The notes under the pieces are model-generated. The model was not told the DNA's origin, made no database searches, and was given only the letters and a program-made list of their open reading frames with translations. Below, one piece after another: positions 1-64,000 of a DNA stretch of 64,000 nt; positions within the stretch are counted from its first letter, which is position 1; each line of letters opens with the position of its first letter. The stretch is from Deltaproteobacteria bacterium HGW-Deltaproteobacteria-13 (GTDB lineage: Bacteria; Desulfobacterota; Syntrophia; Syntrophales; Smithellaceae): NCBI GenBank assembly GCA_002840555.1, contig PHBJ01000012.1:1-64000 (forward strand), read 5' to 3'. The position numbers were made by a program, and so were the translations under genes.

Positions 1-2
1 AT

Positions 3-79
3 AGGCCAGTAGCTCTAATGGATAGAGCGCCGGACTCCAAATCCGGATGCTGGGGGTTCAAGTCCCTCCTGGCCTGCCA
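3..79 (+). tRNA. trnW: tRNA-Trp (anticodon CCA)
   Basis: A complete cloverleaf is readable. The acceptor stem AGGCCAG (3-9) pairs with CTGGCCT (69-75), the D arm follows, the anticodon loop holds CCA, and a T arm with the GGTTCAAGTCC core is present. The 3' CCA (77-79) is encoded in the DNA. It lies 29 bases upstream of secE. The tRNA-Trp/secE/nusG order is widely conserved in proteobacteria, often with tuf just upstream, which would be outside this window. Confidence 0.96.
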
Positions 80-107
80 TTTTTTCCGTTATTTAAGGAT
101 TTAAAGT

Positions 108-323
108 ATGGAAGAAGTAAAAGAAAAAGTAAAAGTTATCATTCAAAAGGTAACCCAGTTTCTCAAAGAAGCCAAGGCGGAACTAAAGAAAGTTACCTGG
201 CCGACGCCGAAACAGACGATGGCTTCCACGGCAGTTGTCATAGTTTTAGTTTTTATTCTTTCAATGATTTTGGGCATCATTGATTTTGCCCTCGCCAAAG
301 CGGTTAAACTTATATTAGGTTAA
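108..323 (+). CDS. secE: Preprotein translocase subunit SecE
   Basis: SecE is the small clamp subunit of the SecYEG inner-membrane translocon. The 71-residue product is of the short, single-span type. It has an amphipathic N-terminal helix rich in Lys/Glu, the family hallmark KKVTWPT around residues 27-33, and one membrane segment at about residues 41-62. The start ATG has AAGGA 8 bases upstream. It lies between tRNA-Trp and nusG, the usual place for secE, and only 4 bases separate it from nusG, so the two are surely co-transcribed. Confidence 0.96.
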   Translation: MEEVKEKVKVIIQKVTQFLKEAKAELKKVTWPTPKQTMASTAVVIVLVFILSMILGIIDFALAKAVKLILG

Positions 324-327
324 AAAA

Positions 328-858
328 ATGGCTTTTAAATGGTACGTTGTTCATACTTATTCCGGCTATGAGAATAAGGTAAAAATAAGTCTTCAGGAGA
401 GAATTGAGATAACGGGCTCCCAGGCTTATTTTTCCGACATTCTTATTCCCGAGGAAGATGTTGTGGAATTGATTTCAGGGGAAAAGAAAAATTCCAAACG
501 CAAGTTTTTCCCCGGGTATATTCTTGTCCGGATGGAAATGAATGATGAGGCCTGGCATATTGTAAAAGATACTCCTAAGGTTACCGGTTTCATCGGCAGT
601 AAGGATAAACCTTCGCCCATACCCGATAAAGACGTGGAAAATCTGAAGTTCAGGATTGATGAAGGAACTTTAAAACCCAAACCCAAGTTCAAATTCGATG
701 TCGGTGATCATGTTAAAATCATTGACGGGCCTTTTACTAATTTTGACGGAATTATCGACGAATTAAAACCGGAAAAAAGCAAATTGAGAGTTATCGTGAG
801 TATTTTTGGCCGGCCGACGCCGGTGGAACTGGATTTTATTCAGGTGACTCAGGGTTAA
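328..858 (+). CDS. nusG: Transcription termination/antitermination factor NusG
   Basis: NusG binds RNA polymerase, suppresses pausing and links it to Rho or to the ribosome through S10. The 176-residue product has the normal two-domain layout. An N-terminal NGN domain (about 1-115, starting KWYVVHTYSGYE, with FPGYILVRM inside) is followed by a C-terminal KOW domain (about 120-175, FDVGDHVKIIDGPF). It follows secE by 4 bases and precedes rplK by 57 bases, the canonical secE-nusG-rplK order. Confidence 0.97.
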   Translation: MAFKWYVVHTYSGYENKVKISLQERIEITGSQAYFSDILIPEEDVVELISGEKKNSKRKFFPGYILVRMEMNDEAWHIVKDTPKVTGFIGSKDKPSPIPDKDVENLKFRIDEGTLKPKPKFKFDVGDHVKIIDGPFTNFDGIIDELKPEKSKLRVIVSIFGRPTPVELDFIQVTQG

Positions 859-915
859 TGTTTCCCGCAGCGGAACAGATAAGTTTTAAAAATATTTAGA
901 TCAGGGTGGTTCAAC

Positions 916-1341
916 ATGGCAAAAAAAATTATAGCGAATATTAAATTACAAATAAAAGCGGGCAAGGCGACGCCTTCACCTCCCATCGGTCCGGCATTAG
1001 GTCAGCATGGCGTAAATATTATGGAATTCTGCAAAGCTTATAACGCCATGACACAAAATCAGGAAGGGATGATTATTCCTGTCGTGATCACCGTTTATGC
1101 CGACAGATCGTTTACATTTATAACAAAAACACCGCCGGTATCCGTTTTGCTCAAGCAGGCGGCGAAAATTGCCAAAGGGGCCAGCGATCCGAAGAGGGAA
1201 AAAGTTGGAACCGTTACGGCCGGGCAGGTGAAAGAAATCGCTGAATTAAAGTATAAAGATTTAAATGCCGTAAATATTGAAGGCGCAATAAATATTATTG
1301 CCGGCACGGCAAGGTCAATGGGAATTGAAATTACAGGTTAA
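916..1341 (+). CDS. rplK: 50S ribosomal protein L11
   Basis: L11 forms the base of the ribosomal stalk with 23S rRNA helices 43-44 and takes part in factor-dependent GTP hydrolysis. The 141-residue length is exact for the family. The proline-rich N-terminal segment [16 protein letters not shown] and the C-terminal rRNA-binding domain ending in [12 protein letters not shown] are both present. An AGGGTGG-type ribosome-binding site precedes the ATG. It is 18 bases upstream of rplA. Confidence 0.97.
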
Positions 1342-1359
1342 TAAATACGAGGTTTTATC

Positions 1360-2058
1360 ATGTTAAAAAAAGGCAAACGTATATTAGCAGCGAAAGCTAA
1401 AGTTGAACCGGGCAAAAAATATTCACTGAAAGAGGCTGCGGAAATTGTTGCATCAACGGCCGGCGTCAAATTTGATGAAACCGTGGATGCGGCTATTCGT
1501 TTAGGCGTTAATCCTGCTCATGCCGATCAGATGGTGCGGGGAAGCGTTGTCCTGCCCCACGGTCTGGGGAAAACGGTGCGGATTTTAGTATTTGCTAAAG
1601 GCGAAAAGGAAAAAGAAGCTCTGGACGCCGGTGCGGATTTGGTCGGTAACGACGAGATTATCGAAAAAATTAAAGGCGGCTGGATGGAGTTTGACCGTGT
1701 TATTGCCACGCCGGATATGATGGGTTCCGTGGGAAAAATTGGTAAGATTTTAGGACCGCGCGGTTTAATGCCCAATCCCAAGGTGGGAACGGTGACTTTT
1801 GAAGTGGCCAACGCGGTGAACGAGCTGAAAGCAGGTAAAGTTGAATTCCGCGTGGAAAAGGCGGGAATCGTTCACTCTCCCGTCGGGAAAGTATCTTTCG
1901 GCGCCGAAAAATTAAGAGAAAATGTCAGCGCTCTGCTGGAAACAATTATTAAGTTAAAGCCGGCATCAAGTAAAGGTATTTATATTAAAAGCATTTCTCT
2001 TTCCAGCACGATGGGTGTGGGCGTGAGAATTGACCCTCTTGATATTAAAGCGGCTTAG
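1360..2058 (+). CDS. rplA: 50S ribosomal protein L1
   Basis: L1 builds the mobile L1 stalk near the E site and in many bacteria represses its own L11-L1 mRNA. The 232 residues match the family length. The conserved [15 protein letters not shown] signature lies around residues 129-143, and the C-terminal part carries the usual [12 protein letters not shown] segment. It forms a two-gene unit with rplK. The 245 bases downstream hold the L10 leader, so rplJL is set off from this pair. Confidence 0.97.
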
Positions 2059-2089
2059 TTAAATAATATTAAGAGTTATTTGTAATAAG

Positions 2090-2155
2090 TTATAAGGTCG
2101 AAGACAGCAGGTACGGAAGTTTAAACGCAGTAAGGCCTGCCGAGACTCGTAAAAT
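2090..2155 (+). ncRNA. Ribosomal protein L10 leader (cis-regulatory RNA)
   Basis: Upstream of rplJ lies GAAGACAGCAGG (2100-2111), followed after a loop by GCCTGCCGAG (2135-2144). GCAGG (2107-2111) pairs with CCTGC (2136-2140). The GAAGACAGNAGG...CCTGCCGAG arrangement matches what I know of the L10-leader family, where the L10-L12 complex binds the kink-turn-like element and represses rplJL. The outer boundaries are approximate; a covariance-model search would fix them. Confidence 0.75.
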
Positions 2156-2198
2156 GAAAATAGTTACTTTGTTTTTTATGAAGGTAAGTAATTTTTGT

Positions 2199-2238
2199 AA
2201 AACGGGAATCGGAGTTTAGGCAGGGTTACCGTTTTTTT
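2199..2238 (+). terminator. Terminator-like attenuator hairpin upstream of rplJ
   Basis: AAAACGG (2199-2205) pairs with CCGTTTT (2229-2235). After a 1x1 mismatch, AATC (2207-2210) pairs with GGTT (2224-2227, one G-U). The stem runs directly into seven T residues. The hairpin lies between the L10 leader and the rplJ ribosome-binding site, so it could terminate transcription when the leader is bound. It could also be a partial rplA-rplJ boundary terminator. The stem is modest. Confidence 0.45.
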
Positions 2239-2303
2239 GTTCTGTATGTGAGTTACTTCTCCGGCCTCGAGAAATAAAATAAATTTGAAAGGAGGCTGAT
2301 ATA

Positions 2304-2828
2304 TTGGATCGTAGAACTAAAGAGCAGATTGTATCCGAACTGCAAAAGAAACTCAAAGAAGCAAATCTGGGCGTTCTGACCAGTTTTAGCGGGATGAATG
2401 TCGAAAAGATGGAAACTTTGAGAAATGAGTTGCGCAAGTCCAATGCTGAGTGGAAGGTTGTAAAAAACACTCTTTTGAAAATTGCTTCAGACGGTACTGA
2501 TTTTAGCATTCTAGCTGATCATTTCAAATGGCCTGTTGCCGTGGTTTTGAGCTATAAAGATCCCGTGGCGCCGGCTAAGATTCTGGTTGATTTCGCTAAG
2601 AAGAATCCGGAATTGGAAATCAAGGTTGGCGTGCTGGATAAGAAGCTTTTGACGAAGAATGATCTTACCGTTTTGGCGGAATTACCCAGCAAAGAAGTTC
2701 TTTTGGGCAAACTGGTTTCGGTCATGGCGGCAGTGCCGACATCGTTCGTAACTGTTTTAAGCGGCGTTCCGAGAAGCTTTGTGCAAGTACTCAATGCCTA
2801 TTGTGACAAGAAAAAAACTTTAAACTAA
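2304..2828 (+). CDS. rplJ: 50S ribosomal protein L10
   Basis: L10 anchors the L7/L12 dimers to the stalk base. The product has 174 residues. The N-terminal globular part begins [14 protein letters not shown], and the C-terminal helix that recruits L12 lies after residue ~130. The start is TTG at 2304. AAAGGAGG lies about 9 bases upstream and no ATG fits better. It precedes rplL by 26 bases. Expression is probably controlled by the L10 leader just upstream. Confidence 0.95.
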
Positions 2829-2854
2829 TAAAACATACAGAAAGGAATAAAACA

Positions 2855-3235
2855 ATGTCAATAACGAAAGATGATGTAGTTAAATTTATTGAAGGAATGA
2901 CGGTACTGGAGCTTTCCGCTCTGGTTAAAGAACTGGAAGAAAAATTCGGCGTTTCCGCTGCCGCTCCCATGATGGCTGTTGCCGCTGTTGGTGGCGCTGC
3001 TGCTGCCGCTCCGGCTGAAGAAAAAACAGAGTTTGATGCCATTCTTACGGGCTTTGGCGCGGAAAAAATTCAGGTCATTAAGGTTGTTCGCGCTATCACC
3101 AGTTTGGGTCTTAAGGAAGCAAAAGATTTGGTGGAAGGTGTGCCCAAACCTATTAAAGAAGGCGTTTCCAAAGATGAAGCCGCGGATATCAAGAAGAAAA
3201 TCGAAGAAGTTGGCGGGACCGTTGAGGTTAAATAA
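2855..3235 (+). CDS. rplL: 50S ribosomal protein L7/L12
   Basis: This is the multicopy stalk protein that recruits EF-Tu, EF-G and IF2. The 126 residues comprise an N-terminal dimerisation helix, an Ala/Val/Pro-rich flexible hinge (about residues 36-53) and the conserved C-terminal factor-binding domain containing [29 protein letters not shown] lies before the ATG. rpoB starts 36 bases after the stop, the standard rplJL-rpoBC order. I see no attenuator in that short gap. Confidence 0.97.
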
Positions 3236-3271
3236 CGCAATCTCCAATATATAATTTTATTTAAGGATACT

Positions 3272-6200
3272 ATGGGTGACTTTAGAAAATATTTTGGTCA
3301 GGTAAAGAAAATACTGGATATCCCCAATTTGATTGATATTCAGACACAATCTTATGAAAAATTCCTTCAGAGGGAAATAGCGCCTGCAAAGCGGGACAAT
3401 CTTGGTTTGCAAGGCGCTTTTAAGAGCGTCTTTCCCATCTCGGATTTTAGCGGAAAGTGTTCCCTGGAATTTGTCAGTTATAAGCTGGGCGATATCCGGT
3501 ATGATGTGAATGAATGCATTCAAAAAGGAATGACCTATGCCGCTCCTTTGAAAATTGTGGTCAGGCTGGTTGTTTTTGAAGTTGACCGTCCGGCTGACGG
3601 CAAAAATAACCGCGAAACAACTGAAGCAAAGCAGATTCGCGATATTAAGGAGCAGGAAGTTTATTTCGGCGAAATTCCGCTGATGACTGAAAATGGTACT
3701 TTTATCATTAACGGAACGGAGCGGGTTATTGTTAACCAGCTGCATCGTTCGCCGGGTATCTTTTTTGATCATGACAAGGGTAAAATTGTCGCCAGCGGCA
3801 AGTTGATTTATTCTGCGCGAATCATTCCGATCAGGGGGTCCTGGCTGGATCTGGAATTTGATTCTAAAGACATCCTTTATGTAAGGATTGACCGTCGTAG
3901 AAAAATGCCGGTGACCATCTTGTTAAAGGCACTGGGTAAATCGACGGAATTTATTTTAAATTATTTTTACAGCATCAACACGGTTATTATTGAAAATAAA
4001 AAGGTTTATGTTGCCGTTGATGATGCTCTTATCGGTCAGAAAGCGCCTGAAGATATAAAAGATCCCAAAAGCTCAGAAGTGATTGTCAAAAAGGGTCGCA
4101 AGCTGACAAAACCTCATTTGAAGAGGATAATGGATGCCGGCATTAAGCGTGTGGCCATTAATGAAAATGACCTCGCCGGTAAAATTCCTTCTCTGGATAT
4201 TCGTGATCCGGAAACCAGTGAGATTCTTTTCCGTTGTAATGAGGAATTGCCGTTAAATTTTATGGAAATCATCAGAGAAAAGGGCGTCAAGGAATTTAAG
4301 ATTATTCATATTGATGAAGATATGGATAATGCTTCCATCAGAGATACCTTGCTTCTGGATAAAATTGATACCACCGAGGACGCAATCATGGAAATATACC
4401 GCCGTTTGCGTCCCAGCAATCCTCCTACGCCGGAGACGGGAGATAAGTTTTTCAAGAGCCTTTTCTTTGAACCGGGAACTTATGATTTATCGAATGTGGG
4501 CCGCGCCAAAATGAATTACAAATTACACATGAATGTGCCCACGGATATTACCGTATTGCGTAATGAAGATATTTTGGCCGCGGTTAAATATTTGATTGAC
4601 CTGAAAAACGGTGTCGGCGACTGCAATGTTGATGATATTGATCATTTGGGAAACCGTAGAGTGCGGTCGGTCGGCGAACTGATTGAAAACCAGTACCGTA
4701 TTGGTCTGGTGCGCATGGAGCGGGCGATCAAGGAAAAAATGAGTCTGCAGGATATCGAAACCATGATGCCGCATGATCTGATTAACGCCAAGCCCGTTTC
4801 CGCTGTGGTGAATGAATTCTTTAATTCCAGCCAGCTCTCTCAGTTTATGGATCAGACCAATCCCCTTTCTGAAATTACGCACAAAAGACGTCTTTCAGCT
4901 TTGGGACCCGGAGGTTTGACACGGGAAAGAGCGGGCTTTGAAGTCCGCGACGTTCATCCCACGCATTACGGCCGTATTTGTCCGATAGAAACGCCGGAAG
5001 GACCGAACATCGGCTTGATCGTGTCTCTCAGCACTTACGCGAGGGTGAACGAATTCGGCTTTATTGAAACACCCTATAGAATGGTGGAAAATGGCCGCGT
5101 TTCCGGAGATGTTCGTTTTGTAACGGCCATTGAAGAAGAAAATCAGATCATTGCCTCGGCAGACCGTCCGCTCAATAAACAAGACAAATTTGTTGAGGAG
5201 TTGATATCGGTCAGAAAAGGCGGCAGTTATATTTCGGTTGTGCCGGAAGAAATTAAAATGATGGATGTATCTCCCACCCAGCTAGTCAGTATTGCGGCGG
5301 CATTAATCCCGTTTCTGGAACACGATGACGCCAACCGGGCTTTGATGGGATCCAATATGCAGAGGCAGTCGGTTCCGCTGATGAGGCCGGAAGTTCCGGT
5401 AGTCGGAACAGGCGTGGAAGCCGTAGTTGCCCGTGATTCCGGCGCTGTTGTCGCGGCCAGAAGATCGGGAGTCGTGGAAAGCGTCGATGCCTCGCGGATT
5501 ATTGTCCGGGCAGACCATGTGGAAGAAGACGGCATCGACAGCGGTGTTGATATTTATAATCTGGCTAAATACCAGAGATCCAATCAGGATACTTGTTTTA
5601 ATCAAAAACCGATCATCAATGCCGGTCAGCGCATTCACAAAAAAGATATATTGGCTGACGGACCGGCCATTGATAACGGCGAACTGGCGCTGGGCAGAAA
5701 TGTTATGGTTGCCTTCATGTCCTGGGGCGGCTACGATTATGAAGATTCTATCCTGGTCAGCGAAAGAGTCGTTAAAGAAGACATCTTTACGTCAATTCAT
5801 ATCGAAGAATTCGAAACCATGTCCCGCGATACTAAACTGGGCAAAGAAGAAATCACACGTGATATTCCTAACGTTGGTGAAGAAGTCTTAAAAAATTTAG
5901 ATGAAAGCGGCATTATTTCCATTGGTGTTTCCGTAAAGCCGGGAGATGTTCTTGTCGGCAAGATCACGCCTAAAGGAGAAACCCAGTTATCTGCCGAAGA
6001 AAAACTTTTACGGGCAATATTCGGAGAAAAGGCCAGCGATGTGCGCGACACATCTTTGCGCGTTCCTCCGGGTGTCGAAGGCACGGTCATTGACGCCAAA
6101 ATCTTTACGAGAAAAGGCGCGGAAAGCGATCTGCGTTCGCAGGCAATCGAAAGCGACGCTATTGAACAGATAACCAAAAACAGAGATGATGAAATCCGGA

Positions 6201-7399
6201 TCCTCACGGAAACAATTAAAAAAGACATTACAAAAATTATTATTGGAAAAACTGCAGCCACCAAAATAGCGGATGCCAAGAAGAAAACAGTTTTAAAGAA
6301 AGGTGATAAAATCACAAAAGAGATTTGGGCTGATTTGCCTTTCTCCTGCTGGAAAGAAATTACCATTTCCGAGAACGACGGCACGGAAGAAAAGATCAGT
6401 AACCTGATTGCCTCCCTGGAGAGGAAAATTGATTTTGTCAATGCTCATTTTGAAGAGAAACTGGATAAGATCAAAGCCAGCGATGAACTTCCCCCGGGCG
6501 TCATCAAAATGGTCAAGGTTTATATCGCGATCAAGAGAAAGCTTTCCGTGGGCGATAAGATGGCCGGCCGCCACGGGAACAAAGGCGTTCTGTCCCGCAT
6601 TTTGCCGGAAGAAGATATGCCTTACTTTGCCGATGGTTCCGCTGTGGATATCGTCTTGAATCCCCTGGGCGTTCCGTCTCGAATGAATGTCGGGCAGATT
6701 CTGGAAACGCATCTGGGCTGGGCGGCAAGGTCGATAGGCGAGGGCTTAAACGAACTTTGGGAAAAGAACTCTAATTTGAGTAATATTAAAAACGAATTGA
6801 AAAAAACTTATTCTTCTCCGGATTTTGATAAATTTGTTGATCAGGCTTCCGGTGAAGATATCAGAAGGTTTATGGGACGTCTGAAAAAAGGAATGCTGGT
6901 TGCCAGCCCTGTTTTCGACGGATGTCCCGAGGAACAAATTAGAGAAATGTTAAGAAGAGCTGATTTACCCCAGTCAGGTCAATCCGTTCTTTTCGACGGA
7001 AGAACCGGCGAAACATTTGATCAGGAAGTAACGGTGGGCATTATTTACATGATGAAATTGCATCACCTGGTTGATAATAAAATTCATGCGCGTTCTATCG
7101 GTCCCTATTCACTGGTAACACAGCAGCCGTTGGGCGGCAAGGCACAATTCGGCGGTCAGAGACTGGGAGAAATGGAAGTCTGGGCGATGGAAGCCTATGG
7201 CGCGGCCTACGCGCTGCAGGAATTTCTCACGGTCAAATCCGATGATGTGGCGGGGAGAACCAGAATTTACGAATCTATTGTAAAAGGTGAGCATACCTTT
7301 GAGTCGGGTCTGCCGGAATCCTTTAACGTGCTTGTTAAAGAACTCCAGGGACTTGGATTAGATGTGGAATTGATTGAGGAAGCTGACAACTTGAGCTGA
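3272..7399 (+). CDS. rpoB: DNA-directed RNA polymerase subunit beta
   Basis: RpoB forms half of the catalytic cleft and the rifampicin pocket. Its 1375 residues are slightly longer than the E. coli protein (1342). The rifampicin region near residues 518-545 reads [20 protein letters not shown]. The usual resistance positions (Asp516, His526 and Ser531 in E. coli numbering) carry the wild-type residues. [11 protein letters not shown] and [18 protein letters not shown] (active-site region) are intact. The C terminus with the [14 protein letters not shown] segment is also present. It is 87 bases from rpoC. Confidence 0.98.
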
Positions 7400-7486
7400 C
7401 AGGCAAAAGTTGGCAGCCAGTGGAAAACGGATTAACATAATTAACTCATAAATTTCACTTAAGCTTTTAAGTACAGGAGAAAATCT

Positions 7487-10400
7487 GTGGAAGATGTTTT
7501 CAGTTATTTTGAAAAACCGAAAAATCTAGTTAAATTTAATGCAATGAAAATTTCCATTGCTTCGCCGGAGAAAATTCTTTCCTGGTCGCGCGGCGAGGTA
7601 AAGAAACCGGAAACGATCAATTACCGGACATTTAAACCGGAAAAAGACGGACTTTTCTGCGCAAAGATTTTTGGCCCGGTGAAGGATTATGAATGTCTCT
7701 GCGGGCGTTATAAGAGAATGAAACACCGTGGCGTGGTTTGCGAAAAGTGCGGTGTAGAAGTTATTCAGTCCAAGGTTCGCCGCGAACGGATGGGTCATAT
7801 TACCCTGGCAACTCCCGTGTCTCATATCTGGTTCTTAAAGAGTCTCCCCAGCCGTATCGGCAATGCCGTGGACTTGTCACTCAAAGAGCTGGAGAAAGTT
7901 CTTTATTTTGAATCATGGATCGTTCTTGACCCCAAAAGCACTCCCTTGAAGAAAAGAGATCTTCTCACCGACGAAGAATACGATGAAGCCAGAGAGCAGT
8001 ATGGCAATGAGGGCTTCGTTGCGGGAATCGGCGCCGAAGCCATCAGGCAGTTATTGGAAGAAATCGATCTGGAAAAACTTTACGAAGAACTGCGCTCGGA
8101 AATTGTTACCGCCGTTTCGGATACCAAGAAAAAGAAACTGGTTAAAAGACTTAAGGTTGTGGAAGCCCTGCGTAAATCCCACAATAAGCCGGAATGGATG
8201 ATTTTAACGGTGCTTCCCGTCATTCCGCCTGATTTACGTCCTTTGGTTCCACTGGATGGAGGACGTTTTGCGACGTCCGATCTGAACGATTTATACCGGC
8301 GGGTGATCAATAGAAATAATCGTTTGAAACGCTTGCAGGAGTTAAACGCGCCGGAAATAATTATCCGCAATGAAAAACGTATGCTGCAGGAAGCGGTAGA
8401 CGTTTTGTTTGATAACGGCCGCCGCGGCAGGGCGATTACCGGAACCAATAAAAGGCCGCTTCGCTCCCTGTCCGATATGTTGAAGGGCAAGCAGGGCCGT
8501 TTCCGCCAGAATCTGCTGGGCAAACGTGTTGACTATTCCGGACGCTCGGTTGTTACGGTCGGACCGGATCTGAGACTGCATCAGTGCGGTCTGCCCAAGA
8601 AAATGGCAATCGAACTTTTCAAACCTTTTATCTACAATCGCCTGCTGGAAAAAGGATATGTGACTACTGTGAAGAGCGCCAAGAAAATGGTGGAAAAGGA
8701 AACATCCGAAGTTTGGGATGCGCTCGATGAAGTGGTGCGAGAATATCCGGTTATTCTGAACCGCGCGCCAACCCTGCACCGTTTGGGTATCCAGGCTTTT
8801 GAACCGGTGTTGATTGAAGGCAAGGCCATTCAATTGCATCCTCTGGTTTGCACGGCTTTCAACGCTGACTTTGACGGTGACCAGATGGCTGTTCATATTC
8901 CGTTGTCCATTGAGGCGCAGACAGAAGCCCGTGTCCTCATGATGTCCACCAACAATATTCTTTCTCCGGCCAACGGAAGCCCGATCATCATTCCCAGTCA
9001 GGATATCGTTCTGGGTATTTATTATCTGACAAGAGTGAAGACCGGAGTTAAAGGCGAAGGAATGGTTTTTGCCGGTTCGGATGAGGTGCGTTCGGCTATT
9101 GATGCCGGCGTGATTGATTTGCATGCAAGCATTAAAGTGCGCATTGATTCGGGTTTGAAAGAAACGACGGCCGGAAGAATTATCCTTTCGGAAATCGTTC
9201 CTGAGCAGATCAGTTTTGATATGATCAATAAGTTAATGAATAAAAAGGAACTGACCAACTTAATTGATCATTGCTATCGTTTGTGCGGAGACAAGGCAAC
9301 GATTATTTTAGCCGATAAACTTAAGGATATGGGCTTTAAATATGCCACTGTTTCCGGGATTTCTTTTGCTATCAGCAACATGATTATTCCGGAAAACAAA
9401 AAACGCATTGTTTCGCAGGCCGATAAAGATGTTTTGAAAATCCAAAGACAGTATATGGACGGTTTGATTACCGATGGTGAGCGTTATAATAAAGTCGTAG
9501 ACATATGGGCGCAGGCGACGGAGAAAATAGCTTCCGAAATGATGAAAGACATCAGCACGGAAGAAGCCACCTCCGCTGACGGGAAAAAACGTAAAATTGA
9601 AAGTTTCAATCCGATTTACATGATGGCCGATTCCGGCGCTCGTGGTTCGGGACAGCAGTTAAGACAGCTGGCCGGTATGCGCGGTTTGATGGCTAAGCCA
9701 TCCGGCGAAATTATCGAGACACCGATTACCGCTAATTTCCGCGAAGGTTTGACCGTTCTGCAGTATTTTATTTCAACGCACGGCGCCCGCAAAGGTTTGG
9801 CCGATACGGCGTTGAAAACTGCGAATTCCGGTTATCTGACCAGAAGACTGGTGGACGTGGCGCAGGACTGCATCATTACAGAGCATGATTGTGAAACGGT
9901 TGACGGCGTGTATGTTTCCGCACTGATGGAAGGCGGCGAAATTATCGAAACCGCCGGCGAGCGTGTGCTGGGCAGAGTTGCCTTGCAGGAAATTAAAGAT
10001 CCCTTTACCGGGGAAGTCATCGTTAAAGCCAACGAAGATATCGATGAGGCGCTGGTTGAAAAGATCGACCATGCCGGTATTGAACGGGTTAAGATAAGAT
10101 CAGTTTTAACTTGCCGTTCCAAACATGGCGTTTGCGCCAAGTGCTATGGACGCGATCTCGCGCACGGCCATCTGGTCAACATCGGTGAAGCGGTCGGTAT
10201 TGTTGCGGCTCAATCCATTGGCGAGCCGGGCACACAGTTGACCATGAGAACTTTTCATATCGGCGGTACGGCGAAATTTGACGAACATTCCACTCTGGAA
10301 GCTCATCATGACGGTATGATTAAATTTGTCAATTTGAATACAGTAAAAACCAGAGAAGGTGATCTGGTTGTGATGAAACGTCATGGTGAGATCCATGTTC

Positions 10401-11581
10401 TGGATGAACAGAAACGCAGTCGCGGGAAATATACCGTGTCTTATGGCGCCCACTTGAAAGTGGATGATAACAGTTCTATTAAAAAAGGTCAGTTAATTGC
10501 CGAATGGGATCCTTTCTCTATACCGATTTTAGCTGAAGTTGATGGAACCGTTAAATTTGATGATATTACCGAAGGAAAAACGATGCAGGAACAGGTTGAT
10601 GAAGTTACCGGTCTGTCCCGTAAAATTATTGTCGAATTTAAAGGCGGCGATTTAAGGCCTCGCGTTTCGATCAAGGACAGCAAGGGCAAAACAGCCAAAA
10701 TACCCGACTCGAATGCTGTGGCCCGGTATCTTCTGTCCGTGGGAGTCAATCTGGTTGTTTCCGAAGGTGATCAGGTCAAAGCGGGTGACATTATTGCGAA
10801 GATTCCGCGCGAAACAACAAAAACAAAGGATATTACAGGTGGTTTGCCTCGCGTCGCCGAACTTTTTGAGGCTCGCAAACCCAAGGATTTTGCTATCATC
10901 AGCGAAATCAGCGGCGTCGTTTCCTACGGCAAAGATGCCAAGGGCAAGCGTAAGATCATTGTAACCCCGGAAGTTGGAGAAGAGAAGGAATACCTGATTG
11001 CCAAAGGTAAACATATTAGCGTACAGGAAGGCGACCAGGTTATACCGGGCGATGCCTTGATGTCCGGCGTAAATAATCCTCATGATCTTCTGTCCATTAA
11101 GGGCGAAAAAGAACTGGCCAGATACCTGGTTGATGAAGTGCAGGAAGTTTACCGTTTGCAGGGCGTCAAAATTAACGATAAACACATGGAAGTTATTGTT
11201 CGTCAGATGCTCCGCAGGGTTAAGGTCATGGATCCGGGCGATACAACGTTTCTTGCCGATGAGAAAATTGAGCGTTACCGCTTCCAGGAGGAAAACGATA
11301 AGGTTATCGCTCAGGGTGGCCGTCCTGCCATCGGGGAGCCGATGCTTTTGGGTATTACCAAGGCGTCGCTGAGTACCCAGAGTTTTATTTCCGCCGCTTC
11401 GTTCCAGGAGACCACCAAGGTGCTTACGGAAGCCGCGCTTTCAGGTAAAACCGATTATTTAAGGGGTCTTAAAGAAAACGTTATTATGGGCAGATTGATA
11501 ACAGCCGGTACCGGCTTGGTGATGTACAGGAAGCTCGGTATTAAGCCGGCTGAGGACGATGTCCAGGCGAATGCGGAATAA
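7487..11581 (+). CDS. rpoC: DNA-directed RNA polymerase subunit beta'
   Basis: RpoC carries the catalytic magnesium site. In the 1364-residue product the N-terminal zinc site (CxC...CxxC, residues ~70-88), the invariant [12 protein letters not shown] at about 459-470 and the second zinc cluster ending [11 protein letters not shown] are all intact. The start is GTG at 7487 with AGGAGA 8 bases upstream; translation in frame gives [11 protein letters not shown]. The C terminus contains the omega-contact [16 protein letters not shown] segment. The next gene follows after a likely promoter. Confidence 0.98.
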
Positions 11582-11604
11582 ATTGAAATTAGATTAGAAA
11601 ATGC

Positions 11605-11632
11605 TTGACATATATAATTTGAATTGATAGTT
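11605..11632 (+). promoter_or_regulatory. Candidate sigma-70 promoter for the str operon
   Basis: A perfect -35 hexamer TTGACA lies at 11605-11610 in the 87-base rpoC-rpsL gap. The best -10 is GATAGT (11626-11631, 4 of 6 matches) with a short 15-base spacer. At 17 bases the hexamer is poor (TAGTTA). The -35 and the AT-rich surroundings argue for initiation here; the -10 assignment is uncertain. Confidence 0.4.
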
Positions 11633-11688
11633 ACCAGCGATTTACTGCTACCGAAAAAAAAAGAGCAGTGATGTGGTTTTGGAGGAAA

Positions 11689-12060
11689 ATGCCTACAATA
11701 AGTCAGTTGATCCGGAAAGGCCGGATCAAAGTAGAAAAGAAAACAAATACGCCGGCGCTGGCGGGTTCGCCGCAACGTCGCGGTGTTTGCGTCAGAGTGT
11801 ATACGACGACGCCCAAAAAGCCGAATTCCGCTTTGCGGAAAGTGGCCAGGGTTCGTCTCACCAGCGGTTATGAAGTTACGTCTTACATTCCGGGTATCGG
11901 TCACAATCTGCAGGAGCATTCCGTTGTTCTGGTACGCGGAGGCAGGGTTAAGGATTTACCGGGCGTAAGGTATCACGTTATCCGTGGCACGCTCGATACC
12001 GTGGGAGTGCAGGATCGCAAACAGGGTAGATCAAAGTACGGCGCAAAAAAGCCAAGCTAA
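11689..12060 (+). CDS. rpsL: 30S ribosomal protein S12
   Basis: S12 monitors codon-anticodon pairing in the decoding centre. The product has 123 residues starting [12 protein letters not shown], as expected for the family. In-frame GTG (11668) and ATG (11671) lie upstream but would add WFWRK-type residues absent from the family, and they lack a ribosome-binding site. GGAGG (11681-11685) is only 3 bases from the chosen ATG, an unusually tight spacing. [11 protein letters not shown] and [11 protein letters not shown], where streptomycin-resistance mutations arise, are wild type. Confidence 0.95.
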
Positions 12061-12079
12061 ACTAAACGGAGATAATTAA

Positions 12080-12550
12080 ATGCCGAGAAGACGGGAAGTT
12101 GAAAAAAGAGATATTTTGCCCGATCCCAAGTTTAATAATAAACTGGTAGCAAAATTTGTTAATTCTTTATTAAAGCAAGGTAAGAAAAGCGTTGCGGAAA
12201 GTATTCTTTACGGGGCTTTTGACATCATCGAAAAGAGATTAAAAGAGCAGCCGGTCGAACTTTTCGAAAAGGCTGTCAATAACGTAAAGCCGGTGATTGA
12301 AGTAAAATCCAGGCGCGTCGGCGGCTCTACTTATCAGGTGCCGACGGAAGTTGTTCCGTCCAGACGCACCGCACTGGCCATTCGCTGGCTGATATCCAAC
12401 GCTCAGGAGCGCACGGAAAAAGCCATGCGTGAAAAGCTGGCCGGTGAATTGATTGACGCCGCTAATAACCGGGGCGGATCGATTAAGAAGAAAGAAGCTG
12501 TGCATAAGATGGCTGAAGCCAATAAAGCTTTTGCCCATTATAAATTTTAA
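12080..12550 (+). CDS. rpsG: 30S ribosomal protein S7
   Basis: S7 nucleates assembly of the 30S head and contacts the E-site tRNA. The 156 residues start [18 protein letters not shown] and contain the conserved [12 protein letters not shown] segment (about residues 79-90). It is 19 bases after rpsL. In the usual str operon fusA follows; here tuf follows directly 62 bases later, with no trace of EF-G. Confidence 0.97.
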
Positions 12551-12612
12551 TTGAATAAATTTTCTTAAAACGACAAGGAAACGAATCATTCAAAGTAAGG
12601 AGGAAAGGTGAG

Positions 12613-13803
12613 ATGGCAAAGAAAAAATTTGAAAGGACTAAGCCGCATTTAAATATAGGAACAATCGGTCACGTTCACGGTAAAACCACATTAACGGCCG
12701 CAATTACCAAATATCTGGCAAAGAAAGGTTTGGCGGAATTCCGGGCTTTCGATTCGATTGATAACGCTCCGGAAGAAAAAGAACGCGGTGTTACCATCAA
12801 CATTTGCCACGTGGAGTATGAAACAGAAAAAAGGCATTACGCGCATGTCGATTGCCCTGGCCATGCTGACTATATCAAAAACATGATTTCCGGCGCTGCT
12901 CACATGGACGGAACAATTCTTGTTGTGGCCGCCTCCGATGGTCCCATGCCGCAAACACGTGAACATATTCTCCTTGCCCGTCAGGTGCAGGTTCCTTACG
13001 TTGTCGTTTTCCTCAATAAAGTTGATCTGGTTGATGATCCCGAACTTCTGGATCTGGTTGAACTGGAACTCAGAGAACTGCTGACCCAGTATGAATTCCC
13101 CGGTGACACGATTCCGATCATTCGCGGCTCCGCACTGAAAGCTCTGGAAGCCGAAGATACGAATTCTCCCGATGTGAAATGCATTCAGGAACTGATGGAT
13201 GCTGTTGATAATTACATTCCCGAACCCAAACGCGATACCGACAAACCTTTCCTCATGCCGGTCGGCGATGTTTTCACCATTTCCGGTCGTGGTACAGTTG
13301 TTACGGGCAGAGTGGATAGGGGTATTGTCAAGGTTGGTGAGGATGTTGAAATCATCGGAATTCGCCCCACAATTAAAACCGTTGTGACCGGTGTTGAAAT
13401 GTTCCGCAAAACCCTGGATGAAGGCCGTGCGGGTGATGATGTCGGTTTGTTGATTCGTGGAATCAAACGTGAGGAAGTGGAAAGAGGCCAGGTTGTAGCC
13501 AAACCCGGTTCTATTACTCCTCATACAAAATTTGAAGCTGCTGTTTATGTTCTGACCAAGGAAGAAGGCGGCCGTCATACACCGTTTTTCTCAGGTTATC
13601 GTCCGCAGTTTTACTTCCGTACAACGGACGTAACCGGAATTGCAACACTTCCGGAAGGCGTGGAAATGGTTATGCCCGGCGATAATGTCAACATGACCAT
13701 CGAGTTGATTATGCCGATCGCGATGGAACAGCAGTTAAGATTCGCTATTCGTGAAGGTGGAAGAACCGTAGGCGCTGGAGTCGTAAGCAAAGTTATTGAA
13801 TAG
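12613..13803 (+). CDS. tuf: Elongation factor Tu with a one-residue deletion in the P-loop
   Basis: EF-Tu delivers aminoacyl-tRNA to the ribosome using GTP. The 396 residues have the three usual domains: the G domain to ~205, then two beta-barrels. [20 protein letters not shown] and the C-terminal segments are normal. The oddity is the P-loop. Residues 19-25 read GHVHGKT where essentially every EF-Tu I know reads GHVDHGKT. The codon for Asp21 (E. coli numbering) is missing between GTT (12673-12675) and CAC (12676-12678), without a frameshift. The loop GxxxxGKT becomes GxxxGKT. The rest shows no sign of decay. A second tuf may lie elsewhere, for example upstream of tRNA-Trp. Confidence 0.95.
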
Positions 13804-13828
13804 AAAATTAGAATAGGTTATTTGATCA

Positions 13829-14137
13829 ATGAAAGAACAAAAGATTAGAATTCGTCTCAAAGCTTACGATTATAAACTGTTGGATCGTTCTGTAGAGGAA
13901 ATAGTGGAGACCGCTAAAAAGACAGGCGCGCGTGTGGCCGGTCCTATACCTATTCCCACGGAAATCAATAAGTATTGCGTGAATCGCTCACCTCATGTGG
14001 ACAAAAAATCTCGCGAGCAGTTTGAAATCAGAACACATAAAAGATTGGTTGATATCGTCGGGCCTACTCAAGCCACCGTGGATGCTTTGATGAAACTGGA
14101 TCTCTCCGCCGGGGTGGATGTGGAAATAAAAGCGTAG
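13829..14137 (+). CDS. rpsJ: 30S ribosomal protein S10 / NusE
   Basis: S10 is a head protein of the 30S subunit and, as NusE, a partner of NusB and NusG in antitermination. The 102 residues start [19 protein letters not shown] and include the conserved [20 protein letters not shown] region. It is 25 bases after tuf. It is separated from rplC by a 98-base gap containing a strong hairpin, an unusual break inside the S10 operon. Confidence 0.97.
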
Positions 14138-14152
14138 GCATGCTTTTAAATT

Positions 14153-14189
14153 TTTGAAGAATGGCATCAGGTATGGGCCATTCTTCAAA
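14153..14189 (+). repeat. 13-bp perfect hairpin between rpsJ and rplC
   Basis: TTTGAAGAATGGC (14153-14165) is followed by an 11-base loop and by its exact reverse complement GCCATTCTTCAAA (14177-14189). No T-run follows on either strand, so it is not a standard intrinsic terminator. It may be an RNA-processing site, a ribosomal-protein binding site or a partial polarity element within the S10 operon. Confidence 0.7.
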
Positions 14190-14235
14190 TAGAATATTAT
14201 TGACTTAATATTGATTAATAAAGTTGGAATATCAG

Positions 14236-14868
14236 ATGAGCAATGGAATTATTGGAAAAAAATTAGGAATGGCTCAGGTGTTTGCCGAAGACGGAGCCGC
14301 AGTTGGTGTTACCGCCATTGAGGTTGAACCATCCGTTGTTTTGCAGGTCAAAACAAAAGAGAAGGATGGTTATGATGCCGTCCAGATTGGTTATGGCCGT
14401 ATTAAGCAGAAAAATGTTACCAAGCCCCTGCAGGGTCATTTTAATAAGGCGAATAAAGGGTTCTTCCGTTTTGTGAAAGAATTTCCTGTGCTGTCTGAAA
14501 AGTACGAAGTGGGACAGGAAATTACAGCTGATATATTCAAAATGGGCGACTATGTTGATATTGTCGGAACATCAAAAGGAAAAGGATTCCAAGGTGTTGT
14601 TAAAAGACACGGTTTCGGCGGCGGCAGGGCTACACATGGTTCCATGCATCATCGGGCGCCGGGTTCCATTGGCGCGAGTGCCGATCCGGCGCGTGTTTTT
14701 AAAGGAACTAAAATGGGTGGTCAGATGGGCAATGTTCGAAAGACTATCCAGAATTTGGAAGTATGGCAGGTTCGTTCCGATAGAAACTTGCTTTTGTTGA
14801 AGGGTTCGGTTCCTGGCAGTCAGAACGGTTTTCTATTAATTAAAAAAGCTAAGAAAAAGAGTGCTTAA
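14236..14868 (+). CDS. rplC: 50S ribosomal protein L3
   Basis: L3 is an early assembly protein near the peptidyl-transferase centre. From ATG 14236 the product is 210 residues (MSNGIIGKKLGMAQVF), the normal length. An in-frame TTG at 14224 would add four residues with no family support. The conserved loop GGGRATHGSMHHRAPGSIG lies near residues 130-148. It leads rplD by 21 bases and starts the uninterrupted rplC-rplQ array. Confidence 0.95.
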   Translation: MSNGIIGKKLGMAQVFAEDGAAVGVTAIEVEPSVVLQVKTKEKDGYDAVQIGYGRIKQKNVTKPLQGHFNKANKGFFRFVKEFPVLSEKYEVGQEITADIFKMGDYVDIVGTSKGKGFQGVVKRHGFGGGRATHGSMHHRAPGSIGASADPARVFKGTKMGGQMGNVRKTIQNLEVWQVRSDRNLLLLKGSVPGSQNGFLLIKKAKKKSA

Positions 14869-14889
14869 GTCACATCTGGAGTTATAGAC

Positions 14890-15513
14890 ATGGCAGTTGC
14901 TGATGTTTTTGATATTGAAAAGAAGAAAGTTGCTGAGGTTGATTTAAATGACGCCGTATTCGGCGCTGAAGTCAACGAAGCTGTTATACACGATGTGGTT
15001 AAAATGCAATTAGCATCGCGCCGTTCGGGCACTGCTTCCACTAAAACGAGAAGCGATGTCAGTGGTGGCGGGAAAAAACCATGGCGTCAAAAAGGGACTG
15101 GCCGGGCTAGAGCGGGAACAACGAGATCACCTATTTGGCGTGGCGGTGGAATTGTTTTTGGTCCGCATCCCCGGGATTATTCTTACAGCATACCCAAGAA
15201 AGTGCGTAAGAAAGCTTTGATATCCGCTTTGAGTATGAAATTCAAAGAGAACAAAATGGTGATCCTGAAAGATTTTCCCATGGAGAAAATCAGTACGCGT
15301 GTTTTCAAAAACGTTGTTGATCTGTTTAGTCTGAAAAAGGCGCTTTTTGTTTTGGATGATAACAGTGAAGTTTTGTTAAAGTCATCGCGAAATCTGAAAA
15401 ATGTTAAGATGGTCAGGTCAGAGGGCATTAACGTTTATGATATTTTAAATCATGAACATTTGATCCTTCTTGAACCCTCTGTAAAAAAGATTGAGGGAGC
15501 ATTGCTGGTATAA
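14890..15513 (+). CDS. rplD: 50S ribosomal protein L4
   Basis: L4 lines the exit tunnel and in enterobacteria represses the S10 operon. The 207 residues contain the tunnel loop region KKPWRQKGTGRARAGTTRSP (about residues 58-77), which is fully conserved. The stop TAA overlaps the rplW start by one base (taATG), implying translational coupling. Confidence 0.96.
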   Translation: MAVADVFDIEKKKVAEVDLNDAVFGAEVNEAVIHDVVKMQLASRRSGTASTKTRSDVSGGGKKPWRQKGTGRARAGTTRSPIWRGGGIVFGPHPRDYSYSIPKKVRKKALISALSMKFKENKMVILKDFPMEKISTRVFKNVVDLFSLKKALFVLDDNSEVLLKSSRNLKNVKMVRSEGINVYDILNHEHLILLEPSVKKIEGALLV

Positions 15514-15800
15514 TGGAAATCAATAAAGTTATTAGGAAATTACTGGTTACGGAAAAAAGCACAATGGCGCGGGACAAATCGAATAAATATTATTTCGAAG
15601 TCGATCGCCAGGCAAACAAAGTGGAAATAACCAACGCAGTGGAAAAGCTTTTTAAAGTCCAGGTTGTTGACGTTCGTGTTATGCACGTCTTAGGTAAAAA
15701 GAAGAGAATGGGAAGAACTATAGGTCAAAAGAGTTCCTGGAAAAAAGCTATAGTGACTTTAAATGCCGGCAGCAGTATTGAATTTGCTGAAGGCGTATAA
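15513..15800 (+). CDS. rplW: 50S ribosomal protein L23
   Basis: L23 sits at the tunnel exit and docks trigger factor and SRP. The 95 residues start [17 protein letters not shown] and include the exposed loop with [20 protein letters not shown]. It overlaps the rplD stop by one base and precedes rplB by 23 bases. Confidence 0.96.
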
Positions 15801-15823
15801 GAATTGGTTTAAGGACTGGACTC

Positions 15824-16648
15824 ATGGGAATTATTAAATATAAACCAACATCACCGGGCAGAAGATTTCAGAGCGTTTCCGATTTCGCGGAAATTACTTC
15901 TTCCGAACCGGTGAAAAGGCTGCTGAGGCCTTTAAAAAAGAAAGGCGGCCGTAATTGTTATGGCAGAATTACTGCCCGTTTTATTGGCGGTGGTCATAAA
16001 CAAAAATATAGAGTGATAGATTTTTGCCGCAACAAAGCGGATATCCCGGCAACAGTTGCCTCGATTGAATATGATCCGAACAGGACGGCAAGAATTGCTC
16101 TGCTCAACTATCGCGATGGCGAAAAAAGATATATTGTCGCGCCGGCCCAGGTTAATGTCGGAGATGTTTTATTCAGCGGTGATAAATCCGATATCAAGCC
16201 GGGCAATGCCGTGCCTTTAAAGAACATCCCTTTGGGATCGTTAATTCATAATGTGGAATTAAAAGTCGGCCGCGGCGGGCAGCTCATCCGATCCGCAGGA
16301 GCTTACGGTCAGTTAATGGCCAAAGAAGAAAATTATGCTCAGGTCCGGCTTCCGTCAGGCGAAGTGCGCAAGGTGTTTATTGATTGCATGGCGACCATCG
16401 GACAAGTGGGAAACAACGATCATGAAAATATCAGTATCGGCAAGGCCGGAAGAACACGCTGGCTGGGGAAGAAGCCGCATAATCGCGGTGTCGTCATGAA
16501 TCCGGTTGATCATCCGATGGGTGGTGGTGAAGGCAAGTCCTCCGGCGGCAGGCATCCGTGTACGCCTTGGGGTATACCGACAAAGGGTCACAAAACAAGG
16601 AAAAACAAGAGCACAGATAAGTATATTATTAAGAGAAGAGGTAAATAA
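15824..16648 (+). CDS. rplB: 50S ribosomal protein L2
   Basis: L2 is an rRNA-binding protein needed for subunit association and peptidyl transfer. The 274 residues show the [13 protein letters not shown] segment and, near the C terminus, [20 protein letters not shown]. That segment contains the His important for peptidyl-transferase function. The basic C-terminal tail ends IKRRGK. rpsS starts two bases after the stop. Confidence 0.97.
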
Positions 16649-16650
16649 GC

Positions 16651-16932
16651 GTGGCACGTTCGGTCAAAAAAGGTCCATATATTGAAGAAAGGTTGCTGGC
16701 TAAAACCAGGAAAATGGAGGCTGAAGGCAACAAGAATGTCATCAAGACTTGGTCGCGGCGTTCAACCATAACACCGGAACTGATTGGATATACTTTTGCC
16801 GTGCATAATGGGAAAAAATTTATCCCGGTTTATGTGACGGAAAATATGGTAGGCCACAAACTTGGTGAATTTGCACCGACCAGAATATTTTATTCGCATT
16901 CAGGCGATCGCAAGACGAAGGTCAAAGCTTAG
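16651..16932 (+). CDS. rpsS: 30S ribosomal protein S19
   Basis: S19 pairs with S13 in the 30S head. The 93 residues begin [16 protein letters not shown] from a GTG start (16651) with AGAGAAGAGG just upstream inside the end of rplB. The conserved [19 protein letters not shown] is present. rplV follows after 41 bases. Confidence 0.96.
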
Positions 16933-16973
16933 ATATCCCGGCAAGACAGCGGATAAGTTTGGAGTTAATAAAC

Positions 16974-17306
16974 ATGGAAGCAAAAGCAGTTGCAAAACAT
17001 ATAAGAATGTCATCACAGAAAATCAGACTTGTGGTTGACTTAATAAGAGGGAAAAAGGTGCAGGAAGCACGCAATATCCTTCTTTACACCAGAAAATATG
17101 CGGCAGGTATCGTTGCGAATGTGCTGAAATCGGCTGTGGCCAATGCCGCTCAGAATCCGAACATTGACGAAAATATTCTTTATGTAAAGGAAATATTCGT
17201 GGATCAGGGACCGTCATTAAAACGCTGGCGGGCAAGAGCACAGGGAAGAGCGGCAGGCATAAAAAAGAGAAGTTCACATATTACCGTCATTTTGGATGAA
17301 ATGTAA
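16974..17306 (+). CDS. rplV: 50S ribosomal protein L22
   Basis: L22 extends a beta-hairpin into the exit tunnel at the macrolide site. From ATG 16974 it has 110 residues, identical in length to the E. coli protein. An in-frame TTG at 16959 would add five residues, but GGAG (16961-16964) is correctly placed only for 16974. The hairpin segment ending [15 protein letters not shown] is intact. Confidence 0.95.
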
Positions 17307-17318
17307 GGAGGTAGAATA

Positions 17319-17960
17319 TTGGGTCAGAAGGTTAACCCGGTAGGATTACGATTAGGCTACATTAAGAAGTGGCAATCAGTATGGTTCGCCGATAAAAAAT
17401 ATAGCGAAACTCTGCATGAAGATTTAAAGATCAGAAAGTATCTGAAGAAGAAACTGTATCATGCGGGAATTTCCAAGATTGAGATTGAAAGAGCGGCTAA
17501 TAAAGCCAAGGTCAATATTTATTCGGCCAGACCCGGTGTCATCATCGGGAAAAAAGGTTCCGAGATTGAAAAACTCAAATCGGAAGTCGAAAAATTTACG
17601 CAGGCGGAAATCATCATCAATATTTTGGAAATACGTAAACCGGAAGTGGATGCTCAGCTTGTCGCCGAAAATGTTGCCATGCAGTTGGAGAAAAGAGTTG
17701 CCTTTCGCCGTGCGATGAAAAAATGTGTCGGTTACGCCTTAAAATTTGGCGCGAAGGGAATAAAAATAGCCTGTTCGGGTAGACTGGGCGGCGCTGAAAT
17801 GTCGCGGTCGGAATGGTACCGGGAAGGCCGGGTGCCTCTGCATACTTTGCGGGCGGACATTGATTACGGCTTTACGGAGGCCAGTACGGCTTACGGATTG
17901 ATCGGAGTCAAAGTATTTATTTTCCACGGAGAAGTTTTACCGACAAAGAATAAAAAATAA
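17319..17960 (+). CDS. rpsC: 30S ribosomal protein S3
   Basis: S3 lines the mRNA entry tunnel. The 213 residues start [18 protein letters not shown] from TTG (17319), with AAGGAGG 8 bases upstream. A type-2 KH domain with [13 protein letters not shown] lies around residues 72-84, and the C-terminal domain with [20 protein letters not shown] is complete. The 79 bases to rplP show no recognisable element. Confidence 0.97.
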
Positions 17961-18039
17961 AATGCTTCTTCCCTGCCGGTTGATTGGGCTGATATCGGGC
18001 AAGGAATTATGTAGTGAGGAACAACGGGAGTTTTAGCTT

Positions 18040-18462
18040 ATGTTAATGCCGAAAAGGGTAAAATACAGAAAGTTGCAAAAAGGCCGCATGGGCGGTAAAG
18101 CAACAAGAGGAAGCTCGATAGCTTTTGGTGAATATGGATTGCAGGCTGCGGAATGCGGCTGGATCACTGCCAGACAAATCGAAGCGGCTCGTATCGCCAT
18201 GACCCGTCACGTCAAGCGTGGAGGCCGGATTTGGATAAGAGTATTCCCTCATAAATCCATTACGAGCAAGCCTGCTGAAACCCGTATGGGTAAAGGAAAG
18301 GGCGCTCCCGAAGGATGGGTGGCCGTGGTTAAACCGGGTTCGGTTCTCTATGAAATGGAAGGCGTCACAAGAGATGTTGCCAAGGAGGCTTTTCGCTTGG
18401 CCGCGCATAAATTATCCATAGCAACTAAATTTTTATCCAGGGAGATATCTGATGAAAATTAA
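18040..18462 (+). CDS. rplP: 50S ribosomal protein L16
   Basis: L16 organises the A-site region of the 50S subunit. The 140 residues start [19 protein letters not shown]. The [23 protein letters not shown] region, which includes the Arg hydroxylated or contacting A-site tRNA in other bacteria, is normal. The end overlaps the rpmC start by 11 bases. Confidence 0.96.
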
Positions 18463-18646
18463 TGAAATCAGAGCTCTCGATATCAATGGGCTCAAACAAA
18501 AGATCGCTGAATTAAGTGAAGAACTTTTTCGATTAAAAATCAGACATGCATCCGGGCAATTGGAATCAACAGTCATGCTTGCGCGCTTCCGTAAGGATAT
18601 TGCCCGCGTCAATACAGTGTTGAAAGAAAAGGAGGCTGCAAGTTAA
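18452..18646 (+). CDS. rpmC: 50S ribosomal protein L29
   Basis: L29 is a small two-helix protein at the tunnel exit. The 64 residues begin [36 protein letters not shown] is the family C-terminal helix. The start lies inside rplP (overlap 11 bases), with GGGAGA upstream. rpsQ begins 3 bases after the stop. Confidence 0.95.
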
Positions 18647-18649
18647 GAA

Positions 18650-18907
18650 ATGGCTGAAAGTGGGAATAAACGCACTATTAAGGGCGTCGTTGTAAGCAAC
18701 AAGATGGATAAGACAATCGTGGTTAAAGCCGAACGTTTAGTAAAGCATCCTATTTTTCATAAGTATGTGCGTAAACATGTCAGATACAAGGCTCATGATG
18801 AACAAAATCAGAGCAAGCTGGGAGATACGGTTTTGATTATTGAGTCGCGGCCGTTGAGTAAAGAAAAACGCTGGCGGATGCTGGAAATTCTGGAAAAAGC
18901 AAAATAG
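18650..18907 (+). CDS. rpsQ: 30S ribosomal protein S17
   Basis: S17 is a primary 16S rRNA-binding protein. The 85 residues have the OB-fold signature [15 protein letters not shown] and the later [30 protein letters not shown] lies upstream within rpmC. rplN starts 44 bases downstream. Confidence 0.95.
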
Positions 18908-18951
18908 ATTGACTAGCTTGTTTGAACAAGTAGTTAGATGAGGGTTTTTTT

Positions 18952-19320
18952 ATGATTCAAATGCAGACCATACTAAATGTTGCGGATAATTCCGGCGCCA
19001 AGAAGGTTGCCTGTATTAAGGTGCTGGGCGGATCGAAGCGGCGTTATGCAAGTTTGGGTGATGTTATTGTTGTTTCGGTGAAGGAAGCAATTCCGAATTC
19101 CAAGGTTAAAAAAGGCGACGTGATCAAAGCGGTCATCGTACGCACCGTTAAGGAAGTAAAAAGACCGGACGGTTCTTATCTGAAGTTTGATGATAACTCG
19201 GCGGTTTTGATTTCCAACCAGATGGAACCGGTGGGAACAAGAATTTTTGGACCTGTTGCCCGTGAATTAAGAGCAAAACAGTTCATGAAAATTATATCTC
19301 TAGCGCCGGAAGTTTTGTAA
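18952..19320 (+). CDS. rplN: 50S ribosomal protein L14
   Basis: L14 forms an intersubunit bridge and is the binding site of the silencing factor RsfS. The 122 residues ([24 protein letters not shown]) match the universal length. [13 protein letters not shown] near the C terminus is conserved. Confidence 0.97.
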
Positions 19321-19342
19321 AAATGCCTTGCAGAGGGAAAAA

Positions 19343-19666
19343 ATGAGTTTAAGCAAATTGAAAAAAGGGGATATGGTTAAAGTTCTTGCCGGTAAAGACA
19401 AAGGCAAGACCGGTAAAGTATTAACGGTGATTCCCGAGAAAAACAAAATAGTGATAGAAAAGGTTAATCTGATTAAGAAACATAAAAGACCTGATCAGAA
19501 AAGCAAAGGCGGTATCGTAGAAAAAGAAGGGGCGATTCATATTTCTAAAGCCGGATTATTTTGCAGTAAATGCAATGCCGCCGTCAGGATAAAAAGCAAG
19601 ACACTCGATGACGGGAAGAAAGTACGCATCTGCAGTAAGTGCAACGATGTAATTAATGTAGGTTAA
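19343..19666 (+). CDS. rplX: 50S ribosomal protein L24 (zinc-ribbon form)
   Basis: L24 initiates 50S assembly. From ATG 19343 (AGAGGG upstream) it has 107 residues starting MSLSKLKKGDMVKVLAGKDK. An in-frame TTG at 19328 is less likely. The KOW motif is at the N terminus. The C-terminal half carries two CxxC pairs (CSKC and CSKC), consistent with a bound zinc. Confidence 0.93.
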   Translation: MSLSKLKKGDMVKVLAGKDKGKTGKVLTVIPEKNKIVIEKVNLIKKHKRPDQKSKGGIVEKEGAIHISKAGLFCSKCNAAVRIKSKTLDDGKKVRICSKCNDVINVG

Positions 19667-19673
19667 ATAAAAA

Positions 19674-20213
19674 ATGGCAAGACTAAAAGATTATTATTTG
19701 GAAAAAGTGGTTCCGGCTCTGACAAAGGAATTTAATTACAAAAATCCGATGCAGGTGCCCAAGATGGAAAAGATTGTCATCAACATGGGACTTGGCGAAG
19801 CCATTTCCAATGTCAAGATTATCGATGGCGCCGTTCAGGAAATGGCTGCGATTACCGGACAGAAACCGGTAGTGAACAAGGCCAAGAAATCCATAGCAAC
19901 TTTTAAGTTACGGCAGGGCATGCCCATTGGATGTTCGGTTATCTTACGAAAGAACAATATGTATGAGTTCTTTGATCGTCTGGTCAATGCCGCGCTGCCC
20001 AAAGTGAGAGATTTCCGCGGCATATCACCCAACGCGTTTGACGGCAGGGGAAATTTTTCTATCGGCTTACAGGAACAAATTATTTTCCCTGAAATTGAAT
20101 ATGATAAAGTGGAAAAAATTAAAGGAATGAATATAACCATCGTGACTACGGCAAAAACTGACAAAGAAGCCAGATTTTTACTAAAGTTGATGGGAGTTCC
20201 TTTCAAGCAATAA
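19674..20213 (+). CDS. rplE: 50S ribosomal protein L5
   Basis: L5 binds 5S rRNA and contacts the P-site tRNA. The 179 residues start [16 protein letters not shown] and contain [21 protein letters not shown] and the C-terminal [19 protein letters not shown], all family signatures. It lies 7 bases after rplX. Confidence 0.97.
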
Positions 20214-20240
20214 ATTAATGGAGCTCCGGAGGAATTTGGT

Positions 20241-20426
20241 GTGGCTAAAAAGTCATTAATAGCGAAAGCGAAAAGAGAAAATAAATTTTCGGTAAGAGAT
20301 TATAACCGCTGCCCGCTTTGCGGACGGCCGAGAGCGTACTACAGAAAATTTGATATGTGCAGAATTTGTTTGCGTAAGCTTTCCCTGGCGGGAGAACTCC
20401 CCGGGGTAATAAAATCGAGTTGGTAA
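20241..20426 (+). CDS. rpsZ: 30S ribosomal protein S14, zinc-binding type
   Basis: The 61-residue product is the short zinc-dependent S14. CPLC and CRIC pairs enclose [12 protein letters not shown], and the protein ends GVIKSSW. It starts at GTG (20241) with GGAGGA upstream. In species with zinc regulation a longer, cysteine-free paralogue can replace it; none is seen here. Confidence 0.95.
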
Positions 20427-20449
20427 CTTTAGTTTAAGGAGAAAGAAGC

Positions 20450-20851
20450 ATGGGGATGACGGATCCTATTGCCGATATGTTGACCAGAATCAGAAACGCT
20501 AATAAGGCTCGTTTCAAAACGGTCAATATTAATATGTCTCAGATGAATATTAATATCGCCAAAGTATTGAAGAAGGCCGGATATATCACTAATTATGATA
20601 AAGTGAAAAATGAAAAAGACCAGCAGATGCTGGAAATAATTCTTAAATATCCGGATGCAAAACGTACCGTGATTACTAATATCAAAAGAATCAGTAAGCC
20701 GGGGCGCAGGGTTTACGTTGCTTCCGACAGCATTCCTAAAGTTTTGAATGGTTTTGGAATTTCCATTCTCTCAACTTCAAAAGGTGTTATCACTGATGCC
20801 GAAGCCAGGGATTTGAATGTTGGCGGTGAAATTCTTTGTAACGTTTGGTAA
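20450..20851 (+). CDS. rpsH: 30S ribosomal protein S8
   Basis: S8 binds 16S helix 21 and in E. coli represses the spc operon. The 133 residues start MGMTDPIADMLTRIRNANK. The C-terminal half contains SIPKVLNGFGISILSTSKG. AAGGAGA lies 8 bases before the ATG. Confidence 0.96.
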   Translation: MGMTDPIADMLTRIRNANKARFKTVNINMSQMNINIAKVLKKAGYITNYDKVKNEKDQQMLEIILKYPDAKRTVITNIKRISKPGRRVYVASDSIPKVLNGFGISILSTSKGVITDAEARDLNVGGEILCNVW

Positions 20852-20887
20852 TTTGAATAAATGATATTTTAGCAGGAGCGCTTGTTC

Positions 20888-21427
20888 ATGTCGAGAATAG
20901 GTAAAAAAATAATAACTTTTTCCAAGAATGTTAAAATCAGCCAAAGTGCCGATTTAGTTAAGGTGGAAGGCCCCAAAGGGAATCTTTCTACTAAATTGCC
21001 GGATGGAATTACCATTAAAATAAGCGACGGCAACCTGGTGGTTGAAAGAAGCTCAGAGGAATTACGCGTGCGTTCTTATCATGGATTAACGAGGACACTC
21101 ATAGGAAACATGGTGACGGGCGTTACGACTGGTTTTGAAAAAAAACTGGAAATATCCGGTGTCGGTTATCGCGCGGAATTCGCTGATAAGACCTTGAAGT
21201 TTATTTTAGGTTATTCCAGTCCCGTACAGTACGATATTCCCAAGGGAATAGAGGTAAAAGTGGACAAACAGGTTAATATAACCGTTTCGGGTATTGATAA
21301 AGAATTAGTCGGCAGGGTTGCCGCGGAAATCAGAGCGTTAAAAAAACCTGAGCCTTACAAGGGCAAAGGCATTAAATATGCTGATGAATATATTAAGCGG
21401 AAGGCCGGAAAGTCGGCGAGCGCTTAA
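20888..21427 (+). CDS. rplF: 50S ribosomal protein L6
   Basis: L6 lies near the GTPase centre. From ATG 20888 it has 179 residues (MSRIGKKIITFSKNVKIS). A TTG two codons upstream (20882) is possible but less likely. Both L6 repeats are present, and the family signature PEPYKGKGIKYADEYIKRKAGK occurs at the C terminus. Confidence 0.95.
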   Translation: MSRIGKKIITFSKNVKISQSADLVKVEGPKGNLSTKLPDGITIKISDGNLVVERSSEELRVRSYHGLTRTLIGNMVTGVTTGFEKKLEISGVGYRAEFADKTLKFILGYSSPVQYDIPKGIEVKVDKQVNITVSGIDKELVGRVAAEIRALKKPEPYKGKGIKYADEYIKRKAGKSASA

Positions 21428-21461
21428 TGAAGTAAAAATTTAGCCGTAAAGAGGTAGAACA

Positions 21462-21827
21462 TTGGCTTCCAAAAAGACATTAAAGATCAGAGAAAAAAGG
21501 GAAAAAAGAACAAGGGCCAAACTTGTCGGAACTCAGGAAAAGCCCCGTCTTTCCGTATTCCGGAGTGATAAGCATATTTACGCTCAAGCCATCGATGATA
21601 CACAGGCGAGCACCCTGGCAACGGCATCTACTTTGTGCAAAGAATTGGCAAAAAAAATTAAAGACAAGAACAAAGTGGATGTAGCCAAGGAAGTGGGCAG
21701 GTTAATTGCAGAAAGATTGAAAACTCTGGGAATTGAGAAAGTGGTTTTTGATAGAGGGAGATTTCTCTATCACGGTCGCGTGAAGGCTTTAGCAGACGCC
21801 GCAAGGGAAAGTGGTCTGAAATTTTAA
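21462..21827 (+). CDS. rplR: 50S ribosomal protein L18
   Basis: L18 binds 5S rRNA with L5 and L25. The 121 residues start at TTG (21462) with AGAGGT upstream ([16 protein letters not shown]). [18 protein letters not shown] and the C-terminal [20 protein letters not shown] are the family signatures. Confidence 0.96.
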
Positions 21828-21864
21828 TTTTATTAAATAATAACCGATAATAAAGGAAGAGTCT

Positions 21865-22344
21865 TTGGATAAGAGAGAAATGAAAGATGTGGAATTACTT
21901 GACAGAGTTGTCGCTATTAACAGAACGGCAAAAGTAGTCAAGGGCGGCAGGAGATTTCGTTTCAGCGCCATTGTTGTTATAGGCGATGGCAAAGGCATGA
22001 TCGGGACGGGATTGGGTAAGGCTCATGAAGTGCCGGAAGCTATTCGCAAGGGTATGGACATGGCCAAAAAAAACATGGTGAAGGTTGCCATTGTGGAAAG
22101 GACGATTCCTTACGAAGTCATTGGCCGCGCCGGCGCGGGTAAAGTTCTCCTGAAACCGGCATCCGAAGGAACAGGATTGATCGCCGGCGGCGCTGTAAGA
22201 GCCGTATTGGAAGTTGCCGGTGTGCATAATATTTTAACGAAATGCCTGGGATCTCATAATCCGCATAATCTGGTGAAAGCCACTCTGGAAGGCCTTTGCC
22301 AGTTGAAACATCCGGAGGAAATTGCGGCGCAAAGAGGCAAGTAG
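21865..22344 (+). CDS. rpsE: 30S ribosomal protein S5
   Basis: S5 contributes to mRNA entry and decoding fidelity. The 159 residues contain [20 protein letters not shown] (the dsRBD-like domain) and the C-terminal domain with [19 protein letters not shown]. The start is TTG 21865 with AAAGGAAGA upstream. An ATG at 21880 is possible and would shorten it by five residues. Confidence 0.94.
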
Positions 22345-22374
22345 TCTTGTCAACCATACATGAGGTGGATCAGA

Positions 22375-22563
22375 GTGGGTAAGATGTTGAAAATTACAAA
22401 AATAAAAAGTGAAATCGGCCGTCCCGAAAAACAAAGAAAAATTTTAAGGGGAATGGGCCTGAACAAATTAAACAGCACGGTAACTTTAACTGACACTCCG
22501 CAGGTACGCGGTATGATAAATAAAGTTATTCATTTAGTTTCTGTGGAAGAGTCAAAGGAGTAG
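22375..22563 (+). CDS. rpmD: 50S ribosomal protein L30
   Basis: L30 is a small 50S protein present in a subset of bacteria. Start choice: GAGGTGG (22362-22368) lies 6 bases before GTG 22375, giving 62 residues (MGKMLKITKIKSEIGRPEKQ). ATG 22384 (59 residues) is the alternative. RILRGMGLNK-type and DTPQVRGMINKV segments match the family. rplO follows after three bases. Confidence 0.92.
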   Translation: MGKMLKITKIKSEIGRPEKQRKILRGMGLNKLNSTVTLTDTPQVRGMINKVIHLVSVEESKE

Positions 22564-22566
22564 TAT

Positions 22567-23013
22567 ATGGATTTGGGTACGCTTAAGGCTCCTGCCGGCG
22601 CGACAAAAAACAGGAAGCGTGTGGGACGTGGTGATGGTTCCGGGCACGGTGGAACATCCGGCAAAGGGGATAAGGGGCAAAAAGCCCGCTCGGGTGGAAA
22701 AGTGAGAGCCGGGTTTGAAGGCGGACAGATGCCGATGGCACGCCGTTTGCCCAAACGCGGTTTCCGTAATCCTTTCCGTGAAAAATTTGTCGCTGTAAAC
22801 ATTCTGGATTTATGCCGTAAATTCAGCAAAGGAGCGGTCATTAATGAAGCGTCTCTTTTGGAGAGCGGCATTGTGAAGAAAAAAGGCAGTAATATTAAAA
22901 TATTGGCCAAGGGAGAAATCAATTTCCCTGTTACTTTAAAAATTGCGAATATCAGTCAGGCCGCGAAAAACAAAATTACCGCAGCCGGTGGTTCCGTGGA
23001 AGAGGTAATATAA
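22567..23013 (+). CDS. rplO: 50S ribosomal protein L15
   Basis: L15 is a late-assembly 50S protein. The 148 residues begin [20 protein letters not shown]. They have the long Gly/Lys-rich N-terminal extension with [20 protein letters not shown] and [15 protein letters not shown], typical of the family. The stop is one base before the secY start. Confidence 0.96.
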
Positions 23014-23014
23014 T

Positions 23015-24322
23015 TTGTTAGAAGGGCTGGGCAGCGTATCAAAAATTCCGGAATTGCAAAGAAGGATTCTATTCACGATTCTTCTTTTAGGTGTTTACCG
23101 GATCGGTGTATATATTCCAACGCCGGGCATTGATAATGTCGCATTATTGGCTTATTTTGAACATGCCAAAGGTTCCCTGTTTGGCCTGATGGATATGTTT
23201 GCCGGTGGTGCTTTTAGTAATTTTTCCATTTTTGCGCTGGGCATTATGCCCTATATCAGTTCTTCAATTATTTTACAGTTATTAACCATTGCTGTCCCTC
23301 ATCTGGAAAGACTTTCTAAAGAGGGAGAGTCCGGACGGCGGAAGATCACGCAATACACCCGCTACGGAACAGTTCTTTTAAGTACGATTCAGGGTTTTGG
23401 CATCGCTTTTGGTTTACAGCAGATGACAGGTCCTTCAGGCGCTCCGATTGTTTTGCAGGCCGGCTGGGCGTTCATCATCATGACCGTTATTACATTAACT
23501 TCCGGTACAGCCTTTATTATGTGGCTGGGTGAAACGATTACGGAAAAGGGGATTGGCAACGGCATCTCCCTGATAATTTTTGCCGGTATTATCTGCCGTA
23601 TTCCCGCGGCGATTGGCAATACATTCAGATTGGCCACAGCCGGTGAACTGGGCGTGCTGGTAATTTTGTTAATTACAATTTTGATGGTCGCCGTTATTGG
23701 CGCGATCGTTTTTGTTGAAGGCGGACAACGCCGCATTCCCGTGCAATATGCGAAAAGAATAGTGGGGCGCAAAATGTACGGCGGTCAGACCACACATTTA
23801 CCTTTGAAGGTCAATACGTCGGGCGTTATTCCTCCGATTTTTGCATCGTCGGTGATTATGTTTCCGGCAACGATTGCCAATTTTGCACCGCAGGGTTGGA
23901 TGCAATCAATAGCCGCGCAATTAAAGCCCGGTCAGTTAGTTTATGAGTTGCTTTATGTAGCGTTTATCTTTTTCTTTTGTTTCTTTTACACGGCCGTTAC
24001 CTTTAAACCGGATGATGTTGCCGACAATATGAAGAAGTTTGGCGGCTATGTCCCCGGGATCAGGCCCGGTAAAAAAACAGCGGAGTATATTGAAAACATA
24101 TTGGAAAGACTTACATTCAGCGGGGCCATTTACGTTTCTCTGGTTTGTGTTTTGCCCAGTGTTTTAATTGCTCAACTGAATGTTCCCTTTTATTTTGGCG
24201 GAACGGCGCTTCTGATTGTTGTCGGTGTGGCCATGGATACGGCCAGTCAGGTTGAGTCGCATTTACTGACAAGGCAATACGAGGGATTCATGAAAAAGGG
24301 ACATATTGTCCGCAGGAGATAA
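23015..24322 (+). CDS. secY: Preprotein translocase subunit SecY
   Basis: SecY is the channel-forming subunit of the Sec translocon. The 435 residues have ten predicted membrane helices. GIMPYISSSIILQLL (plug/TM2 region), RYGTVLLSTIQGFGIA and the cytoplasmic loop with QYAKRIVGRKMYGGQ are conserved. The start is TTG 23015, immediately after rplO, with GGAAGAGG upstream. It is followed directly by map; adk, which lies between secY and map in many bacteria, is absent. Confidence 0.97.
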   Translation: MLEGLGSVSKIPELQRRILFTILLLGVYRIGVYIPTPGIDNVALLAYFEHAKGSLFGLMDMFAGGAFSNFSIFALGIMPYISSSIILQLLTIAVPHLERLSKEGESGRRKITQYTRYGTVLLSTIQGFGIAFGLQQMTGPSGAPIVLQAGWAFIIMTVITLTSGTAFIMWLGETITEKGIGNGISLIIFAGIICRIPAAIGNTFRLATAGELGVLVILLITILMVAVIGAIVFVEGGQRRIPVQYAKRIVGRKMYGGQTTHLPLKVNTSGVIPPIFASSVIMFPATIANFAPQGWMQSIAAQLKPGQLVYELLYVAFIFFFCFFYTAVTFKPDDVADNMKKFGGYVPGIRPGKKTAEYIENILERLTFSGAIYVSLVCVLPSVLIAQLNVPFYFGGTALLIVVGVAMDTASQVESHLLTRQYEGFMKKGHIVRRR

Positions 24323-24342
24323 CGGAAGATCGGTTATTTATA

Positions 24343-25092
24343 ATGGTAATTTTAAAGCTTCCGGATGAAATTGAAAAAGCAAGAGCAAGTAATCGTATCG
24401 TTGCAGAGGTTTTAAGCAAACTCAGGGAAAAAGTTAAACCGGGTGTTAAAACAAAAGACCTGGATAAATTTGCCGAGGAAATCGCCCTGAAAAGAGGAGC
24501 CAAGCCGGCATTTAAAGGTTACCATGGTTATCCCTATTCCCTTTGTATATCGGTAAATGAAGTAGTCGTACACGGGATGCCTTCAGATCGTATATTGGAA
24601 GAAGGCGATATTGTTGGTTTGGATTTCGGCGTTTATTATCAGGGTTACTTCGGTGATGCAACGATAACGTTGCCGCTGGGGAAAGTAAGTGAAAAAGCTT
24701 TAAAGCTGATCAGGGTTACTGAGCAGAGTCTATACGCAGGTATAGAGCAGGCTGTCGACGGGAACAGACTGGGTGATATATCCGCTGCCGTTCAATCTAC
24801 GGTGGAAGATGCAGGTTATTCGGTCGTTCGGGATTTTGTTGGACATGGAATAGGTAAAAATCTGCATGAAGATCCGCAGATTCCTAATTTTGGAAAAAAA
24901 GGACGGGGAATCGAACTTAAAAAAGGTATGATTTTGGCCATCGAGCCGATGGTAAATGCCGGGAAATATAGAGTAAAGATTTTACCGGATGGCTGGACAG
25001 TGATTACAGAGGATGGAAGTTTGTCGGCTCATTTTGAGCACTCGATAGCAATTACTGATAACGGACCGGACATATTAAGTAAATTGAATTAA
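24343..25092 (+). CDS. map: Methionine aminopeptidase, type I
   Basis: Map removes the initiator Met from nascent proteins. The 249 residues match type I without the N-terminal zinc finger. Metal ligands are visible: the two Asp in LDFGVYYQGYFGDAT, His in FVGHGIGKNLHEDP, Glu in LAIEPMV and Glu in ITEDGSLSAHFEHS. It sits 20 bases after secY and 48 before infA, the common secY-(adk)-map-infA arrangement. Confidence 0.96.
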   Translation: MVILKLPDEIEKARASNRIVAEVLSKLREKVKPGVKTKDLDKFAEEIALKRGAKPAFKGYHGYPYSLCISVNEVVVHGMPSDRILEEGDIVGLDFGVYYQGYFGDATITLPLGKVSEKALKLIRVTEQSLYAGIEQAVDGNRLGDISAAVQSTVEDAGYSVVRDFVGHGIGKNLHEDPQIPNFGKKGRGIELKKGMILAIEPMVNAGKYRVKILPDGWTVITEDGSLSAHFEHSIAITDNGPDILSKLN

Positions 25093-25140
25093 TCATTTTC
25101 TTGATGTAAAAGGTGAAAGTTAAGCAAGACAGATAAAAGT

Positions 25141-25359
25141 ATGGCCAAAGAAGAAGCAATAGAAGTTGAGGGTCGGGTTATTGAGCCGTTGCCGAATGCC
25201 ATGTTCCGGGTAGAACTGGAAAACGGGCATAAAGTGTTAGCTCATATATCCGGTAAGATGCGTATGCATTTTATCAAGATATTGCCGGGGGATAAAGTGA
25301 CGGTAGAGCTTTCCCCTTATGATTTAACCCGGGGCAGAATCACTTACAGAACGAAGTAA
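25141..25359 (+). CDS. infA: Translation initiation factor IF-1
   Basis: IF-1 occupies the ribosomal A site during initiation. The 72-residue OB-fold protein ([20 protein letters not shown]) has the exact family length and ends [15 protein letters not shown]. It is followed by rpmJ after 36 bases, a near-universal pairing. Confidence 0.96.
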
Positions 25360-25395
25360 AAAATATTTTTTTACTGAAAATAAGGAGTTAAAACC

Positions 25396-25509
25396 GTGAA
25401 AGTAAGATCGTCAGTGAAAAAAATATGTGAGAAATGCAAAATTGTCAAACGCAAGGGAGTTTTGCGCGTTATCTGCGAAAACCCCAAGCATAAGCAGCGT
25501 CAGGGCTAG
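25396..25509 (+). CDS. rpmJ: 50S ribosomal protein L36 (zinc form)
   Basis: This 37-residue gene starts at GTG 25396 with TAAGGAG upstream. The product [20 protein letters not shown] continues to [10 protein letters not shown]. The zinc ligands CxxC...C...H of the C+ form are all present. It lies between infA and rpsM, as expected. Confidence 0.95.
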
Positions 25510-25533
25510 TTTTTAACATTCAGGAGGTTATAG

Positions 25534-25902
25534 GTGGCACGAATTTCAGGTGTTGATTTACCGAAAAATAAAAGAATGGAAGTTGCTTTAACTTATATTT
25601 ACGGCATCGGCAAAACGAGGGCAAAGCAAATCCTGAAAGATTCGGGTGTTAGCCCGGATACAAAGACTGACGAACTGGCCGACTCCGAAATATCGGCGAT
25701 CAGGGGCATCATCGATAAAGAGGGCAAGGTTGAGGGCGATCTGCGCCGGGAAATATCCATGTCGATCAAACGCTTGATGGATATTGGCGCTTACCGCGGA
25801 TTGCGGCACCGTAAAGGGCTTCCCGTAAGAGGACAGAGAACTCATACAAACGGAAGAACGAGAAAAGGTCCGCGGCGCGCTATTGCAGGCAAGAAAAAGT
25901 AA
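25534..25902 (+). CDS. rpsM: 30S ribosomal protein S13
   Basis: S13 contacts the P-site tRNA and bridges to the 50S subunit. The 122 residues start from GTG 25534 (AGGAGG upstream) as [39 protein letters not shown] near the C terminus is the family signature, and the basic tail is complete. Confidence 0.97.
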
Positions 25903-25914
25903 TTTGGAGGCATA

Positions 25915-26307
25915 ATGGTTAAGGCAGTCAGAAAAACTGGCAAAAAGAAAGAAAAGAAAAATATTACCGACGGTATTGCGCATATTCAATCGACTTTTAA
26001 TAATACGATTGTTTCAATAACTGATTTGAGTGGTAATGTCATTGCATGGTCGTCATCCGGATTACAGGGTTTTAAAGGTTCCCGCAAAAGCACTCCTTTT
26101 GCCGCGCAAATGGCGGCGGAAGATGTTGTGCGTAAAGCCAAGGAGCAGGGAATGCGCCGGGTACAAGTCTATATTAAAGGTCCAGGATCGGGGAGAGAAT
26201 CGGCATTGCGATCATTGCAACTGGCCGGGCTTACAATTACTCTGATTCGCGATGTAACGCCTGTTCCGCATAACGGATGCCGGCCGCCGAAACGTCGCAG
26301 AGTATAA
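25915..26307 (+). CDS. rpsK: 30S ribosomal protein S11
   Basis: S11 lies on the 30S platform near the mRNA exit. The 130 residues contain THIQ-type [31 protein letters not shown] and the C-terminal [23 protein letters not shown] lies just before the ATG. Confidence 0.97.
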
Positions 26308-26356
26308 TAGAAGCGTAAATTACGAATAATAACTTAGATATTAAGGGAGGCTTTTT

Positions 26357-26986
26357 TTGGCAAGATATACGGATTCCTCATGCAGGTTGTGTCGACGTGA
26401 AGGATTAAAACTTTTTTCTAAAGGCGACAGATGCTATTCGGAAAAATGTTCCTTTGAAAGAAGGGATTATGTTCCGGGAGATCATGGTCAGGCGCATAAA
26501 AAGCAGCGTTCTGATTACGGTGTGCAGTTACGTGAAAAGCAAAAGCTCAAGAGAATGTATGGTCTTTTGGAAAAGCAGTTTAGAGGCTATTTTACAAAGG
26601 CTGATAAGCAAAAGGGCATTACAGGAACGAATTTGCTTGTGCTTCTGGAAAGAAGAATGGACAATATGATATTCCGGATGGGATTTGCTAATTCCAGAGT
26701 TGAGGCGAGGCAATTAATCAGTCATGGTCATTTCCTGATTAATGGCAAGCCGTTTAATATTCCATCATATTTGCTTAAGGCCGGAGATGAAGTCTGCGTT
26801 AAGGAAGGCAGCCGTAAGATGACTCGCATCATGGGAGCGATTGAAACGGTGGCCAGACGCGGTGTGCCTCATTGGCTGGAATTGGATAAAGATAACTTCA
26901 AGGCCTCTATTAAAATGCTGCCGGTACGGGAAGATTTAACCATGCCGGTACAGGAACAACTTGTTGTCGAACTTTATTCGAAGTAA
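26357..26986 (+). CDS. rpsD: 30S ribosomal protein S4 (zinc form)
   Basis: S4 nucleates 30S assembly and in many bacteria autoregulates the alpha operon. The 209 residues start at TTG 26357. GGGAGG lies 6 bases upstream, followed by a T-run that runs into the start codon. The N terminus has the four-cysteine zinc site (CRLC, then CYSEKC). The S4 RNA-binding domain ([16 protein letters not shown] onward) is complete. Confidence 0.96.
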
Positions 26987-27034
26987 AAAGATAAATTATT
27001 TTCATAAACCAGCTACTAAAGGATGGGCTTAATT

Positions 27035-28003
27035 ATGCAAAGGAACTGGTCAAGTTTGATTCGTCCCAAGCGTATTGATGTTGATGAAGCGACTCATACG
27101 AATTTATATGGAGAGTTTGCCATTCAGCCTCTGGAAAGAGGGTTTGGCATAACGCTCGGTAATGCGTTAAGAAGAGTGTTGCTCTCTTCTGTTCAGGGTT
27201 GTGCGATTGTTTCCGCCAAGATCGAAGGCGTGTTGCACGAATTCTCCACGGTACCCGGAGTGAAGGAAGATGTAACGGATATTATTCTGAACTTAAAAGG
27301 TGTGCGCTTTAAAATGGGGCAGGCGAACACAAAAGAAGTCAGCATTGATGTCACTCGTGTCGGAAACATAACGGCAGCCGATATTATTACGGACGGCACG
27401 ATTGAGGTTTTGAATCCCGATCATCATATCGCCACAATATCCAGCGGTTCTTTTAAGGCAAAATTGATCGTTAAAATGGGCAAGGGGTACGTTCCGGCCA
27501 AGAAGGAACTGGAGCCTGATCAGCCGAAAGGAACGATTAATATTGACGCAATTTTCTCACCCATTAAGAAAGTCAATTATATTGTTTCTTATGCGCGCGT
27601 GGGTCAAATAGCGGATTATGACAAGCTTACCCTGGAAGTCTGGACCGATGGCAGCGTGAAACCTGAAGATGCCATTGCTTATTCCGCGAAAATATTAAAA
27701 CAGCAACTGGACGTGTTTATTAACTTCGAAGAAGTCGAGGAAGAAGTTATACCGGAGAAACTGGATGATCAGGACAATGTAAATAAAGTTCTGCTGCGTT
27801 CGGTGGAAGATCTGGAGCTTTCCGTCCGTTCAGCCAACTGCCTGAAGAATGCGGGAATCAACACCATCGGCGAGCTGGTGAAGAAAACGGAAGCGGAGAT
27901 GCTTAAAACAAAGAATTTCGGGCGCAAATCGTTAAGCGAAATAAAAGATATTCTCAATGAATATGATCTGACTTTTGGGATGGATATTGATTCCAAAAAT
28001 TAG
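27035..28003 (+). CDS. rpoA: DNA-directed RNA polymerase subunit alpha
   Basis: RpoA is the assembly platform of RNA polymerase and the target of many activators. From ATG 27035 it has 322 residues starting [16 protein letters not shown], the usual N terminus. ATG 27023 sits immediately on the AAAGGA motif and is unlikely. The N-terminal dimerisation domain has [17 protein letters not shown]. The C-terminal domain (about 245-310) has [20 protein letters not shown] and [12 protein letters not shown]. Confidence 0.97.
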
Positions 28004-28068
28004 AATGTAAAAGTCAATTGATAAAGATGATTTTTTAATTTAATAGTTAGGAAAGGAAGATATCAGCG

Positions 28069-28494
28069 ATGCATCACGGTAAAACAGGCAGTAAACTAGG
28101 CAGAACTTCCAGCCATAAGGAAGCGATGCTTCGTAATATGGTGACTTCTGTTATAAAACATGAACGTATTCGTACGACAGACATGAAGGCCAAAGAATTA
28201 AGAAAATTAGCCGACAAGATGATTACTTTAGGCAAAAGAGGCACTTTGCATGCGCGCCGTCAGGCCCTGGCTGTTGTTCGGGATGAAGATATGGTCAGTA
28301 AACTTTTCGGCGAACTTACCGAGCGCTTCCGTGAGCGTGAAGGGGGATACACAAGAATTGTCAAAACCGGTTATCGTTTTGGTGATAACGCCCCTGTTTC
28401 CATTTTAGAATTTATTCCTGACGAGAAAAAGAAGGAAAAAGCAAAACCAAAGGCCAAAGCGAAACCAAAAGCAAAAGAAAAGACAGCAGAATAG
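28069..28494 (+). CDS. rplQ: 50S ribosomal protein L17
   Basis: L17 is a 50S protein at the tunnel exit and usually the last gene of the alpha operon. The 141 residues begin [20 protein letters not shown]. The body ends near residue 118. It is followed by a low-complexity Lys/Ala/Pro tail of about 20 residues, longer than in many homologues and presumably disordered. A strong terminator begins 21 bases after the stop. Confidence 0.96.
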
Positions 28495-28514
28495 GTTGTT
28501 CATACATAGAAATT

Positions 28515-28545
28515 AAAAGGCAGGGCTTTGACCCTGCCTTTTTTA
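28515..28545 (+). terminator. Intrinsic terminator of the ribosomal protein array
   Basis: AAAAGGCAGGG (28515-28525), a six-base loop, then CCCTGCCTTTT (28532-28542) and further T residues. The GC-rich perfect stem with a U-tract is a textbook Rho-independent terminator and closes the secE-rplQ block. The core GGCAGGG/CCCTGCC recurs in the terminator at 60968. Confidence 0.95.
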
Positions 28546-28667
28546 TTGTTGTTTTTTAGCGGCAAAAAATGTATTTATCTAAAAATGGCATTTTTACCGA
28601 TGCCCTTTTGATTCATTCTTTTGTTGAAGCATTAATTTGCACACATCATAATTGTGGAGGTTTGATT

Positions 28668-28928
28668 ATGTCAGAAAAGAAAATTGGCGAAGTAATGAAG
28701 TTTTTCTCGAAACCTTCCGTCGCCGCGGTAAAAATAACGGAAGGAGAGTTAGCTGTAGGCGACAGCATTAAATTTTCCGGACATACGACTGATTTTACCG
28801 ATGTTATCGAATCCATGGAAGTGGATAATAAATCCGTGCCAAAGGCTGTGGCTGGTGATTTTATCGGTGTAAAAGTTTCCGATCGCGTGCGGCCGGGCGA
28901 TGAAGTGTTCAAAGTTATTCCGGATTAA
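28668..28928 (+). CDS. Small elongation-factor-domain protein (EF-Tu domain 2-like)
   Basis: This 86-residue protein resembles a free-standing EF-Tu/IF2-type beta-barrel: VAAVKITEGELAVGDSIKF, then GVKVSDRVRPGDEVFKV, as in domain 2 of translational GTPases. No G domain is present. Small 'translation elongation factor-like' proteins of this size occur in archaea and deltaproteobacteria; their function is not established. GTGGAGG lies 7 bases before ATG 28668. It follows the ribosomal terminator and precedes phoB, so it probably has its own promoter. The function call is from the fold pattern only. Confidence 0.75.
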   Translation: MSEKKIGEVMKFFSKPSVAAVKITEGELAVGDSIKFSGHTTDFTDVIESMEVDNKSVPKAVAGDFIGVKVSDRVRPGDEVFKVIPD

Positions 28929-29039
28929 TTTTCATCATCCTGATATGTTCCGAACTTGTTGTAAATTCCTTTTACAAGAAGCTAAAGGAATGGTGTATTT
29001 AAAAAGCAATATTCAACGCATCTCCTGCTCAGGGTTTAG

Positions 29040-29744
29040 ATGTTTATGTCTAAAATTCTAATTGTCGACGACGAACGGGATATTGTGGAACTCCTTTCTT
29101 ACAATCTGGAGAAAGAAGGATTTTCTATAGTCAAAGCGTATGATGGCGTTTCTGTCTTCAATGTCATCGCGACGAAAAAACCGGATCTGATGATTCTGGA
29201 TTTGATGTTGCCCGGGATGAACGGACTGGATGTTTGTAAAAAAGTTCGCGCCAATCCGGCGACCGCCGGCTTGCCGGTCATCATGCTTACGGCCAAGGGT
29301 GAAGAATTAGATAAGATTATCGGACTGGAAATAGGCGCCGATGATTACATGACCAAACCTTTCAGCGTAAAAGAATTGATCGCCCGCGTCAGAACAATTC
29401 TAAGACGCTCGCAGGACAAGCCGGAAACGAAATTGACGGAAGCGTTTCATTACAAGGGTCTGGCGATCAATTACGCCTCATGCGCCGTGAAAATTGACAG
29501 TAAGCCGGTTACGCTCAGTCCCATGGAACTGAAGCTCCTTTTCTTCTTATCCCGCAATCCAGGCAGGGTCTATTCGAGAAATCAGCTTCTGGATCATGTT
29601 TGGGGCGATGATACATTTATTACCGACCGCGCCGTGGATGTCCATATCCGCCGCCTGCGCAGCCAGATCGAAAAAGATATGGAAAATCCACGTTATATTT
29701 TAACAATTCGGGGCTTTGGTTACAAATTTGCCGATACAAAATAA
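29040..29744 (+). CDS. phoB: Phosphate regulon response regulator PhoB (OmpR family)
   Basis: PhoB is a two-component response regulator, presumably activating the pst operon and the porin gene under phosphate starvation. The 234 residues have an N-terminal receiver domain (DD near residue 11, phospho-acceptor Asp in LMILDLMLPGMNG, Lys in MTKPFSVKEL) and a C-terminal winged helix (GRVYSRNQLLDHVWG, DVHIRRLRSQIEKD). ATG 29040 has AGGG 5 bases upstream; ATG 29046 is an alternative. Its likely kinase, phoR, lies at the far end of the pst operon. Assignment as PhoB rests on this context. Confidence 0.9.
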   Translation: MFMSKILIVDDERDIVELLSYNLEKEGFSIVKAYDGVSVFNVIATKKPDLMILDLMLPGMNGLDVCKKVRANPATAGLPVIMLTAKGEELDKIIGLEIGADDYMTKPFSVKELIARVRTILRRSQDKPETKLTEAFHYKGLAINYASCAVKIDSKPVTLSPMELKLLFFLSRNPGRVYSRNQLLDHVWGDDTFITDRAVDVHIRRLRSQIEKDMENPRYILTIRGFGYKFADTK

Positions 29745-29783
29745 TTTGCCGGCTGTTTTCCTGTGTGTTCGTTGAGATTATTC

Positions 29784-29839
29784 CTGTTCATAAACTTTCT
29801 TCCATCTGTCATCAAACTGTAACATTGACTATCTATAAT
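29784..29839 (+). promoter_or_regulatory. Pho boxes and -10 of the pst operon promoter
   Basis: CTGTCAT (29806-29812, perfect half-site) and CTGTAAC (29817-29823) are spaced 11 bases apart. After exactly 10 bases comes a perfect -10 TATAAT (29834-29839). This is the geometry of PhoB-activated promoters, where the box replaces the -35. A further CTGTTCATAAA at 29784-29794 is in 11-base phase, two units upstream, so up to four tandem 11-mers may bind PhoB. pstS starts 32 bases after the -10. Confidence 0.85.
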
Positions 29840-29871
29840 ACACTCAAATTAAAATCAGGGAGGAAAAGAAA

Positions 29872-30720
29872 ATGATAAGTATGGTTAAGAAAATAATTTT
29901 CAGCATGGTGTTTGTAGCTTTTACGGCTAGCCTTGCTATAGCCGCCGGGTCCGTCGTTATTAAAGGCTCGACAACCGTTTTGCCCATTGCGCAGGCGACG
30001 CTCGAAGCCTATATGAAAGCAAATAAAGGCGTCCAGATTTCTTTATCCGGCGGAGGTTCCGGGGACGGCATCAAAGCGCTGATCGATAAATCCACGGATA
30101 TCGCCACTTCGTCCAGGGAGATAAAAAGAGAGGAAATCGCATTGGCCGGATCCAAAGGAGTCAAACCTGTTGCGCATGTTATAGCCTATGACGCAATTAT
30201 CCCGGTAGTGAATCCGAAGAACAAAGTCCAGGGTTTATCCACTGATCAGTTAAGCCAGATTTATCAGGGGAAAATTACCAACTGGAAGGAAGTAGGCGGT
30301 GACAATTTAAAAATAGTCGTTATTTCCAGAGATTCCTCTTCAGGCACATTCGAATCGTGGGATCATTTTGTCATGAAAAAATCCAGAGTTGCCGCGACCG
30401 CGCAGATGCTGGCATCCAATGGAGCCATTGTTACGGCGATTGCCAAAAATAAATATGCTATCGGCTATCTCGGTATGGGTTATGTCAATAAGAGCGTTAA
30501 GGGGTTGCAGGTCAATGGTGTTACGGCTTCGGCCCAGACGGCATTATCCAAACAATATCCAATGTCCCGGGAACTTTACATGTACACAAACGGCGAACCG
30601 AAAGGTGAAGTTGCCAAATTTATCGCTTTTATTAAAAGTCCTAAGGGACAAGAAATTGTAAAGAAAGAAGGGTTCGTGCCGCTGACAGCTTTTAAAGAAG
30701 GCAAAAAAGCCGGGAAATAA
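29872..30720 (+). CDS. pstS: Periplasmic phosphate-binding protein PstS
   Basis: PstS captures phosphate for the PstCAB importer. The 282 residues begin with a Sec signal peptide (about residues 1-24, cleavage near AIAAG), without a lipobox cysteine. Phosphate-binding loops are recognisable: GSTTVLPIA, SGGGSGDGIKALIDKSTDIA and ISRDSSSGTFESW. GGGAGGA lies before ATG 29872; ATG 29881 is an alternative. It is the first gene behind the Pho boxes and is followed by a hairpin that may give it higher expression than the rest of the operon. Confidence 0.95.
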   Translation: MISMVKKIIFSMVFVAFTASLAIAAGSVVIKGSTTVLPIAQATLEAYMKANKGVQISLSGGGSGDGIKALIDKSTDIATSSREIKREEIALAGSKGVKPVAHVIAYDAIIPVVNPKNKVQGLSTDQLSQIYQGKITNWKEVGGDNLKIVVISRDSSSGTFESWDHFVMKKSRVAATAQMLASNGAIVTAIAKNKYAIGYLGMGYVNKSVKGLQVNGVTASAQTALSKQYPMSRELYMYTNGEPKGEVAKFIAFIKSPKGQEIVKKEGFVPLTAFKEGKKAGK

Positions 30721-30739
30721 TGTTTCAAAAAATTGATTT

Positions 30740-30775
30740 AAATCAGGCGGCCCCGGCGAAGCAACGGCTTGATTT
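30740..30775 (+). repeat. Hairpin after pstS (possible differential-expression element)
   Basis: AAATCAGGC (30740-30748) can pair with GCTTGATTT (30767-30775) with one G-U pair, enclosing a GC-rich loop. It starts 20 bases after the pstS stop and lacks a long T-run. Such structures after a binding-protein gene often stabilise its message or attenuate downstream transcription; that role here is inference. Confidence 0.45.
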
Positions 30776-30798
30776 TAAGAGATGATTCTTAAGGGATT

Positions 30799-31209
30799 AT
30801 GGAAAAGCAAAAAGTTATATTTGTCTGCACGAATAATTCCGTCCGGTCGCAAATGGCCGAAGCGATTTTAAATTATTTTTATGGAGATCGTTATGAAGCC
30901 TTCAGCGCCGGTTCGGCTCCCTCTCAGGTAAACCCGATGACTACGTTAGTTTTGAAAGAAATCGGAATTGATATGAGTCACCATTACTCCAAAGGACTCG
31001 ATTTATACAAAGATGATAAGTTCGATTATGTCATTACGGTCTGTGACCGGGCTAAAGAATCCTGCCCTTATTTTCCCAAGGGCAAAGAACGGCTGCATAA
31101 AAGCTTCAGGGACCCTTCATTGTTGAAAGGATCACCGGAAGATATGATTGAAGGCTTTCGGGAAATTCGTGATGAAATCAAAAAATGGATTGAAAGAAGG
31201 TTTAAATAG
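30799..31209 (+). CDS. arsC: Thioredoxin-type arsenate reductase (LMW phosphatase fold)
   Basis: This 136-residue protein has the CX5R loop (CTNNSVR, Cys10-Arg16) of low-molecular-weight tyrosine phosphatases and the two resolving cysteines Cys82 and Cys89 in VCDRAKESCP. Cys10, Cys82 and Cys89 are exactly the redox triad positions known from the S. aureus pI258 ArsC, which reduces arsenate to arsenite with thioredoxin. The Asp of FRDPSL is the general acid. Its place between pstS and pstC is unusual: arsenate enters through phosphate transporters, so co-expression would counter mistaken uptake. No arsR or arsenite efflux gene is nearby. A phosphatase role cannot be excluded. Confidence 0.82.
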   Translation: MEKQKVIFVCTNNSVRSQMAEAILNYFYGDRYEAFSAGSAPSQVNPMTTLVLKEIGIDMSHHYSKGLDLYKDDKFDYVITVCDRAKESCPYFPKGKERLHKSFRDPSLLKGSPEDMIEGFREIRDEIKKWIERRFK

Positions 31210-31266
31210 AAACAGCGCTTTTCCGGCTAAGCCAAGAGCCGGAATGAGAGAATTGAGAAAAAAATA

Positions 31267-32154
31267 ATGAACAGAAAAATCAAAGAAAATATTATCAAAT
31301 ATATCTTTTTTGCGTTTGCGCTGGTGTCGATTATCGTACTGGGTCTGATTGTTCTTTCTCTTTTTCGCGAAGGAATGCCGATATTCAAATTAGTTTCATT
31401 AAGTGATTTTCTTTTAGGAAAAGACTGGTATCCGACATCCGATCCGGCGTCTTTCGGCATTTTCTCGCTCATCGTGGGATCTGTTATTGTGACTTTCCTA
31501 GCCATATTCATTGCCGTTCCGCTGGGCGTTCTTTCCGCTATCTACATCGCGGAAATTGCACCGGCTTCGATAAAAGAAATATTTAAATCGGTCATTGAGC
31601 TTTTAGCCGGAATACCTTCCGTTGTTTTAGGTTTTTTCGGCATGGTCATTATCGCCCCCTGGATGCAGGAAACTTTTGATCTGCCCACGGGGCTGAATAT
31701 TATCAACGCCTCTGTTATCCTGGCGATCATGGCCATACCGACCATATCCAGCATCTCGGAAGACGCTCTCTACGCCGTTCCTAATGAATTTAAAGAAGCG
31801 TCCTACGCTTTGGGCGCGACCCGATTTGAAACGATTGCTAAAGTGATTGTGCCTTCCGCGCTGTCGGGTATCTCCACGGCGGTTATCCTGGGAATATCAA
31901 GAGCGATTGGTGAGACGATGGTTGTCTTGATGGTGGCGGGCGGCGCCGCGGCCATTCCCGGAAGTATTTTTGATTCGGTCCGGCCGATGCCGGCCAGTAT
32001 TGCCGCGGAAATGGGGGAGGCGCCTTTTGGCGGAGCCCATTATCATTCTTTGTTCGCTATCGGCATCGTTTTATTTTTTCTGACGCTGGCCTTTAATCTG
32101 ATTGCCGATTATCTTTCTCATAAATTTCATCAATCAGGTTCGGCAACACTGTGA
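31267..32154 (+). CDS. pstC: Phosphate ABC transporter permease PstC
   Basis: PstC is one of two membrane subunits of the Pst importer. The 295 residues have about six membrane helices, the first at residues ~13-36. The ABC-contact EAA loop is present as EASYALGATRFETIAKVIVP. LLAGIPSVVLGFFGM and GISRAIGETMVVLMVAGGAA are typical of PstC. It follows arsC by 57 bases and pstA follows after 12 bases. Confidence 0.95.
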   Translation: MNRKIKENIIKYIFFAFALVSIIVLGLIVLSLFREGMPIFKLVSLSDFLLGKDWYPTSDPASFGIFSLIVGSVIVTFLAIFIAVPLGVLSAIYIAEIAPASIKEIFKSVIELLAGIPSVVLGFFGMVIIAPWMQETFDLPTGLNIINASVILAIMAIPTISSISEDALYAVPNEFKEASYALGATRFETIAKVIVPSALSGISTAVILGISRAIGETMVVLMVAGGAAAIPGSIFDSVRPMPASIAAEMGEAPFGGAHYHSLFAIGIVLFFLTLAFNLIADYLSHKFHQSGSATL

Positions 32155-32166
32155 CGGGATTGAAAT

Positions 32167-33045
32167 ATGAATGAATCAATAAACAGTTCCATGAAGTGGC
32201 GATATTTCAAACAAACACTTTTCTTCGGCATTGTGCGATTATCGTTCCTGATTATCGCCCTGGCCCTGGGCGGGCTTTTATTATATATTGTCATTAACGG
32301 GATTGGCGTTATTAACCTTGATTTCATTACCACGATGCCCACGGATTCCATGACGAGGGGCGGGATCATGCCGGCCATCGTGGGCACCATCTATTTAACG
32401 GTTGGGGCGATCTTAATCGGGTTGCCGCTGGGCGTGGCTTCGGCAATATATTTAACGGAATATGCCGTACAAGGCCGGATGATCAGAATTATCAAGATCG
32501 GAATAAATTGTCTGGCGGGAGTACCTTCCGTTGTATTCGGGCTTTTCGGCCTGGGATTATTTGTTGTGATGCTGAAGTTCGGATCGAGCATTCTGGCCGG
32601 TTCACTGACCCTCGGATTTCTCATTCTTCCGACAATTATCGGCGCCGCCGAGGAGGCGCTCAAAGCCGTGCCCCAGACATTCCGCGAGGCATCTTTAGCG
32701 CTGGGTGTCTCCAAGTGGCAGACGATTTTCCGGATTGTTTTACCCAATGCCCTGCCGGGAATTCTGACAGGCTCTATTCTGGGCGTCGGCCGCGCCGCCG
32801 GAGAGACGGCGCCGATCATGTTTACGGCGGCGGCTTTTTTTACGGCAAAATTACCTGAATCCATTTTTGGCGAAGTTATGGCTCTGCCCTATCATATATA
32901 CGTTCTGGCTACGGCGGGCACGCACATTGAGGAAACCAGGCCGATGCAATTTGGAACGGTGCTTGTTCTTATTGCCGTCGTTCTGGGGATCGATCTGCTG
33001 GCCATCATTATCCGCAGCCGTATGAGGAGAAATAAAAGGTGGTAA
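32167..33045 (+). CDS. pstA: Phosphate ABC transporter permease PstA
   Basis: PstA is the second membrane subunit of the Pst importer. The 292 residues have six predicted helices, the [16 protein letters not shown] segment, the EAA loop [21 protein letters not shown] and [19 protein letters not shown]. The C terminus ends in basic residues ([10 protein letters not shown]). The stop codon is two bases before the pstB start, within its ribosome-binding region, suggesting coupled translation. Confidence 0.95.
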
Positions 33046-33047
33046 GT

Positions 33048-33806
33048 ATGGATGCGAACATGATAATCAGTCTGCATAATGTAAATTTTTACTACGGGCC
33101 GTCGCGCGCCCTGAATGACATCTCCATGGATTTTCCCGAAAAGCAGGTGACGGCACTGATCGGACCATCCGGCTGCGGCAAATCCACATTGCTGAGACTG
33201 TTAAATAGGATGAATGATCTTATTATCGGGACCCGGGTGGAGGGGAAAGTCCTTTTTGAAGGGAAAGATATTTATGACGGTCACGTTGATCCGGTGGAAA
33301 TTCGCCGGAAGATCGGTATGGTTTTCCAGAAACCCAACCCTTTCCCGAAAACGATTTATAATAATATCGCTTACGGTCCGAAACTGACCGGCGCGAATGC
33401 CGGCGATCTGGATGCGCTGGTTGAGCAAAGCTTAAAGCAGGCGGTTTTGTGGGATGAAGTGAAAGATGTTTTAAATAAGTCCGCCATGAATCTTTCCGGC
33501 GGCCAGCAGCAGCGGCTTTGTATCGCGAGAGCGCTGGCCATGAAGCCGGATGTCCTGCTCATGGATGAACCGACTTCGGCGCTTGATCCCATTTCGACCG
33601 CGAAAATTGAAGAGTTGATCGAAGAACTGAAAAAGAACTATACTATTATTATTGTAACACATAACATGCAGCAGGCTGCGCGTATTTCCGATTCAACGGC
33701 GTTCTTTTATATAGGGAATTTGATTGAATATAACAAGACGGAGAAAATTTTTACCAATCCGGATGTTAAACAGACGGAAGATTATATCACGGGAAGATTC
33801 GGTTGA
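33048..33806 (+). CDS. pstB: Phosphate ABC transporter ATPase PstB
   Basis: PstB powers phosphate import. From ATG 33048 (AAAGGTGG 5 bases upstream) it has 252 residues. Visible motifs are Walker [13 protein letters not shown]-loop [12 protein letters not shown] signature LSGGQQQR, Walker [14 protein letters not shown] and the switch His in IIVTHNMQQ. An in-frame GTG at 33039 overlaps the pstA end and is less likely. phoU follows after 21 bases. Confidence 0.96.
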
Positions 33807-33827
33807 GAAACAGCTGGAGGACAAAAG

Positions 33828-34511
33828 ATGGAAGAGAAAAGACACACCAGTTTGCACTACGAAAAAGAATTACAGGAAATCAAGAATAGCCTGATTTATC
33901 TGGGCGCGCTGACTGAAAAGGCTATTCAGGATGCGATGAAAGCCCTGTCGGAAAGAAATTCCGAAATGGCGAATAAGATTATTAAAGACGATGATGATAT
34001 CGATAAGCTCGACACGGAGTTGGAAGAACGCTGCATTCGCGTTCTGGCGCTGCGCCAGCCGACCGCCATCGACCTGAGGTTTATTACCACGGCGATTAAG
34101 ATCACCGGCCATCTGGAACGAATCGGCGATATGGCGGTGAACATTGCCGAGAAAGCGATCCAGCTGAATCAGGAGCCGCAGCTCAAACCTTATATTGATC
34201 TGCCCCGCATGACGGACCTCGTGACCACCATGATCAAGGATTCCCTGGACAGCTTTATCAACAATGATCTTGAACGCGCGGAAAAAGTCCGGCGAATGGA
34301 AGAGGTGATTGACGACCTCAATGAACAGATTTTTCGCGAGCTTTTAACCTTCATGATGGAAGATTCCAAATCCATTCACCGCGCTCTTTTAATCATGCAG
34401 GTTTCCAAAAACATGGAACGGATTGCGGATCATACCAAGGGCATTGCGGATATGGTAACTTATATGATAACCGGTGAAAACGTTCGACATCAAACCAGGG
34501 AAATCAGTTAG
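33828..34511 (+). CDS. phoU: Phosphate signalling protein PhoU
   Basis: PhoU connects Pst transport activity to the PhoR kinase and limits phosphate uptake. The 227 residues form two three-helix PhoU repeats. Metal-site motifs include DDDIDKLDTELEERCIRVLALRQP and GDMAVNIAEKA in repeat 1, and ERIADHTKGIADMVTYMITG in repeat 2. It lies between pstB and phoR with gaps of 21 and 11 bases, as expected for a single mRNA. Confidence 0.95.
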   Translation: MEEKRHTSLHYEKELQEIKNSLIYLGALTEKAIQDAMKALSERNSEMANKIIKDDDDIDKLDTELEERCIRVLALRQPTAIDLRFITTAIKITGHLERIGDMAVNIAEKAIQLNQEPQLKPYIDLPRMTDLVTTMIKDSLDSFINNDLERAEKVRRMEEVIDDLNEQIFRELLTFMMEDSKSIHRALLIMQVSKNMERIADHTKGIADMVTYMITGENVRHQTREIS

Positions 34512-34522
34512 AGGGAACCGGC

Positions 34523-36268
34523 GTGAAGAGAAATCTTTTTCTGAAAATATTATTCAGCTATCTGATTATTGTCTGCCTGTCTTTTTTTATTTTAGATCTG
34601 TTTGTGCGCGATGAAGTAAAAAACGTTCTTACTGCTAAAATCGAAACGGAATTGTTTTCCTATGCCGGGCTTATCGACCTGAGTTCTCCGGGGAAATCCA
34701 CGGATCGGCTGAAGCAAATTGCCGGGATATCGGCCTCCCGGGTTACCCTGATTGACGCTCGGGGAAAGGTCTTTGCGGATTCGGAAAAAGATGCCGCTCT
34801 TCTGGAAAATCATTTAAACCGGCCGGAAGTACAGGAGGCACGGTTGCGCGGCAGGGGCAAGTCCGTCCGATTCAGCAGTTCGACCGGCATGGATATGCTT
34901 TACGTAGCTGTTGCCGTCAAGGACGGGCCGCAAACCACCGGTTATATCCGGTTGGCGCGTCCTCTGCATGATGTGCAAAGCGCTATTGAAAAAGTCTATC
35001 AGTCTATTTTTCTATCCATGATGATCGTGGCGATTATTTCGCTGGTGATCGCGCTGATCTTCTCTTACCGCCTGTCCGCGCCGATCCGGGCCATGGAAAG
35101 ATTTACCGAAAGGCTGCGGGAGGGAGAGCCGTCCGGGACAATTATTCTGGACACATCGGATGAAACTAAAAAGCTGGCTGATAATATTAACTTTCTTGTT
35201 GATGAACTCAAAAGTAAAATCAGGATTGCCAATGAAGAAAAAAGCAAGCTGATGACGGCCTTTACCAGCATGCATGAAGGTGTTCTGATTATCAATGCGC
35301 AAAACGTCATAGAGTTCGCCAGCCCTGTTCTTGTTCATATGCTGGCTGTTCATTACGATGATGTTAACGGTAAAACACTTATGGAGGCTTTTCGCAGTGT
35401 TGATCTGCAAAAAGCCTTTCTGGAATTTAAGGAAACGCGCATCAATGTGTCCCGCGAAATTATTCTGGATAATATAGAACCGGTTATTTTAAGCGTCAGC
35501 ATTTCCGAAGTTCATGATCATCCTGAAGAAGAAAAAACGATGATCGTGTTTCACGATGTAACACGTCTTAAAAAACTCGAACAGATTCGAGTGGATTTTG
35601 TGGCCAACGTTACTCACGAAATCAGAACGCCGCTGACGGCGATTATCGGATATCTGGAAACAATCAAAGACGGCGCGATTGATAATATCGAGGAGACGAA
35701 AAAATTTATAGATATAATTTTAAGACAAGCCGAAAGACTTCATCGCCTCGTGGAAGATTTGCTGACCATATCCAATATTGAAATGAAGGAAACCAAACTC
35801 AACTTCGAAACGGTTTCCTTGAATACGGCCATCGCTAATGTTATGTCTCTGGTGGAAGGGAAAGCACATTTAAAAAAGATAACGATGAACAGCAGCGTGC
35901 GCGAAAATATTGCGCAGGTAAGAGCGGACAGGGACAAACTCACGCAAATATTTGTAAATATTTTAGACAACGCGATCAAGTTCACTCCGGACGGTGGTCA
36001 TATTTTTATCACGGCGGAGGAAACCGCTGATTACGCCGTTGTATCGGTCACGGATACGGGAATCGGTGTTCACCGGGATGAAATTCAGCGTTTGGGCGAG
36101 CGTTTTTATCGGGTGGACCGGTCGCGTTCTCGCGATTTGGGCGGCACGGGCCTGGGTTTGTCCATTGTAAAGCATCTGATGATGGCGCATGGCGGAAGGA
36201 TGGAGATCGAAAGCCAGTTGGGCCGGGGCACTAAAGTATCATTATTTTTTCCCGTTGTAAAAGGATGA
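34523..36268 (+). CDS. phoR: Phosphate-sensing histidine kinase PhoR
   Basis: PhoR is a membrane sensor kinase, presumed partner of PhoB. The 581 residues begin at GTG 34523. They have two membrane helices (about 7-29 and 160-182) enclosing a periplasmic sensor of roughly 130 residues, then HAMP, PAS (about 245-345), HisKA with phospho-acceptor His365 in VANVTHEIRTPLT, and a HATPase domain (NILDNAIKFTPDGG, DTGIGV, GGTGLGLSIVKHLM). The large extracytoplasmic domain is unlike E. coli PhoR and resembles Gram-positive and deltaproteobacterial PhoR. The kinase is split from phoB by the entire transporter operon. Confidence 0.92.
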   Translation: MKRNLFLKILFSYLIIVCLSFFILDLFVRDEVKNVLTAKIETELFSYAGLIDLSSPGKSTDRLKQIAGISASRVTLIDARGKVFADSEKDAALLENHLNRPEVQEARLRGRGKSVRFSSSTGMDMLYVAVAVKDGPQTTGYIRLARPLHDVQSAIEKVYQSIFLSMMIVAIISLVIALIFSYRLSAPIRAMERFTERLREGEPSGTIILDTSDETKKLADNINFLVDELKSKIRIANEEKSKLMTAFTSMHEGVLIINAQNVIEFASPVLVHMLAVHYDDVNGKTLMEAFRSVDLQKAFLEFKETRINVSREIILDNIEPVILSVSISEVHDHPEEEKTMIVFHDVTRLKKLEQIRVDFVANVTHEIRTPLTAIIGYLETIKDGAIDNIEETKKFIDIILRQAERLHRLVEDLLTISNIEMKETKLNFETVSLNTAIANVMSLVEGKAHLKKITMNSSVRENIAQVRADRDKLTQIFVNILDNAIKFTPDGGHIFITAEETADYAVVSVTDTGIGVHRDEIQRLGERFYRVDRSRSRDLGGTGLGLSIVKHLMMAHGGRMEIESQLGRGTKVSLFFPVVKG

Positions 36269-36309
36269 TGATTTAATAGAGATAATTCATTTGAAATATA
36301 AGGAGGAAT

Positions 36310-36612
36310 ATGATGAGCAATGAAACTCCCTGGTATTTGAAAAAATCACCTTTGGGGAATGCGTATCAGCATTTTTCCAATGTCGCAAAACAGGAAACTG
36401 TTTTAGATGCAAAAACAAAAGAATTAATCAGGTTAGCCGTCGCCTCCGTTTTCAGGTGTAATCATTGTACGGAGCACCATATTAAAGACGCCCTCGGCGC
36501 CGGCGCGACAAAAGAGGAAATATCGGAAGCTTTGCTTCTTGCTTCGTTGCAGTCAGCGGGGACCCAGCTCAATTGGAGCAAAGAATTATTTGAAAAGTAT
36601 CTTGGAAATTAA
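36310..36612 (+). CDS. Carboxymuconolactone decarboxylase/AhpD-family protein
   Basis: This small all-helical protein of 100 residues has the AhpD redox core: Glu38, Cys50-x2-Cys53 and His57 in FRCNHCTEHH. AhpD-like members act as peroxidase or disulfide partners; the true substrate is unknown. AAGGAGG lies just before ATGATG (36310/36313). It follows phoR by 41 bases on the same strand and may be the distal end of the Pho transcript. The next gene starts 40 bases later. Confidence 0.85.
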   Translation: MMSNETPWYLKKSPLGNAYQHFSNVAKQETVLDAKTKELIRLAVASVFRCNHCTEHHIKDALGAGATKEEISEALLLASLQSAGTQLNWSKELFEKYLGN

Positions 36613-36652
36613 TTCGGTTGAAATTTCATCAAATAAATGTTTCGATAATCAC

Positions 36653-37477
36653 ATGGAAAGTTTGATAGCCAAAGCAATACAGCTAAAATACCAGCCGGTG
36701 GCGCTGATGTGGTCCGATGAAAAACCGGCGGACGCCATGCAGTTTGCCGAAGGCAAGTGGGGCTGTGTGATGTGGCTGGCGGTTCACGCGGCTAAGGGGA
36801 AAGCAGCAGTCGCTGATAAAAAGACATTCGGTTGTTTCGGCGGCGGCGTGGGGTTGGGTTTCGGTAACCAGTATAAAAATTTCCCCGGCGGCGAGGAAGG
36901 ATTCTGTTACTTTCTTTCCACCGGCAATGCCGACCGCGAAGGCGGAATGGAGATTGCCGAAAAGATTAAACCTTACATGACCAAAGAAAGCTACGATCAT
37001 TTCCTGTATGGCGAGCGCAACATTAAAAGCCCGGAACTCGTTGAAGAATTTGTCAAGGCGCTGCCGCTCACGGAGATTCCTGATCAATATGTTGTTTTCC
37101 GGCCGCTGTCGGATGTTGATCCCATCAAAGCAAAACCGCAGACGATAATATTTTTCGTCAATCCCGATCAACTCTCCGCCCTGACGCTGCTGGCCAATTA
37201 CGAACGTGTCGATAATGAAAATGTGATTATTCCCTATGCCGCCGGCTGCCAGACCATCGGCATTTATCCATACCGTGAGGCAACGTCAGCCAAACCGCGC
37301 GCCGTGGTGGGTCTGACCGATCTTTCCGCCCGCGTTTACGTTCGCAAACAGCTGGGCGATTCAAATTTTATGACCTTTGCCGTTCCTTTCGCTCTCTTCG
37401 AAGAAATGGAACAAAACGTTCCCGGTTCTTTTCTGGAGCGTCATACCTGGCAGAGTTTGCTTTCCGAAAAGAGTTAG
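36653..37477 (+). CDS. DUF169 family protein
   Basis: This 274-residue protein resembles the DUF169 (ArCR) family of anaerobes and archaea. Visible features are QPVALMWSDEKP near the N terminus, KWGCVMWLAVHAAKGKAAVA, a cysteine/glycine motif FGCFGGGVGLGFG, then FVNPDQLSALTLLANY and AAGCQTIGIYPY. The conserved cysteines hint at metal or redox binding, but no activity is established. ATG 36653 is chosen because upstream in-frame codons overlap the AhpD-like gene; there is no strong ribosome-binding site. Confidence 0.8.
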   Translation: MESLIAKAIQLKYQPVALMWSDEKPADAMQFAEGKWGCVMWLAVHAAKGKAAVADKKTFGCFGGGVGLGFGNQYKNFPGGEEGFCYFLSTGNADREGGMEIAEKIKPYMTKESYDHFLYGERNIKSPELVEEFVKALPLTEIPDQYVVFRPLSDVDPIKAKPQTIIFFVNPDQLSALTLLANYERVDNENVIIPYAAGCQTIGIYPYREATSAKPRAVVGLTDLSARVYVRKQLGDSNFMTFAVPFALFEEMEQNVPGSFLERHTWQSLLSEKS

Positions 37478-37575
37478 CCCTGATCATATGGGAACAGCAT
37501 GAGTCCGCATCATGAATAGGGTGGTACGCCTTTCGAATGATCTTTGGGTTGCCCCGGTGTGCCGGATTGCCGCTG

Positions 37576-38325
37576 CTACCTGCTCAGCGTATATTCATTC
37601 ATGACTTTCAGCTTTTCCATAATGAATTGACGTACCATTTGCGCCGTATCCGCCGCTGATAAACCCTTAAAAACGGAATATGGGATTTCTTCATAAATTT
37701 TTATATATATTTTTTGCACGCCGGTAAAATTCATGCTGTATTTAGGCAGAGCCTTGTTTGTGCCGCTGATGACAATGGGCAGAATGGGAACTTTCTCCTT
37801 CAGAGCCATTTCAAAAGCGCCGAGCTTAAAGCTTTTAACCTCTCCATCGGGAGAGCGGGTGCCTTCCGGAAACATGAAGATGGAACTGCCCTCACGCAAA
37901 TGGATTGAACAATGCCGCAGCATCTGGTCAACGCTTTCCTTATCGCCACGTTTCAGTTTCACGTAACGGTTCAGAATCATATTCCAGCCGATGAACGGCA
38001 CCCGGAACATTTCGGCTTTGGATACCCATTTATAATGAAAAAAAAGCCGGAAAGCGACCAGGATATCCATCTGCGACTGATGATTGGAAACAATCATATA
38101 AACGGAATTTTTTCTGACATTTTCGCGGCCTTCGATGCGAATCCTCCAGGCAGGCATCACCCAGGTATAAATCGAAGCCCAAAAGCAGGTGAACAAATGC
38201 AAAAGACGCAAACGCCGGTCAAAGGGGTAAGAAATGATGCGCAAAAGTAAAGCCATCAAGTACAGAAAGCTGGACGTCAAGGCGATAAAGAAAAGAAAAA
38301 AAGCGCTCACGGAACGATTTAGCAT
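37576..38325 (-). CDS. plsC: 1-acyl-sn-glycerol-3-phosphate acyltransferase
   Basis: This enzyme acylates lysophosphatidate to phosphatidate in membrane lipid synthesis. From the ATG at 38325 it has 249 residues starting MLNRSVSAFFLFF. An upstream in-frame ATG at 38403 would add 26 residues that look non-coding. Membrane helices occupy the first ~55 residues. Catalytic NHQSQMD (HX4D) and the substrate motif FPEGTRS are intact. It is convergent with the DUF169 gene (98 bases between, no clear terminator) and divergent from the porin. Confidence 0.92.
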   Translation of the reverse strand: MLNRSVSAFFLFFIALTSSFLYLMALLLRIISYPFDRRLRLLHLFTCFWASIYTWVMPAWRIRIEGRENVRKNSVYMIVSNHQSQMDILVAFRLFFHYKWVSKAEMFRVPFIGWNMILNRYVKLKRGDKESVDQMLRHCSIHLREGSSIFMFPEGTRSPDGEVKSFKLGAFEMALKEKVPILPIVISGTNKALPKYSMNFTGVQKIYIKIYEEIPYSVFKGLSAADTAQMVRQFIMEKLKVMNEYTLSR

Positions 38326-38615
38326 ATCAAATCCATTTATATATGATTTTGAAAAACACTTAACGGTAAGAATATAGAAAGAAGCGATGTCCGTGTCAAT
38401 CAAATATTAATGGATAAAGGTCTAACCGGTTCAGCCGGGGATATTTAAAGCTAATGATTGGGATTGAATATAAAAAGGCAATCCTCTGAATTTTTCTCTG
38501 AAAAATTTAGATCATATTCTAAATTGAAATCTTTCCGAAAACATCAAAATGCCGCTTTTGATTAATATAATACGGCTTCAAATCTTAAGTTTTATTTCTT
38601 GATACCTTAACGGGA

Positions 38616-38649
38616 TCGTCATCATTCTGTAATGCAAAGCGTGTACATC
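38616..38649 (+). promoter_or_regulatory. Pho-box-like site upstream of the porin gene
   Basis: TCGTCAT (38616-38622, 5 of 7) and CTGTAAT (38627-38633, 6 of 7) match the CTGTCAT half-site with the required 11-base periodicity. A weak -10 candidate TACATC lies 10 bases downstream (38644-38649), the same spacing as at pstS. The 370-base plsC-porin gap is otherwise AT-rich with nothing else I recognise. Confidence 0.55.
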
Positions 38650-38695
38650 TGCTCTCGCAATTGCATAAAAATAACTTTTAATTCAGGAGGGAAAA

Positions 38696-40048
38696 ATGAA
38701 GAGATTTTGGTTAATTTTGTTATCACTGGGGCTGGTTATGGCTTTCAGTGCGTCGGCCTTTGCGGTTGACGTTAAGGTGAGCGGCGAGTTTTATGCCGCC
38801 GGAATGTATTTAAATAAAACCAATGTAAATGATAAAGACTATTCCGTTAAAGATGTTGATTATCGCTCGAATCTGAGCACGGCCTTCTTTTATCAGAGAC
38901 TGCGCGTCGGGACAGATTTTATCATAGATCCCAGTTTGAAACTGGTTACCCGCTTTGACGCCATGGAAAGAATCTGGGGAGGCACGAGAAATACGGGAAA
39001 AGAGCCGCCATCGCTGGCTATCGATTCATCAGGAAGCCGCTCGGAAAATGAGAACATTGCGATTGACTGGGTATATATCGATTATAAATCACCTGTCGGT
39101 ATTTTTGATGTCGGTATTATGAATGACGGAAGCACCGGAACTATTTTCGGCAACAGTTTAGCGCCGGCCGCCAGGATAAAGTATTCTTATGCTTTGGCTC
39201 CCTTCACTATTAATGCCGCTTATACAAAAGGGAAAGATCAGAGCTATTCAGCCGTTACTACAACATCTTCCTTCACGGATGGGGATAATGATAAATATGG
39301 TCTGGAAGGAGTCTACTCCTGGAAAGACGGCAAGGCGGGCCTGAATGTTAATTACTATCGTTATGCCGAAAAAAAGCCAGGTTCTGATTACATGAAAACT
39401 TACTTTCTTTTCACTCCTTACGCCATTGCGAAAGTCGGTCCGGTTGCTCTGCAGGCGGAATTTAATTACGCAACGGGCAAGTATAAAAAATATGATAACG
39501 ATGCTTTAGGTTCAGACCAAAGACTCGAAAGCATGAGCGGTTGGATTGACGCCACCGCCACCTTTGCCCCCATCTATGTTGGCGCAACCATAGCTCATGT
39601 ATCCGGTGATGATCCCAGTACTCCGGATGTAAAGAAGGGCGCCCTGGATGGCGGCCGTGATTGGAATCCCTGCCTGATCATGTTTAACTACTATGATGTG
39701 GCTAATTGGGTAGGAGCTGTTTCCGGTTACAATAGCTCACAAGTTACAGGTCCCATGACCAATGCCTGGTTCGGTCAGGGCAGAATCGGTGTAAAACCCG
39801 TTCCCGAGTTGGATGCGATGCTTTCAGTTTCCTATGCGCAGGCGGATAAAAAACCAACAGGCTATGCCAATGGTACTTATGGTACGGAAATTGATCTTAC
39901 CGGCACTTACAAAATCACCAATAATCTGTCCTATATGCTGGGCGTTGGTTACCTTTTTACCGGTGATTATTTCAAAGGTTACGATTTACCGGGAACCAAA
40001 GTTAATGATGATTTCATAGTGATCAATAAACTGACCCTGGCTTTCTAA
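38696..40048 (+). CDS. Outer-membrane beta-barrel porin
   Basis: The 450-residue protein has a Sec signal peptide (about 1-23, SASAFA then VDVKVSGEFY). The body consists of alternating polar/hydrophobic strands rich in Tyr, Gly and Asp. It ends LTLAF, with the C-terminal Phe needed for BamA recognition. It fits a 16-strand-type porin; I cannot assign a family with certainty. AGGAGGG precedes the ATG. The Pho-box-like site upstream and its closeness to the pst genes suggest a phosphate-starvation porin with a role like PhoE or OprP. That is inference from context. Confidence 0.85.
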   Translation: MKRFWLILLSLGLVMAFSASAFAVDVKVSGEFYAAGMYLNKTNVNDKDYSVKDVDYRSNLSTAFFYQRLRVGTDFIIDPSLKLVTRFDAMERIWGGTRNTGKEPPSLAIDSSGSRSENENIAIDWVYIDYKSPVGIFDVGIMNDGSTGTIFGNSLAPAARIKYSYALAPFTINAAYTKGKDQSYSAVTTTSSFTDGDNDKYGLEGVYSWKDGKAGLNVNYYRYAEKKPGSDYMKTYFLFTPYAIAKVGPVALQAEFNYATGKYKKYDNDALGSDQRLESMSGWIDATATFAPIYVGATIAHVSGDDPSTPDVKKGALDGGRDWNPCLIMFNYYDVANWVGAVSGYNSSQVTGPMTNAWFGQGRIGVKPVPELDAMLSVSYAQADKKPTGYANGTYGTEIDLTGTYKITNNLSYMLGVGYLFTGDYFKGYDLPGTKVNDDFIVINKLTLAF

Positions 40049-40092
40049 AAGCAACGGTGCTGGGTAAAGCACTGCTGATTTAAACCCTACCT

Positions 40093-40130
40093 GAGACTTC
40101 TAACATCAAACGCATGTTAGAAGTCTTAAA
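40093..40130 (+). terminator. Probable terminator after the porin gene
   Basis: GACTTCTAACAT (40095-40106) and ATGTTAGAAGTC (40114-40125) form a 12-bp perfect stem with a 7-base loop, extendable by one or two pairs. It lies 46 bases after the porin stop. The following tract is AT-rich (ttaaaattt) rather than a pure T-run, so termination efficiency is uncertain. Confidence 0.55.
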
Positions 40131-40261
40131 ATTTAAGCTGCCTTTAAAAGCTCTCATGACAATTTCCCTTATAATTTTTATTCGTTGCCTGCCCGGATAA
40201 GGTGTGCTAGTTTACGAAAAATTCAAGAGGAATAATACGCATTTAAGCAACCGATAGGGAA

Positions 40262-41581
40262 ATGAATCAATTAAAATCCACCACATATCTTGCCGGTTTG
40301 AATGTTGACAAGATGCATTTTGGGCTCAAGGCAATAACCCGGCTTTTGTCGCGTCTGGGGAATCCTCAGGATTCATATAAGACAATATTGATTGCCGGCA
40401 CCAATGGCAAGGGATCAACCGCGGCAATGACCTCTTCGATCTTAAGCAGCGCCGGTTATAAGGCCGGTCTCTACACCTCCCCGCATCTGGTTGATGTTCG
40501 GGAGCGAATCGTGATCAACGGGAAGAAAATTCCCCTGAATGAATTTAACCGGATGATAGCGTACGTGAAAGATAAAATGGAGCAGCCGGTTACTTATTTT
40601 GAATTTTTAACCGCCGTTGCTCTTGTCTATTTCCAAAATCAGCAAGTTGATATTGCCGTGCTGGAAGTCGGATTAGGCGGCAGACTTGACGCGACAAACG
40701 TGTGCCGTCCGCTGGTTTCGGTCATCACCAACATTGCTTTTGACCATACGGCCTATCTGGGTAATACTCTGGAATCGATTACCCGTGAAAAAGCGGGAAT
40801 CATCAAAAGAAACGGCGTCTGCATTACAGCGGCCGGACAAAAAAAAGTTCTGGATGTTCTGGAGGATGTCTGCCTGCGGCGCCGGTCAAAACTTTACCGC
40901 CTCCATCGCGATATAAAGATCAAAAAACAAAAAGACGGTCTGTTGACTTATCGGGGGCTATACCGTGATGTAAAAAATCTGACCATTCCTTTGAGAGGTG
41001 AACATCAGCGATCTAATGCCGCCATGGCGTTAGCGGCAATTGAACTTTGCGCGAAAAAAAGTTTCCCTGTTGATGATACGGCGATTTATGCGGGACTCAA
41101 AAATACGCGTTGGGAAGCCAGAATGGAAATTATACAAGACCGGCCCCTTTTTCTTCTCGATGGAGCTCATAATCCTGCCGGCATTGACGTTTTGTGCCGG
41201 TCATTAAAAAACGATTTCTCTTCTCAACGTTTAATTCTTATCTTTGGAGCCCTTGCCGATAAGGACTATCGTAGGATGCTGCAAATAATAGCTCCTCTTG
41301 CCTCAAAGATAATATTAACACAAATAAAAACCGGGCGGGCCGTGCCGGTAAACGATATCATGGAGACCGTAAAGGAATTGGGCTATGCGGCAATTGTTAC
41401 TCAAGATGTCAATCAGGCCATTAAGCAGGCGATGGCTATGGCCGGGGAACAGGACTTGATTTGCGCGACGGGTTCTTTTTATTTAGCCGGTGAAATAAAA
41501 CAGGCATTTCGGAAATTTTCCTTATATGATAATAAAAAGCCGGTAAGGAAGATACAACCCAGGCCGGCAAAGGTAAAATAA
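40262..41581 (+). CDS. folC: Folylpolyglutamate synthase / dihydrofolate synthase
   Basis: FolC adds glutamate to dihydropteroate and to folates, in an ATP-dependent step of folate metabolism. The 439 residues carry the P-loop GTNGKGSTAAM (about 45-55), the omega-loop region with TSPHLVDVRERI, AVLEVGLGGRLDATN, GEHQRSNAAMALAAIE and the C-terminal-domain motif LLDGAHNPAG. The last ~20 residues are basic and of low complexity. The stop overlaps the lptD start by one base (taATG). Confidence 0.94.
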   Translation: MNQLKSTTYLAGLNVDKMHFGLKAITRLLSRLGNPQDSYKTILIAGTNGKGSTAAMTSSILSSAGYKAGLYTSPHLVDVRERIVINGKKIPLNEFNRMIAYVKDKMEQPVTYFEFLTAVALVYFQNQQVDIAVLEVGLGGRLDATNVCRPLVSVITNIAFDHTAYLGNTLESITREKAGIIKRNGVCITAAGQKKVLDVLEDVCLRRRSKLYRLHRDIKIKKQKDGLLTYRGLYRDVKNLTIPLRGEHQRSNAAMALAAIELCAKKSFPVDDTAIYAGLKNTRWEARMEIIQDRPLFLLDGAHNPAGIDVLCRSLKNDFSSQRLILIFGALADKDYRRMLQIIAPLASKIILTQIKTGRAVPVNDIMETVKELGYAAIVTQDVNQAIKQAMAMAGEQDLICATGSFYLAGEIKQAFRKFSLYDNKKPVRKIQPRPAKVK

Positions 41582-44019
41582 TGAGTTTGATTGGATATCA
41601 AAATATTAAATCAGAGAGTAACAATATTTTTATATTAAATCTCGTTTTAACGATTGCCTTTCTTATGGCGATAATAATTATATTTTTATCTCCGGCAGCT
41701 TTTGCCGCTGAGGCCGGAAACCTGGATAATGATAATTCTTATGATGTGTACAAGGCTAAAGAGAAAGCGGTAATCATTTACAGTGGTGACGCTGCTTATG
41801 CCGGTGATGATGAGTTGGATAATAAAAAAGATTCTGCGCCTGTTCCGGACAATGCCCTTCTGAAAAGTTTTGATGCCGGGAATAATAAAAGTCCTGTGAA
41901 TATCGAAGCGGACAGCATGGATTACGACAATGTTCGTGATGTGTATCACGCACAGGGCAAAGTGAAAATAATTTATAGCGGCGCCGCTCTTTCGGCCGAT
42001 GATATGGAGTTGGATCATAAAAACAATGTTGCCACGGCTCAGGGCGGCGCATTTCTGAAAATGGGAGAAGATAGCCTGAGCGGTGAAAAAATTGTTTTGA
42101 ATATTGCGGACAAAACAGGCGCCGCTTATAAAGCCCATGCTTTTTACGCGAGGAATAATTTTTATGTCAAGGGCGATAAAATCGAAAAAACAGGTGAGAA
42201 TACCTATTCCATCAAACAGCCTGTTGCCACAACGTGTAACGGCGAGGCTCCCGATTGGGAAATCGCCGGCAGCGAAATGAAGGTAACCCTTGAAGGATAC
42301 GGTTTGATGAAAGACGCCCGGTTTCGGGCGAAAGGTTTGCCGGTGTTTTATTCTCCGTATCTTCCCTTTCCTGCGAAAACCATACGCCAGTCGGGATTTA
42401 TTCTTCCCTATATGGCGTATTCCCGGGATAAGGATGGCGTTGATATTGAGATTCCTTATTTCTGGGCTATTTCCCCCCAGATGGATGCGACTTTTTACCA
42501 GCGGTACATCGAAAAAAGAGGATTTAAAGAAGGCGCGGAATTCAGATATTATCTGGGAGATAAGTCTTCCGGAACTTTCTACGGCGATTACATCGAGGAT
42601 ACGCGGCATGTCACCGATGCGACCGATATGGGAACAAGCCGCGACTGGCAGGAGGGGCACAGGCGCTGGTCTTATTATTTGAATCATCAGACAAATTTTG
42701 ATTCGCAATTTTATGTCAGAACCGATCTGAAAAAAGTATCCGACAAATGGTATTTTAAAGATTTTTCCGCTCACAATTACTACCTCGATAATTATGCCCA
42801 GACAGCGGAGGACAGTTTTAAAAAAGTTCCTTTTAGGGGAGACCAGTCTCTTCGTTATCTGGAATCGACAGCCCGCGTGTTTAAAGGTTGGTCTAATTAC
42901 AGCTTGACGGGATCGGTCAACTCGACTGAAGATTTCGCGGCCGTCAACAATGATCAGACTCTGCAACGATATCCTGAGATCGTTTTGACGGGCTCTAAGC
43001 AGCAATTTCTGAATACGCCATTGTATTATGAATTGACCGGAACTTATGATTATTTGTACAGGGGGGAAGGGCAAAAAGGACATTACGTTGATTTCTCACC
43101 GACGGTTTCCCTGCCTTTTAATATTGCCAGCTATCTCAAGGTCACTCCCCAGTTTTCTCTCAAAGAGACACTCTGGAACCGTGATGACAACCAAACCGGT
43201 TCGGAAAGTAAAACCGGCGACAGAACGATTATCAACGCGTCATTATCCTTAAGCAGTCAGGCCTCCCGGGTTTTTGACGTCAATGTGAATCATTGGGAAA
43301 AAATAAGACACGAAATAAAACCGGAAATAATCTATTCTTATGTTCCCGGCGTGTCTGGGGATAATATGCCGGATTATTATTTACCCGCGTCGTCGCCGTT
43401 TCTATTGCCTGTCACCACCCCCATCACAACTTTATCGGGGAACACTTTTGCAGAACAAAACGCCGTTGCCTGGTCGCTGACCAACACCTTGACGGCCAGA
43501 GTAAAGGACGGAGCCGGCGCATACAGCTATCTGGAGTTTCTCCGGCTAAAATTATTTCAAACTTACGACATCCATGAAGCCAATAAAGGCATGGAGGGGA
43601 TTACGGTAGAAAGAAGGCCTTTATCGGATATCGGGATGGAATTTGATTTTACTCCTCATAAATATTTATCTTTTATGGCACGCAATCTCTACAATGTTTA
43701 TGACGGCTGGAAACAAACGAATTATGATTTGAATGTCAAAGATGGGCGCGGTGATTCTCTGTCGGTCGGTTACCGAAATACTTTGGATGCCATTGAAGAA
43801 ATAAACGTTTATTTAAAAGCGGTCATTACCGGAAATATTGACGCGACGGTTATCGCAAGACGCGATCTGTTAAATTCCCGGACCATAGAAAATACGCTGG
43901 GATTTGTTTATCACAAACAATGCTGGAGCATGGGATTTGATCTTTCCCAGACTTCAGACGACACGAGATTTTTATTTAAAATATCATTGGCCGGTTTTGA
44001 CAAGTTAGGAGTCAGATAA
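41581..44019 (+). CDS. lptD: LPS-assembly protein LptD
   Basis: LptD is the outer-membrane barrel that, with LptE, inserts LPS into the outer leaflet. The 812 residues have a hydrophobic export segment (about 18-42), a periplasmic OstA/LptA-like beta-jellyroll (about 105-240) and a C-terminal barrel domain from ~260, starting PVFYSPYLPFPAKTIRQSGF. The N-terminal cysteine pattern of E. coli LptD is not obvious. Residues 55-95 are a diverged copy of residues 120-160 (21 of 41 identical by eye), an internal duplication. It is translationally coupled to folC. Confidence 0.92.
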   Translation: MSLIGYQNIKSESNNIFILNLVLTIAFLMAIIIIFLSPAAFAAEAGNLDNDNSYDVYKAKEKAVIIYSGDAAYAGDDELDNKKDSAPVPDNALLKSFDAGNNKSPVNIEADSMDYDNVRDVYHAQGKVKIIYSGAALSADDMELDHKNNVATAQGGAFLKMGEDSLSGEKIVLNIADKTGAAYKAHAFYARNNFYVKGDKIEKTGENTYSIKQPVATTCNGEAPDWEIAGSEMKVTLEGYGLMKDARFRAKGLPVFYSPYLPFPAKTIRQSGFILPYMAYSRDKDGVDIEIPYFWAISPQMDATFYQRYIEKRGFKEGAEFRYYLGDKSSGTFYGDYIEDTRHVTDATDMGTSRDWQEGHRRWSYYLNHQTNFDSQFYVRTDLKKVSDKWYFKDFSAHNYYLDNYAQTAEDSFKKVPFRGDQSLRYLESTARVFKGWSNYSLTGSVNSTEDFAAVNNDQTLQRYPEIVLTGSKQQFLNTPLYYELTGTYDYLYRGEGQKGHYVDFSPTVSLPFNIASYLKVTPQFSLKETLWNRDDNQTGSESKTGDRTIINASLSLSSQASRVFDVNVNHWEKIRHEIKPEIIYSYVPGVSGDNMPDYYLPASSPFLLPVTTPITTLSGNTFAEQNAVAWSLTNTLTARVKDGAGAYSYLEFLRLKLFQTYDIHEANKGMEGITVERRPLSDIGMEFDFTPHKYLSFMARNLYNVYDGWKQTNYDLNVKDGRGDSLSVGYRNTLDAIEEINVYLKAVITGNIDATVIARRDLLNSRTIENTLGFVYHKQCWSMGFDLSQTSDDTRFLFKISLAGFDKLGVR
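41743..42060 (+). repeat. Intragenic duplication in lptD (two 123-bp units)
   Basis: Unit 1 (41743-41865) and unit 2 (41938-42060) are equal in length, in frame and offset by 195 bases. Both begin GATGTGTA and end CTGAAA, and both encode DVYxAxxK..IIYSG..A..D.ELD.K...A. Unit 2 matches the LptA-like jellyroll; unit 1 is enriched in Asp/Lys and looks degraded. Confidence 0.85.
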
Positions 44020-44117
44020 TTTTTTTTAAAAAGGGATTTCTCGTACTTTAGCGGTATTGATTTATTCTGCGGCCTCAAATTTAACCTTTGCGTAAAAAGA
44101 TTCTATGTAAGGTAATT

Positions 44118-45638
44118 ATGGATACACTTATTTTAGCTGCGACCAGTTTCACGATTGCCGTTTCGCTTTTGATTACCGGCAAGAAGGATAAACTGCAGGA
44201 ATCTTTCTCCGGATTATGCGCGGCTGTCTTTATTTCGCAAACGGTAATTTTTCTCGGAAAGATTTTTCCCTCGGAGATCCTGTTAAGAATTGAATATCTC
44301 GGCATTCTGGCGCTTGCGCCATTCGCGCTTTGGTTTTTACGTTATCTTACCCGAAATAAATCCGTAATTTCCCCAAGACAGTTTTTTGTTTTCGCTTCGG
44401 CAGGCTTGTGCGGCGCTGTTTTTGTTTTTACGCCGTTATCCGGCTGGACTTATTTTAAGGCCGCCATCTTATCCCTCATGCTCTTCATTTTGGGATTCTG
44501 CTATATTGCCCTGATGCGTCATGTGCGTAAATTGCCGTCAGGCGATGAAAAAAGACGTCTGGGCTATTTACTTTTTGCGTGTCCCCTTGCTTTGATTCTT
44601 AGCAATATGGATTTATTAAATTATTTCGGATTCAACTTTCCGGTGATCAACGGCATTGTTTTATCCTTTTTGCTTTATTTTATTTTACTGGTTATTGCTT
44701 ACCCGCAGCTGCGTGAATTGCATGATTTTTTCGCGCGGTGGCTGGTCATTTTTATCAGCACGGTTACCGGAGCCGTTATTTTTTATTTCGCGGCCTTATT
44801 TTTTGGAGGCCGTCCGCCTTCAGTCATGGGATTGTTAATAGCGGCATTCCTGATTTCCATTTCTTTTTCGCCGATGAAAATGATTTTAAGAAAAATTTTC
44901 AGTTATTTTTATCCTGAAAGCAAAGATGTTTTTACTTCCCTTTATGAATTTGATGAAAAGCTGGAAAGGGAAAAAGCCCTGATGCTGGAGGAAATGGCAC
45001 CGGTTCTTGCCCATGAAATCCGAAATCCGCTTGGCTCGATTAAGGGCGCGGCGCAGTATTTAAAATCAGAGGCCTCTACCGAAGAACAGCAGGAGCTCCT
45101 GAACGTTATTGTTGACGGAACGGATAGACTAAACACCGTTGTCAGCAAGTTTCTGGATTACGCGCGGCCATATAAGCTCAATCTCAGGCTTCAAAATATC
45201 AACATGATTATTCGGAAGGCCCTTTCCATTATTTCCGTCAACAAACTGGTGGAAAAAATTACCATTGTTCAGGAACTGGATGACAAGCTTCCCGATATAG
45301 AAGTGGATGAGCAGCAATTTATGCAGGTCATTTTAAATATGGCGCTCAACGCGATCGAATCCATGCCGCGGGGCGGCACCCTGACGTTTCGCACCTCCGG
45401 CGTGGAATCCAAGGCGGATGGAGAAATAAGCATCACGATTTGCGATACGGGAGTGGGAATAAGCAAAAAAGAAATCAAAGATATCTTCAAACCATTTTTT
45501 ACGACCAAAGAAAGGGGTGTCGGGCTGGGCCTGGCCATTTGCCAGAAAATAATTAAGGAACACGGCGGCCATATCAAGGTGAAATCAATTCCCGCTCAGG
45601 GCACTGTATTTACCATTAAACTCAAAACAGCCGAATAG
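44118..45638 (+). CDS. Membrane-bound sensor histidine kinase (NtrB/ZraS-like output)
   Basis: The 506-residue kinase starts at ATG 44118 (TAAGG upstream; a TTG at 44088 is less likely). The first ~260 residues contain seven or eight membrane helices, an integral-membrane sensor with no recognised extracellular domain. The transmitter follows: His299 in LAHEIRNPLGSIKGAAQYL, N box NMALNAIESMPRGG, G1 DTGVGIS and G2 GVGLGLAICQKI. The HEIRNPL form is typical of kinases paired with NtrC-type regulators, and one follows 176 bases downstream. The signal is unknown. Confidence 0.88.
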   Translation: MDTLILAATSFTIAVSLLITGKKDKLQESFSGLCAAVFISQTVIFLGKIFPSEILLRIEYLGILALAPFALWFLRYLTRNKSVISPRQFFVFASAGLCGAVFVFTPLSGWTYFKAAILSLMLFILGFCYIALMRHVRKLPSGDEKRRLGYLLFACPLALILSNMDLLNYFGFNFPVINGIVLSFLLYFILLVIAYPQLRELHDFFARWLVIFISTVTGAVIFYFAALFFGGRPPSVMGLLIAAFLISISFSPMKMILRKIFSYFYPESKDVFTSLYEFDEKLEREKALMLEEMAPVLAHEIRNPLGSIKGAAQYLKSEASTEEQQELLNVIVDGTDRLNTVVSKFLDYARPYKLNLRLQNINMIIRKALSIISVNKLVEKITIVQELDDKLPDIEVDEQQFMQVILNMALNAIESMPRGGTLTFRTSGVESKADGEISITICDTGVGISKKEIKDIFKPFFTTKERGVGLGLAICQKIIKEHGGHIKVKSIPAQGTVFTIKLKTAE

Positions 45639-45642
45639 ATAT

Positions 45643-45764
45643 TGCCAATCCGTTTTCGTTGGCTAACTTTGTTGGCATCGTCGTCGGCTTCCTCGACGTA
45701 TTATCATATACGCCTGCGGAGCCTCCTCCTTGCCGCCGCGTTATCCTTTGAAAACGAATTGGCA
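45643..45764. repeat. 122-bp inverted-repeat element between kinase and regulator genes
   Basis: TGCCAATCCGTTTTC (45643-45657) and GAAAACGAATTGGCA (45750-45764) are 15-bp inverted termini with one mismatch. Between them are GC-rich segments, including CGTAT...ATACG (a small inner hairpin) and a GGCTTCC...GGAGCC pairing, so the whole unit can fold into one long imperfect hairpin. No open reading frame is in it. It looks like a dispersed intergenic palindromic element rather than a terminator; the other genomic copies cannot be seen here. Confidence 0.7.
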
Positions 45765-45814
45765 TGAATGGAATCCGGCTTGATTTAAATTAAAAAGCAT
45801 AATAATTACAACCT

Positions 45815-47188
45815 ATGAAAAAGATTTTAATCGTTGACGATGAATTGAATATGCGGCTTGTGCTGTCCGCCATGTTGAAGAAAGAAGGCTGTGAAGTCTC
45901 CTCCGCCGCCAATGGAATCGAAGCGCTCCAAATTTTGAAATCAAGTAAAATAGACGTGGTTGTAACCGATTTGAAAATGCCGGATATTGACGGCATGGAA
46001 TTGCTGACCCGTATTTCCGAACAGTATCCGGAGATTCCCGTTATTATGATCACCGCTCACGGCAGTATAGCCACTGCTGTTGAAGCCCTGAAGAAGGGCG
46101 CGCTGGATTATATTACCAAACCGTTTGATCTCGATGAGTTAAAGAGTGTCATTTCCAAAGCCATAAAAACACGCACGCTGAAAGAAGGCGAACTTTTTTT
46201 GCCGCCGGAAGAAATTGAACGCATCGGGATTATCGGCACGAGCCAGAAAACCATGGAAATTTTTGACGTGATTAAACGGGTGGCCCAGACAACCACAACC
46301 GTTATGATTACCGGTGAAACGGGCACCGGCAAAGAGCTGGTTGCCGAAGCGATTCATTACAACTCTCCGCGTAAAAATAATCCGCTGATCAAAATAAATT
46401 GTGCCGCCATTGCCGAAACGCTGATGGAAAGCGAACTGTTCGGTTATGAAAAAGGCGCTTATACCGGGGCGTCCGTTACCAAGCAGGGGAAATTTGAACT
46501 GGCCCACAAGGGGACTTTGTTTCTCGATGAGGTGGCGGAAATTCCGCGCGAGATGCAGGTAAAACTCCTGCGCGTTATTCAGGAGCAGGAATTTGAGCGG
46601 GTCGGCGGATTAAGGACGATTAAAGTTGACGTGCGCATTATTGCCGCCACCAATCAAAATCTTTCGCGCCAGGTACAGGCGGGCAATTTCCGTGAAGATT
46701 TATATTATCGTCTCAATGTCTTTCCCATTGAAATCCCGCCGCTGAGGGAAAGAAAAGAAGATATTCTGCCGCTTGTGGATTACTTCATGGATAAGTTCAA
46801 TAAAAAACTTGATCTTTCCGTGAAGATGGACAGCGAAGTCAATGAAATACTTTTGCGCTACGGATGGCCCGGTAATATCCGCGAACTGGAAAATCTCATC
46901 GAGAGGATGATGCTTCTGTCCAGGAATAATCTGATTACGTCCGCGGAAGTTCCTGCCGAATTGAAGGAAGCCGTGGATAAAATGATAACCGCTCCGGAGG
47001 AGGACAGCAAAAAACCTTTCAAGGAGTATATTCGCGGCCACCTGGAAAATGTTGAAAGTCAGATGATTATCAAATGTCTCGAAGAATCCGGCGGCAATGT
47101 CACCAACGCCGCCAAGAAAATGGGTCTCAGCCGCAAGGGATTGCAGCTGAAAATGATTAAGTACAACTTGCGTAAGGATTCAAAGTAA
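45815..47188 (+). CDS. Sigma-54-dependent response regulator (NtrC family)
   Basis: The 457 residues have a receiver domain (phospho-acceptor Asp52 in VVVTDLKMPDIDG, Lys in TKPFDLDEL) and an AAA+ domain. The AAA+ domain carries Walker A GETGTGKELVAEAIH at ~167, the sigma-54 contact loop GAYTGA (Tyr variant of GAFTGA) and Walker B GTLFLDEVAEI. A Fis-type helix-turn-helix is at the C terminus (GGNVTNAAKKMGLSRKGLQ). It activates sigma-54 promoters after phosphorylation, presumably by the kinase upstream. Targets are unknown; I found no clear -24/-12 element adjacent. Confidence 0.94.
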   Translation: MKKILIVDDELNMRLVLSAMLKKEGCEVSSAANGIEALQILKSSKIDVVVTDLKMPDIDGMELLTRISEQYPEIPVIMITAHGSIATAVEALKKGALDYITKPFDLDELKSVISKAIKTRTLKEGELFLPPEEIERIGIIGTSQKTMEIFDVIKRVAQTTTTVMITGETGTGKELVAEAIHYNSPRKNNPLIKINCAAIAETLMESELFGYEKGAYTGASVTKQGKFELAHKGTLFLDEVAEIPREMQVKLLRVIQEQEFERVGGLRTIKVDVRIIAATNQNLSRQVQAGNFREDLYYRLNVFPIEIPPLRERKEDILPLVDYFMDKFNKKLDLSVKMDSEVNEILLRYGWPGNIRELENLIERMMLLSRNNLITSAEVPAELKEAVDKMITAPEEDSKKPFKEYIRGHLENVESQMIIKCLEESGGNVTNAAKKMGLSRKGLQLKMIKYNLRKDSK

Positions 47189-47266
47189 AAAATATTTTGC
47201 TGTACCATTTCCCGTGATTTAAAATTCTGTTTTTGATTTTATGGGAGTGCTTATATTCTCAATACA

Positions 47267-48322
47267 ATGAACAGACTTTTCTGGCTATTGCTGCTCATCA
47301 TTCCCCTTGTGCCGTTTTTTGAAAGCCGGGCTGATTTTTTAACACCTGTTGAAGGCCGGGGAGAATACAGAAGCCGATGGAATTATACAATGTCTCGTTT
47401 TGATAATATAGAGCCCATCAAAAACCACAACGCGTGGGATATGATCAAGTGGCGTGTGACAGGTAAACGTGAGAAGTGGCCGAAGACTGTTCATATCGAA
47501 CCGGGCGACGCACCGCCCGCGCGGGTTGAAACGGGGATAAGATACACAGTGGTGAATCATTCCACGGTTCTTATTCAAGTCAATGGCATTAATATTCTTA
47601 CAGATCCTATCTGGTCCATGAGGGCCAGCATGTTGTCCTGGATGGGACCGAAGCGGGTCGTGCCGCCGGGCATTACTTTTGACCAACTTCCGCCCATTGA
47701 TGTCGTGTTGATCTCCCACAATCATTATGATCACATGGATATTCCCACCCTGGTGCGTCTTGCGAAACGGGACAATCCCCTCATGATAACAGGCATTGGC
47801 AATCAGCGAATCCTTCGGCAAAAGGGCATAAATAATATTCAGGAACTGGATTGGTGGCAGGGATTTACCAGGGGCGGCATCGAAATCTTCTTTACACCGG
47901 CCCGCCATTTTTCACGCCGTGGTGCGGACGACTATAACCTTAGCCTGTGGGGTAGTTTTGTCATTAAGACTTCCAGCGGCGTCATCTGCTTCATCGGCGA
48001 TTCCGGATATGGAAGTTTCATCAAGGAAATACACAAACGCTTCGGTTCCTTCGACCTTGCTTTTATTCCCATCGGCGCCTATAAGCCCGCGTGGATGATG
48101 GAGACAATTCACCTTACGCCGGAAGAAGCCTGGCAGGTGCACAAGGATTTAGACTCCCGATTATCAGTGGCTATTCATTTCGGCACTTTTCAACTCACTG
48201 ATGAGGGCATTGATGAGCCCGCTAAGAGACTGCGCAATGCTATTTCCTCGGATAGTGGAGCGTTCGGCAAATTTGTTGTACCGGCATTTGGCAAAGGTGA
48301 GGAAGTAAACAAAAAGAATTGA
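47267..48322 (+). CDS. NAPE-PLD-like metallo-beta-lactamase-fold hydrolase
   Basis: The 351-residue protein has an N-terminal hydrophobic segment (residues 1-20; membrane anchor or signal peptide). The metallo-beta-lactamase fold of the N-acylphosphatidylethanolamine phospholipase D / UlaG-like group follows: TVLIQVNGINILTDPIWS, the metal motif SHNHYDHMD (HxHxDH), CFIGDSGYG and SVAIHFGTFQL. The substrate is not determined; envelope lipids are plausible. The ribosome-binding site is weak. It is 78 bases after the regulator gene. Confidence 0.85.
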   Translation: MNRLFWLLLLIIPLVPFFESRADFLTPVEGRGEYRSRWNYTMSRFDNIEPIKNHNAWDMIKWRVTGKREKWPKTVHIEPGDAPPARVETGIRYTVVNHSTVLIQVNGINILTDPIWSMRASMLSWMGPKRVVPPGITFDQLPPIDVVLISHNHYDHMDIPTLVRLAKRDNPLMITGIGNQRILRQKGINNIQELDWWQGFTRGGIEIFFTPARHFSRRGADDYNLSLWGSFVIKTSSGVICFIGDSGYGSFIKEIHKRFGSFDLAFIPIGAYKPAWMMETIHLTPEEAWQVHKDLDSRLSVAIHFGTFQLTDEGIDEPAKRLRNAISSDSGAFGKFVVPAFGKGEEVNKKN

Positions 48323-48373
48323 AAACTTGATTAAATGTCGCAGTTGTTAAACTGATTGCAGGAGGATGAAAAA

Positions 48374-48601
48374 ATGAGTTTCAAAATGGGGCTGGTTGCT
48401 CTTCTTGCTTTGATCGTTCTTATTTTTTTGGCTCAAAATTTTGACGTTGTTACCGTGAAATTTTTGTTCTGGGAACTTCCCATGTCGCGCGCGATACTGC
48501 TTTTTTTCTCCCTGTTAACCGGTTTTATTGCCGGATGGTTTCTGCACGGCTTTCTGACTTATCGAAAAAATAAAAGGGCATCTTCCAATTTTAAGATCTA
48601 G
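48374..48601 (+). CDS. LapA-domain (DUF1049) small membrane protein
   Basis: This 75-residue protein has two membrane helices (about 5-20 and 36-58) and a short basic tail. The LAQNFDVVTVKFLFWELPMSRAIL pattern is typical of LapA (lipopolysaccharide assembly protein A domain) proteins. GGAGG lies 8 bases before ATG 48374. It may share a transcript with the hydrolase 51 bases upstream. Confidence 0.85.
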   Translation: MSFKMGLVALLALIVLIFLAQNFDVVTVKFLFWELPMSRAILLFFSLLTGFIAGWFLHGFLTYRKNKRASSNFKI

Positions 48602-48907
48602 GAAATTCTAGGGGCACAACACTTAATTCAGCTTTTTTTGTTTGTTCTTAGGTCTGGGCTTTCCTCACCGGAAGAAGCCGTATCTCTTCTTGGCTAATTA
48701 GCGGTGTCAAATACCATAATTCAAATAGTAATCTTCAATTTATTTTTCAAGTAGCATGTGCGGTTTGTAGGTGTAACATTTAAAATAACTTTTCATCGTA
48801 GGGAAGCAGCGTTGTATCTGTACTCCCGGCAATTGCTATTATGCGCTATGCGGCAACGATGATCGTGCCTGGATTACATTGCGACATCTATCCTTTTAAA
48901 AATTTAC
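48602..48907. other. Intergenic region without recognised content
   Basis: About 300 bases lie between the LapA-like gene and the end of a convergent gene. There is a T-rich patch near 48632, but I found no convincing hairpin, open reading frame, tRNA or repeat. Confidence 0.6.
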
Positions 48908-49750
48908 CTACTGGCTTTTTCTTTCCTTCTCGATGAATTTAGTCGTATTACGAAAACTGAAAATGCACGGCAGAGAAAAATAATCCTGATATTTCTTTTT
49001 CAGATCCGCTTGTTTGTCCGGTTTTCCAATAGCATCGCCGATGGAAACAAAGTAATCCCTCATTGTCGCCAGAGCACTTTGATCCGAAATTTTCCCATGA
49101 CCGGGAATGAGGATTTTAATTTCATATTGTTTGGAAAGTGAATCAAGAACGCCTATCCATGAAGCTACGCTGGCCCCGCTCTTGGCATACAAAGCAGGGT
49201 GCATATCGATGAAAACCAAATCGCCGGTAACCAGCAGTTTGCGTTTTTCACAATAGACAATCACATCGTTCCATGTATGCGCCCGTCCCATATTGCGAAC
49301 ATGCACAATCTCGCTCCCGACATTAATCACTTTTTCTTCGCCGGTTTTTAAAACAACATCAGGATACCTGCTGGTTTTTTTAGATTCGTTGTTCCACTGT
49401 TCAGCGGTGTAGGCTCCGGAAATGATTTTTGCCGACGGATAAAGAGAGTTGCCGCCGGTATGATCGAAGTGCGCGTGCGTATTAACGATTGTGATATCAG
49501 AGGCCTTCACGGTTTCTCTGAGTTTTTCTGCCGCCTTTTTCATCTTTGTATCAACGACCAGAGCTTTGGAGCCATCTTCGGAAATCAGTACTATCGAGTT
49601 TCCGCCGCCGCCAAGATATACCGTCAATTGCGGGTCAATCTGGACAGTTTCCACTTTCACGAATTGCTGTTTTATCTTGCCGTAATAAAAACCACCAACG
49701 GCTAAACACGCAACGATTAACAAAATAAGGATAAGCAGAAATTTTTTCAT
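48908..49750 (-). CDS. Exported metallo-beta-lactamase-fold hydrolase (class B-like)
   Basis: From ATG 49750 (GGAGG 4 bases upstream on the minus strand) the product is 280 residues. It has a membrane anchor or signal segment (residues 5-24), then a metallo-beta-lactamase domain with HAHFDHTGG (HxHxDH), GRAHTWNDVIVY, LVTGDLVF and IPGHG. The overall layout is like SoxH/quinoprotein-relay or B-lactamase-like hydrolases; the substrate is unknown. Upstream in-frame extension to 49801 overlaps the neighbouring gene and is rejected. It probably shares a transcript with the lytic transglycosylase gene upstream. Confidence 0.85.
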   Translation of the reverse strand: MKKFLLILILLIVACLAVGGFYYGKIKQQFVKVETVQIDPQLTVYLGGGGNSIVLISEDGSKALVVDTKMKKAAEKLRETVKASDITIVNTHAHFDHTGGNSLYPSAKIISGAYTAEQWNNESKKTSRYPDVVLKTGEEKVINVGSEIVHVRNMGRAHTWNDVIVYCEKRKLLVTGDLVFIDMHPALYAKSGASVASWIGVLDSLSKQYEIKILIPGHGKISDQSALATMRDYFVSIGDAIGKPDKQADLKKKYQDYFSLPCIFSFRNTTKFIEKERKSQ

Positions 49751-49797
49751 GATACCTCCTTTTGACGCTGATATAGGCATTGCCAATGCAGGACCTT

Positions 49798-50679
49798 TCA
49801 CTCCTTGGTGTGAGTGTCCTGATCTTTCGCAGAAAAATAATTCCGGAGCCCGTCATAGATATAGAGAACCGCTTTGACGTAAACATCGCTGTGGTTATAG
49901 GCAAAAACGGCTTTATATTTACTGGCGCCATCATCTATATTTTCGCCCGACAGGTTATGTCTGTAAAGGTAGTTTTCCACACTGAAGATCGTATCTTCTA
50001 TGGAGAATGGATCGATATCATAATTAATTCCGTTGGAGTCTATGAAAAATGCCTGCAGGGAGGAAGGAATAAACTGTCCCCAGCCGATTGCGCCGGCATA
50101 TGAACTGGTGAAGTACTGTGGCGGATGTTCCGTCATCCGTGAAAATTTATAAAGCGCCGTGATTTCCCGAACAGCAAAATTCATCCGGTTTGCATAAATA
50201 TACTGAGACACTAAAGAATTGAATGCATAAAAATTCCCGCGCTGATGGTGATCGGCGAAATTTGTTTCAATACCGATAATGGCGGCGATCAATTCCTTGT
50301 GGATTCCGTGCTTCGCCTCGGCGCGCTGGAAAAGCTCAAGGCGGTCTTCGATGAACGGCTTCCCTTTTTCTATTTTGGCATCCACGCCCATTCGCGCGAA
50401 GTACCAGGCCGCATCGCGTTTCTTGTCATGATCGGTCTGCTTTTCCGCGGATTTCTTAAAATATTGATCTATGTTGGGGTAAATCCGGAAAGTGTCATTT
50501 TGAATCTGTTCGTCGAACCATTCACCGGGGACTCCGTTCGCCATCAGACGCTGTTTCAGTTCTGCAATTTTAACCGGGACAACGGAATCAGGAATTTTCT
50601 TAACCTGCTCATTGCTTACCGCGCAGCCCCAAAACATGAAGGTCATCAGAGCCATGATCAGTGAATATTTCAGTTTCAT
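49798..50679 (-). CDS. Lytic murein transglycosylase, MltB type (lipoprotein)
   Basis: This enzyme cleaves peptidoglycan non-hydrolytically. From ATG 50679 it has 293 residues with a lipoprotein signal (MFWGC lipobox, Cys near residue 19). GVPGEWFDEQI is the start of the MltB domain, the catalytic Glu is in AIIGIETNFA, then SYAGAIGWGQFIPSSL and AVFAYNHSDVYVKAVL. It is the first gene of a two-gene minus-strand unit. Confidence 0.9.
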   Translation of the reverse strand: MKLKYSLIMALMTFMFWGCAVSNEQVKKIPDSVVPVKIAELKQRLMANGVPGEWFDEQIQNDTFRIYPNIDQYFKKSAEKQTDHDKKRDAAWYFARMGVDAKIEKGKPFIEDRLELFQRAEAKHGIHKELIAAIIGIETNFADHHQRGNFYAFNSLVSQYIYANRMNFAVREITALYKFSRMTEHPPQYFTSSYAGAIGWGQFIPSSLQAFFIDSNGINYDIDPFSIEDTIFSVENYLYRHNLSGENIDDGASKYKAVFAYNHSDVYVKAVLYIYDGLRNYFSAKDQDTHTKE

Positions 50680-50900
50680 GTTATACGCTTTATATATGAA
50701 AATCATTTTCTGTCCATTATATTTTACCCTGTCAGGAGGCGCTTGTCCTGCTTGTGGGGTTTACTAGACAATAAACGATATTGTCAAACCGTTTTCGAAA
50801 CGGACTTTCTCTGTCTTTCCCAAGAGATGTATGCCCTTGTAATAACCCGGGGGTTAATGTATAAATCTTGCAAGTCTGGTGATTGTATCGGGAAAAAACA

Positions 50901-51629
50901 ATGCATTTAAAAGAAGTCATATTTCATCCCTGGAAATATCCGGTTGTAGATTGCTATCCTTTCAATCTGCCGCTTTTCCATGAAACAAAACAAGTAACAT
51001 TTGATTCACCGGTCACCTTATTCGTTGGTGAAAACGGCACGGGGAAATCCACTCTGCTGGAAGCCCTTGCCGCCGCCTGCAATATTCACATCTGGCGCGA
51101 TACGCAAAGGACCAGGCCGGATTATAATCCCTATGAGGATAAGTTTTATCAGTATCTGTCCGTCGGGTGGTCGAATGGCCGGGTGCCTGGTTCGTTTTTC
51201 GGATCAAAAGTGTTTCAATACTTTGCCGAGTTGGTGGATGAATGGGCGGCGGCCGATCGCGGCCAGTTGAATTATTTCGGCGGAAAGTCCCTGACCACCC
51301 AATCGCACGGACAATCTTTAATGTCATTTTTCCGCAGCCGCTATCAAATAAAAGGCCTTTACCTGCTGGATGAACCGGAAACAGCTCTATCCCCGCGTTC
51401 GCAGATAGAGCTTTTGGATATTCTGGAAAACATGAGCGCCGCCGGTCATGCACAATTTATCATCGCGACCCATTCGCCGATTTTACGGGCCTGTCCGCGG
51501 GCGAAAATCTATACTTTTGATCATTCCCCGATTCGGCGGATTCAATACGAACAAACCGATCATTATCTCGTCTATAGAGATTTTATGATAGATAGAAACA
51601 AGTATCTCAAACAAAACGAAGAAAAATAA
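50901..51629 (+). CDS. AAA-family ATPase (ABC-ATPase-like)
   Basis: A 242-residue P-loop ATPase from ATG 50901. Walker A is FVGENGTGKSTLLEAL (about residues 42-57). After an aromatic-rich linker come GKSLTTQSHGQSLMSFF and Walker B with LLDEPETALSPRSQIELL, then ATHSPIL. There are no membrane segments and no partner permease, so it is not a transporter subunit. It belongs to the widespread group of predicted ABC-type ATPases of unknown role. It is followed by the QueG-like gene after 18 bases. Confidence 0.85.
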   Translation: MHLKEVIFHPWKYPVVDCYPFNLPLFHETKQVTFDSPVTLFVGENGTGKSTLLEALAAACNIHIWRDTQRTRPDYNPYEDKFYQYLSVGWSNGRVPGSFFGSKVFQYFAELVDEWAAADRGQLNYFGGKSLTTQSHGQSLMSFFRSRYQIKGLYLLDEPETALSPRSQIELLDILENMSAAGHAQFIIATHSPILRACPRAKIYTFDHSPIRRIQYEQTDHYLVYRDFMIDRNKYLKQNEEK

Positions 51630-51647
51630 AAAAAGGATTGAAGGATT

Positions 51648-52781
51648 ATGCTGACCAAACAAGACATCATCGCTGAAGCCGCGCGTTTGAACTTTGCCGA
51701 TATCGGATTTACAAGCGCCGAACCATTCGTTTCTCAGAAGGAATATCTGCTTAAGCATCAGGAGGAATACGGCTGGGCGGAGGCCGTGGGCCTGGGGCTT
51801 CTTGCCGGGACCGATCCGAAAACGATTCTTGCCGGAGCGAAATCCATCATCGTCGTGCTGCAATCTTATTTTGAAGAATCTTTTCCCCTGGAGATGGAGC
51901 GTCATTTCGGCCGCTGTTATCTTGATGATGACCGTGTGACCAAGGACGGTCTGGCGCTTAAAATAAAGGCTTTCCGGAAATTCTTAAGGGAAGGCGGTAT
52001 TGATTCCAAAGTGCCTTTCAATCTGCCGCACCGCTTGTCGGCCGCGCGCGCCGGATTGGGAACTTTTGGCAAAAACTGTCTTTTTTACGCGCGGCGCGCC
52101 GCCTGCGAAAGTTCTTTTGTTTTTCCCATTGCTCTCGTGATTGATCATGAATTTGCAGAGGATGAACCAACTGTTTCCAGGGGTTGTCCCGACTGGTGCC
52201 GCAATGCCTGCGTGGCGGCTTGTCCCACCCGCGCCCTCAAGGGAGACGGAAAAATTGATCCCCGCCGCTGTATTTCCTTTCTGACTTATTACGGCGAAGG
52301 ACTGACACCGCTCGAACTTCGCGAACCGATGGGAATGAATGTGTACGGATGTGACCGCTGTCAAAATGTCTGTCCCCGCAATATCAACTGGCTGACACAG
52401 CAGAAACCTCTTAATCCCCGTGTTTCAGCCAAAGCCGCGAATTTCGGCCTTGCCGGCCTTCTGCATATGGACAAACCGTATTTCGTGCAGAACATCTGGC
52501 CGCACATGTTCTATATGTCCGCCGATGATCTCTGGCGCTGGAAGATGAATGCCGCCCGCGCCATGGGAAATAGTCTTAATCCGGCTTATGTCGCGGATCT
52601 CATCCGGGCCTTCAGGGAAAATCCTGATGAGCGCGTCCAATGCATGATTGCCTGGGCGCTGGGGCGCATTGGCAATAAAGAAGCGATGGCCGGACTGGAA
52701 GAATTTTCCGGGGACAGCACGGGTATGGTTAAGGAAGAAATCGAACAGGCCATGGCGGGAAGAGTGAAGAGTGAAGAGTGA
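51648..52781 (+). CDS. QueG-like double [4Fe-4S] protein with HEAT repeats
   Basis: The 377 residues resemble epoxyqueuosine reductase QueG: the N-terminal cobalamin-type domain, RLSAARAGLGTFGKNCLFY, two Fe-S sites and C-terminal HEAT-like repeats (DERVQCMIAWALGRIG). QueG reduces epoxyqueuosine in tRNA. The first cluster motif is odd: Cys180-x3-Cys184-x3-Cys188-x3-Cys192-Pro, where QueG has CxxCxxCxxxCP. The second (RRCISF...YGCDRCQNVCP) is normal. It could be a QueG paralogue with another substrate. Its stop codon lies inside a 7-bp tandem repeat. Confidence 0.78.
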   Translation: MLTKQDIIAEAARLNFADIGFTSAEPFVSQKEYLLKHQEEYGWAEAVGLGLLAGTDPKTILAGAKSIIVVLQSYFEESFPLEMERHFGRCYLDDDRVTKDGLALKIKAFRKFLREGGIDSKVPFNLPHRLSAARAGLGTFGKNCLFYARRAACESSFVFPIALVIDHEFAEDEPTVSRGCPDWCRNACVAACPTRALKGDGKIDPRRCISFLTYYGEGLTPLELREPMGMNVYGCDRCQNVCPRNINWLTQQKPLNPRVSAKAANFGLAGLLHMDKPYFVQNIWPHMFYMSADDLWRWKMNAARAMGNSLNPAYVADLIRAFRENPDERVQCMIAWALGRIGNKEAMAGLEEFSGDSTGMVKEEIEQAMAGRVKSEE

Positions 52782-52785
52782 AGAG
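52761..52785 (+). repeat. AGAGTGA tandem repeat at the end of the QueG-like gene
   Basis: Three and a half copies of AGAGTGA occur in a row. They encode the last residues (RVKSEE) and supply the TGA stop at 52779-52781. The heptamer number is prone to slippage, which would change the C terminus. Confidence 0.85.
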
Positions 52786-52832
52786 AGGCGGAGCGGCTTT
52801 GCATGTTCCGCCCTGCCGCTTAAAGGAAGTAT

Positions 52833-53312
52833 CTATTCTTCTTCAATCGCAATATCAGTGAGTTCAAAGTTGCGCGTCCCGCCGGGAGTTTTAACGCTGA
52901 TTTCACTGCCGATACGCTTGCCGATCAGGGCTTTGCCGATAGGAGATGTTACGGAAATTTTGTTTTGACTGATGTCGGATTCATAAGGGCCGAGCAGTTG
53001 ATATTTAATTTTTTCGCCGCTGTCAACATCTTCCAGGCTTACATAACATCCGAAAACCACTTTATCCGTACTCATTCCTTTTATATCGATAACATTGGCC
53101 AGGGCGAGTTGATTTTCCAGGTCCTGCTTCTTTCCATAGAGAAACGACTGCCTTTCCTTGGCGGCGGAATACTCGGCATTTTCGGAAATATCACCGTGAG
53201 CGCGCGCGACTTCAATATCACGGACATTTTCAGGAATGGACACATTCTTTATGATCTCGATGTCCTTTTTTAATTTTTCAAACCCCGCTTTGGTTATCGG
53301 TATTTTTTCCAT
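52833..53312 (-). CDS. greA: Transcription elongation factor GreA
   Basis: GreA rescues backtracked RNA polymerase by stimulating transcript cleavage. The 159 residues have the N-terminal coiled coil with ARAHGDISENAEYSAAKERQ, including the acidic tip that enters the secondary channel. The C-terminal FKBP-like domain has VTSPIGKALIGKRIGSEISVKTPGG. It is convergent with the QueG-like gene and divergent from moaA. Confidence 0.95.
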   Translation of the reverse strand: MEKIPITKAGFEKLKKDIEIIKNVSIPENVRDIEVARAHGDISENAEYSAAKERQSFLYGKKQDLENQLALANVIDIKGMSTDKVVFGCYVSLEDVDSGEKIKYQLLGPYESDISQNKISVTSPIGKALIGKRIGSEISVKTPGGTRNFELTDIAIEEE

Positions 53313-53487
53313 AATAACTCCAGATTATTTTGCTTATGTCCTGACGTGATTTGTTTAAAACGACGGGCAGGATAATCAGTTTAGATTTGTTTAATAGAGA
53401 ATAAGTACCCTGTCAAGAAACATTTAATAGCTCTGTCCGCACAATTATGGTATTTGAAGTAAGATAAAGAAATAAGGTTTTAAAAAT

Positions 53488-54480
53488 ATGCTTGATAAAT
53501 TCAACAGGGAAATAAATTACTTGCGTGTTTCCATCACGGACAGATGCAATCTGCGCTGCAGTTATTGCCGCCCCAAAGAAGGAATTTCTTTGCAGGGGCA
53601 TGAAGATATTTTGCGCTATGAGGAAATAATTCGCATCGTTTCCATCGCCGTAAAAATGGGATTGGTCAAGGTACGGGTAACGGGAGGCGAGCCGCTTGTC
53701 CGCAGGGGATTTGTTGACTTTCTTGCCGATCTGAAAAAAATCAGCGGTTTGCGGGATATCAGCCTGACGACAAACGGAATTCTTCTGGAACAATTCGCTC
53801 AAAATATTTATGATGCAGGCGTCAGCCGCATTAACATCAGTCTTGATTCACTCAATAAAGATAAGTATTTTCGCATTACCAGAGGCGGAAATCTTGATGA
53901 CGTTTTGCGAGGCATTGCCCGGGCGGAAGAGGTCGGTTTTTTCCCGATTAAAATCAACACCGTTGCCATCAAAGGTTTCAATGATGATGAGGCCGCTGAT
54001 TTTGTCCGATTGGCCGCGGAAAAGCCCTTTCAGGTGCGTTTCATTGAATTGATGCCGGTCGGGCATACAAATCTCGATTACGGTGAAGATTATATGCCGA
54101 CATGGCAATTAATTGAACAAATAAGCCGGCACTATGAACTTGAGCCGGTAAAAAACAAAAGAAACAAATCAGACGGTCCGGCAAAGATTTTTAAAATAAA
54201 AGGCGGACTGGGTGAAATCGGTTTTATTAATCCGGTAAGTGATCATTTTTGCTCGACCTGCAACCGCATGCGTCTCACGTCTGACGGGAAATTGAGGGTT
54301 TGCCTGCTGAATGAAGCGGAAATTGACTTAAAAAAGGCGCTGCGGGAAAATTGCAGCGACGCGGAACTGGAAAAGCTTATCCGGGACGCTGTATTATTAA
54401 AACCAAAACAGCACGATCTGATCTGCACGGACAATAGTGTAAAAAAATGCTACCGGAACATGTCGGAGATTGGTGGTTGA
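53488..54480 (+). CDS. moaA: GTP 3',8-cyclase MoaA
   Basis: MoaA is the radical SAM enzyme that starts molybdopterin synthesis from GTP. The 330 residues have the SAM cluster Cys20-x3-Cys24-x2-Cys27 (RCNLRCSYCRP) and VTGGEPLVRRG. The second cluster is Cys255-x2-Cys258-x13-Cys272. The protein ends MSEIGG, with the GG tail required by MoaA. No other mo-cofactor genes are in the window, so the rest of the pathway must be elsewhere. Confidence 0.95.
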   Translation: MLDKFNREINYLRVSITDRCNLRCSYCRPKEGISLQGHEDILRYEEIIRIVSIAVKMGLVKVRVTGGEPLVRRGFVDFLADLKKISGLRDISLTTNGILLEQFAQNIYDAGVSRINISLDSLNKDKYFRITRGGNLDDVLRGIARAEEVGFFPIKINTVAIKGFNDDEAADFVRLAAEKPFQVRFIELMPVGHTNLDYGEDYMPTWQLIEQISRHYELEPVKNKRNKSDGPAKIFKIKGGLGEIGFINPVSDHFCSTCNRMRLTSDGKLRVCLLNEAEIDLKKALRENCSDAELEKLIRDAVLLKPKQHDLICTDNSVKKCYRNMSEIGG

Positions 54481-54621
54481 AAAACAGTAATCAAAAGGAT
54501 ATATTTTCAATAGAATATATATCATCGCGTTAATAAGACGCGGGCGGAAAATGCCCGGTCAGCGAATCCCGAATAAATTTATCATGGATCTAAGGTGAAA
54601 GTTTAGCCAGGGACAACTTAA

Positions 54622-55407
54622 ATGTTTTTCGATCAAAAAACGGCCGGATTGTCCGGAGAAAGATTAAAAACACCGCGAAGCGATTATATCTTTGCGCGGC
54701 AGAAAGAACTTGTTTTAGATTTAGCGGCTCCGCTGCCGGGAGAGCGAATTCTTGATGTCGGCTGCGGCACGGGCAATCATTTGCAATTCTTTCGTGATAA
54801 GTGGTGCTCTCTGACGGGCATTGATTCCTCCCGGGAAAAACTGGAAATTGCCCGGCAAAAGTATGGCAATCATGCCGAATTCATTTCAGGCGAGACTCAG
54901 GATCTTCCCTTTTCCGACAATGAATTTGATATTGTCACCATCATTAATTTTCTGGAAATCGCCGATAGTCCGCTAAAAGTCATCCAGGAAGCAATCAGAG
55001 TATCCCGTAGCCGTGTTTTTATCGGATTTTTAAACAACTATTCCTTCGCGGGAACGAGACAAAGCTTGAAAAAAATATTCGGATTTCCACTTTCGCAGGA
55101 AATGCGCTTTTTCAGCTTTCCGGAAATAAGAAACATGGTGGAAATATCCGCCGGCGATACGACCGTTAAATGGGGCAGTGTTATTTATTTCCCCGGCATG
55201 GTTTACGCTCTTTCTGAGGAGCTGGAAGAAATGTTTCCTGTCCGGAAAAATCCACTCGGCGCATTCTTCGGTTTGACCTTTCCGGTGAAATACACTTACC
55301 GTACGGCGCAAAGCCCGATCATGAATTCATTTAATCTGAAGGCAAAAGCCCGCGACGCGGCTCCCGAAGCCGTGCGGGGCATGTTGAGGAGGCGGATAAA
55401 TGATTAA
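54622..55407 (+). CDS. SAM-dependent methyltransferase (class I)
   Basis: The 261 residues have a Rossmann methyltransferase core: motif I ILDVGCGTGNHLQFF (about residues 41-55), GIDSSREKLEIAR, then GETQDLPFSDNEFDIVTIIN. The C-terminal half lacks close family features, so the substrate is unknown. Its end overlaps the amrS start by 8 bases, indicating translational coupling to a radical SAM gene and possibly one pathway. Confidence 0.85.
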   Translation: MFFDQKTAGLSGERLKTPRSDYIFARQKELVLDLAAPLPGERILDVGCGTGNHLQFFRDKWCSLTGIDSSREKLEIARQKYGNHAEFISGETQDLPFSDNEFDIVTIINFLEIADSPLKVIQEAIRVSRSRVFIGFLNNYSFAGTRQSLKKIFGFPLSQEMRFFSFPEIRNMVEISAGDTTVKWGSVIYFPGMVYALSEELEEMFPVRKNPLGAFFGLTFPVKYTYRTAQSPIMNSFNLKAKARDAAPEAVRGMLRRRIND

Positions 55408-56410
55408 AGAAGCCATGCTCTACGAAAAACTTGACGGTCTGAACGTGCATTGCAATCTATGCGCGCACAGGTGCACCATTAAACCTGACCGGCGGGGCGT
55501 CTGCGGCGTAAGAGAAAATAGAGACGGTATTCTGTATTCTCTGGTTTACGGAACACTGATTGCCGAAAACATCGACCCCATCGAAAAAAAACCGTTCTTT
55601 CACGTTTATCCCGCATCCCGATCTTATTCCATTGCCACAGCGGGATGCAATCTCCGTTGCGACTTTTGCCAGAACCACGAAATTTCCCAGATGCCGCGCG
55701 CCACGCGGATGATAACCGGTGAAGATTTTCTGCCCGCGGAAATTGTGGCGAGGGCGAAGAAAAGCGGCGCAAAAACTATCGCCTATACGTATACCGAACC
55801 GACCATTTATTTCGAACTGGCTTACGATACCTCGAAAATTGCCATTGATAATGGCTTGAAAAATGTTTTTGTCACTAACGGTTTCATGACTGACGAAACC
55901 ATTGAAACGATAGCGCCGTATCTGACCGCCGCCAATGTGGACTTGAAATCCTTTCGCGATGAGTTTTACAAAAAACAATGCGGTGCCAGACTCAATCCCG
56001 TTCTGGAGAGCCTGAAAAAAATGAAAGAGATGGGAATCTGGGTGGAGATAACAACTTTATTGATTCCCTCCTTGAATGACAGTGAAGAAGAACTCAAAGA
56101 CATTGCGCAATTCATTGCAAGCCTCGGCGTTGAGACTCCCTGGCATATCAGCCGTTTTCATCCGCAGTTTAAGATGCAGAACCTGCCGGTAACGCCGCTC
56201 GCTTCCCTGCATAGCGCGGTCCAAACCGGAAAACAGGCCGGATTGAAATATGTCTACTGCGGCAACGTTCCCGGCGATAAAGGCGAAAACACCCATTGCT
56301 TTAACTGCGGCAATCTTCTGATTGAACGCTACGGTTTTCAAGTCAGCAGCATTAATCTTAAAGGTAATAAATGCTCGAACTGCGGGACGGAACTGGAGGG
56401 TATATTTTAA
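55400..56410 (+). CDS. amrS: AmmeMemoRadiSam system radical SAM enzyme AmrS
   Basis: The 336 residues begin with an N-terminal Cys segment (CNLCAHRCTI, GVCGVREN). The radical SAM cluster is Cys83-x3-Cys87-x2-Cys90 (GCNLRCDFCQNHEISQ). AYTYTEPTIYFELAYD follows, and the C-terminal zinc ribbon has HCFNCGNLLIERYGF and CSNCGTELEGIF. These match AmrS rather than pyruvate-formate-lyase activase. The partners AmrA and Memo (AmrB) are not in the window. GGAGGCGG before the ATG lies inside the methyltransferase gene. Confidence 0.88.
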   Translation: MIKEAMLYEKLDGLNVHCNLCAHRCTIKPDRRGVCGVRENRDGILYSLVYGTLIAENIDPIEKKPFFHVYPASRSYSIATAGCNLRCDFCQNHEISQMPRATRMITGEDFLPAEIVARAKKSGAKTIAYTYTEPTIYFELAYDTSKIAIDNGLKNVFVTNGFMTDETIETIAPYLTAANVDLKSFRDEFYKKQCGARLNPVLESLKKMKEMGIWVEITTLLIPSLNDSEEELKDIAQFIASLGVETPWHISRFHPQFKMQNLPVTPLASLHSAVQTGKQAGLKYVYCGNVPGDKGENTHCFNCGNLLIERYGFQVSSINLKGNKCSNCGTELEGIF

Positions 56411-56532
56411 AATAAATATTTTTTAGAGATTTATTCCTGTCAGAGATATTTTTCGATTCTGATTATAACCTTTCAAGTCGTAATCATGAAGGTTCTCTTC
56501 CCGAAACTTCTCGTGGACGTGAGTTCCCGGCA

Positions 56533-57618
56533 CTATTTATACCGTGAAAAATCAACGCCTCTCATCCGGCCGCGTTCTTCAAACCAGGCATCTTCATTGA
56601 CCGAAGGCGTCACAATTTGATCCTTTTCTTTACGAACCAACCGGACGGCCTCGCTCGGACAGGTGCTGACGCACAGGCCGCATCCGATGCATCGATTCTT
56701 GATTACATGGTAGGCATCGTCGCCTTCTTCTATAGCACCCACCTGACATCGTTCGTCCGCACATAACCCGCAGGAACTGCATTTATCCGCATCGATCTCG
56801 GCATAATAACTGGAATTGATAACCAGCGGGGCGGGAATGCCCAGTTCATTGATGGATCGCAACACGCCGCAGCAGCATTTACAGCAGTTGCAAATATAGA
56901 AGCCGCCGCCCTGTACATTATAGGTCAGATGGACAAGCCCTGCCTCTTCCGTCATTTTCATCAGGTCATGCGCCTCCTGTTTCGTCAGCACCTTGCCTAT
57001 AGGAGACTTGTCGAAAACCCCTGCCACGGGAGCCATCGCCAGACAGACCTGCATCGGACGGTCGCAGGGTTGCCCCAGCAGTTCCTTTTCTTTTTTACAG
57101 ACGCAGTCGTTGACCAGAAAAGACTGGTTGGCGTCAATAACATCGGAAACCTTCTCGTAAGATATAACCTCCTGCTGGCCGGATATTTCTTTTTCCACAG
57201 GCAATGTACGCATCAGTTGAGGCGTCTGCGAGAAAAACTGCTGACCGAAATACGGCGCATATTCCTCATTCAGTTGGGCGAATTCCTTATCCAGCCGTTC
57301 GAGCTGAAATTCATATATTCCGAAAACCCAGGGAATCATCCGAAAAACCCGGATTCCTCCGAAATTGATGGAAAAAAGCAGTCCGGTCTTCCCCATATCT
57401 TTGAGCTGTCTGTCCAGCTCTTCCAGAGGGCGGCCTGTCCTTTCGGCCACTTGCGGAGCTGTTTCAAAAGTCAGCCTCATATCGCAAAATAATTCGGCCT
57501 GCTCCGGCGTGAAAATCTTCTTGAGCATTTTAATCTCCGCGCCGCCCGGGGTTGAGGGAAAACCGTTGGGCAGGGTATCGAGTACCTTTGCCAGTTTATG
57601 ATATATTTCATCCGACAT
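56533..57618 (-). CDS. Multi-cluster Fe-S protein with winged-helix-like N terminus
   Basis: The 361 residues start at ATG 57618, with AAGGAGAAG upstream on the minus strand. Residues ~35-90 look like a winged helix (APQVAERTGRPLEELDRQL). Cysteines 172, 174, 185 and 192 may form one site. CNCCKCCCG at 243-251 is a dense motif. Two ferredoxin clusters follow: C280-x2-C-x2-C286-x4-C291, with one extra residue and no proline, and a normal CIGCGLCVSTCP at 310-321. It overlaps padR by 11 bases and lies opposite a flavoenzyme gene, so electron transfer to that enzyme is a reasonable guess. No function is established. Confidence 0.8.
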   Translation of the reverse strand: MSDEIYHKLAKVLDTLPNGFPSTPGGAEIKMLKKIFTPEQAELFCDMRLTFETAPQVAERTGRPLEELDRQLKDMGKTGLLFSINFGGIRVFRMIPWVFGIYEFQLERLDKEFAQLNEEYAPYFGQQFFSQTPQLMRTLPVEKEISGQQEVISYEKVSDVIDANQSFLVNDCVCKKEKELLGQPCDRPMQVCLAMAPVAGVFDKSPIGKVLTKQEAHDLMKMTEEAGLVHLTYNVQGGGFYICNCCKCCCGVLRSINELGIPAPLVINSSYYAEIDADKCSSCGLCADERCQVGAIEEGDDAYHVIKNRCIGCGLCVSTCPSEAVRLVRKEKDQIVTPSVNEDAWFEERGRMRGVDFSRYK

Positions 57619-58189
57619 GTTTCTTCTCCTTCTGTTTCTTCTTCTTTGCCGCATGAAGGTCTTGCAATGCCTGATTACACCAGTCAATCGCCATTCGCGC
57701 ATGGCGTATGCCGTAATCAAGCGACAGACCCCAGTAATATGCTTCTTCGGCGAAACCCGGCTTTGCCGATTGCCGCGCAATAACCGGCATGGCCTCCATT
57801 TCATACTGCTTGAGTAAATTAATATTATATTCCCGCCAGTTTTTCAGGTGATCCGCCAACCGGTCGGGTGGCAACTGTTTTGCGAAAAAAACCTTTACCA
57901 GCATTCCGTGTCGAAATTCAGGCGCTTCCGGCGGCTCGTTAAGCCACTGAAGAAGTTCTTTTTTCCCGTCATTCGTTATCCGGTAGACTTTGCGATTCGG
58001 TTTTCCCGACTGTTGCTCAATGGTCGAAGCGATCCATCCCTGTCCTTCCATCTGCTTTAAAGACCGGTAGATATGGGGCAAGGCGGCATTCCAGAAAAAA
58101 TGAATGGAATTCTGAAATTTATTTTTCAAGTCATAGCCGGTGGACGGCTTATAACTGATTAAACCCAACAGGGCATGGGGCAGCGACAC
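57608..58189 (-). CDS. PadR-family transcriptional regulator
   Basis: The 193 residues have the PadR winged helix at the N terminus (SLPHALLGLISYKPSTGYDLKNKF, then HIYRSLKQMEGQGWI) and a C-terminal helical dimerisation region (KNWREYNINLLKQYEMEAMP). It ends in a Lys-rich tail. It starts at GTG 58189 (AAAGGAAG upstream). PadR proteins are usually repressors responding to aromatic or other small molecules. It is transcribed with the Fe-S gene and divergently from the flavoenzyme, its probable target. Confidence 0.92.
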   Translation of the reverse strand: MSLPHALLGLISYKPSTGYDLKNKFQNSIHFFWNAALPHIYRSLKQMEGQGWIASTIEQQSGKPNRKVYRITNDGKKELLQWLNEPPEAPEFRHGMLVKVFFAKQLPPDRLADHLKNWREYNINLLKQYEMEAMPVIARQSAKPGFAEEAYYWGLSLDYGIRHARMAIDWCNQALQDLHAAKKKKQKEKKHVG

Positions 58190-58230
58190 GGCAGCTTCCT
58201 TTGAATAGATATTTTAGTCCATATAAACTT

Positions 58231-58266
58231 ATGTACATATATATCTTTATCCATATAGGGTGTCAA
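58231..58266 (-). promoter_or_regulatory. padR promoter with overlapping ATGTACAT operator
   Basis: On the minus strand the -35 TTGACA (58266-58261) and -10 TATATA (58243-58238) are exactly 17 bases apart. The palindrome ATGTACAT (58231-58238) covers the expected start point and abuts the -10. ATGT/ACAT inverted repeats are the typical PadR recognition core, so autorepression is likely. CCATATA occurs on both flanks (58219-58225 and 58251-58257). Confidence 0.72.
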
Positions 58267-58351
58267 GCATTATTGTACGATGAGCGTGTCCTTCTGATCA
58301 GCCGCAAATCGTTAGATAACCGGAGCTTCGCCAGGGACGGTTTATATTTCA

Positions 58352-58380
58352 TTGACACGCGAAACAGTTCTTCTTATACT
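58352..58380 (+). promoter_or_regulatory. Sigma-70 promoter of the flavoenzyme gene
   Basis: TTGACA (58352-58357), a 17-base spacer, then TATACT (58375-58380), nearly consensus. It predicts initiation about 47 bases before the ATG at 58434. The ATGTACAT palindrome lies 114 bases upstream of this -35, so repression of this side by PadR would need looping or a second site that I did not find. Confidence 0.78.
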
Positions 58381-58433
58381 CCCATGAATATAATTCAATG
58401 GCTTATCAAAAGTCCTTGTAATGGAGGCATTCT

Positions 58434-60362
58434 ATGCAATTCCCAAATCTTTTCTCACCGATCACCATTAACGGTATGACCGTGAAAAACCGGGCGGTCA
58501 TGCCGCCGATGGGCACGGGTTATGGCAATGCCGACAGTACGGTCAGCGACCGTCTGCTTGCGTATCTTTCGAGACGGGCCCAGGGCGGTACCGGTCTGAT
58601 TATTACCGAAATAAGCGCGGTTGTTCCGCGCGGCAAGGGTTTCCCTAACCAGATCGGTGTCTGGAATGATGAGTTTATTCCGGGACTGGCGCGCATTCCG
58701 GAAGCCCTGCATCGTCACGGGGCCAAGGTCGCGCTGCAACTGCACCATGCCGGCCGCGAGACTTTTGAGACCGCGGCGGGCGCTATGCCCGAAGCGCCTT
58801 CAGCCATACCCAGTGTTATTCTGGGCCAGCCCTGTGAAGCGATGTCTGAGGAGCGCATTGCCGAGGTGATTCATGCCTTTGCCCGGGCGGCCGACCGCGC
58901 GCGTCAGGCGGGTTTCGATGCCGTGGAGCTTCACGGCGCGCATGGATACCTTTTGAATCAGTTCCTTTCGCCTTTTTCCAACAAGCGGGAAGATCAATAT
59001 GGCGGCAGCGATGAAAACCGCATGCGCTTTATTCTGGAAATTATCGCGGCGGTGCGCAAGATTGTAGGACGTGATTTCCCCGTCTGGATTCGCGTTTCGG
59101 CCGATGAACTGGTACGCGGGGGCTATGACCTGTCCTTTATGCAGAAGTTCGCTCCCAGGCTGGTTACGGCCGGAATTGATGCCATCCATTGTTCGGTCGG
59201 GGTCTATTCCACCCCCGGCAATCTGGCGATCGCGTCCATGGATACCGATCCCGGTTTCAATTTGTTCCGGGCGCGCGCGCTCAAAGACGTTGTGAATGTG
59301 CCGGTGATCGGTGTGGGACGGATCAATAATCCGGAGCTTGCCGATCAGGCCATTGCGCGGGGCGATGCCGATCTGATCAGTTTCGGACGTCAGCATCTGA
59401 CTGATCCGGATTTCATCAACAAAGCCCGGACTGGCGCTTTTGACGATATCCGCTGGTGTACAGCCTGCAATCAGGGCTGCATTGAGCGCTTGAGTTTCGA
59501 GATGAAGTCCGCTACATGCAGTTTCAATCCCGAATGCGGCCGCGAATATAAAGGGCCGGCGCCCAAGGCCGATCCGTCCAAACGTGTGTGGGTGATCGGC
59601 GCGGGACCGGCCGGTCTGTCGGCGGCCATGGCGGCTGTCGCGCGGGGGCATAAGGTGGAAATATTTGAGAGAGAAACGCAGCCTGGAGGGCAGCTGTTGT
59701 CGGCCAGCCGGCCGCCGCACAAAGCGGTTTTCATGGACTGGGTTGCGTGGTCGCTGCAACGCCTGAAGAAAGCTTCCGTTCCGGTTAACAGCGGTCACAC
59801 CGTAAGCGCTGAAGAAATAAAACAGCAAAGACCTGATGCCGTAATAGTGGCCTGCGGCGCCTATCCTGTCGCCGTTCCGATTCCCGGTCTGGATTCCAAA
59901 ATCGTGGCGGATGCCCGCGACGTGCTCACAGGAAAGGTCGATGCCAAGGGGCCTGCCGTGATTCTGGGCGCGGGATATGTCGGTATGGAGACCGCCGATT
60001 ATCTGCTGGCCAGGGGGATTGCTGTAACGGTTCTGGAGATGCAGGCTTTCCCGCCGGTGGGGAAGTTTACCGCGCATGGATACTGGCTGCACAAGCGTAT
60101 TAAAGATGCCGGAGGAATATTGCACTTCGGCGCCAGGGTGCTGCGTATTGAAGACGGCGCTGTGCGCTATCATCAAATGGATACTGAAAAGGTGGAGAAA
60201 GCGGCCACGGTCATAACCGCCATGGGCGCAAAATCGGAGAATGATCTGGAAGGTGTGCTCAAGGAGTTGGCCATTCCCTACCGGATAGCCGGCGACGCTA
60301 AAAGCCCCCGCCGCATATTGGAAGCCATTCACGAAGGTCATAAGGCAGGGGAAGAGATATAG
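58434..60362 (+). CDS. NADH:flavin oxidoreductase / 2,4-dienoyl-CoA reductase-type enzyme
   Basis: The 642 residues have the three-part layout of FadH, TMADH and bile-acid oxidoreductases. An N-terminal old-yellow-enzyme barrel (1-~340) contains HGAHGYLLNQFLSPFSNKR and ISFGRQHLTDPDF. A 4Fe-4S site is Cys342-x2-Cys345-x3-Cys349-x12-Cys362. FAD- and NAD(P)-binding domains follow (VIGAGPAGLSAA at ~387 and ILGAGYVGMETADYLL at ~507). It reduces activated C=C bonds of enoyl-CoA or related substrates; the exact substrate is open. It is divergent from padR and the Fe-S gene. Confidence 0.9.
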   Translation: MQFPNLFSPITINGMTVKNRAVMPPMGTGYGNADSTVSDRLLAYLSRRAQGGTGLIITEISAVVPRGKGFPNQIGVWNDEFIPGLARIPEALHRHGAKVALQLHHAGRETFETAAGAMPEAPSAIPSVILGQPCEAMSEERIAEVIHAFARAADRARQAGFDAVELHGAHGYLLNQFLSPFSNKREDQYGGSDENRMRFILEIIAAVRKIVGRDFPVWIRVSADELVRGGYDLSFMQKFAPRLVTAGIDAIHCSVGVYSTPGNLAIASMDTDPGFNLFRARALKDVVNVPVIGVGRINNPELADQAIARGDADLISFGRQHLTDPDFINKARTGAFDDIRWCTACNQGCIERLSFEMKSATCSFNPECGREYKGPAPKADPSKRVWVIGAGPAGLSAAMAAVARGHKVEIFERETQPGGQLLSASRPPHKAVFMDWVAWSLQRLKKASVPVNSGHTVSAEEIKQQRPDAVIVACGAYPVAVPIPGLDSKIVADARDVLTGKVDAKGPAVILGAGYVGMETADYLLARGIAVTVLEMQAFPPVGKFTAHGYWLHKRIKDAGGILHFGARVLRIEDGAVRYHQMDTEKVEKAATVITAMGAKSENDLEGVLKELAIPYRIAGDAKSPRRILEAIHEGHKAGEEI

Positions 60363-60416
60363 GATCAATAAAATAGCGGGCCATGGCGATCCATTTATAT
60401 AAATGTATATAAATGC

Positions 60417-60445
60417 TTGCTATCTTATTTTTTTTCTTTTAAAAT
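60417..60445 (+). promoter_or_regulatory. Sigma-70 promoter of the CBS protein gene
   Basis: TTGCTA (60417-60422, 4 of 6), a 17-base spacer rich in T, then TAAAAT (60440-60445, 5 of 6). It lies about 40 bases before the ATG. Confidence 0.5.
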
Positions 60446-60485
60446 AATGACAAATCATCATAGATAAAAGAGGAGGTGTTTGGTT

Positions 60486-60929
60486 ATGCAGAGAACGAGT
60501 GATCTATTAAAGAGCAAGACGAAACAGCTATGGACGATTCTGCCGGACGCTTCGGTATTTGATGCTCTGAAGCTCATGGCGGAAAAAGAAATCGGGGCAG
60601 TAATGGTTGTTGATAAAAAGGGCAAGGTTGCAGGCATCATGACAGAACGTGATTACGCGAGAAAAATTGTCCTGAAAGGAAAGACTTCTCCGAAAACACT
60701 TGTGAAAGAAATTATGACGCCTTCCAGTAAAATGTTTACGGTGAATCCTGACACTTCCGTGGAGGAGTGCATGGTGCTGATGACCGGCAAACATATAAGA
60801 CATTTGCCTGTTTTTGACGGCGCCAAATTTATCGGACTTGTTTCCATAGGAGACGTTGTAAAATCAACTATTTCCGAGAAGGATATGCTGATTGATCATT
60901 TAAGCAATTATATCGCGGGGAGATATTAG
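60486..60929 (+). CDS. CBS-domain pair protein
   Basis: The 147 residues comprise two CBS domains (about 10-70 and 78-137), with GAVMVVDKKGKVAGIMTERD and HLPVFDGAKFIGLVSIGDVV. Stand-alone CBS pairs bind adenine nucleotides and act as sensors; the partner is unknown. AGGAGGT (60471-60477) is correctly placed for ATG 60486, not for the TTG two codons earlier. It is monocistronic: it has its own promoter and is followed by a strong terminator. Confidence 0.92.
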   Translation: MQRTSDLLKSKTKQLWTILPDASVFDALKLMAEKEIGAVMVVDKKGKVAGIMTERDYARKIVLKGKTSPKTLVKEIMTPSSKMFTVNPDTSVEECMVLMTGKHIRHLPVFDGAKFIGLVSIGDVVKSTISEKDMLIDHLSNYIAGRY

Positions 60930-60967
60930 TTTTCAGGATATTATACTGATAGATCATTGTTTTTCAG

Positions 60968-60995
60968 GGCAGGGTCATCACGACCCTGCCTTTTA
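60968..60995 (+). terminator. Intrinsic terminator after the CBS gene
   Basis: GGCAGGGTC (60968-60976), a 5-base loop, GACCCTGCC (60982-60990), then TTTT. The perfect GC-rich stem ends the transcript 38 bases after the stop codon. The stem core GGCAGGG is the same as in the rplQ terminator. Confidence 0.93.
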
Positions 60996-61093
60996 TATTA
61001 CCTGATTTGTCTTTTGTGTCATTTTTTGATGTAAATTATCTTGTAAACAATAAATTTGGCAAAAAAGTTTAAAAAGATCAAAGCACTACATAT

Positions 61094-61137
61094 TGTGGTG
61101 TAATTATGACTATACCACATTTTATTGTGTTTTTTTC
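61094..61137 (+). terminator. Hairpin with T-rich tail upstream of smc
   Basis: TGTGGTGTA (61094-61102) pairs with TATACCACA (61111-61119, one G-U) around an 8-base loop. TTTTATTGTG and a seven-base T-run follow. It lies about 65 bases before smc and well after the CBS terminator. It could be an attenuator in the smc leader, the end of a small RNA, or an operator. Confidence 0.4.
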
Positions 61138-61200
61138 TTTACAAAGGGTAAATCTTTTGTTACGATTTCCCAAATTTTCCAATAGAAAAAAGATGTCTTT

Positions 61201-64000
61201 ATGAATTTAAAAAGATTAGAAATATCCGGTTTTAAGTCATTTCGCGACAGAGTCGTCCTTGATTTTTCCAGCGGCACGACAGGAATTGTCGGTCCTAACG
61301 GCTGTGGAAAGTCCAATATTGTTGACGCCATCCGGTGGGTCATGGGCGAGCAAAGGGTCAAGGCTCTGCGCGGGAAAAAGATGGACGATGTTGTTTTTAA
61401 CGGCAGTCAGGATTCCGCGCCGGTCAGTATGGCGGAAATTACGATGACTCTGGTTGCCAACGGCAACAATTTCCCCGGCGCTTATGCCGATTTGAATGAA
61501 ATATCCATTTCCCGCCGGGTTGTTCTGGAAGGCGAGAGCGAATACTATATCAACAAAGCCCCGTGCCGTCTTCTGGATATTAAGGAATTCTTCATGGGCA
61601 CCGGTGTCGGCGCCAGAACCTATTCCCTGGTGGAACAGGGACATGTGGCTAATCTTGTCGAAGCCAAGCCCGAAGACAGAAGATTGTTTATCGAAGATGC
61701 CGCCGGCGTTTCCAAATATAAAAGCCGCAAGGAAGCCGCCGTTCGTAAAATGGAAGCGACAAAGCAAAATATGGTTCGGCTCAACGACATTCTCAAGGAA
61801 GTAAAATCCCAGCTCAATGCCATTTCCCGGCAGGCGAAGCGCGCGGAGCAGTATAAAAATATCAAGCAGGAAAGCAAAGAAACGGAATTAACGATTGCCC
61901 TGCAAAGTTACGTTGAGCTTGCTGAAAAAGAATTATCTCTGCAGGCGGAGCGCGCGGATCTGCAAAGTCAGGATGCCGTTATCCACGCCAACATCGAAGC
62001 GAAGGAATCGGCAATCGATGAGTTGAAAGTGAAGCTTTTGGAAAATGAAGAGTTGATTGCCAAAAGCCAGCATGAGCTTTACGAAATCAAAAACACGATC
62101 AGCATTAAAGAGAAAAGCATTGAATTCGCCCGCGTGCAAATCATTGACACAACGGAGCGCAAGCAAAAAGATATGGCGGAAATTCAAATGCTGCAGACCA
62201 GGAAAGACGATCTAACCGCCGAAATTGACAATCTGCAAAAGAACGCCGCCGAAGCCGAAAGCAAAATTGCCGCTCTGAAAACGGAGCATGAAGAAGGTCG
62301 GCAAAAAGTCGAGCAGCTTATCAATGCCAACAAAGAAGTCATCAATCAACTGGAAGAAAAGAAGATTTTATATATTGATATCGTGACGGAGAAAGCCAAG
62401 TTCAAAAATATGGTTTCCAGCCTGAGCAAAAATATTGAGGATTTAATAAAACGCGAAGAAAGAGAAACGCGGGAACTCGACGAAGATAAAAAGATGTTTG
62501 CTGATCTGGCAGGCAAGCTTTCGCTGGTCATTGAAGAATTAAAGCAGGATGAAGCACAAATCGTTAAACTGGAAGAAAGGAAAGCGGCCGCTTCCGCCGA
62601 ACTGGAGCGGTCTAAATCGGATTTGCAGTTAAACGAGGAAGATGTCGCAAAAATCAGGGAAGACACCAGCGTCAAATCTTCCCGGCTGGTGTCTCTCAAA
62701 GAATTTCAGGACGCCTATAAGTGGTGCAATGAAGGCGTCAAGACCATCATCGAAGATAAGGAACACAGCGATAAATTTTACGGAGTCGTCGCCGATCATA
62801 TCAGCGTGCCCCGCGAATATGAAGCCGCCGTGGAAGCGGTTTTGGGAGAGAAATTGCAGTATGTCGTGGTGAAGAGTCAGGAAGACGGCGTGCACGCGAT
62901 TGATCATTTGAAAAACTATCAGTTGGGCAGAGGCAGTTTTGTTTCGGTCGATTTGAGAAACCACAACGCGAAAACTTATAGCGATGAGCATCTCAATGAG
63001 GCGGAGCTTTTATTGGAGAAAGTCAAGGTCCATGAAGATTACAAACAAATTATTGATTGCCTCCTGGGCGATGTTCTGCTGATTCCGACCATTGAAAACG
63101 GAATTTCTCTGTGGAAGAAAAATGGTTTTAAAGGAACTTTCGTCACGCCGGATGGCGATATCATCAGTCCGCATGGCGTATTAACCGGCGGCAGCGGGTC
63201 GGCGGTGGAAAAAAGTCTTCTGGCGACCAAAAGAGAAATCGGCGAACTGGAAATCGACGTAGCGGCATTGGCTGCGGATCTGGAAGTAAAAACAAATCAG
63301 AAAAACAATCTTGTTTCCACGATTGCCCGCTGGGAAGAAGACCTCAGCCAGGCCAAGACGGATATTCACTCGCTGGAAATTGCCATCAACGGCAGAAAAA
63401 AGGATCACGAGCGGTTTGAAGCCGAGACCAACAGGCTGAAACAGAGAATTACCGTTTTGGAATTTAACCGGCAAAACCTTAACGCGGAAAAAACCGAAGC
63501 TGAAGAGAAGTCGAAAAAATTCAACGCCGATATCTTACTGAAGGATGAAGAGGAAAAACAAATCAATGAAGTCATTTCCGTCTTTAACCGGCAGCGGGAA
63601 CAATCCCGGGCGGAAATCGACCAGCAGGAGCGTTATTTAACGGGTAAGAAAATAGAGATGGCTTCTCTGGAAGAGAAAAAGGAAGCCGATCTGCGGACCG
63701 TCTCCCGTCTGCAAAATGATATCAGCTCCATAGCCGGTGAAAATGAAAGTAAGAGCGAAGAAATTGTTTCCTGCGAGAAGCAGATTGTGGAATTGACTCA
63801 AACAATAGAGAACGAGCAGGCGTTGCTCAAAGATCTTTATCAGGGATTTGCGGCGCAGGAAGCGCTTCTGGCCGAAAAGAAGGCGGGACAAAATCGTGAA
63901 GACGCGGAACTGAAAACAAAAGAAAATGAAATCAGGGAAGTGAAAAAGACGCTTGATGAATTGCGCCGGCAGATCAATGAAATGGAAATGCAGTGCAGGG
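61201..64000 (+). CDS. smc: Chromosome segregation protein SMC (3' end beyond window)
   Basis: SMC is the condensin ATPase that organises the chromosome with ScpA and ScpB. The 933 residues seen include the N-terminal ATPase half (Walker A GPNGCGKSN at 31-39, Q-loop WVMGEQ), a first coiled coil (~170-500) and the hinge (~525-665, ending in the glycine-rich GGSGSAVEKS). The second coiled coil (from ~670) runs off the end. The ABC signature and Walker B would lie outside. Only a weak ribosome-binding site precedes ATG 61201. No frameshift is visible. Confidence 0.95.
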   Translation, partial: MNLKRLEISGFKSFRDRVVLDFSSGTTGIVGPNGCGKSNIVDAIRWVMGEQRVKALRGKKMDDVVFNGSQDSAPVSMAEITMTLVANGNNFPGAYADLNEISISRRVVLEGESEYYINKAPCRLLDIKEFFMGTGVGARTYSLVEQGHVANLVEAKPEDRRLFIEDAAGVSKYKSRKEAAVRKMEATKQNMVRLNDILKEVKSQLNAISRQAKRAEQYKNIKQESKETELTIALQSYVELAEKELSLQAERADLQSQDAVIHANIEAKESAIDELKVKLLENEELIAKSQHELYEIKNTISIKEKSIEFARVQIIDTTERKQKDMAEIQMLQTRKDDLTAEIDNLQKNAAEAESKIAALKTEHEEGRQKVEQLINANKEVINQLEEKKILYIDIVTEKAKFKNMVSSLSKNIEDLIKREERETRELDEDKKMFADLAGKLSLVIEELKQDEAQIVKLEERKAAASAELERSKSDLQLNEEDVAKIREDTSVKSSRLVSLKEFQDAYKWCNEGVKTIIEDKEHSDKFYGVVADHISVPREYEAAVEAVLGEKLQYVVVKSQEDGVHAIDHLKNYQLGRGSFVSVDLRNHNAKTYSDEHLNEAELLLEKVKVHEDYKQIIDCLLGDVLLIPTIENGISLWKKNGFKGTFVTPDGDIISPHGVLTGGSGSAVEKSLLATKREIGELEIDVAALAADLEVKTNQKNNLVSTIARWEEDLSQAKTDIHSLEIAINGRKKDHERFEAETNRLKQRITVLEFNRQNLNAEKTEAEEKSKKFNADILLKDEEEKQINEVISVFNRQREQSRAEIDQQERYLTGKKIEMASLEEKKEADLRTVSRLQNDISSIAGENESKSEEIVSCEKQIVELTQTIENEQALLKDLYQGFAAQEALLAEKKAGQNREDAELKTKENEIREVKKTLDELRRQINEMEMQCR

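Follow-up and report, generated by a model that had tools for sequence, protein, structure and literature searches.

A candidate arsenate reductase gene embedded in the phosphate-transport operon of a Smithellaceae bacterium and its relatives

Introduction

Textbook arsenic defence is a response to arsenite through ArsR, and arsenate reductases (ArsC) of the Staphylococcus aureus pI258 and Bacillus subtilis type are usually encoded in arsRBC operons. We take the cysteines of pI258 ArsC to be residues 10, 82 and 89. An arsC gene of Archaeoglobus fulgidus (PDB 1y1l) presumably follows the pstSCAB-phoU genes; its product is a structural match to the protein described here (27% identity), and its position in the operon presumably differs.

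Deinococcus indicus ArsC2 (DiArsC2; PDB 8p5n, 8p6m), the best match in sequence and fold with the same cysteine spacing, uses the catalytic Cys15 together with Cys87 and Cys94; its gene belongs to an arsRBC operon that has regulators of its own (PMC10483234), whereas the gene studied here lies in a pst operon. Arsenic islands hold ars and pst genes close together and link phosphate stress to arsenic genes (Li et al. 2013, PMC3834237). There, ars and pst form operons around arsenite oxidase (aio); here, by contrast, arsC stands alone within a pst operon, and the window (the whole stretch of 64,000 nucleotides that was analysed) contains neither an ars exporter nor an ars regulator. In the Nodularia cluster arsR-sphX-gapdh-MFS-acr3-arsH and the arsenic island of Halomonas GFAJ-1, phosphate-binding or pst genes are placed with an arsenic cluster without arsC, which is the reverse of the present arrangement (PMC3610870, PMC5930303). 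The annotated arsC of GFAJ-1 lies away from its other arsenic genes, and its deletion in a double mutant had no effect (PMC5930303).

Pst systems can be very selective for phosphate, and the arsenic resistance of GFAJ-1 was unchanged by deleting either pst operon (PMC3834237, PMC5930303). A pstC mutant of Lactiplantibacillus plantarum WCFS1 almost lost As(V) uptake, while pstC mutation reduced it in Lpp+ and left it unchanged in Lacticaseibacillus paracasei BL23, so that lactobacilli lend mixed support to As(V) entry through Pst when phosphate is low (PMC11084836). An arsC inside a pst operon is not described in the excerpts of PMC3834237, PMC3610870, PMC6803676, PMC6205960, PMC5930303 and PMC6514093. 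Linkage of arsenic and phosphate genes is already known; the embedded, recurrent and split arrangement was not found described in the open-access literature, and we regard it as a new variant.

Our reading of the window gene, with a probability of roughly 0.7, is that it encodes a putative cytosolic arsenate reductase and has been recruited to the phosphate-starvation (Pho) regulon.

Results

Gene order of the locus

The earlier note had placed arsC between pstS and pstC, and its coordinates, strand, residues and gene order all proved correct. The features of the locus, all on the + strand, are as follows.

29040-29744, +: phoB-like response regulator (TIGR02154, 266.6 bits, under the cut-off of 296.2; best of 99 families)
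29806-29823, +: predicted PHO box CTGTCATCAAACTGTAAC, 66 nt before the pstS start, with 0 mismatches to the consensus pattern
29872-30720, +: pstS, phosphate-binding protein (TIGR02136, 274.1 bits, cut-off 206.6)
30799-31209, +: arsC, thioredoxin-type with the low-molecular-weight (LMW) phosphatase fold, 136 aa, ATG to TAG, with Cys10, Cys82, Cys89 and Asp105
31218-31248, +: predicted stem-loop in the arsC-pstC gap (-14.9 kcal/mol, z -2.4; exact gap z -2.9)
31267-32154, +: pstC permease (TIGR02138, 306.2 bits, cut-off 196.45)
32167-33045, +: pstA permease (TIGR00974, 288.6 bits, above cut-off)
33039-33806, +: pstB ATPase (TIGR00972, 404.6 bits, above cut-off)
33828-34511, +: phoU (TIGR02135, 213 bits, above cut-off)
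34523-36268, +: phoR/pnpS-like sensor kinase (PnpS 370.2 bits, cut-off 400; TIGR02966 phoR 295.5 bits, cut-off 334.2)

The order phoB-like gene, pstS, arsC, pstC, pstA, pstB, phoU, PhoR/PnpS-like kinase leaves arsC 78 nt from pstS and 57 nt from pstC. As in a Pho-regulon operon, the genes are co-directional and closely spaced, with a predicted PHO box upstream. The locus differs from a canonical ars operon, in which arsC stands beside arsR and an exporter; here an Acr3 gene and an ArsR-type gene lie at least 123 kb off. The claim that no ars regulator or efflux gene is nearby accordingly holds within the window, but not for the contig, which carries both.

Putative regulation of the operon

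The predicted PHO box agrees with the consensus at 13 of 14 scored positions, against a shuffled 95% value of 10. Four sites with at most two mismatches, this one included, occur in the 64 kb, where shuffles average 1.2. Upstream sequence was available for 28 family loci; the top-scoring site exceeded its own shuffled 95% value in 26 of them and equalled it in two. This site always lay on the coding strand, and in 25 of the 28 it stood 62-71 nt before pstS. The Acr3 locus gave no PHO-box site above the chance level; the surroundings of the Pit-like gene described below hold two matches, one with a single mismatch, where chance gives a mean of 0.99, and these were set aside. Arsenate reduction is probably controlled by PhoB and efflux by ArsR.

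The pstS-arsC gap has no detectable RNA structure (z 0.15). Among relatives, the arsC-pstC gap is at most 18 nt in five (G007, G015, G013, G006 and G004). In G012 and G016 it measures 315 and 1,629 nt respectively, spacings that do not amount to tight coupling and count against the preferred reading.

Exporter, thioredoxins and other phosphate entry in the genome

The genome comprises 3.51 Mb in 29 contigs and is listed as 100% complete. It yields a single match to the window ArsC and a single protein of the Pfam family LMWPc, and the glutaredoxin-type ArsC (PF03960) has no match in it at E 0.001. Profile searches of the whole genome returned one Acr3, one ArsB and four ArsR-type HTH_5 matches, none of them in the window. 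The exporter that the earlier note proposed to look for elsewhere was therefore found: the one Acr3, at 458.5 bits (cut-off 282.8), lies at position 154667 of the same contig, 123 kb from arsC, and one of the HTH_5 matches, at 161219, belongs to its cluster. The ArsB match, tried as a second exporter, reached 86 bits (G000:C19:103791-105068, L099); with 309.9 bits against CitMHS, a citrate-type transporter is the better reading of this protein.

The Acr3 cluster (L098:5491-13417, - strand; G000:C18) is headed by an ArsR-type gene and has no arsC. The regulator is followed by an MTH895/ArsE thioredoxin-like gene, an ArsP-type permease, a SPASM radical SAM gene, a TauE-like gene, an FmdE-like gene, a thioredoxin-like gene, a CcdA-like gene, Acr3 and a DsbA/VKOR-like gene, where the TauE, FmdE, CcdA and VKOR labels come from sequence reading and not from profile results. 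Only 16 nt separate CcdA from Acr3 in the window's genome, and several relatives (L057, L073 and L084 among them) hold an arsC exactly between these two genes. Since the only ArsC found is in the pst operon and Acr3 is in a separate cluster, reduction and efflux appear to be split. The genome also has three strong thioredoxin genes. It further encodes a Pit-like PHO4 transporter (325.3 bits), and Pst is thus not the sole candidate route of arsenate entry.

Recurrence in the order and beyond

An order-wide search covered 149 genomes, including that of the window; the window ArsC was matched in 94 of them, and neighbourhoods were read at 102 of the 107 listed places (G041, G061, G066, G071 and G145 were left out). 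The order pstS-arsC-pstC occurs in 15 of the 51 genomes of the window's family (Smithellaceae-like), two of these cases being cut by a contig end. The conserved order that the earlier note hoped for among relatives is therefore present, and the insertion is not unique to the window's genome.

Trees were built from 94 of 100 labelled ArsC hits, six with less than 85% query coverage being left out, as were four long-branch rows from the trees for the AU topology test. Thirteen of the 15 gap ArsC sequences form one clade in a quick tree (SH-aLRT 98), apart from the ars-operon ArsC of the family; those of G018 and G030 fall among other ArsC. A single clade for all 15, a set defined by gene order, was rejected (p-AU 0.0037), which indicates that two ArsC lineages fill the same pstS-pstC gap. 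Two genomes (G021, G023) have both a pst arsC and a full-length arsC at an ars location, and a third (G013) has a pst arsC and a partial ars-located one. An ars-located arsC occurs in 3/15 genomes with a pst-located arsC against 20/36 of the rest (Fisher p 0.030), or in 3/13 for the first pst lineage alone (p 0.057), with the reservation that genomes are not independent and one context is unread. Strict complementarity of the two locations was considered and set aside, as these counts amount to a weak tendency only. As a separate observation, one genome (G140, L104:3755-4674) has two tandem arsC genes adjoining pstS.

Linkage was counted when a pst core gene lay within 3 kb of an ArsC hit of at least 60 bits (99 hits in the order set). 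By this rule, 31 of the 99 hits are pst-linked (one a remnant), 28 of them on the same strand. A pst operon with 3-kb flanks takes up about 0.3% of a 3.5-Mb genome by an arithmetic estimate, so the arrangement is beyond chance. Other placements in the order are after phoR, and beside or divergent from pstS. In a collection of bacterial and archaeal genomes, 16 of 87 hits at the best 80 loci were pst-linked, 12 on the same strand; these loci are biased towards the window's ArsC type and overlap the order set (apparently L211 with G006:C254, L268 with G126:C446 and L272 with G130:C63). Other Desulfobacterota show pstB-arsC-phoU (L213, L225), an archaeal bin has arsC after phoU (L231), and arsC lies near pst genes in other phyla as well. 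Two genomes of uncultured delta bins (L230, L233) have pstS-arsC-pstC with a different PstS family; the ArsC of L233 is identical to that of L292, seemingly one record. A further independent filling of the gap by L230 and L233 gained no support, since a tree joining them with the 13 (drawn from 41 genome-collection loci, out of 80, and four from the phylum) beat the free search at p-AU 0.94; the free quick search had missed this better tree, a caution for quick trees generally.

Of the 64 ArsC loci sampled from the phylum beyond the order, two lie directly in pst clusters (one pstS-arsC-pstC, one pstB-arsC-phoU), and in two others a pstS-like gene stands at a distance of 2-3 kb. The sample consisted of 24 non-order loci read with 1.5-kb flanks and 40 taken at every second rank below with 3-kb flanks, and it represents the better-scoring matches among those listed. 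The low count indicates that pst linkage is concentrated in the window's order.

These distributions bear on a reading in which the protein is an arsenate reductase and its place is meaningless: a mobile arsC would have landed in a strongly expressed operon and been kept for general tolerance. The rarity of direct pst linkage outside the order fits such an accident, as does the loss of arsC seen in the family, where 16 of 51 genomes lack a full match. A chance landing accounts poorly, however, for a linkage that is far above chance and turns up in the order repeatedly, at different positions and from different ArsC lineages, for the filling of one gap by two lineages, and for the pst-linked genes of other Desulfobacterota and other phyla. 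We therefore regard it as rather unlikely. Co-option into the Pho regulon remains our preferred reading, and the gene trees and gap contents suggest that the pst-operon arsC of the relatives was gained more than once and also lost.

Identity of the protein

The only Pfam family matched by the window ArsC is LMWPc (70.6 bits, cut-off 23.2), and its best NCBIfam match is TIGR02691, the thioredoxin ArsC equivalog (111.7 bits, positions 1-127 of 129). Since this score is below the cut-off of 174.3, the protein is placed in the wider group only, outside the named equivalog arsC_pI258_fam. The 136-aa reading frame contains Cys10, Cys82 and Cys89, as the earlier note had read it, and these align with the cysteines of pI258 and B. 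subtilis ArsC, with which fold and P-loop are also shared; Lys65 aligns with Asp65 of pI258. The P-loop is of the C-X5-R type (CTNNSVRS, C10-TNNSV-R16-S17). Residues C10, N13, R16, S17, C82 and C89 are invariant in 42/42 aligned sequences, and C10, N13, R16, S17, E21, S36, C82, C89, D105 and P106 in 13/13 gap copies, the window's included.

The nearest solved protein by sequence is DiArsC2 (116.8 bits). A structure model built with 41 relatives has a mean pLDDT of 86.3, lowest (62) in residues 81-90, the block with the redox cysteines. Foldseek ranked DiArsC2 first by E-value (TM 0.90, 43% identity), followed by pI258 and B. subtilis ArsC (0.77-0.84). LMW tyrosine phosphatases among the top 50 matches listed gave TM values of 0.59-0.74, and a number of more distant ArsC fall within the same range.

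An alternative already raised in the earlier note is an LMW protein phosphatase acting in Pho signalling, for example on phosphorylated PhoU, PhoR or a transporter subunit. Its position within a signalling operon would suit this role, and the LMWPc match and overall fold are common to tyrosine and arginine phosphatases. However, the Cys82/Cys89 pair is required for arsenate reduction and not for phosphatase chemistry, and this pair is among the residues invariant in all 42 sequences. In LMW tyrosine phosphatases (LMW-PTPs), the Asp-Pro of the general acid is followed by an aromatic pair; the window protein instead has D105-P106-S107-L108, and the residue after Asp-Pro is Ser in the gap copies, Ala in one of the 13. 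In addition, 13 family pst operons have no arsC and four have a decayed one, with the operon retained, which would be odd for a signalling part. The phosphatase alternative is, on this evidence, quite improbable. The cysteine triad in 42/42 sequences and the arsenate reductases at the top of the structural matches favour an arsenate reductase over a tyrosine phosphatase.

Decay and selection

Four pst operons from the genus of the window (G014, the second copy of G006, G009 and G003) carry decayed arsC remnants, shortened and with stops or a frame change, in the pstS-pstC gap. Among the 13 gap-empty family pst operons read, ten have no arsC trace, in two the gap (49 and 18 nt) is too short to search, and a weak hit in the gap of G017 (opposite strand, E 0.002) was taken as chance. 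G006 has two pst operons (L041, L088) in a 71%-complete assembly that could be mixed; arsC is intact in one of these operons and decayed in the other.

In the 13-copy clade, dN/dS is 0.08-0.25 for the 12 closest pairs, a set without the window's copy. When every pair is taken, that copy included, pN/pS has a median of 0.29 and a maximum of 0.37, synonymous sites being near saturation. The 16 family genomes without a full match comprise 14 with none and two with remnants only, a count that includes some incomplete genomes and covers the window's ArsC type only; it indicates that arsC function is dispensable. Where kept, the gene thus appears to be selected, and it also appears dispensable. Remnants in four operons of its own genus could suggest that the window's copy is a recently arrived or decaying passenger without present function, but this is hardly credible for an intact reading frame with all catalytic residues, in a clade with these substitution ratios, that encodes the sole ArsC found in a genome retaining Acr3.

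Proposed role in phosphate starvation

In the reading that we prefer, low phosphate would lead PhoB to activate the pst operon from the predicted PHO box 5' of pstS, and the transcript would continue through arsC. With such a transcript, the uptake system and the arsenate-removing enzyme would be made together, without an arsenic sensor. Arsenate entering by Pst, or by Pit, would bind the P-loop and be attacked by Cys10; Cys82 and Cys89 would then take over and end as a disulfide, to be reduced by thioredoxin as the presumed donor. Arsenite would exit through Acr3, the putative efflux partner from the separate ArsR-headed cluster, and the expected outcome is protection from arsenate. The cell would probably make its arsenate defence whenever it seeks scarce phosphate.

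The Pst-linked detoxification put forward in the earlier note gains from the ArsC identity, the PHO-box operon, the conservation and the exporter; its view of Pst as the way in needs qualifying, since a Pit-like transporter is encoded as well. Smithellaceae probably live without oxygen, a setting where arsenite dominates, and this counts against the preferred reading, as do the TIGR02691 score under its cut-off, the GFAJ-1 deletion results and the 16 family genomes that lack a full match. To the first reading of the window, the searches add that the arrangement is common to relatives and recurrent, that the exporter lies elsewhere under a different probable control, and that the contents of the gap point to both capture and decay.

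A wider reading, held tentatively and with less than even confidence, is that ArsC belongs to high-affinity phosphate uptake, as a quality-control component that recurs, and is not an arsenic-resistance gene. Made with the transporter under PhoB and without an arsenic sensor, it would clear the arsenate admitted by Pst when phosphate is low, and bacteria, perhaps archaea, would have placed it in pst operons several times and sometimes dropped it from the ars operon. Reduction would then answer to phosphate and efflux to arsenite. Since arsenate competes with phosphate, the threat should peak when phosphate is scarce.

If true, phosphate control of an arsenate reductase would amount to feed-forward defence, with phosphate status giving warning of the danger ahead. 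Natural contrasts exist within the family: its pst operons hold an intact, a decayed or no arsC, and individual genomes carry the gene at the pst location, at the ars location or at both. Surveys that use arsC as a marker of arsenic resistance may, if the reading is true, partly count phosphate-stress genes.

Hairpins and flanking genes

When gap-empty relatives were folded, the pstS-pstC gap gave z values of -2.8 or below in 7 of 11 (L191, L196, L200, L202, L204, L205 and L206). L191 and L204, and none of the others, share a 15-base stretch of one stem without mismatch. Strong pstS-pstC hairpins may set the ratio of pstS to pstCAB. An argument from the hairpin for arsC expression was dropped, as its place relative to arsC is inconsistent.

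Between the ribosomal-protein block and the pho/pst genes, positions 28569-28928 of the window encode a small protein like domain 2 of EF-Tu/EF-G, under the Pfam cut-offs. On the 3' side of the pho/pst block, positions 36310-37477 hold an AhpD-like (CMD) gene and a DUF169 gene, and one or both of these also follow the block in L033, L040, L042, L087 and L089.
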